A DNA stretch of 29,072 nucleotides, taken from the NCBI GenBank assembly GCA_024278345.1, contig JAJRTK010000332.1, positions 1 through 29,072 of the forward strand, in the 5' to 3' direction. The position numbers and the translations under genes are program-made. Numbering within the stretch: position 1 is the stretch's first letter; each line of letters opens with the position of its first letter. This DNA comes from a bacterium. Its GTDB lineage: Bacteria > CSSED10-310 > JAJRTK01. This document shows positions 1-29,072 of the stretch, one piece after another. The notes below the pieces were generated by a model. That model did not search any database, was not told where the DNA came from, and saw only the letters and a program-made list of their open reading frames with translations.

Positions 1-2
1 CC

Positions 3-224
3 TTTTCCGCTTCCTTCTCGTTCATTGCCTAATTCCGGTTTCCCATTCTTCTTGTCCTCCCTTCTCTTTCGTGCGATGCGCTCCCTCAAAAAGAGCAACA
101 ACGTCCCGGCAATCCCGGTCATGATACGCCTTGGGGGCATGAGTCGCGCTGAAGGGCGGTCCCTTCCCCGCAGATTCTCATCGAGATTCCCCGCCAGTCC
201 ATCCCCATCGGTTTGCCCACCCAT
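3..224 (-). CDS. Possible partial hypothetical protein running off the left edge
   Basis: On the minus strand an ATG at 224-222 opens 74 codons with no stop before the window edge. The product starts MGGQTDGDGLAG, then has a short hydrophobic stretch (TGIAGTLLLFL) followed by a Lys/Arg-rich segment (RERIARKRREDKKNGK), which would fit a single membrane anchor with a basic cytoplasmic tail. No convincing Shine-Dalgarno precedes this ATG. An internal ATG at about residue 35, with AAGG upstream, is an alternative start. A plus-strand reading at 25-240 is equally open but looks less like a protein. No family was recognised. It may not be a gene. Confidence 0.3.
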   Translation of the reverse strand, partial: MGGQTDGDGLAGNLDENLRGRDRPSARLMPPRRIMTGIAGTLLLFLRERIARKRREDKKNGKPELGNEREGSGK

Positions 225-312
225 ATTGATTAGTCGGTAAACCGCGATGCAAGCTGGTATAGGTACAACCCGAGCGAACCCCGCCTGGAAATGATCTTGG
301 AGGCGCAACGTC

Positions 313-1443
313 ATGCGAAAAAACTCTTTCGATCCGCCTGAAAACCTGGTTCTACTCCACCACTACCAGGATCCAGCCCTCCGGCAGCCCTACGGTGAAG
401 GCACCGAAATCTGGTTTTACCGCGATGACCAGAATCGTTACTACCGCAAGAAGATGTTCCGCCACATCGATGCCGACAGCGATTCCTGGACCCAGGGCTG
501 GATCGACGGAGACGCCGCCGTGGAGCTCCTGGCCAGCTTCAACGGAGAAAAGCTCCTGCTCCAGCTCTTTCCCGATGCCTGGCAGGCCAGAACCTATCGC
601 CGCTTCGGCACCTGCTCACTGCGCGAACTGGAGTCGCGAATCGACTCGTTGCTGCAAGAGGCTGTCGAAGTGGTGACCGTGCATGAGTCCATCACAGAGG
701 AACCCCGGGAGCCTTGCACCCTCTTCGCCTCGCCCACCGGCCTCTTCCTGACCTGCACCAAGGGAAAGGCGCGCCCGCCCGCGTCATTCCAGCAGTCCGG
801 CATCCCCCTGACCACGACGTCGAGTCTCCGCTTCCTGTTGGGGCGACACTCCCTGGCCGGCCTCTCCATCGGCGACAAGTGGCGCCTGCTTCTAAAGGCG
901 GCGCGCTGCTCGAAAAAACTGCCCATCACCAATTGGAACCCCCATGGAGAACCCTCCGGCCGTCCGCCCGATGACGAGAATCCCCGGCCAAGGATCCTCA
1001 CGCCCCCCGATGCACTGCGATTCCTGTGTCGTCACGGATGTTCCGCCCAGTTGTTTCACCAGTATTTCCCCGACGCCCCGGAAACGCTCTTCCTCATCCA
1101 ATCGGACGCCGAAAATTGGTTGCAAGCCAGGAAAACCGCCATTCCACGGGCACTCGAAACCGCCGAGCTGCTCTACCGGCGCCCTGCCCGGAAAGAGGCC
1201 GCACATGCGACCTCGGGACCCGCTCTCTACAGGCTCGACGAGCATCTTCACCTACTCGAGGAGCCGGCGCACGGAACGCCTCCCCATTACGAGTTTCTCG
1301 ACCGGCCAGACGCCCTCTTCGCCCTCATCCGCATGGGAGACGTCCCCGACGAAGTCAAGATGCACGCCTTTCCCCACAAGGAGACCTGGCGAACCATGCA
1401 AGAACGCACGGGAATCCAATTCCCCGCCGACGGATATGAGTGA
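313..1443 (+). CDS. Hypothetical protein, 376 aa
   Basis: The start is supported by GGAGG at 299-303, nine bases before the ATG. The gene ends in TGA and is followed by a 1.1-kb gene-free stretch. The protein is soluble-looking, with no signal peptide and no membrane segment. It is rich in Arg, Pro, His and aromatic residues. The N-terminal third has a charged/aromatic pattern (EIWFYRDDQNRYYRKKMF), and a middle linker around residues 200-225 is Pro-rich. I recognise no family, catalytic motif or nucleotide-binding motif. Codon use is C-rich in third positions, like most genes here and unlike yejB downstream. The reading is long and consistent in one frame, so the gene is probably real, but its function is unknown. 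The intervening repeats make operon linkage with the transporter genes unlikely. Confidence 0.65.
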   Translation: MRKNSFDPPENLVLLHHYQDPALRQPYGEGTEIWFYRDDQNRYYRKKMFRHIDADSDSWTQGWIDGDAAVELLASFNGEKLLLQLFPDAWQARTYRRFGTCSLRELESRIDSLLQEAVEVVTVHESITEEPREPCTLFASPTGLFLTCTKGKARPPASFQQSGIPLTTTSSLRFLLGRHSLAGLSIGDKWRLLLKAARCSKKLPITNWNPHGEPSGRPPDDENPRPRILTPPDALRFLCRHGCSAQLFHQYFPDAPETLFLIQSDAENWLQARKTAIPRALETAELLYRRPARKEAAHATSGPALYRLDEHLHLLEEPAHGTPPHYEFLDRPDALFALIRMGDVPDEVKMHAFPHKETWRTMQERTGIQFPADGYE

Positions 1444-1550
1444 AGGAACCGGTAGAAGAGCACCAATTTGCCAGCCGGCTCCACCAGGCCAACCCAATTG
1501 AGAACTTTTTTACCGCGGCGGTCCTTTCGGCGAGGCGCGGATGGGCTCCC

Positions 1551-1583
1551 ATTCTCCAATCCATTGAGAATATTGTTTTTTTT
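1551..1583 (+). terminator. Weak intrinsic terminator candidate
   Basis: ATTCTC at 1551-1556 pairs with GAGAAT at 1566-1571 across a 9-base loop, and eight T residues follow at 1576-1583. The stem is short and AT-rich and the T-run begins four bases after it, so strength would be low. It lies about 110 bp beyond the stop of the hypothetical gene and could end its transcript. Confidence 0.3.
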
Positions 1584-1720
1584 GCTGGTTGAGGTCCGCT
1601 CCTGCCAGCGGCCATCCGGCCGCTGTCATCCGCCCATCAACCCCGACAACCCACTCCAAGCCGGACTCTGGATCAACGAAGGAATGCTTCTGTCCAGCAC
1701 CATGAAAGCGAAATTCGGGG

Positions 1721-2030
1721 ACCTACCAGGTCCGGTTGACAACTGCACCGCTGGGGCGGGTCTCCTTCCCGGCTTCGGAGAACCGTTCACGGGGGTTGAG
1801 CCGACCTTTGTTCTCGATTCGATGATGCCGGCAACCAGGAACCTGCCGGTAGTTCCGGAGTGTGCCCGCAGTTTCCCGAACCGGATGGAATAGGGGAACA
1901 TGGGCTCCATGTCCAACGTGAACGGTGTCCCTCCGTGCAGCCCGGAGGGCGCTACACCGGCAAGATGCCGGTGCCACCGTTTCGGCGAAGAAAATTGTAA
2001 AGCAGCAACACGACAATTTGATAGGTCCCG
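1721..2030 (+). repeat. Dispersed repeat, copy A, interrupted by a 158-bp segment
   Basis: Bases 1721-1774 and 1933-2030 match, in order, the reverse complement of 24297-24450. By eye there are 5 mismatches in 54 and 3 in 98. In the other copy the two parts are contiguous; here 1775-1932 separates them. The element contains a hairpin, ACCGGCA-AGA-TGCCGGT, and a GC-rich CTCCGTGCAGCCCGGAGG segment. No coding reading is preserved between the copies, so it is probably a non-coding mobile or REP/MITE-like element. Immediately after it lies a near-perfect palindrome, TCCCGAAATTCGGGA, at 2026-2040. Confidence 0.85.
1775..1932. repeat. Insert inside repeat copy A bounded by 9-bp inverted repeats
   Basis: Relative to the uninterrupted copy at 24297-24450, these 158 bases are extra. 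Close to each end lie perfect inverted 9-mers, CCGTTCACG at 1783-1791 and CGTGAACGG at 1917-1925. This is what a small non-autonomous insertion would leave. I see no clear target-site duplication and no coding sequence. The alternative is that the other copy lost this part by deletion. Confidence 0.55.
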
Positions 2031-2133
2031 AAATTCGGGATTCTGAAACGATGGAACGTCATCGGAGATGGTGCATTATAACTAACTGATTAAAGAGAAC
2101 AAAAGAAATGAGGGGATGACTCGGGCTGCATCG

Positions 2134-2242
2134 ATGCGACTGGCAACCTTTGGGAAGGCGGCTTGTGGGGTTTTCCTCATCCACGGGCTCTGGGCCGCCG
2201 CCGCATGCGACCGGCAACCTATGGGAAGGCGGCTTGTGGGGT
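2134..2242 (+). repeat. Pair of 38-bp direct repeats
   Basis: Bases 2134-2171 and 2205-2242 are the same 38-mer with two mismatches (starts ATGCGAC, ends GGCTTGTGGGGT), 71 bp apart. The stretch lies in the gene-free region upstream of the transporter operon and leads directly into the 45-bp tandem array. No function is evident. Confidence 0.85.
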
Positions 2243-2253
2243 GGTGGCGGTTG

Positions 2254-2358
2254 TTGTGGGGTGTTGTGAAGGAGCCAGGTGGTAGGGATGAGGTGGCATT
2301 GTGGGGTGTTGTGAAGGAGCCAGGTGGTAGGGATGAGGTGGTTGTTGTGGGGTGTTGG
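2254..2358 (+). repeat. 45-bp tandem repeat, two full units plus a partial third
   Basis: Units begin with TTGTGGGGTGTTG at 2254, 2299 and 2345; the first two full units are nearly identical (core GTGAAGGAGCCAGGTGGTAG). The third copy diverges after about 14 bases. The array is strongly G/T rich on the plus strand. Slippage-type minisatellite growth is the simplest explanation. There are no spacers, so this is not a CRISPR array. Confidence 0.85.
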
Positions 2359-2400
2359 GGTTTCCGGGGTTGGTGTGGGAAGGTGCATTGGGGGAAAATT

Positions 2401-2455
2401 GGCGAGTGGCGCGAGCGGCTGCGAGCGACGGGAGCGGAACTCGACGCAAAGAGAG
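2401..2455 (+). repeat. Dispersed GC-rich repeat, copy R1 (most diverged)
   Basis: This segment (GGCGAG...GGGAGCGGAAC...GACGCAA) aligns with 10672-10725 on the same strand and, more weakly, with the reverse complement of 20414-20461. The shared ends are GGCGAG at the left and GGGAGCGGAAC near the right; the middle has diverged. It sits about 100 bp upstream of yejB, between the tandem array and the presumed promoter. Confidence 0.55.
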
Positions 2456-2464
2456 GGCAGGCGT

Positions 2465-2492
2465 TTGGATTGTGTGGTTCGGTGTGTATGAT
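2465..2492 (+). promoter_or_regulatory. Candidate sigma-70-type promoter for the transporter operon
   Basis: TTGGAT at 2465-2470, a 16-base spacer and TATGAT at 2487-2492 resemble -35 and -10 hexamers (three of six and five of six matches to the E. coli consensus). They lie 60 bp before the yejB start codon. The region is compositionally biased, so chance similarity is possible. Confidence 0.3.
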
Positions 2493-2551
2493 ACGCTTTT
2501 GGATTCGGACGGGATCCCATTGATTTTCAGGTGGGCTGGGAGCGGACAGAG

Positions 2552-3937
2552 ATGACCAAGTATTTCCTTCGGCGTTTCCTTTTGCTGATTCCGACGTTTT
2601 TTGGGGCGACTCTTTTGGTATTCGTGATATTGCAGCTTGCTCCTGGAGGTCCCATCGAGCAGGCGATCATGCGGATGAAGATGGCGTCGATGAACCAGGG
2701 GGAAGTTGGTGGCGGTGGCGGTAATGGTTTGGCGGGGCAATCGGCGATTCCTCGGGCGGCCCTGGAGCAGATGAAGAAGTTTTATGGTTTCGACAAGCCG
2801 ATCCCGGTGCGTTACCTGATCTGGCTGGGGCTTTGGCCTCGGGACGTGGACAACCACGTGGTGGAGTTGGGGAAGCCGTTGCGTCTTCCGGTGGGCGAGG
2901 TGGAGTTCGAGGGTGAGGAGATCCGGTTGTGGCGATGGGTGCGGGCGGTGGAGGTGGATGGGGAGGCGTTGCTCCAGGAGAGCGAGGAGAGTGGTGCGGG
3001 GTTTTACGTGGACGATTCGATCCCGATTCTTCCTCGGGCGGCGTCGGTGGGGTCGTGGCGGCCTTTGGAGGGTTGGAGCCTGATCCGGGATTGGCGTGAC
3101 GAGTGGCCGGAGGACGAGGAGAAGCCGCCGGCGGAGCGGGTTCGGAAGGTGGAATTCGCGAAGAAACAGATGTCGGGCATTCTCACGGGAGATTTGGGCG
3201 TTTCGTATGTCTATTCGGAGCCGGTGTGGGATGTGATCCGGCCTCGGTTCAAGATTTCGCTTTTTTTTGGGTGCATTGGTTTCGTGTTGGCGTATTTGGT
3301 CTGTATTCCGCTGGGTATTTTCAAGGCGCTGAAGCATGGGACGCCGTTCGATTTTGTGACGAGCGCGATTGTTTTCATTGGCTATTCGATCCCGGGCTGG
3401 GCGTTGGGGGCGATATTGTTGGTGCTGTTTGGTGGTGGGAGTTTCTGGGATGTGTTTCCTTTGGGCGGGTTCCGGTCGGACAACTGGGAGATGCTGACGA
3501 CGTGGGGGAAGATTCTGGATCAGGCGCACCACGCGGTGCTTCCGCTCATCGCGTGGACGATCCAGGGGTTTGCGGTGTTGACGGTGCTCATGAAGAATTC
3601 GCTGTTGGAGAACTTGAGTGCGGATTACGTGCGGACGGCGTTTGCCAAGGGGTTGACGGAGCGGCGGGTGATCTGGGTTCACGTTTTCCGGAACTCGTTG
3701 ATTCCCATCTGCGTGGGGATTGGTGGGCTCATCGGTGTGTTCCTGGCTGGTTCGTATTTGATCGAGAAGACGTTCAATATTGATGGTTTCGGGATGTTGG
3801 GGTTCCAGTCGGCGTTGAACCGGGACTATCCCATCGTCATGGGTACGCTGGTCATCGGGGTCTTTTTGCGGTTGTTCGGGAACATCATATCGGACATTGC
3901 GCTGGCGATTGTCGATCCCAGGATCCGGTTCAAGTGA
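2552..3937 (+). CDS. yejB: Peptide/microcin-C-type ABC importer permease, YejB-like, with an inserted domain
   Basis: This 461-aa inner-membrane protein is one half of the translocation pore of an Opp/Dpp/Yej-family importer. The N-terminal helix (residues 7-30) followed by QLAPGGPIEQAI is the YejB hallmark. The C-terminal binding-protein-dependent transport domain has the EAA-type coupling loop (AKGLTERRVIWVHVFRNSL) and ends DIALAIVDPRIRFK, closely like YejB ends. E. coli YejB is about 364 aa; the extra length lies at residues ~95-208, between the first helix and the GDLGVSY segment. It is a hydrophilic, acidic, Trp-rich stretch predicted to be extracytoplasmic. A glycine run occurs at ~52-59. 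I chose the ATG at 2552 because it begins the conserved MTKYFLRR and has a purine-rich site just upstream; an in-frame ATG lies at 2531. Codon use is unusually G/T-rich in third positions. The next gene starts 10 bp downstream. Confidence 0.92.
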   Translation: MTKYFLRRFLLLIPTFFGATLLVFVILQLAPGGPIEQAIMRMKMASMNQGEVGGGGGNGLAGQSAIPRAALEQMKKFYGFDKPIPVRYLIWLGLWPRDVDNHVVELGKPLRLPVGEVEFEGEEIRLWRWVRAVEVDGEALLQESEESGAGFYVDDSIPILPRAASVGSWRPLEGWSLIRDWRDEWPEDEEKPPAERVRKVEFAKKQMSGILTGDLGVSYVYSEPVWDVIRPRFKISLFFGCIGFVLAYLVCIPLGIFKALKHGTPFDFVTSAIVFIGYSIPGWALGAILLVLFGGGSFWDVFPLGGFRSDNWEMLTTWGKILDQAHHAVLPLIAWTIQGFAVLTVLMKNSLLENLSADYVRTAFAKGLTERRVIWVHVFRNSLIPICVGIGGLIGVFLAGSYLIEKTFNIDGFGMLGFQSALNRDYPIVMGTLVIGVFLRLFGNIISDIALAIVDPRIRFK

Positions 3938-3947
3938 GGGTGGAGCG

Positions 3948-5015
3948 ATGACCAGAAAGATCGAGAAAAAGGCGCCGGGTTCCCAGTCGATTTTGGCGAA
4001 GCGATTCCGAAAGTTTCGTTCCATCAAACGCGGTTATATTTCATTTATTGTATTGGTGATGGCCTACGGTGCCTCGTTTTTCTTGCCGCTTTTGGTGAGC
4101 AACCGCGCCTTGGTGGTTCGCCACGAGGGAAAAACTTATTTTCCAGCTTTCCACGGCTTCTATTCGGCGTCGGAGTTTGGGGCGGAAGGGACCTCTTCGG
4201 AGCCCAACTACCGGGAGCTCCGGGAGCAGTTCAAGGAAGAGGGCGCAGGCAATTGGGTCATGATGCCGCTCTACCATTACGATCCCCTGGAGGATGTGAC
4301 GGTTGCCGGAAACAAGGCGTTTGAGGCGCCTTCGTGGAAACACTGGCTCGGGACCGATGATCGAGGGAGAGACCTGTTCGCCAGGATGGCTTACGGTTTC
4401 AACGTCTCCTTGTCTTTCGCCCTCCTTTTGACCTTTATCAACTATTTGGTCGGTGGATCAGTCGGCGCGGTCATGGGCTATTTCGGGGGAAGATTCGACC
4501 TCTATGTCCAGCGGCTCATCGAGATCTGGGGCACGATGCCGTTCCTTTACGTGGTGATCATTATTTCGTCCATCATCACGCCTAACTTCCTGCTATTAGT
4601 CTTTATCTTGAACCTCTTTGGGTGGATCGGCATGACTTACTACATGCGGGCCGAGTTCTACCGGGAGAAGGCCAAAGACTATGTGGCGGCGGCCATTACC
4701 ATGGGGGTCTCGACGCCGAAGATCATCTTCAAGCACATTCTGCCCAATGCCCTGACGCCCATCATCGCCTTCTTTCCCTTCAACATGGTGGGCGGGATCA
4801 GTTCGTTGGTCGCTCTGGATTTTCTGGGGTTTGGGCTGCCGCCGCCGACGCCGAGCTGGGGGCAGATGGTGTCGGTGGGACTGATGAACCTCGAAAAGTG
4901 GTGGTTGGTGACAGTACCGCTGGCGGCGCTTTTCATCACCTTGCTCCTCATCGTCTTCATCGGCGAGGCTATCCGGGAAGCCTTTGACCCAAAGGTCTTC
5001 TCTAGATTGAGGTGA
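3948..5015 (+). CDS. yejE: Peptide/microcin-C-type ABC importer permease, YejE-like
   Basis: The 355-aa partner permease. The N-terminal helix at ~29-50 is followed by a loop with SNRALVVRHEGKTYFPAFH, the typical YejE pattern (rPLVVrydGkfYFP). The loop continues to HWLGTDDRGRDLFARMAYG, which precedes the transport domain. The EAA loop is visible as AAITMGVSTPKIIFKHILPNALTP, then SLVALDFLGFGLPPPTPSWGQ. The C-terminus is FIGEAIREAFDPKVFSRLR. Length matches the family (E. coli YejE about 341 aa). The ATG at 3948 is preceded by GAGGGTGGAG overlapping the end of yejB, so the two are translationally close. Third-position base use shifts back to C-rich along this gene, in contrast to yejB. Confidence 0.93.
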   Translation: MTRKIEKKAPGSQSILAKRFRKFRSIKRGYISFIVLVMAYGASFFLPLLVSNRALVVRHEGKTYFPAFHGFYSASEFGAEGTSSEPNYRELREQFKEEGAGNWVMMPLYHYDPLEDVTVAGNKAFEAPSWKHWLGTDDRGRDLFARMAYGFNVSLSFALLLTFINYLVGGSVGAVMGYFGGRFDLYVQRLIEIWGTMPFLYVVIIISSIITPNFLLLVFILNLFGWIGMTYYMRAEFYREKAKDYVAAAITMGVSTPKIIFKHILPNALTPIIAFFPFNMVGGISSLVALDFLGFGLPPPTPSWGQMVSVGLMNLEKWWLVTVPLAALFITLLLIVFIGEAIREAFDPKVFSRLR

Positions 5016-5041
5016 CGTGGCGCCGGCATGGAGATCATGCC

Positions 5042-5108
5042 ATGGCTGGAGGCGAGGGTCGTATACGATGGATCGAGGCCAGGTGATGCAATGGGTGGAG
5101 GCGAGGTG
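5042..5108 (+). repeat. Short direct repeats in the yejE-oppD gap
   Basis: ATGGCTGGAGGCGAGGG at 5042 and ATGGGTGGAGGCGAGGT at 5091 are imperfect copies 49 bp apart within the 98-bp gap between the permease and the first ATPase gene. The second copy supplies the Shine-Dalgarno (GGAGGCGAGGTGA) for the ATG at 5114. The first looks like a duplicated, unused ribosome-binding site. This gap is the only sizeable one inside the transporter operon. Confidence 0.5.
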
Positions 5109-5113
5109 ACAGA

Positions 5114-6112
5114 ATGGAGAGAGAGAAGCTAGTAGAGGTCCAGGGGCTCCGGACCTACTTCGAAACGGAGGCGGGCACCGCCAAGGCCGTGGATGATGTC
5201 AGTTTCGACGTCTACGCCGGAGAGGTGCTGGGCATCGTCGGCGAGTCCGGCTCTGGAAAATCGGTCACCGCCCTCTCCATTATGAGGCTCATCCCCGATC
5301 CGCCAGGAAAGATCATCAGCGGCAGGATCCTGTTCCAGGGACGCGATCTCACGAAGCTCTCCTATCCAGAACTCTACAAGATCCGAGGCTCGGAAATCGC
5401 CATGGTCTTCTAGGAGCCCATGACCTCGCTCAATCCCGTTTACCGGATCGGGATGCAGGTTGGCGAGGTCATCCGGTTCCACGAAGAGGTGACGAAACAG
5501 GAGATCCACGACCGCTGCGTCGAGATGATGCGGATGGTGGGAATCCCCGACGCCGAGAAACGCTTGCGGGAGTATCCTCACCAGTTCTCCGGCGGGATGA
5601 GGCAGCGGGTAATGATTGCCATGGCTCTTGCCTGCAACCCGGCCCTTCTTATCGCCGACGAGCCGACGACGGCCCTGGACGTGACGATCCAGGCGCAGAT
5701 CCTGGAGTTGATGCTCGATCTCAAGGAGCGCAGAAAAGAGGCGGCCATCGTTCTCATTACCCATGACCTGGCCGTGGTCGCCGAGACCTGTGAGCGGGTG
5801 ATCGTCATGTACGGCGGCAAGATCCAGGAAGTCTCACCGGTGATGGAGCTCTTTGAGACGCCTCTCCACCCCTACACCGAGGGTCTCCTGGGATCGATCC
5901 CCAGGCCGGATCGAGAGCAAAAGGGCAAGCTCATGGCGATTCCCGGCGTTGTCCCAAGCATTCTGGAAATGCCACCGGGCTGCAAGTTTTGCAGCCGTTG
6001 CACCGTGAAGGAGGAGCGGTGCGAGACAGAGGAACCGCCCCTCCGAGAGGTGAGTCCGGGCCATTTCACCCGTTGCCACCTGGTGACCAAGGAAGGGAGG
6101 CAGTGGGCATGA
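5114..6112 (+). pseudogene. oppD: OppD/DppD-type ABC ATPase split by an in-frame TAG at the Q-loop Gln codon
   Basis: Read through one stop, this is a normal-length (332-codon) peptide-importer ATPase. Walker A is VGESGSGKSVT (~residues 40-50). The signature is FSGGMRQRV and Walker B is [14 protein letters not shown]. The family C-terminal domain has [15 protein letters not shown] and a Cys cluster (GCKFCSRC...C...C) like the one reported to hold an Fe-S cluster in some OppD/DppD proteins. Codon 100 (5411-5413) is TAG where the family has the Q-loop glutamine: AMVF-stop-EPMTSLNP. CAG to TAG is a single C-to-T change. The two halves are in the same frame. AGGAG at 5412-5416 overlaps the stop and precedes an ATG at 5420, so the C-terminal half (230 aa) could in principle be made by re-initiation, but it would lack Walker A. 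Everything else is intact, so this is a recent nonsense mutation, a sequencing error, or a suppressed/recoded stop. The downstream gene overlaps by ATGA. Confidence 0.85.
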
Positions 6113-7122
6113 GTGCAGGGATTACTCCGGGAGCCCTGGTGGATGTTCGGGATCTCCGCGTCTACTTCCCTATTTTTGGCGGTCTCTTCCAGCGTAAGGT
6201 CGGGGTCGTCAAAGCAGTGGATGGCGTGTCGATTTCCCTGTTCAAGGGGGAGACCGTGGGTCTGGTGGGGGAATCCGGCTGCGGCAAGACCACGGTGGGC
6301 CGTGCCATCATCAATGTCCTGCGTCACATGGCCCACGACGTGGAGCTGTCGGGGAGCATCTTCTACAATTTCACTCCGCCGCCGGTGGATATCCTGCCGT
6401 TGCACCACCGCTCCATGGGCTCCTACCGGGCGAAGGTTCAGATGATCTTCCAGGATCCCTACTCTTCTTTGAATCCCAGGATGACCGTGCAGCAGATCCT
6501 GGCGGAACCCCTTCAGCTCCATACCGACAAGAAGGGAACAGAGCTCAGGGATTATGTCGCTTGGCTCATGAAGCGGGTGGGATTGCTTCCCGACCAGATT
6601 TCCCGTTTCCCCCACGAGTTTTCCGGCGGGCAGCGCCAGAGGATCGGCATTGCGCGTTCCCTGGCCACCAACCCGGAGCTCATCATTTGCGACGAACCGG
6701 TGTCGGCCCTGGACGTCTCCATCCAGGCGCAGGTGATCAACCTCATGGGGGAACTCCAGGAGGAGTTCGGGCTCACCTACTTGTTCATTGCCCACGATCT
6801 CAGCGTGGTGGAGCATATCAGCGACAAGATTGCCGTGATGTACTTGGGGAACATCGTGGAGTTCGGCACGAGCGAGCAGGTCTATTTCGATCCGAAGCAT
6901 CCGTACAGCAAGGCGCTTCTTTCGGCGGTGCCCGTGGCAAACCCAAGGAGAGAGCGGGCTCGGCGAATCGTCCTGAAAGGGGACGTGCCTACCCCCATTA
7001 ACAAGCCCTCGGGCTGTGGTTTCCGGACGCGATGTCCCATTGCCAAGCCCGACTGCGCCAAGGATGTTCCGCCGCTTCGCAATGTGGGAGAGGAACATCT
7101 GGTGGCTTGCCCTTACGCATAG
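6109..7122 (+). CDS. oppF: OppF/DppF-type peptide ABC importer ATPase
   Basis: A 337-aa cytoplasmic ATPase, the second nucleotide-binding subunit of the importer. Walker A is [14 protein letters not shown], the Q-loop is intact ([18 protein letters not shown]), the signature is [15 protein letters not shown] and Walker B is [14 protein letters not shown]. The switch His region is [13 protein letters not shown]. The C-terminal oligopeptide-transporter domain follows ([12 protein letters not shown], then [15 protein letters not shown]). An insertion between Walker A and the Q-loop ([19 protein letters not shown]) is slightly longer than usual. The ATG at 6109 overlaps the upstream TGA (ATGA), with GGAAGGGAGG at 6091-6100 as ribosome-binding site. 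Stop is TAG. In E. coli the Yej system uses one fused ATPase (YejF); here the two halves are separate genes. Confidence 0.93.
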
Positions 7123-7154
7123 GTAGGTTGGGCACAGAGAAGGAAGGTGGAGTT

Positions 7155-9014
7155 GTGAGCTTGGGTAGGAAGTGGCCTTCCGTGCGCTGCGGTCGCATTC
7201 TTGGCATCCTGATGGCGATGGCTGTCGTTTGCGCCTCTTTGTCGAGCCAGGCGCGGGGAGCGGAAGGGGAAGTTGCCCGGGTCGCGCCCGTGGGGCCGGT
7301 TTTTCTTCAGTCGTGGGATGGCGCTCCGTACCTGCTGGTGAACGAGCTTCTCAATGAAGGGCGTTTGCCTCATTTGCGGGAGCTTCGCAAGCAGAGCCTT
7401 TGGTCCGAAGGGGTCGTTCCCGCCTTTCCCAGTAAAACGGCGCCGGGTCATGCAAGAATCTGGACTGGAGCACCGGAGAAGGTCAACGGGATCACGTCGA
7501 ATTCGGTTCTTTATCTGGACAGGAAGCATCGTTCCATCATCGAGGCGCGTCGCGGTTTTTACGGGGATGCTCTGAGGGCGGAGCCCATCTGGTTTACCGC
7601 TGCACGCCAGGGGCGCCGAGTGCTTGTCTGGAATGCGCCCCAGGCCTGGCCTGAGCCCGAGTGGATGGCGGAATCTGGTGGCGATGGTTCTTGGCGCCAG
7701 CGTCTCGAGGTTGTTTACGGCTACACACGGGACTGGTTCGGCAGTGGCGTCCTTGACGTGACCCAGGTTGGGAGCGATGGCCTGGAGCTGAAACTCGGTG
7801 CCTGGAAAGGTCGTTTTTTCCCGGGAGAGCTTGGCAGAATCGAAGTCCGAGGCTCTGGCCGTCGCTGGAGCAGGGGGTTGTCTACAGGTATGGGGAGTGG
7901 CTCTCATCTCTCTTCGGCGATTCTGCTTCCGGAGGATTCCCCTCTGTTTTTCCGGCTCTACTCCTTGAGCTCCGACCGGCAGGTTCTCTACCACACATCG
8001 GCGGCTCCCGTGGAGGGGACGGTCGGGCTTTTTCCGGGGATTGTGGCGGCCGGCGGCGGTTTCATCGAGAACGGGCCGTCGGAACTCTACGAGTCGGGTG
8101 GATTTGGAGCGACTCTTATGGAGGGTGGAGAGGGTCGAGCTGAAGAGATTTACATCGATGCGATCCGGGATCTTGTTCGCCTCAATCTGCGCAGCATGGA
8201 GGTCTTGTTGGCGGAAGGGGGAAGGGATCTCTTGGTCAACTACTTGCCCTTTCCCGACGAGGCCCTTCACGTTTGGTACGGCTACCTCGATCCGGATCTC
8301 TCGGCGTATGATCCGGTCCTGGCGGCAAAAGTGCGGCCGGTGGTGGAAGAGGTTCTTGAGATCCTTGATTGGCATCTTGGAGAGATCCTGGAAAAACTGC
8401 CTCCCGACTCTCCGTTTTTTTTGGTGAGCGATCATGGGATGGATGGTTGCGACCGCGTGTTTCTTGTGAACCGCTTGCTTTCGCAGCGGGGTTTCCTGGT
8501 CCTCGATTCCGCCGGGAAGGTCGATCTCTCGCGGACCAGGGCCCTCTATGGCCCTGGAAACACCGCTTCCATTGTGCTCAATACGACAGACTGGAAGGGG
8601 GGGATCGTGGCGGCCGAAGAACTGCCCGAGCTGTTGGACCAATTGTCGGAAACCCTGAGCCAGGCCGTGGATCCTCGCGATGGAAAGCGCCTTGTCCGGC
8701 GAGTCTATCGGGTTTCCGAAGGAGATAACGAGTTTGGTGGTCCCACTGCGGGACAGCTCTACATCGATGCCGCGCCGGGCGTGAATCTTGGCTCCTCCAA
8801 AATGCCCGGTCCCTTTGTGGAACGGCGGGCGCCTGGGGGGCACCACCACTTTCGGGCGTTTGACGATCCAAGGATGCTGGGCATTCTCTACGCTCGACTG
8901 CCGGGGCGGAAGGGGGGACAACCGGGCGCCCTGTCGCAACTGGCGATTGCGCCAACGATTTGCCGGCTCTTGGGGATTGAGCCCGCGCCTACGATGACTC
9001 GTCCGCCGCTATGA
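7155..9014 (+). CDS. Secreted alkaline-phosphatase-superfamily phosphodiesterase/nucleotide pyrophosphatase
   Basis: A 619-aa protein with an N-terminal signal peptide (basic GRKWPSVRCGR, hydrophobic ILGILMAMAVVCASL, likely cut near residue 36). It belongs to the type I phosphodiesterase/nucleotide pyrophosphatase family. Metal and nucleophile positions visible are D55 (QSWDG), T95 in PSKTAPGHARIWTG as the likely nucleophile, PDEALH in the middle, SDHGMDG at ~D426-H427, and GGHHHFRAFDDPRM near the C-terminus, equivalent to the family's late GGHG motif. The substrate cannot be told; phosphodiesters, nucleotides or phospholipid head groups are possible. I chose the GTG at 7155 because AGGAAGGTGG lies directly upstream and it starts just before the signal peptide; there is an in-frame ATG at 7032 inside oppF. 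It follows oppF by 32 bp, so co-transcription is likely. The 3' end overlaps the convergent gene by 26 bp. Confidence 0.85.
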   Translation: MSLGRKWPSVRCGRILGILMAMAVVCASLSSQARGAEGEVARVAPVGPVFLQSWDGAPYLLVNELLNEGRLPHLRELRKQSLWSEGVVPAFPSKTAPGHARIWTGAPEKVNGITSNSVLYLDRKHRSIIEARRGFYGDALRAEPIWFTAARQGRRVLVWNAPQAWPEPEWMAESGGDGSWRQRLEVVYGYTRDWFGSGVLDVTQVGSDGLELKLGAWKGRFFPGELGRIEVRGSGRRWSRGLSTGMGSGSHLSSAILLPEDSPLFFRLYSLSSDRQVLYHTSAAPVEGTVGLFPGIVAAGGGFIENGPSELYESGGFGATLMEGGEGRAEEIYIDAIRDLVRLNLRSMEVLLAEGGRDLLVNYLPFPDEALHVWYGYLDPDLSAYDPVLAAKVRPVVEEVLEILDWHLGEILEKLPPDSPFFLVSDHGMDGCDRVFLVNRLLSQRGFLVLDSAGKVDLSRTRALYGPGNTASIVLNTTDWKGGIVAAEELPELLDQLSETLSQAVDPRDGKRLVRRVYRVSEGDNEFGGPTAGQLYIDAAPGVNLGSSKMPGPFVERRAPGGHHHFRAFDDPRMLGILYARLPGRKGGQPGALSQLAIAPTICRLLGIEPAPTMTRPPL

Positions 9015-10497
9015 CCTCCTCGGAGTTTGGCGGTGGTTCATGGAGGCTTGCCTTGAGCTCCAGTAGGGCATCGCGGAGGAGCCGGGGAGCGTTGGGGCCG
9101 GAGCTTTGCCAGCCCCGGGAAGAGACTTCGAAGAAGAGTTCATCGAGGAGCGCTCCGGGGTTCGATCTTCGCAGCCTATCCATGACAAGTTGCCCCACCT
9201 CTGTTGTGGCAGCCTCCTGGCAGAGAAGCGAGGCCGCCAGGAGGGCAAGCCCTTTTTCCCAATCCAGGGTTCTCCCGGGATCGATTTCCATCGACTTCCC
9301 CAGTTGACGAAAGGCTGCCAGCAGGCGTACTGCAAGTTCCTCCCTCGATGCCGCCCTGGCGATGAGATCGCCCAGCTCCCGAAAGAGGATGTGGGTCTCC
9401 GTTTGCATCTGGCGGCGGCTTGTATGAAAAGCCAGGGAACAGTAAATGCGGCAGATCGATTCACAGAGCGCACTGGAATGTTGAAACCCCTCGTCCGCCA
9501 ATCGCCTGAGTTGTACCAAGAGTGAGGAAAACTCGGAACCACTCCGGTGGATCTGTTGTTCCGCGCTTTCGCAAAGAAGGAGCAATAGCAGGCGCAGCGC
9601 CCCCAGATCGTTTTTGGCCAGTGCCGCAAGGGCCAGGGATACCGTAGCTCTGCCTGCTGCCGCGGCCACGGGCAAGCCACGGCCTTGCCCCGCTTCCCTT
9701 ATCCATCGGATTTGCCTCTCCACCGCCAGCTCGAACCAAGTTCCCGCTAAGGTGATCGTTTCCAGAGCGGTAGCGGAAAGTTCCAAGAAATGGGCCGCGT
9801 CGGCGACGTGGCGCTCCTTTTGGCTGAGGTCTTTCTCCTCGATAGCCTGGATTCCCGCCTTGCGCAGCTCTTCAATGGCGGCCAGAAGCGCCGGGACTTC
9901 TTCCCGCGCCGCTGCCCGCCTGCCGACCTCTCCCATGCTGGCCACAAGTTCAAGGCAAGCCCTGCGTTGGAGGAGAGCCTGACTTCCACCCGATCCCATG
10001 GAGCGGAGGTGGCGGGAGAGCTCGCCGGCAAGATCGGACAAGAGCCCCGGCTCCGCAGGCTGGATCAGCCACAACAGATAGGGGAAGAGAAGGGCCAATC
10101 CCATGGCCGCCCACACTCCGAGAATCGCCGATGCCACCACGGGTTCTCCCCGGAGGCCGGGGCTGGCCTGGAGGAGGCCGAAAACAACTCCGGTGGTGTG
10201 GAAGAGGTGGGCGATCATCACTGGCGGTCTGGAATAGAGATGGGCCGGATAGCGGCTGAAAACCCATCGTGATCGCAGAAGCGCCACGGCGACGGTTGCC
10301 GTCAGAACCGTCACCGCCTCGACGGCTAGGAGCAGCGTGGCGGTCAAGAGATCCCAGGAAGGCGGCGGCATGGGCGCCTCTCTTGGCGGGATCAGGGTCA
10401 AATCGACTGTTCTTGACAGCACGAACGCCGTGGCACCCGTGGCCAGGGTCAGGGCTAGCCAGCCGGCGACAGGTGGTTTGAGGGGCCGAAGCGGCAT
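8989..10497 (-). CDS. Membrane protein of unknown function, 502 aa
   Basis: The N-terminal ~170 residues hold about four hydrophobic helices (GWLALTLATGATAFVL, LLTATLLLAVEAVTVLTATVAVALL, VMIAHLFHTTGVVFGLL, AILGVWAAMGLALLFPYLLWLI). The rest is a long, mostly helical, Leu/Ala/Glu-rich cytoplasmic region with no recognisable catalytic motif, possibly an alpha-solenoid. I do not recognise the family. The ATG at 10497 is chosen for its GGGGAG six bases upstream; an ATG at 10530 lacks a good site. The gene is convergent with the phosphodiesterase (26-bp overlap, TAG stop) and divergent from the cNMP/PATAN gene across 372 bp that carry repeat R2. It is not obviously tied to either neighbour. Confidence 0.75.
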   Translation of the reverse strand: MPLRPLKPPVAGWLALTLATGATAFVLSRTVDLTLIPPREAPMPPPSWDLLTATLLLAVEAVTVLTATVAVALLRSRWVFSRYPAHLYSRPPVMIAHLFHTTGVVFGLLQASPGLRGEPVVASAILGVWAAMGLALLFPYLLWLIQPAEPGLLSDLAGELSRHLRSMGSGGSQALLQRRACLELVASMGEVGRRAAAREEVPALLAAIEELRKAGIQAIEEKDLSQKERHVADAAHFLELSATALETITLAGTWFELAVERQIRWIREAGQGRGLPVAAAAGRATVSLALAALAKNDLGALRLLLLLLCESAEQQIHRSGSEFSSLLVQLRRLADEGFQHSSALCESICRIYCSLAFHTSRRQMQTETHILFRELGDLIARAASREELAVRLLAAFRQLGKSMEIDPGRTLDWEKGLALLAASLLCQEAATTEVGQLVMDRLRRSNPGALLDELFFEVSSRGWQSSGPNAPRLLRDALLELKASLHEPPPNSEEVIAADESS

Positions 10498-10671
10498 CGT
10501 GAACTCCCCATGGGGCAGAGACGGTTCCATCTGTTGGAACGGATCCCCAAATAAAAACGATTTTAACCTGGATCGGGCTCTGGATGCTAGAGAGAAGGGT
10601 GGCATTCAGACCAATGTCGTACAAGGGTGGTGCTCCGCTTTTCTGGCAACCGAAGGATAAGGGGGGGGAAT

Positions 10672-10725
10672 GGCGAGCAGCGGCGGACGGATTGCCGCCG
10701 ATGGGAGCGGAACGTAACGCAAGGA
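10672..10725 (+). repeat. Dispersed GC-rich repeat, copy R2
   Basis: This lies in the 372-bp divergent gap between the membrane-protein gene and the cNMP/PATAN gene. It aligns well with the reverse complement of 20414-20461 (shared core GCGGCGGACGGA-TGCCGCCGA, then GG-AGCGGA-CGT) and with 2401-2455. The core can fold as GGCGG...CCGCC. Apart from this repeat I see nothing certain in the gap; no clear promoter could be assigned to either divergent gene. Confidence 0.7.
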
Positions 10726-10869
10726 GAAAAAAGAGGATTTCGGAAACTACGCAAGAGATCAAGAGCACCTTCAGGGCAAGACAGCACTGGCGTAACGGAA
10801 CGAGCTGGTGGTAAAGTCATTCTGGGCCTTCTGCAGTTGGCTATGAATCGCATTCTTGGAGTGGACGAG

Positions 10870-11883
10870 ATGCCACAGGAATTTCTCCCCTCGCAAGAGG
10901 AGCTCGAAGTCCTTCGCGAGTCAGAACTTTGTCGAGACCTCCCCTATGAGGTACTCTCGGCGGTTTTGCTTCAAACGACCACGAACCGTTACCGGGCTGG
11001 GGAGGTGATCTTCGAGCAGGCTGATCCCGGCGATTATATGCTGATTATCAAGTCGGGGGTGATCGAGATTTGTACGAAGGCTTCGCAGGGCATGAATGTT
11101 CTGGCCTACTCAGGGCGAGGCGAATGCGTGGGGGAGCTTGCTCTCTTGACCGGAGCCAAGCGTTCGGCAACTGCCCGCGTGCCGGAAATGGCGGAAGCCA
11201 TGATCCTCTCCAAGACCGTGTTCGAAGATCTTATCATGAACTTCCCGGTCTTTTTGCGGCAGCTCTGCGTCATCCTTGCCAGGCGCCTAGAGCAGACCAT
11301 TCACCGAATGCCCACGCCCAGCGCAACTCCCAAGCAGCTCCAGGGCAACTTACGGTTCTTCGATCTTTCCATCGTTCTCCAGACCTTGATGGATTCAAAA
11401 CAGACCGGTCAGATGGCCATCGCCATGAAGACAGCCTCGGGAAGGGGTAAGGGGCAGCTTTTTTTTAATGATGGCTCCATCACGTGGGCGCATCTTGGCC
11501 ACCTTCGAGGCGAAGAAGCGGTCTACCAGCTCTTCCAGCTCGAGATGGACGGGACCTTCAACTTCGTGGGAAACACCGTCGATGTGGCGCATCCTGTCCC
11601 CAACGTGTCGTTGCCCCCCATGTCCCTGCTTTTGGAGGCTGCCCGTCTTCAGGACGAATTGGGTGAGCACCGGCGGCACTTGACCGATACAAGCCGGAGA
11701 TATCGGCGGCTCACTTCCGACCCCCACTGGAACGATCCAGATCTCGAATCGGTGGTGACGGCTATCTGGAGCAAGCTCGACCAGCCAGCAAGCCTCCAGG
11801 ATCTCCGCAATACCGTTCCGTTCTGCGATGCAAAGGTTTACGCCGGGCTGTGGGAGCTGGTGAAGAGTTCCGCGGTGGAGTGA
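10870..11883 (+). CDS. Cyclic-nucleotide-binding domain plus PATAN/DUF4388 signalling protein
   Basis: A 337-aa soluble protein. Residues ~21-140 form a CRP-type cNMP-binding domain: YRAGEVIFEQADPGDYMLIIKSG for the first strands and GECVGELALLTGAKRSATARV for the phosphate-binding cassette, which keeps the GEL and Arg positions. Residues ~155-265 (LQGNLRFFDLSIVLQTLMDSK to TFNFVG) match the PATAN/DUF4388 domain, common in multi-domain signalling proteins of Myxococcota, Acidobacteriota and cyanobacteria. The last ~70 residues may be a small winged-helix-like module. There is no clear DNA-binding HTH of the CRP type. The ATG at 10870 has TTGGAG upstream; an in-frame ATG at 10843 is the alternative. 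It probably acts as a sensory adaptor. Confidence 0.85.
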   Translation: MPQEFLPSQEELEVLRESELCRDLPYEVLSAVLLQTTTNRYRAGEVIFEQADPGDYMLIIKSGVIEICTKASQGMNVLAYSGRGECVGELALLTGAKRSATARVPEMAEAMILSKTVFEDLIMNFPVFLRQLCVILARRLEQTIHRMPTPSATPKQLQGNLRFFDLSIVLQTLMDSKQTGQMAIAMKTASGRGKGQLFFNDGSITWAHLGHLRGEEAVYQLFQLEMDGTFNFVGNTVDVAHPVPNVSLPPMSLLLEAARLQDELGEHRRHLTDTSRRYRRLTSDPHWNDPDLESVVTAIWSKLDQPASLQDLRNTVPFCDAKVYAGLWELVKSSAVE

Positions 11884-12012
11884 CATCTCTGGGGAACGCG
11901 AAAAAGCTGACGAGGACATTCACTTTTTTGAGGCACGTCTTCGGTTTCTGGTGCGGGTTTTGCTCCCTTTCCACCAAAGATGATTGTTGACCTATCTTCC
12001 GCGGAGGGAAGC

Positions 12013-12642
12013 ATGAAGAAACTCAGTATTGTCATACCGGCCAGGAACCAACAGGCACCTCTGGGTCGGGCCATCCAGCAGTTTCACGTGGCCAGGGGCC
12101 AGGGGCAGGTGGAAGTCCTTGTGGTGGATGCCGGGAGTTGCGATGGAAGCGTCACCGTTGCGGATCTCCTGGCGGATCGCGTGGAACGTATGTCGGTTGT
12201 GGAGGGGAACTGGGAGGTGGCTGCCCGAAATCTTGGAGCTGCCAGAGCCCGGGGAGATGTTGTTCTCTTCCTCGATCCCGGGGCCAGGCTACGCGTTGCG
12301 CCGGAAACCCTGTTCGGTCGGCTTTCAGACGCCTTTGGCGGCGAGAGGATTGTCTCTTGCGTGACCCTGCCATCCTGTTCCAGGTCGATGCTGGAAGAGG
12401 ACTCCGCCGGGGTCACCAATCTGGCAACAGTGCCAGATACGACGAGCGGTTGGTTCCTTGCCGTCCGCCGCGGTCTGTTTCTCAAAGAGGGTGGTTTCAA
12501 GGAGATAGCGGATCAGCCCGCGGAAGATCTGCTCATTGAACGGCTGGCCTTTCATGGCGCTGCCTTGACGCTGGAAGAGTCCCTGTTTTGGATGCCTCGA
12601 GATCAAGAGCTGACACAGACGGCTGACGCCGTGGCGATGTAA
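12013..12642 (+). CDS. Small family-2 glycosyltransferase
   Basis: A 209-aa GT-A fold enzyme without membrane segments. It begins KKLSIVIPARNQQAPLGRAI, followed by VEVLVVDAGSCDGSVTVA (nucleotide-sugar-binding Asp region), RNLGAARARGDVVLFLDPGARL (a DxG-type variant of the DXD metal site) and a C-terminal acceptor region with FLAVRRGLFLKEGGF and AEDLLIERLAFHGA, which resembles the usual ED catalytic-base motif. At ~210 aa it is near the minimum length for the family. Start ATG 12013 is preceded by GGAGGG. The 129-bp gap from the upstream PATAN gene holds no evident terminator, so co-transcription is possible. Sugar and acceptor are unknown. Confidence 0.82.
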   Translation: MKKLSIVIPARNQQAPLGRAIQQFHVARGQGQVEVLVVDAGSCDGSVTVADLLADRVERMSVVEGNWEVAARNLGAARARGDVVLFLDPGARLRVAPETLFGRLSDAFGGERIVSCVTLPSCSRSMLEEDSAGVTNLATVPDTTSGWFLAVRRGLFLKEGGFKEIADQPAEDLLIERLAFHGAALTLEESLFWMPRDQELTQTADAVAM

Positions 12643-12680
12643 CCACTTGCTTTTCATGGAACTAGATTAGTTACAGCACT

Positions 12681-12695
12681 TTCCCGTGGCGGGAA
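12681..12695. other. Small hairpin between convergent genes
   Basis: TTCCCG-TGG-CGGGAA, a perfect 6-bp stem with a 3-base loop, lies just before the stop codon of the minus-strand sigma-54 regulator and 38 bp after the glycosyltransferase stop. It could help end transcription in either direction, but no T-run follows it on either strand. Confidence 0.3.
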
Positions 12696-12697
12696 GA

Positions 12698-14521
12698 TCA
12701 AGAGGGGGAAGATCCGTCCGCCGCCTGGCGTTTGCGGCGGAGTAGAGAGTGAAGCTGGACCCTGTTCATTCCCGTTTCCTTGGCAGCTTTGGAGATGTTC
12801 CCCCCGGTTCTTGACACAGCGGCTTCGGCGAAGCGGGTTTCCAGATCCGCCGTGTAGCTCTTGAAAAGGACTCTGAGCTTCTCTTTTTGTTTCTTGAGTT
12901 CCGCATTGCTCTGAGGCACGGTTCGGAGAAGCCGATTAGCTGGAAGCTTGGTCACCGACATAGAAGGGTTTCCAGAGCGTAGAGATTCTGGAAGATCTTC
13001 CAGCTTAATGAGGTCGGTTCGACAGAAAAGGATGAGGCGCTGGATGAGGTTCTGGAGCTCCCGGACGTTTCCGGGAAACTTGCAGCTTTCCAAGGCCTGT
13101 ACGACTTCCGGCGTGATTTCCAAGCCTTCCTTGGGAGTCCCGGTCGTGTAGCGTGCCAGGAAATACTCCACCAGCAGCGGGATGTCCTCGGGCCTTTCTC
13201 GGAGAGGCGGAAGATGGAGGGGCAGTACGTTGAGGCGGTAGTAGAGATCTTCCCGAAACGATCCATTGCCCACAAGTTTTTCCAACGGCTGGTTCGTCGC
13301 AGCGATGACTCTGACGTTCACATGGATGGTCTTGAGATCCCCAAGCCGCTGGAATTCCCGTTCTTGGAGGACCCGTAGCAGCTTGGCTTGGAGTGCCGGT
13401 GGCATGGAGCTTATCTCATCAAGGAAGATTGTTCCGCCGTTTGCCTGCTCGAAGCGACCGAGCTTCCTGCTAATGGCGCCCGTAAAGGCCCCTTTTTCAT
13501 GGCCGAAGAGCTCGGACTCCAGCAGAGTTTCCGGGAGGGCGGCGCAGTTGATGACGACGAAAGGCCCTTTGACTCGGCTGCTATTGAAGTGAAGAGCCCT
13601 GGCGACGAGCTCCTTGCCGGTTCCGCTTTCACCCTGTATGAGAACCGTGGCGTCGGTATCGGCGATTTGGGCGATGGTTGAAAGAAGCTTTTGGATGGCC
13701 GGAGACTGACCGATCAATTCGTGAAAACGGTACTGGCTCCGCAGCTCGTCCAAGATCTTCGCTTTTTCGTCCTTGAGATCCGTGGAGTGGAGGAGTGATT
13801 GGATATTCGCCGCCAGGATGGAGCCGAACGCCCCCAGGAGATCTTCGTCCTCGGCGGAGAAGGCACCCCCGATGGCGTTATTGGCTAAGTAGATGGCTCC
13901 CACTACCTGCCCCGCGAAGACGAGCGGGACAACCAGAGCCGACCGAAGCCCCTCGCTCACGATACTGGTCTCGGCAGAGAATCTCTTATCGTTTTGAGCC
14001 TCGTCGATGCGGAGACTGCGCCCGCCCTTGAGGCACGGTTCTAGAAGGGAGCGGGAGACATTGTACTCGTCGGCATCCAGGTCAAGACTGTTGAACTCCC
14101 TGGCCGCCACGATTTCCACTTCTTCGCCTCCGTCTCGTGTAAGCACCAGAAAGCCCCGGAGAGCGCCGGTGTCTTCCATGAGGTCGTCCAAGACGGCCTT
14201 GCAGAGATCCAGAGCCGTGAAGTCGGGTTCCAGACGCTCCAAGAGACGGAGCGCAAGTTGCCCCATCCGCGTTTGAAGTCTCATCCTGGCAAGATCCGTA
14301 GTACACTTCTCAAGCTTCTTGAGATAGGTCTGCTCCAGGTGCTCCCAAAGGGCCTGAGCGTCGTCGCCCATCTGGCGGAGGGCCTGAGCTCGGGCGGGAT
14401 CGCTTTCCGTCGAAGCCAGAGCCTCCGCGGACTGCCTGGAGGATTCCGCAAACTGATAAAGGAGCTGGCGTGTGCCTTCCAGGGCCAGATGCAGATCGCC
14501 GTCGTGAATCGGGTCGGGCAT
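12698..14521 (-). CDS. Sigma-54-dependent transcriptional activator (GAF - AAA+ - Fis HTH)
   Basis: A 607-aa enhancer-binding protein. Residues 1-100 are helical. A GAF sensor domain covers ~105-245 ([19 protein letters not shown] to [20 protein letters not shown]). The AAA+ domain (~268-500) has Walker A GESGTGKE at 297-304, the sigma-54-contacting GAFTGA loop at 344-349 and Walker B TIFLDEI at 364-370. A Fis-type HTH is at ~575-597 ([22 protein letters not shown]). There is no receiver or FHA domain, so input must come through the GAF domain, the N-terminal helices or direct modification. It is divergent from the NTPase-kinase gene with 153 bp between start codons. I could not find a convincing -24/-12 promoter in that gap. 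Confidence 0.95.
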
Positions 14522-14674
14522 GGTTTTGTTCGCCTTTGCTTCGCAGGCTCGTCAAGGGAAGAGTGCCGCGCCGTTGTCGCCTAAAAGGTCGCGAAGGGAG
14601 AATGAGTGTAAGTAATGGTATGACAATTCCTGAGGAAAGCGGCAAGTCGTGGTTCGTTGACGAAAGGATCTCTC

Positions 14675-16498
14675 ATGAAGTTTGTTGGCCGGGAAGAGAT
14701 CTTGGAAGGTGTGTTGAATGGCTTTCGACATGCCGTCTGGATCATGGGAATGCAGGGATCGGGAAAGACCGCGGTGCTCAAGGAACTTTTGGCCTTGACG
14801 CAAGATCCTGACGAAGGCTGCCTGACGCCTTTTTTCCTTAGTCTGGCCGGTGTGCGGGATTTCGCCTCGCTGGACAAAAAAATGGGACACGCCGTCCGGG
14901 ATTTCCAAGAGGTTGCCTCCGCCCACGCTCTTTTGCTCCCGAATCCCGGCGCCTGGTCGTCCAGCTTGCAGGTGATCCGCGGTCTCCAGAAGGCGGCCCG
15001 CCAAGTCGGTCGGACCCTTCTCTTTCTTCTGGACGACGCCGATGCCCTCCTGAGCTGGAAAGAAGCCGGTGGTGTTCGGTTGAGGCGGATGGTTCGGATC
15101 CTTGCGTCGGGAGAGTCTATCAGGACGGCGCTGGCCGGATCTCCAGCGCTATCTCGCATGGCCTCTCTTCCGGGGGCGACGTCACCTCTTTTGAGTCACT
15201 TCGTTCCTCCTCACTACGTTGGATCACTGACCCTGGGTCAACTCGAAGATGCTCTGGCACCATGCTTTGAGCCTCCATTGATCCAGGCGATTTTTGGGGC
15301 GACTGGCGGTTATCCCTTTCTGGTGCAGGCTCTTGTCTCCAACTGCCGAGAGGCTGGCACTTTTGAACAGGGGCTCAAGCTGGTCCGATGCGACCTGGGG
15401 CTTAGGGACCGTTTCTTCGGTGCTCTCGATGCGCTTCATTCCGCGGAGAGGCGAACCTTGGTCCGCCTGGCATCGGGAAGCGGAGTCGCTCTGGGAGTGA
15501 ACTCGTTTCCTCGGCTCTTCCGATTGGGCCTTCTTCGGCGCGTGGATGGAAAGACCCTCATTGCCGGGAGCCTCCCCGCCTATTGGCTGGCTGGTTCCGA
15601 TTCCTCTTGTTCCGGCATTGCGGCAAGTCTGGTGAGGCTCGGGCCTTTTACGCTCCTGGAAAGAATCGGGAGCGGGGGAGTCAGCGAGGTCTATTCGGCA
15701 TGGGATCGCCGGGTGGGACGGAAAGTGGCTCTCAAGCTCCTTCGATATGATCGGACCCAGAGTTTCGGGAAACGCTTCTTGAGAGAGGCGAAGATGACCA
15801 TGGCTTTGGAGCACCCGGGCATCGTGAAGATCCTTGATGCTGGGGAGATTGGCGGGCGTCTCTATTTGAGTCTGGAGCTCTGTGACGGCCCTTCTCTCAA
15901 GGAGCGCCTTGCCACGGGGCCTTTGCCCGCTCCGGAAGCCTTGAGGTGCGGCCTCGGGATAGCCCGTGCGTTGGATTACGCCCACGGTCGGGGCGTCGTC
16001 CACAGAGATGTCAAACCCTCCAACATCATGCTTCCCGGTGGCGGTGGGTCGAAGCTCGTTGATTTCGGCTTGGCAAAGAAGCTAGCCTCGCTCATGACAT
16101 CGAGTCTATCGGCTTCCGCCACTCGCTCGGGCCTCTTGCTGGGAACACTGATCTACATGTCACCAGAGCAGTTACGGGGCCTTCGCGTCGATACGAGGAC
16201 CGACCAGTTTTCCCTGGGCATTGTTCTCTACGAGATGCTGACAGGCAGTCATCCTTTTCAAGAGCCTCGGCCCTACGAAACGGCCCGACGAATCATTTCC
16301 GGCTCTCCCCGACCGCTCCGGGGCGTCTTGGGCTGGATTCCCTTCCGATTCCAGCTCCTGCTTGACCGATTGCTGCAGAAAACCCCGGCCGAACGCTTTT
16401 CTGGACTTGCCGAAGTCGCGGCACAGCTCGATAGCTTGCTCGAAGAGATGGAGACTGCCCCAAGGAGTTTCCAGGCTTCCTCCACGTCGCCGGTCTAG
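14675..16498 (+). CDS. N-terminal STAND-like NTPase fused to a C-terminal Ser/Thr protein kinase
   Basis: A 607-aa protein with an unusual domain order. Residues ~1-310 are a P-loop NTPase: Walker A GMQGSGKT at 25-32, Walker B TLLFLLDDAD at ~114-123 and a GGYPFLVQAL motif at 211-220 typical of STAND/AAA ATPases. Residues ~322-590 are a complete Hanks-type kinase: glycine loop IGSGGVSEVY, Lys354 in VALK, HRDVKPSN with HRD at 443-445, DFG at 463-465 and SPEQ at 496-499. All catalytic residues are present, so it should be active. No membrane segment was seen. ATG 14675 is chosen for AAAGGA six bases upstream; a TTG lies at 14657. The gene is divergent from the sigma-54 activator and ends in TAG inside the CTAG shared with the convergent kinase gene. 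Confidence 0.92.
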   Translation: MKFVGREEILEGVLNGFRHAVWIMGMQGSGKTAVLKELLALTQDPDEGCLTPFFLSLAGVRDFASLDKKMGHAVRDFQEVASAHALLLPNPGAWSSSLQVIRGLQKAARQVGRTLLFLLDDADALLSWKEAGGVRLRRMVRILASGESIRTALAGSPALSRMASLPGATSPLLSHFVPPHYVGSLTLGQLEDALAPCFEPPLIQAIFGATGGYPFLVQALVSNCREAGTFEQGLKLVRCDLGLRDRFFGALDALHSAERRTLVRLASGSGVALGVNSFPRLFRLGLLRRVDGKTLIAGSLPAYWLAGSDSSCSGIAASLVRLGPFTLLERIGSGGVSEVYSAWDRRVGRKVALKLLRYDRTQSFGKRFLREAKMTMALEHPGIVKILDAGEIGGRLYLSLELCDGPSLKERLATGPLPAPEALRCGLGIARALDYAHGRGVVHRDVKPSNIMLPGGGGSKLVDFGLAKKLASLMTSSLSASATRSGLLLGTLIYMSPEQLRGLRVDTRTDQFSLGIVLYEMLTGSHPFQEPRPYETARRIISGSPRPLRGVLGWIPFRFQLLLDRLLQKTPAERFSGLAEVAAQLDSLLEEMETAPRSFQASSTSPV

Positions 16499-19400
16499 CT
16501 GTCTGGCGCAATCCCCAACCGCCGAAGCTTGCCGGCCATCAGAAGACTCTTGAAAAGTGAGACCGCTTCGGCAATCAGCGGTTTGGCCAAATCTCTCTTG
16601 CCCTGGCTCTCGAAATAGCGTCCGTAAGCCAGAAGGTTTTCCGCCAGAAGATTGCGCTCCCCGGTCTGGCGAAGGAGATCGATGGCATGTTCGAAATGTG
16701 CTTCCGGGGGGGCATCCGCTTCCCGCCGGCGGGGCGTCTTGGCAGCGACCCGGGCCATGAGGCCCAGAGCCTCGCCAAGGGTCGGCTTGTGTCCGGCTTG
16801 AGAGGCCAGGTCATGGGCCATCCGAGCGTGGCGTTGGGCCCTTGAAAAGCGTTGCTTCCGAAGAGCCACTTCCCCGAGCCCGAGCTCGGCTCCCGCGATG
16901 TCTCGCCGCAGCTCCAGCGGCTGGGCGATGTCGAGAGACTCGCCGAAAGCTTCTTCCGCGGAGTCATAGTTTTTGAGCTCAAGAAAGAGGTTTCCCATGT
17001 TTCCCAGAATGTTGCACTCCAGCTCTCTCACTCGCTCATTCCTGGCCAGTGCCAGGCCACGTCGAAACGTCGATAATGCCTCCTGGTTGCGTCCCAGGAG
17101 GTTATAATTGATGGCGATGTTCGAAAGGTGGACAGCCATCCCCGCCAAATCGCTGATCTCTTCGGCGATGCCAGCCGCCCGTTCGTAGTGTTCGATGGCC
17201 TTCTCGAAGTGCCCCGAAGATCCCCAGGCGATTCCAAGGCTGTTTTCCGCTCCTGCGCGAACCGCCGGTTCCTCGCTCATCTTCGCGGCTTCCCAGGCCA
17301 GATTGGCGTGGTGCATCGTTTCGTCGGGATTTCCCCGCAAGTAGTGCAAGTAGCTCAGTTGCGAGTGGATCTTGTACAAAAACCGCGATTGGTCGTCCCG
17401 CTTGGACAGAGTGAAAGCCGTTTCAAGATCGACTTGAGCTTCATCGAGTTGTCCGATCCTGCAATGGAGAGTCCCGCGCCGGAGATGGGCGATGAGCGTC
17501 CAGGGTGTCTCTTCTTCCAACTCCCCCGCCACGAAGAGAGCTGCCTTGCACTGATCGAGAGCCTCGGCGTAGGCCCCTAGCTTTTCGGCCTCCTCCGCCG
17601 CCTTGAGATGCCAACGTACGGCGTCCTTTGCATTCCCGCCCATCCAGTGGTGGTAGGCGATACCCGCCGCCCCGCGATCCGCTTCTCTCCGAGTCGACTC
17701 CAAAAAAGCGGCTACGCGGCGGTGGAGAATCTTGCGACGGGGCGCCGGGAGGGTTTCATGGAGCACTTCGCGGATTTTCGAGTGGTGGAAGCGATAGGAC
17801 TCTTCGTTCTGGATCACTTCAGAGAGAATCTTGGCCTTGAGCAGTTCATCGAGGATATCCAGCAGCCGTTCCTCCTCTTCCCCCAAGATCCCTAGAAGTG
17901 CCTCGAAACTAAGCTCATCCCCAATGACCGAAGCCTTTCTCAGAACCTCTTGGGCACCTTTGGAGAGATTCTCAACGCGCCGGAGCACCAATTCCCGAAT
18001 CGTGTTGGGCAACGGTATTTTGCGATAGGTGCTCATGGTGGGATTCGTCGGCGCGGATGCCGATAGCTCCAGTTCCCATTGACCGTCAGGGCGCCGCTTC
18101 AACAGGCCGACTTCAAGGAGCGATTTCAGGATCTCCTGGACAAAGAAGGGATTGCCCTCCGTCTCCTCGTGAAGCCTCGTGGCGAAAAGGAGCGGAGCCT
18201 CCGCCATCCCCAACATCGACTGGACCATTTTGGCGACTTCTTCCACCTCCAAGCGCTGCAGGAGAATCTTGTGGAATCGCCCCGTTTTTTGCAACGATCC
18301 CATCATGCGCTGGAGGGGATGGCCCCCGTGAAGATCATCATCCCGGTAGGTGAAAACCACCATGAAACGCGCCGCGGGCTGCTGAGTCAAGAAGGACTGC
18401 ACCAAATGGGTCAGGCACTGGAAAGAAAGCCGATCCGCCCACTGGAAGTCGTCCAAGAAGAGAATCACGGGGTTCAACTCCCCCATGGAGCGGAGTGTCA
18501 ATCCAATATAGTCAAACTGCCGGAGCTTCTCCTGCTCCGGATCGAGAGGATAGGGCTCCGGCTGTTTCCGCACCGATGGCAAGAGGCCAAGTCGTGGGGA
18601 AATGCGGCGAAGGACGCCGCCCCGCTTCCCGATAACCTGCTCCACAAAGTCAGGCCCAAGGCGACGAGCCTCGGTGGCAATGGTCTGCAGTGGCCCGTGG
18701 AATGCCTCGAAGGGGAAATGAGCGTCTTCCGTCGAGCAGCCCCGGAGGATGAAGACCTTTTGGCGAGCCACCTCTTCCAGGAACTCTTCCACAAGCCGCG
18801 TCTTGCCCGCGCCTGATTCTCCACCGATAGCCAGGACGGAGCCCCGTCCAACCAACAGCGTTTCGAAGTGGCGCCGCAAAATCCCCAGCTCTTGCATTCG
18901 GCCAGCCAGCTCCGGATCGTAAAGGAAGTCGTTGAGCTGCGGCGCGTCTCTGGGCAAGGGGACTTCTGCTTCTTCTTCGCCCCGGCTTTCCCCTTCCGGG
19001 CAGTTTGCAAGAGCCCGTTCGATGTCCTCGGCCCGCTGATACCGATTCGCCGGATCTTTTTCCAGACACCGCAGAATCAAGGTCTCCAACTCCGGGGAAA
19101 TCCCCGAAACCACTTCGCTCGGCCGGGGCGGCGGCTTGTGAAGTTGGCTCCAGAGAATCTGCATGGGTTGTTGGCCGGAAAAAGGAGGCTGTCCAGCCAA
19201 AAGCTCGTAAAGAAGGATACCAAAGGCGTAGAGATCAGCTCGCTGATCCGTTTTTCGGCCTAGAACCTGTTCTGGCGCCATGTAGGCCGCCGTCCCCACA
19301 ATGGCCCCCTCCTGCGTCAAGGTGGCCGTCGCCATCTCCGCCTGCACAAGCCCAAAATCCATGAGCTTCGGTTGCCCATTCCTGTTGACAAGGACGTTGG

Positions 19401-19851
19401 ACGGCTTCAGGTCACGATGCACAATCCCGCAGCGATGGACATAGGCCAGCGCCGTGCAGAGCTTTCTCAGTTGCCTCACGACGCGGCCGCGGCGCTCGAG
19501 CTCGCCCGGATCGTCAGGCAGGGGAGAACCCGCAGCGTCCCGGACATTCGGGCCTTCCACATATTCCATGACGAAGAAGGGCGCGGAACTATCCGTGCCA
19601 TAATCAAAAACACGGACGAGCCCCGGATGCTCTAAACGAGCCATCACCCGAAACTCCCGCTGGAGCCGCCGCCGGCTCGATCCACCGGTGCCCAGAAGCG
19701 TCTTGACCGCGACCTTGCTCTCACTGGCGGGGTCTTCGGCAAGATAGACGATGCCTGTTCCGCCTCGCCCAAGAATCCGGATCACGTCGTAGCGGCCAAT
19801 GCGTGTTGGAACATGCACTTGATGATTCCTGCTTGTGCTGGGTGGCCTCAT
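16495..19851 (-). CDS. Ser/Thr kinase - AAA ATPase - TPR signalling protein (PknK-like)
   Basis: An 1118-aa cytoplasmic protein. The kinase domain is at ~21-282 (GRGGTGIVYLA, Lys50, HRDLKPSN with HRD at 145-147, DFG at 165-167, MAPEQ). The AAA/STAND ATPase follows, with Walker A GGESGAGKT at 343-351 and Walker B PVILFLDDFQWAD at ~461-473. After a helical region, several TPR repeats run through roughly residues 730-1050 (for example SLGIAWGSSGHFEKAIEHYERA and NLLGRNQEALSTF). This architecture is that of PknK-type and eukaryote-like kinases that bind partners through TPRs. The start at 19851 has CCGGAG ten bases upstream, within the tail of the decayed sialidase gene; stop is the shared CTAG. 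All kinase and P-loop residues look intact. Confidence 0.94.
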   Translation of the reverse strand: MRPPSTSRNHQVHVPTRIGRYDVIRILGRGGTGIVYLAEDPASESKVAVKTLLGTGGSSRRRLQREFRVMARLEHPGLVRVFDYGTDSSAPFFVMEYVEGPNVRDAAGSPLPDDPGELERRGRVVRQLRKLCTALAYVHRCGIVHRDLKPSNVLVNRNGQPKLMDFGLVQAEMATATLTQEGAIVGTAAYMAPEQVLGRKTDQRADLYAFGILLYELLAGQPPFSGQQPMQILWSQLHKPPPRPSEVVSGISPELETLILRCLEKDPANRYQRAEDIERALANCPEGESRGEEEAEVPLPRDAPQLNDFLYDPELAGRMQELGILRRHFETLLVGRGSVLAIGGESGAGKTRLVEEFLEEVARQKVFILRGCSTEDAHFPFEAFHGPLQTIATEARRLGPDFVEQVIGKRGGVLRRISPRLGLLPSVRKQPEPYPLDPEQEKLRQFDYIGLTLRSMGELNPVILFLDDFQWADRLSFQCLTHLVQSFLTQQPAARFMVVFTYRDDDLHGGHPLQRMMGSLQKTGRFHKILLQRLEVEEVAKMVQSMLGMAEAPLLFATRLHEETEGNPFFVQEILKSLLEVGLLKRRPDGQWELELSASAPTNPTMSTYRKIPLPNTIRELVLRRVENLSKGAQEVLRKASVIGDELSFEALLGILGEEEERLLDILDELLKAKILSEVIQNEESYRFHHSKIREVLHETLPAPRRKILHRRVAAFLESTRREADRGAAGIAYHHWMGGNAKDAVRWHLKAAEEAEKLGAYAEALDQCKAALFVAGELEEETPWTLIAHLRRGTLHCRIGQLDEAQVDLETAFTLSKRDDQSRFLYKIHSQLSYLHYLRGNPDETMHHANLAWEAAKMSEEPAVRAGAENSLGIAWGSSGHFEKAIEHYERAAGIAEEISDLAGMAVHLSNIAINYNLLGRNQEALSTFRRGLALARNERVRELECNILGNMGNLFLELKNYDSAEEAFGESLDIAQPLELRRDIAGAELGLGEVALRKQRFSRAQRHARMAHDLASQAGHKPTLGEALGLMARVAAKTPRRREADAPPEAHFEHAIDLLRQTGERNLLAENLLAYGRYFESQGKRDLAKPLIAEAVSLFKSLLMAGKLRRLGIAPDS

Positions 19852-19870
19852 TCAAGACCGACTCCGGGGA

Positions 19871-20316
19871 TCAGTTCATCGGCGAGTAGTGGACATCCTG
19901 ATTCCCGCTCCTCGTATCCATCCAAAGGGCGTATCCTACTCCGCCGGCGGCGGCAACACCATTGTAGTCCCCGATGAAGCTTCCGCCAAATCAGTACCGG
20001 GATCGAAAGAGGAGGGTGTTATACGCCGGTTTGCCCCGAAACTCCGCCCACCGTCGTCAGAACGGGCGGAGTAAAGGTCTAGAAGCCTTCCATCGGGGTC
20101 GTTACGAGTATTGTACCAAACCACGTAAACCGAGCCCGCCTCGTCAGCCGCTACCCAGGGGAAGATCCGGAACCCCCGGCCACCGTCGTCGCTCCTGGCC
20201 ACATAGAGGCCCCCTTGATCCGAATCTCTCCAAAAAGAAATGAGAGCCATATAGAAAGTCCCATCCATCGAGGCGGCCACAGCCGGCAATGGTTTCCCGG
20301 TTGTTCTCGCTGAAAA
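19871..20316 (-). pseudogene. Decayed C-terminal fragment of a BNR/sialidase-like secreted protein
   Basis: On the minus strand this reads GKPLPAVAASMDGTFYMAL, LYVARSDDGGRGF, PWVAADEAGSVYVVWYNTRN, LYSARSDDGGRSF and SSFDPGTD in one frame. The next frame then reads GGSFIGDYNGVAAAGGVGYALWMD and QDVHYSPMN before TGA at 19873-19871. SxDDGGxxF units are Asp-box (BNR) motifs. Adding one base at the T-run near 19985-19990 would join the frames as GTDFGGSFIGDY, so one base appears lost. There is also an apparent internal deletion before PWVAADE and no N-terminal part; upstream lies repeat R3. Only the last ~145 residues remain, so it is a relic unless the frameshift is a sequencing error. Confidence 0.7.
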
Positions 20317-20413
20317 AGAGAGAAGGGACGCCCTCGAAGCTCATGCCTACGATACGCCTACCATCTCCTGCCGACAAGGGCAGGACCATTGCCAAAGATT
20401 TTGAACTCTTAGA

Positions 20414-20461
20414 GTTGACGTCCGCTACCGTCGGCGGCAGTCCGTCCGCCGCCGTCCGCCA
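20414..20461 (-). repeat. Dispersed GC-rich repeat, copy R3
   Basis: In reverse complement this matches R2 at 10672-10725 closely and R1 at 2401-2455 loosely. It lies in the 357-bp gap between the truncated sialidase relic and the dehydrogenase gene. Its position just beyond the broken end of the relic suggests it could mark the break point. Elsewhere in this gap only a short inverted pair, CTTTAC at 20543 and GTAAAG at 20566, stands out. Confidence 0.65.
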
Positions 20462-20673
20462 TTTACCGCCCTGAAACCCGGTCCCGGCCATGACTTGCCG
20501 GAAGCCGGAGCTTCCGCCGCTGGGCAAGGGTTGCTTGGGAGTCTTTACGCACGGCGCGTCATGGGGTAAAGTCCGCGTCTTGTGGGAAACGGGCCTGATC
20601 TCGGGCGATGGCCGGAGAGCTGCTGACGTGGGCCCGGCAGCGGCGCCGAATGTTCAATCACGAGAAGGAAACC

Positions 20674-22848
20674 ATGAAAGGACTGACGAAGGAAGAGCTG
20701 ATCCTGGCCTATCGGGTTGGGATGCGGGCTCGGTTGGCGGAGCAACGGATCGTGCGGCTTGTGAGCCAGGGCAAGGTGAAGTTCGCCATCTGGGGTTCGG
20801 GAGAAGAGGTCCACGGGACAGCGACGGCTCTGGCGCTGAGTAAGCTGGTGAAACCTGAGAAGTTCGGGTTCAACGGCCATTATCGTTCCGGGGCCCTGAT
20901 TTCCATGTGGTGCGAGCTTCACGGTCGATCCGGGTTCGCGTTGGACCTGTTCCGTCAGCAATTCTCCAAAGCCACCGATCCCTATAGTGGCGGTCGCCAG
21001 ATGGTTTACCATTTGAGCATTCCGGAGTTGGGGATTTTGCCCATCCAGTCTCCCGTGGGCATGCAGCTTGGGAAGGCGGCGGGGTATGCTCAGGGTTTTG
21101 TGAAGAAAGGGGTGGAGGGTGCGCTGGTGGTGGCGGTAGTGGGTGATGGCAGCACGGCGGAAGGCGATCTTCACGAGGCCATGAATGCCGCGTCGGTTTG
21201 GTCCTTGCCCCTCCTCATCCTGGTGACGGATAACCGGATCGCGATTTCCACGCGGCCAGAGGATGGGCGAGGCATCAAGGATTTCGGGAATTATGCCAAG
21301 GCCTTTGGCATGAGCTTTTTCGATGTGGATGGGAAGCGGTTTCAGGATGTGTTTGATGCCACGACGGAGGCGGCTGGAACAGTACAGAGGGAGCAGCGGG
21401 CTGCTCTGATGCTGGTCCATGGCCTACCGCGGCTCAACGGGCATAGCTCCGCGGGAAACTACCGCTTTGACCTGGAGCAGCCCGATCCGTTGCTCGATTT
21501 CGGCCTGCAGCTCGTGGAACTCGGCGTCGTAAAGGCCGGGGATATCCTGGAGCGAACCGGGGGCCGAGGCGCCGATTTCTATGCTCACCACCGGCTGGGC
21601 CGGATCGCGGCGGAAGAAGACCGCCAAGTGGTGGCGTGGATGAAGCAGGCCTTAGGGGAGCCGGATCCCGACCCGTCAACCATCCATGCCTATATCCGGC
21701 CGCCTTTCCCCGAGGTGGGGAAGGAAGATGCCGATTCCCGGAACCTCAACGGGACCGTGGTCACCTTTGCCGGTGCCCTTCGGGCTGCGCACAAATCGAT
21801 TTTGGAGCGGTATCCCGCCCTGGTGCTGGGACAGGACATTGGCAAACTGGGGGGAGTGATGCAGGCGACAGCCGGGCTGAAGAAACTCTTTCCCCATCGC
21901 GTGCTTGATGCGCCTCTCAACGAGCCGCTCATCGTGGGGACCGCCACAGGCGCCGCGCTGCACCGGGATTTCCGGGTCCTTTGCGAGATCCAGTTTGGGG
22001 ATTACAGCCTCAATGCTTACCACTGGTTCGTCTATCTGGGGAACCTGTTTTGGAGCTCCAACGGAAAAACTCGCGCCGGGGTCGTTGTGCGGATGCCCAC
22101 CGACCCGTTTGGAGGCGGAGCAATCTATCATTCCATGAGCGTGGAGGGGTTCTTTGGGTCGATTCCGGGCCTGGTTATCCTCATGCCCTCCACCTCCCAC
22201 GACGCCTATGGGTTGCTCTGTTCGGCGGTGGACTACGGCGGTCCCGTCCTTTTCTTGGAGCCGAAATGGTGTTACCGCCGAGCCCAGGGGCCCCGGCTTC
22301 CAGGGGAACCAACGGATGAAACGGGCCGGGAAGAGCTCCGCAACCAGATCCGCCATGGCGATGTGCCCCGGGTGGGAGAAGGGCTTCGCGTTCCCCTTGG
22401 CCGTGGCGCCATCCGCAGGGACGGAAATGATTTGACCATCGTTGCTTGGGGCCGGGCGGTCTGGACCTCCCTGGATGCGGCGCGTCGGCTCACTGCCCAA
22501 GGGATCGACGCGGAAATACTCGATCTGCGGACCATTGTGCCTCCCGATTTGGAGCTGATCCAGGCTTCGGTGAGCAGGACCGGCCGCCTTCTAGTTGCCC
22601 ACGAGGATCGGACTTTCCACGGCTTCGGTCGGCAGATCCAAGGATGGATGACAGAGTCGATCCCGGGGCTGGCGAGCAGGGTCGTCGGCATGAAGGAAGT
22701 GCCAGGCGTCGCTCAGTCGCCGGTCCTGGAAAAAGGAACGGTTCTCACTGTGGACGATATCGTTGCTTGCGCCGTGGAGCTTGTGGAAAACGGTCCCGGT
22801 CTCCACCGGGGCTGGAGCTACATCCCGCGCCGCTTTTCCAGGGGGTGA
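20674..22848 (+). CDS. 2-oxo acid dehydrogenase E1, alpha and beta subunits fused
   Basis: A 724-aa thiamine-diphosphate enzyme. The alpha half (to ~350) has the ThDP motif GDGSTAEGDLHEAMNAASVWSLPLLILVTDN (GDG at 157-159, Asn187) and the entry motif HYRSGALI. The beta half starts near NLNGTVVTFAGALRAAHKSI and has LGQDIGKLGGVMQATAGL, LNEPLIVGTATGAAL and HEDRTFHGFGRQI. Such alpha-beta fusions occur for branched-chain 2-oxoacid dehydrogenase-like E1s. They decarboxylate a 2-oxo acid and pass the acyl group to a lipoyl E2, but no E2 or E3 is in the window. ATG 20674 has GAGAAGGA upstream and begins the conserved region; in-frame ATGs at 20608 and 20650 are alternatives. The next gene begins 3 bp after the stop. 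Confidence 0.9.
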   Translation: MKGLTKEELILAYRVGMRARLAEQRIVRLVSQGKVKFAIWGSGEEVHGTATALALSKLVKPEKFGFNGHYRSGALISMWCELHGRSGFALDLFRQQFSKATDPYSGGRQMVYHLSIPELGILPIQSPVGMQLGKAAGYAQGFVKKGVEGALVVAVVGDGSTAEGDLHEAMNAASVWSLPLLILVTDNRIAISTRPEDGRGIKDFGNYAKAFGMSFFDVDGKRFQDVFDATTEAAGTVQREQRAALMLVHGLPRLNGHSSAGNYRFDLEQPDPLLDFGLQLVELGVVKAGDILERTGGRGADFYAHHRLGRIAAEEDRQVVAWMKQALGEPDPDPSTIHAYIRPPFPEVGKEDADSRNLNGTVVTFAGALRAAHKSILERYPALVLGQDIGKLGGVMQATAGLKKLFPHRVLDAPLNEPLIVGTATGAALHRDFRVLCEIQFGDYSLNAYHWFVYLGNLFWSSNGKTRAGVVVRMPTDPFGGGAIYHSMSVEGFFGSIPGLVILMPSTSHDAYGLLCSAVDYGGPVLFLEPKWCYRRAQGPRLPGEPTDETGREELRNQIRHGDVPRVGEGLRVPLGRGAIRRDGNDLTIVAWGRAVWTSLDAARRLTAQGIDAEILDLRTIVPPDLELIQASVSRTGRLLVAHEDRTFHGFGRQIQGWMTESIPGLASRVVGMKEVPGVAQSPVLEKGTVLTVDDIVACAVELVENGPGLHRGWSYIPRRFSRG

Positions 22849-22851
22849 GCC

Positions 22852-24213
22852 ATGTTGTCCATCAATCCCGCGACGGGGCAGGTTTTGCGTGAGGCTCCCT
22901 ACGATTCCCACGAGCGCGTCCAGGAGCAGCTCGTCCGGGCGGAGGCGGCGTTCCGCACCTGGAGAGAGACATCTCTGGAAGAGCGGTGCGCTCTCTTGTC
23001 TAGGGTCGCCAACGGGCTCCGCTCCCGCCGGGACGAGCTGGCCCGGCTCATGACCCGGGAGATGGGCAAGCCCATCGGGGAGTCCCGAGGCGAGATCGAG
23101 AAGTGCGCTTGGGTCTGCGAGCACTACGCCGCCGAGGCTGCCGGGTATCTCCAGTGGGAAGAGATAGCCACCGACGCCGCGCAGAGCGGCGTGCAGTACG
23201 AGCCGCTGGGAGTGGTGCTGGCCATCATGCCCTGGAACTTCCCCTTCTGGCAGGTCTTCCGGTTCGCGGCACCAGCATTGGCGGCGGGGAACGCAGGAAT
23301 TGTCAAGCACGCGGAGACCGTCCAGGGCTGTGCCGAGGCCTTCGTGGAGCTGTTCGAGGCCGCCGACGCTCCAGCCGGGCTCCTGTCGAACCTCCGGATC
23401 CCCGAAGCCCAAGTGGCGGACGTGATCGGGCATCCGGTGATTCGGGCAGTGACGCTCACTGGCTCTGAGAGGGCTGGTCGCGCCGTGGCCGCCCGCACGG
23501 CCGCTGAGCTGAAACCCGCGGTCCTGGAGTTGGGCGGGTCCGACCCCTTCATCGTGGCAGCCGACGCCGATCTGGACCGGACAGTGGCGGGGGCCGTGCT
23601 CTCCAGGACCCTCAATTCCGGCCAAAGCTGCATCGCCGCCAAGCGCTTCCTGGTGGAACAACCCGTTGCCGACGAGTTCCAGGCTCGCCTGACACGGGCC
23701 TTTGAGGCACTGAAGGTGGGGGATCCACTCGATCCGGAAACCAAGGTCGGACCGCTGGCCAGGCAGGATCTCTTGGAGAATCTGGAGCGGCAAGTGGAGG
23801 AGTCAATTCGCATGGGCGCCCGCTTGTTGACCGGTGGCCAGCGTCTCCAGGGGGCTGGCTGGTTCTATCCCCCCACTCTCCTGGCCGGCGTCCGGCCAGG
23901 AATGCCCGCCTTCGACGAAGAGACGTTCGGCCCCGTGGGCGCCCTCCTTTCCGTGGAGAACATGGAGGAAGCCGTAGCCCTCGCCAACCGAAGCCGGTAC
24001 GGCCTGGGCGCCAGCCTATGGACGTCGTCCACGGCCCTGGCCAAGCGCCTCGTGCCCAGGCTCGAAGCCGGCCACGTGGCCGTCAACGGGATCGTGAAAT
24101 CCGATCCCCGCCTGCCTTTCGGTGGGATCAAATGCTCCGGCTACGGCCGGGAACTCGGTCGTCCGGGGATCCTCTCCTTCGTCAACGCCAAGACCTTCTG
24201 GATCGCCGAATAA
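22852..24213 (+). CDS. NAD(P)-dependent aldehyde dehydrogenase, succinate-semialdehyde dehydrogenase-like
   Basis: A 453-aa enzyme of the aldehyde dehydrogenase superfamily. Visible are MPWNFPFWQ with catalytic Asn129, LTGSERAGR, Glu226 in VLELGGSDPFIV, and the nucleophile Cys260 in LNSGQSCIAAKRF. The start (SINPATGQVL) and end (PFGGIKCSGYGRELGRPGILSFVNAKT) are typical of GabD/YneI-type enzymes, and the ~455-aa length is that of the short YneI/Sad form. It oxidises an aldehyde to a carboxylate; the substrate is inferred, not seen. GGGGGTGAG at the end of the E1 gene is the ribosome-binding site, so the two genes are co-transcribed and perhaps translationally coupled. The stop is TAA. Confidence 0.92.
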   Translation: MLSINPATGQVLREAPYDSHERVQEQLVRAEAAFRTWRETSLEERCALLSRVANGLRSRRDELARLMTREMGKPIGESRGEIEKCAWVCEHYAAEAAGYLQWEEIATDAAQSGVQYEPLGVVLAIMPWNFPFWQVFRFAAPALAAGNAGIVKHAETVQGCAEAFVELFEAADAPAGLLSNLRIPEAQVADVIGHPVIRAVTLTGSERAGRAVAARTAAELKPAVLELGGSDPFIVAADADLDRTVAGAVLSRTLNSGQSCIAAKRFLVEQPVADEFQARLTRAFEALKVGDPLDPETKVGPLARQDLLENLERQVEESIRMGARLLTGGQRLQGAGWFYPPTLLAGVRPGMPAFDEETFGPVGALLSVENMEEAVALANRSRYGLGASLWTSSTALAKRLVPRLEAGHVAVNGIVKSDPRLPFGGIKCSGYGRELGRPGILSFVNAKTFWIAE

Positions 24214-24230
24214 AGTGCCGCTCCAGTATT

Positions 24231-24268
24231 GCGGGCCATTGCCAATGCAAGCCGCCATTCTGGCCCGC
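24231..24268. other. Inverted repeat downstream of the aldehyde dehydrogenase gene
   Basis: GCGGGCC at 24231-24237 pairs with GGCCCGC at 24262-24268 across a 24-base interval. It begins 18 bp after the stop codon. There is no T-run, so it is at best a Rho-dependent or mRNA-stabilising 3' structure. Confidence 0.3.
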
Positions 24269-24296
24269 ATGCCTCGGCGAATCTGCATGCTCTCTA

Positions 24297-24450
24297 CGGG
24301 ACCTATCAAATTGTCGTGTTTTTGCTTTACAATTTTCTTCGCCAAAACGGTGGCACCGGCATCTTGCCGGTGTAGCGCCCTCCGGGCTGCACGGAGCCGG
24401 GAAGGAGGCCCGCCCCAGCGGTGATGTTGTCAACCGGATCTGATAGGTCT
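24297..24450 (-). repeat. Dispersed repeat, copy B (uninterrupted)
   Basis: Its reverse complement matches 1721-1774 plus 1933-2030 without the 158-bp interruption found there. It includes the hairpin ACCGGCATCTTGCCGGT and lies between the convergent ends of the aldehyde dehydrogenase gene and the suf operon. Together with copy A it forms a pair of inverted repeats about 22 kb apart. The rest of the 288-bp gap holds only the two hairpins listed. Confidence 0.85.
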
Positions 24451-24484
24451 CCGACTCTCCGCAGTCGCTTGACAGACGCCCATG

Positions 24485-24501
24485 AGGGCTGGTGGAGCCC
24501 T
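24485..24501 (-). terminator. Hairpin directly after the suf operon
   Basis: AGGGCT and AGCCCT form a perfect 6-bp stem with a 5-base loop immediately beyond the sufT stop codon on the minus strand. No T-run follows, so it is a weak terminator candidate or a 3'-end stabiliser. Confidence 0.28.
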
Positions 24502-25029
24502 TCAGTAGAGATTCAGCTCCAGCCTCGCGGCTTCCTCCATCATTTCAGGGGTCCACGGCGGGTCCCAAACCAGAGCCACCTTCGAGGACTTGACGCCCGG
24601 TACCTGGCTGACCTTGTACTCCACTTCCGGGGGAAGAATCCCGGCAACGGGACAGGCGGGCGAGGTGAGGGTCATCTTGACTTCCACCTGGGAGTCCTTG
24701 TCGATGTCGATTTCGTAGATCAGCCCAAGGTCGTAGATATTCACCGGGATCTCTGGATCGTAGCAGGTTCGGATTGCCCGGACGATGGCCTCCTCCAGCT
24801 CCCGCGGATCGGGGTTTTCCCCGGAAGCCTCAATTCCTGCCCCTGCGGACGAGGAGCGATCCCCTGGCCCGAGGCCGGCCAGATGCCCCGACATTGGATC
24901 CGCCGGCTGCGGGGCTGCTCCTTGCGGGTGTTGCGACATTGGGTCCGCCGGCTGCTGGACCGCTGGCGCGGTGGCGGGAGAGCCTTGGGCGGCTTGAGCT
25001 TGTGCGATGCTGGCTCGATTTAGGGGCAT
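24502..25029 (-). CDS. sufT: SufT-like MIP18/DUF59 Fe-S assembly protein with a repeat-bearing N-terminal extension
   Basis: A 175-aa protein whose C-terminal ~100 residues are a DUF59/MIP18 domain: CYDPEIPVNIYDLGLIYEI, MTLTSPACPVAG with the conserved Cys126, and LVWDPPWTPEMMEEAARLEL. Such proteins (SufT, PaaD-like) help Fe-S cluster maturation and transfer. Residues ~1-70 are a low-complexity Ala/Gln/Pro-rich extension carrying two copies of QPADPMS-x-H, 15 residues apart; the coding DNA shows the same repeat (24890-24910 and 24935-24955). ATG 25029 has GGAG ten bases upstream and lies 7 bp after the sufU stop. It is last in the suf operon, the usual place for sufT. Confidence 0.9.
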   Translation of the reverse strand: MPLNRASIAQAQAAQGSPATAPAVQQPADPMSQHPQGAAPQPADPMSGHLAGLGPGDRSSSAGAGIEASGENPDPRELEEAIVRAIRTCYDPEIPVNIYDLGLIYEIDIDKDSQVEVKMTLTSPACPVAGILPPEVEYKVSQVPGVKSSKVALVWDPPWTPEMMEEAARLELNLY

Positions 25030-25036
25030 TTTTGGA

Positions 25037-25483
25037 CTACTCCGTGGAGATCGGGTCGCTTTTTCTTTGGAGTGCGGCTTGGAGTGTGTGCCATGGCAGG
25101 GTGGCGCACTTGACCCTGGCCGGGTAGGCGCTGACGCCTGAAAAAACCTCCAGTTTGTGGAGATCAATTTCTTCCTGTGTTGACCCGGTGGTCAGAAGCT
25201 GGTGAAAGCCCTGGAACAATTCCTCCACCTCGGAAACCTTCTTGCCTTTGATACTTTGGGTCATGAGTGAGGCCGAGGCGGTGGAGATGGCGCATCCGGA
25301 CCCCTCGAACCGGACCTCCTTGACGATATCGCCATCGACCACCAGATAAAGGGAGAGCTTGTCTCCGCAGAGCGGATTGTGCCCGGACGCTCTGTGGGTT
25401 GGGCCGTCGAGGTGGCCGAAGTTCCTGGGATTTCGGTTGTGGTCCAGGATCACCTGCTGATAGAGATCGTACAGGTCGTTCAT
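25037..25483 (-). CDS. sufU: SufU Fe-S cluster assembly sulfur-acceptor protein
   Basis: A 148-aa protein of the SufU/IscU fold: LYDLYQQVILDHNRNPRNFG at the start, then Cys39 and Asp41 (NPLCGDKL), Cys64 (GSGCAIS) and Cys126 (VKCATLPW). These are the zinc-binding and sulfur-accepting residues known in SufU. The insertion between Cys64 and Cys126 typical of SufU rather than IscU is present. It accepts sulfur from SufS and stimulates it. ATG 25483 overlaps the sufS TGA (ATGA), which points to translational coupling. Confidence 0.95.
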   Translation of the reverse strand: MNDLYDLYQQVILDHNRNPRNFGHLDGPTHRASGHNPLCGDKLSLYLVVDGDIVKEVRFEGSGCAISTASASLMTQSIKGKKVSEVEELFQGFHQLLTTGSTQEEIDLHKLEVFSGVSAYPARVKCATLPWHTLQAALQRKSDPISTE

Positions 25484-26742
25484 CGTCCGAATATCTCCTT
25501 GACCTTGGCGATCCCCGCCACAAGGGCATCGACTTCTTCGTGGGTGTTGTAGAAAGCGAAGGAAGCCCTGGTGGTGGCGGGGATCCCGAAGTGGCGCATG
25601 ACGGGCTCGGCGCAATGGTGGCCCGCTCGAATGGCGATGCCCTCCCGGTCCAGGATCGTGCCCACGTCATGGGGATGGGCATCCCTTATGAGGAACGAGA
25701 GGACTCCGGCCTTATGGCGTGCCGTCCCAATGACGCGGATTCCGTCGATTCCCTCCAAAGCGGCTGTTGCGCGGCGGAGCAGCTCTTCTTCATGAGCCAG
25801 TGCCGCCTGGAAATCCAGGGCTTCGATGTAGTCCACGGCCGCTCCCAAGCCGATCCCTCCAGCAATATTGGGCGTGCCTGCCTCGAATTTGTGGGGGATT
25901 GCCGCAACCACCGTCTTTTCGAAGCTCACGGACAGAATCATGTCGCCGCCCCCCTGCCAGGGTGGCATCTCCTCTAGGAGCTCCCGCTTGCCGAAGAGGA
26001 CCCCGATGCCCGTGGGACCGAACATCTTGTGCCCCGAAAGGACGTAAAAATCGCAATCCAGGGCCTGGAGGTCCACTGGCACGTGCGGTGCCGCCTGGGC
26101 TCCGTCCAGGAGCACCGGAATCCCGCGGCCATGGGCCAGATCGATCAACTCCCTCACGGGATTCACCGTGCCAAGAGCGTTGGACACCTGGGCCAGTGCC
26201 ACCAGCTTTGTCCGCGGGCCCAGGAGTTTTTCGTATTCCTCCACTATCATCTCGCCCCGGTCATCCATGGGCGCCACGCGAAGGATTGCTCCTGTTCGCC
26301 GGCAAAGAAACTGCCACGGAACGATGTTGGAATGGTGTTCCATGGCGGAGACCAAAATTTCGTCCCCCGCTCTGATTCTGCTATGGCCGAAGCTTTGGGC
26401 CACCAGGTTGATTCCTTCCGTGGCGCCGCGGACGAAGACGATCTCCTTGGCATCTGGCGCATTCAGGAAGCGGCTCACCTTTTTTCTTGCCTCTTCATAC
26501 CGCTCCGTGGCCCTCTGGCTGAGCAGGTGAACTCCCCGATGGATGTTGGCGCGATCCTTGGCGTAGAAGCTGCGGACCGCTTCCATCACCGAAAGCGGCG
26601 TTTGGCTCGTGGCTGCGTTGTCCAGGTAAACAAGGGGTTTACCGTGGATCTCCTGGTGGAGCGCCGGAAAATCCAGTCGGACCTTCCGGACGTCGAACGG
26701 CCGGGAACCCGCCCTGGATGGCGGTTTGCAAACTATAGGCAT
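25480..26742 (-). CDS. sufS: SufS cysteine desulfurase (group II)
   Basis: A 420-aa PLP enzyme that frees sulfur from cysteine as an enzyme persulfide for Fe-S assembly. Motifs visible are YLDNAATSQTP, RGATEGINLVAQS, MEHHSNIVPWQ, LLDGAQAAPH, the PLP lysine Lys239 in SGHKMFGPTG, FEAGTPNIAG, and the catalytic Cys377 in IRAGHHCAEPVM. The short loop around that Cys marks group II (SufS/CsdA). Length is normal (E. coli SufS about 406 aa), with a short N-terminal tail before VRLDFPAL. It overlaps the end of sufD by 10 bp and the start of sufU by 4 bp. It works with SufU just downstream. Confidence 0.96.
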   Translation of the reverse strand: MPIVCKPPSRAGSRPFDVRKVRLDFPALHQEIHGKPLVYLDNAATSQTPLSVMEAVRSFYAKDRANIHRGVHLLSQRATERYEEARKKVSRFLNAPDAKEIVFVRGATEGINLVAQSFGHSRIRAGDEILVSAMEHHSNIVPWQFLCRRTGAILRVAPMDDRGEMIVEEYEKLLGPRTKLVALAQVSNALGTVNPVRELIDLAHGRGIPVLLDGAQAAPHVPVDLQALDCDFYVLSGHKMFGPTGIGVLFGKRELLEEMPPWQGGGDMILSVSFEKTVVAAIPHKFEAGTPNIAGGIGLGAAVDYIEALDFQAALAHEEELLRRATAALEGIDGIRVIGTARHKAGVLSFLIRDAHPHDVGTILDREGIAIRAGHHCAEPVMRHFGIPATTRASFAFYNTHEEVDALVAGIAKVKEIFGR

Positions 26743-28082
26743 GGCTCCTCCTTGCGGTTCGAGGCCAGGGTCCGCTGGAGCTGAACCTCCGCCATCTTCT
26801 TCACCGGATCGATCTGGATTGCCGCCAGGATGTCACTGGCAAAGCCTTTCACCAGCATCCTGCGGGCTTCCCGGAGGGAAAGTCCGCGGCTGCGAAGGTA
26901 GAAAATGGATTCGGGATCGAGCTGACCGATGGTGGCCCCATGGTTACACTTGACGTCGTCGGCCAGGATTTCGAGCTGCGGCTTGGAATTGATCTCGGCC
27001 TTCTTCGACAGAAGAAGGTTCCGGTTGGTCTGGTGGGCAACTGTCTTCTGCGCGTCCTTTTCCACGTCGATCTTGCCCAAGAAGACGCCGCGAGCCTCGC
27101 CATCCAAAACCGTTTTATAGCTTTGGTGACTCTGGCAATGGGGTTTGCGGTGTCTGACGAAGGTGACGCTGTCCACCTGTTCTTTCCCGGATGCCAGGCC
27201 CAACCCGTCCAGCTGACAGCTCGCCCCGGGCTCGCACAGGTTCACCGTGAGCTCGGCCCGGGTCATTCGCCCTCCAAGGGCCAGAGAGGTCGCCCGGTAG
27301 CTGCTATCTCGGCCCTGGGTAACATCCGTGGAGGAAAGCTCCCAGCACGCCCTTGAACCCGCGTGGAGGCGCACCTGTTCCAGGTGCGCTCCTTCTTTCA
27401 CCAGGATCGTGGTCACGGGATTCCAAAGGATCGGTGCAGCACCAAGGCAGAGGGTCGATTCCAACAGGTGCAGCTCACTTCGAGGCTCCAGGATGATGAG
27501 GTTCCTGGGGTGCGAGGAGACCGGAGCTCCCGAGGCGGCCATGACGAAGATCAGGTGGATGGGCTCCTCCACCACCAACCCGCGGGGGGCACGCAAAAAG
27601 AGACCGTTTCCCATGAAGGCCGCATTCATGGATGACAGGGGATCAACTTCGTCATCCAAGGCCGCCACCAGGTCCCAGGTAGACGCCTCCTCATCCCGGA
27701 AAATCGCCCCTCGAAGCTCCGAAGCCTCAAGTCTCTCTGGAAGGAGACAAACGTCGGAAAACTGCTTCGCATACCAACCATTTACAAACACGAGCTTCGG
27801 CCAGGGGGAGAGCTCCTCAAGGTAGTTTTCCACCTCCCGGGCCTCCTCGGCACCCAGCCAGCAAGAGGTGGCGGGCTCGAAGGGGATCTTCCCGAGCTCC
27901 GCCACGTTGGTGTACTTCCATTTCGGCTCCGCCGTCGTGGGGAACCCGACGAGCTCGAACATCTCCCAGCCGATTTCCCGGTAGTCCCACAACCATTTCG
28001 GCTCCCCGGAGGCCCGCCGGTTCCACCGCTCTTTCCAGATCGACCGGTAGTGCTCAAGCTCATCCAACCGCTTTATCCTCAT
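26733..28082 (-). CDS. sufD: SufD, Fe-S scaffold complex subunit
   Basis: A 449-aa SufB/SufD-family protein. The N-terminal helical part has [13 protein letters not shown] (the usual E-x-W-[KR]-[YF]-T motif). The central beta-helix follows ([32 protein letters not shown]). The C-terminal region has [42 protein letters not shown], a family hallmark, then [26 protein letters not shown]. It forms the SufBCD scaffold with SufC and SufB. It is assigned SufD rather than SufB by its length, its place between sufC and sufS and its N-terminal pattern. It overlaps sufC by 4 bp and sufS by 10 bp. Confidence 0.93.
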
Positions 28083-28855
28083 TCCGCGACTCCCGCCGGC
28101 TTCTTGGCCTTTTCACCCTCGATGATCCAGCCGTAGCCACGATCTTCCAGCTCCAGAGCCAGCTCCTTGCCGCCGGACTTGACGATTCTTCCGTCGCAAA
28201 GGACGTGAACGAAGTCCGGCACGATATAGTTCAAAAGCCGCTGATAATGCGTCACCAAAACCACCGAATGCTCATCCTTCTTCAGCCGGTTCACCGCGTT
28301 GGCCACGATCCGGAGCGCGTCGATATCCAGACCCGAATCCGTCTCGTCCAGAATCGCCAGCTTCGGCTCCAGAACCGCCATCTGAAGGATCTCGTTCCGC
28401 TTCTTCTCCCCGCCGGAAAAACCTTCATTCACGGACCGCTTCAGGAAACTCTGGTCCAGCTCCACGAGCTTCGCCTTCTCCTTCACCAACTTCAGGAAGT
28501 CCATGGCATCCAGCTCTTCAAGGCCGTGGTGCTTCCGCACCGAGTTCAAGGCGGCTTTTAGGAAGACCATGTTGTTTACCCCGGGAATCTCCACCGGATA
28601 CTGAAAAGCCAGAAAAATCCCTTCCCGCGCCCGGATTTCCGGGGCCATCTCCAGAAGGTCCTTCCCTTCATACCTCACTTCGCCTCTGGTGACCGTATAC
28701 TCGTCCCGACCGGCAAGAACGCTCGCCAGAGTGCTTTTTCCCGATCCATTGGGACCCATGATGGCGTGGATTTCCCCCGCTCCCACCGAAAGATCGATTC
28801 CTCGGAGGATTTCGCTCCCCTCCACCATCGCGTGCAGATTCTTGATCTCGAGCAT
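28079..28855 (-). CDS. sufC: SufC, Fe-S assembly ATPase
   Basis: A 258-aa ABC-type ATPase of the SufBCD scaffold. Walker A is GPNGSGKST at ~34-42, the Q-loop region is [14 protein letters not shown], the signature is [11 protein letters not shown], Walker B is [12 protein letters not shown], and the switch His is in [13 protein letters not shown]. All are characteristic of SufC. ATG 28855 is chosen because it begins MLEIKNL and has GAGGA upstream; an in-frame ATG at 28885 has no such support. It is the first suf gene seen on this strand. sufB, usually directly upstream, is not within the remaining 217 bp of the window. Confidence 0.96.
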
Positions 28856-28913
28856 TTCGTTCCTCATCCTCCATGTGCCACCCAAAACTCCGGATCCAAA
28901 AAAATCGGTTTCG

Positions 28914-28929
28914 GTGCCCCCGGGGGCAC
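28914..28929. promoter_or_regulatory. Perfect 16-bp palindrome upstream of sufC
   Basis: GTGCCCCCGGGGGCAC is a perfect palindrome centred about 66 bp before the sufC start. On the minus strand a run of seven T follows nine bases later. It could be an operator for the suf operon or a 3' structure of an upstream gene; the sequence does not decide, and it does not look like an IscR or Fur site. Confidence 0.35.
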
Positions 28930-28991
28930 AATTTCATGGCCATCCACGTAAAGCGGGACGCTTCAAGGATTGTGAAGTTTCCGGCATCCGG

Positions 28992-29063
28992 GCAACGCCT
29001 CGCTGTTGCTCGGCGGTCGTCCGGGGACGCTGTCCCCGGTCCCCAGGCAGGGCTTTGCCCTGC
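28992..29063. repeat. Cluster of short perfect hairpins at the right edge
   Basis: Within 72 bases lie GCAAC/GTTGC (28992-29009), CCGGGGAC-GCT-GTCCCCGG (29021-29039) and GCAGGGC-TTT-GCCCTGC (29047-29063). The last two have perfect 8- and 7-bp stems with 3-base loops. No coding frame with SufB likeness runs through here. It looks like an intergenic palindromic (REP-like) block and may continue beyond the window. Confidence 0.6.
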
Positions 29064-29072
29064 ACCCACCAG

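Follow-up and report, generated by a model that had tools for sequence, protein, structure and literature searches.

An in-frame TAG at the Q-loop glutamine codon of an otherwise conserved OppD-type ATPase gene in a draft bacterial genome

An Opp-Type Operon With One Internal Stop

The window analyzed here, the whole of a 29,072-nucleotide stretch, lies on contig 262 (C262) of a 6.06 Mb, 550-contig draft genome (87.9% complete, 2.1% contaminated). On its forward strand it carries an OppB-type permease gene with a long insert (positions 2552 to 3937, counted from the first ATG at 2552; the listed open reading frame begins at a GTG at 2531), an OppC-type permease gene (3948 to 5015), the frame of an OppD-type ATPase (5114 to 6112) and an OppF-type ATPase gene (6109 to 7122) that starts with an ATG overlapping the terminator of OppD (ATGA). 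The same B-C-D-F order is found in two relatives (L045 and L049), and OppB is 47-66% identical to its syntenic relatives. Among known systems the permeases match the YejABEF/Opp4-type subfamily best (NCBIfam YejB/Opp4B for OppB, YejE/Opp4C for OppC); however, both score under the curated cut-offs, and the ATPases in the window are encoded by separate genes, whereas YejABEF has one fused YejF.

The OppD frame runs from the ATG at 5114 to the TGA ending at 6112 and contains a single internal stop, a TAG at codon 100 (5411 to 5413, + strand). The codons at 5411 to 5419 read TAG-GAG-CCC and are followed by an ATG at 5420. When the stop is read as glutamine the frame encodes 332 residues, which match PF00005 (ABC_tran; 5.4e-31, residues 27-186) and PF08352 (oligo_HPY; 2e-19), and each half of the frame also matches ABC_tran separately, covering positions 2-65 and 75-137 of the 137-position profile, each range without a break. 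The frame has the full domain order of the OppD/DppD ATPases of peptide ABC importers (PF00005 plus PF08352; NF008246, NF007010; structures 8j5q and 8z1v), with which it shares Walker A, signature, Walker B, H-loop, the C-terminal oligo_HPY tail typical of this ATPase type and the operon order. The NCBIfam DppD/OppD models fit it best, yet it scores below their curated cut-offs, and it differs from these ATPases in that TAG occupies the codon for the Q-loop glutamine, and this motif is complete only when glutamine is inserted at the stop.

Aligned to solved OppD/DppD proteins, for instance mycobacterial OppD Rv1281c (8j5q), residue 100 falls on their Q-loop glutamine. The position is glutamine in all 111 intact homologs of at least 45% identity (CAG in 85, CAA in 26), and none of them has a stop there, which bears out the proposal of an earlier note on this DNA that the TAG replaces the Q-loop glutamine. 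The closest OppD proteins are 66-70% identical and come from draft genomes labeled Ignavibacteriae, Kapaibacterium, Chlorobiota and others; the relatives compared throughout belong to the same phylum or are more distant, with OppD identities of at most about 70%. The predicted truncated product (5114 to 5413) has 99 residues, includes Walker A (GESGSGKS) and stops just ahead of the Q-loop glutamine. A putative re-initiation product from the ATG at 5420 (5420 to 6112, 230 residues) would include the signature (FSGGMRQR), Walker B (LLIADEP), the H-loop (THDL) and the oligo_HPY region.

State of the Operon and of the Interrupted Gene

We identified 74 near-invariant columns in OppD across 104 homologs, and the gene departs from them at one, the stop itself. 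No further decay of the frame or of invariant residues was seen at the other 73, so the claim of a single TAG in an otherwise intact ATPase gene holds. The absence of change in those 73 codons bounds the unconstrained divergence of OppD below roughly 1.8% per site, and implies that the loss of OppD is recent, or that the base is erroneous, or that a product is still made. Third-position G+C differs little between the parts of OppD that precede and follow the stop (0.78 and 0.80), and the rest of the operon is similar. Near-invariant columns hold 21 of the 109 nonsense routes of OppD; that the stop fell on one of them is, taken alone, unremarkable.

The flanking genes had also been described as intact. 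This is correct for OppB, OppC and OppF, whose frames are all open and which show two departures (OppB) or none (OppC; OppF, at 76 columns) at near-invariant columns. It does not extend to the binding protein: unlike three close relatives (L045, L047 and L049), in which an SBP_bac_5 gene lies directly upstream of OppB, and unlike OppD/DppD systems, the operon has no adjacent gene of this kind. The corresponding site (1444 to 2550) is about 1.1 kb without a recognizable gene and with short tandem repeats, and neither a binding-protein gene in the window nor a remnant of one in this region was found. The rest of the genome yielded matches to the relatives' binding proteins of only 24-28% identity, the best at 27%. 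The importer's binding protein may already have been lost, or may be encoded elsewhere or in the 12% of the genome that is unassembled. Direct repeats lie just upstream of OppB within 2134 to 2385, one of 43 nt occurring twice with 45-nt spacing and one of 38 nt occurring twice. The genome has four further Opp-type operons, each with an uninterrupted OppD.

In-Frame Stops Elsewhere in the Genome

The genome encodes about 100 Ser/Thr protein kinases, many of them in frames of more than 1000 residues, and two such genes lie in the window (14657 to 16498, + strand; 16495 to 19851, − strand). Four of the roughly 100 Pkinase genes carry a single in-frame stop, and all four stops fall within columns 167-173 of the 250-column alignment, which correspond to the P+1 loop, GTxxYM(S/A)PEQ. 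Two are TAG (C179:798, L273, in the context YM*PEQ; C57:17752, L274:2253, in YMSPE*) and two are TAA (C306:8289, L165, in YM*PEQ; C414, L275, − strand, in HP*CLAPEQ). If stops were placed at random, with weights given by nonsense routes, such a cluster would have a chance of about 1e-4, a post hoc estimate for one family. Given this cluster, nonsense in the genome may not be random. We considered and rejected an assembly artifact driven by short repeats, as the stops are surrounded by exact intragenomic repeats of only about 14-22 bases, too short for most assembly k-mers, and there is no excess of missense at the motif among 51 kinases (proline in 48 of 48, glutamate in 47 of 48). Random nonsense does not account for the clustering. 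Because random mutation does not predict it, the clustering is the one result here that would have broader significance, should reads bear out the stops.

A coding-potential census of in-frame stops, covering about a quarter of the genome, returned mostly adjacent genes sharing a frame. Twenty candidates from it were scanned against Pfam, and a domain spanned the stop in three only: a Pkinase gene (TAA), a DUF3179 gene (TGA) and a frame resembling an APH-type phosphotransferase (TAG at 7608-7606 of L195, C5, − strand). Besides OppD and three kinases, a BLAST census of paralogs over 1.44 Mb gave mainly antisense shadow frames. A TAG match at C103:10086-10766 was rejected, its alignment overrunning the natural terminator and PF00005 being present there without a stop.

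Alternative Readings of the Stop

The stop-decoding machinery of the genome is standard, which bears on whether UAG is reassigned, or efficiently suppressed with glutamine or pyrrolysine, in this organism. The RF1 gene prfA is above cut-off and free of stops; the genome search for PylS gave only weak matches far under the cut-off; and neither the 48 tRNA genes nor a direct pattern search of the 88% complete genome included a tRNA with a CUA anticodon. The note's observation that TAG also ends other genes in the window was verified at 7122, and in a 1.12 Mb sample of the genome TAG terminates 123 of 476 long open reading frames, about a quarter. The one suggestive point is that a glutamine column holds TAG both in OppD and in one of the kinases. 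However, the stops inside single domains (TAG in OppD and in the APH-like gene, TAG or TAA in the kinases) are few, include TAA, and sit at Ser/Ala columns as well as glutamine, and from codon usage alone about half of random nonsense routes lead to TAG. Genome-wide recoding is thus largely refuted by the tRNA, RF1, PylS and in-frame stop evidence, and the option of a suppressor tRNA is strongly disfavored. Slightly less remote, though still very improbable, is a genuinely split ATPase, in which termination followed by re-initiation at the ATG at 5420 would give fragments of 99 and 230 residues that assemble into a working nucleotide-binding domain. An AGGAG resembling a Shine-Dalgarno sequence (5412 to 5416) and an ATG do come straight after the stop, and the second fragment is a clean open reading frame. 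However, this apparent restart is simply the ordinary codons of the conserved QEPM motif: AGGAGnnnATG is found at the same place in 49 of the 111 intact homologs, and the option that it had been taken to favor thereby loses its main support. Moreover, the AGGAG is only three bases from the ATG, the split removes the Q-loop glutamine itself, and no homolog split at this point was seen. The 230-residue fragment could be produced, judging from the sequence, and would lack both Walker A and the Q-loop glutamine.

Two further readings concern readthrough and sequence error. Under programmed or tolerated readthrough, low-level reading of UAG, for example by tRNA-Gln(CUG), would supply a little full-length OppD, the stop acting as a down-regulator. 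In its favor both halves of OppD are conserved, tRNA-Gln(CUG) and tRNA-Gln(UUG) are both present, the kinase stops cluster in one motif in a way that random nonsense leaves unexplained, and bacteria are reported to carry in-frame stops that are frequent, short-lived and accompanied by dN/dS below 1 (PMC7918605). Against it, the stop is shared by none of the homologs, the RNA downstream of the stop does not fold clearly better than shuffled sequences (z −1.84), and neither a specific recoding element nor a specific tRNA came to light; we consider this reading improbable. A broader form of the idea, that single in-frame UAG or UAA codons in functional motifs of otherwise intact genes (the OppD Q-loop and the P+1 loops of the four kinases) are kept as low-level readthrough switches rather than being random nulls, is more doubtful still. 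A less improbable alternative, although an unlikely one, is a consensus or assembly error, such that the organism has a sense codon and the contig of this metagenome-assembled genome is wrong at one base, or that strains have been collapsed. The incomplete, slightly contaminated state of the 550-contig draft and the otherwise perfect OppD are consistent with this, as is another ABC ATPase, at C49:25767-26158, that is spread over two overlapping frames and appears to be either a frameshifted gene or itself an assembly error. However, isolated substitution errors are rare in short-read consensus sequences, and an error driven by repeats, which should produce missense at the same motifs too, is not favored by the conserved kinase prolines and glutamates or by the short length of the repeats.

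Recent Loss of One of Five Importers as the Favored Reading

The earlier note left four options unranked: a recent null mutation, an assembly error, a suppressor tRNA and a split ATPase. With the last two disfavored and assembly error unlikely, we regard a recent null mutation or strain polymorphism in the OppD of one of five Opp-type importers as the best reading, with a probability of roughly 0.68. A single C-to-T transition in the first position of the codon for the Q-loop glutamine would have produced the lesion, or the stop would represent a segregating null allele; we infer the direction of the mutation, the loss of function and its tolerance through redundancy. RF1 would end translation after residue 99, and since the resulting fragment would keep Walker A while lacking the Q-loop, signature, Walker B and H-loop, the importer would be inactive or nearly so. 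Traces of product might still arise through rare near-cognate reading of UAG or through re-initiation at the ATG at 5420. Expression of OppF would probably be reduced as well, because its start at 6109 overlaps the OppD terminator. The cell could tolerate the loss because it retains four further, intact Opp operons and because the affected one is without an adjacent binding-protein gene.

Short-lived in-frame stops, including alternation of TAG with CAG, are common in bacteria (Belinky et al., PMC7918605). The OppD gene resembles those cases in having a single in-frame TAG in a gene that is otherwise conserved, and the example given there alternates between TAG and CAG; it differs in being a single genome, not a set of related strains that might show polymorphism or reversal. 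Other single-stop interruptions within one domain do occur in this genome, in the kinases (TAG and TAA) and the APH-like gene (TAG). A recent null mutation would mean that an uncultured lineage is losing one of its several importers. The locus also serves as a warning that the pairing of a catalytic-residue stop with an apparent Shine-Dalgarno sequence can arise trivially from the codons of a motif. As to how the transition might have occurred, the ancestral sequence around the codon would have been CCAGG, a Dcm-type context, but the sample shows no depletion of CCWGG and so lends no support to Dcm-type deamination.

Other Observations

A tRNA-like gene at 2872-2944 of L162 (C257, − strand) has an apparent six-base anticodon loop, TTTGTC, and could not be assigned by ARAGORN. 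The TGA in the DUF3179 gene (1775-1773 of L228, C343, − strand) lies at an expected cysteine (TW*PLAST). It is followed by a hairpin with a CGUGU loop, the fold of which is no better than that of shuffles. As selB and tRNA-Sec are present in the genome and DUF3179 figures among the listed selenoprotein families (PMC9312934), this TGA probably encodes selenocysteine.
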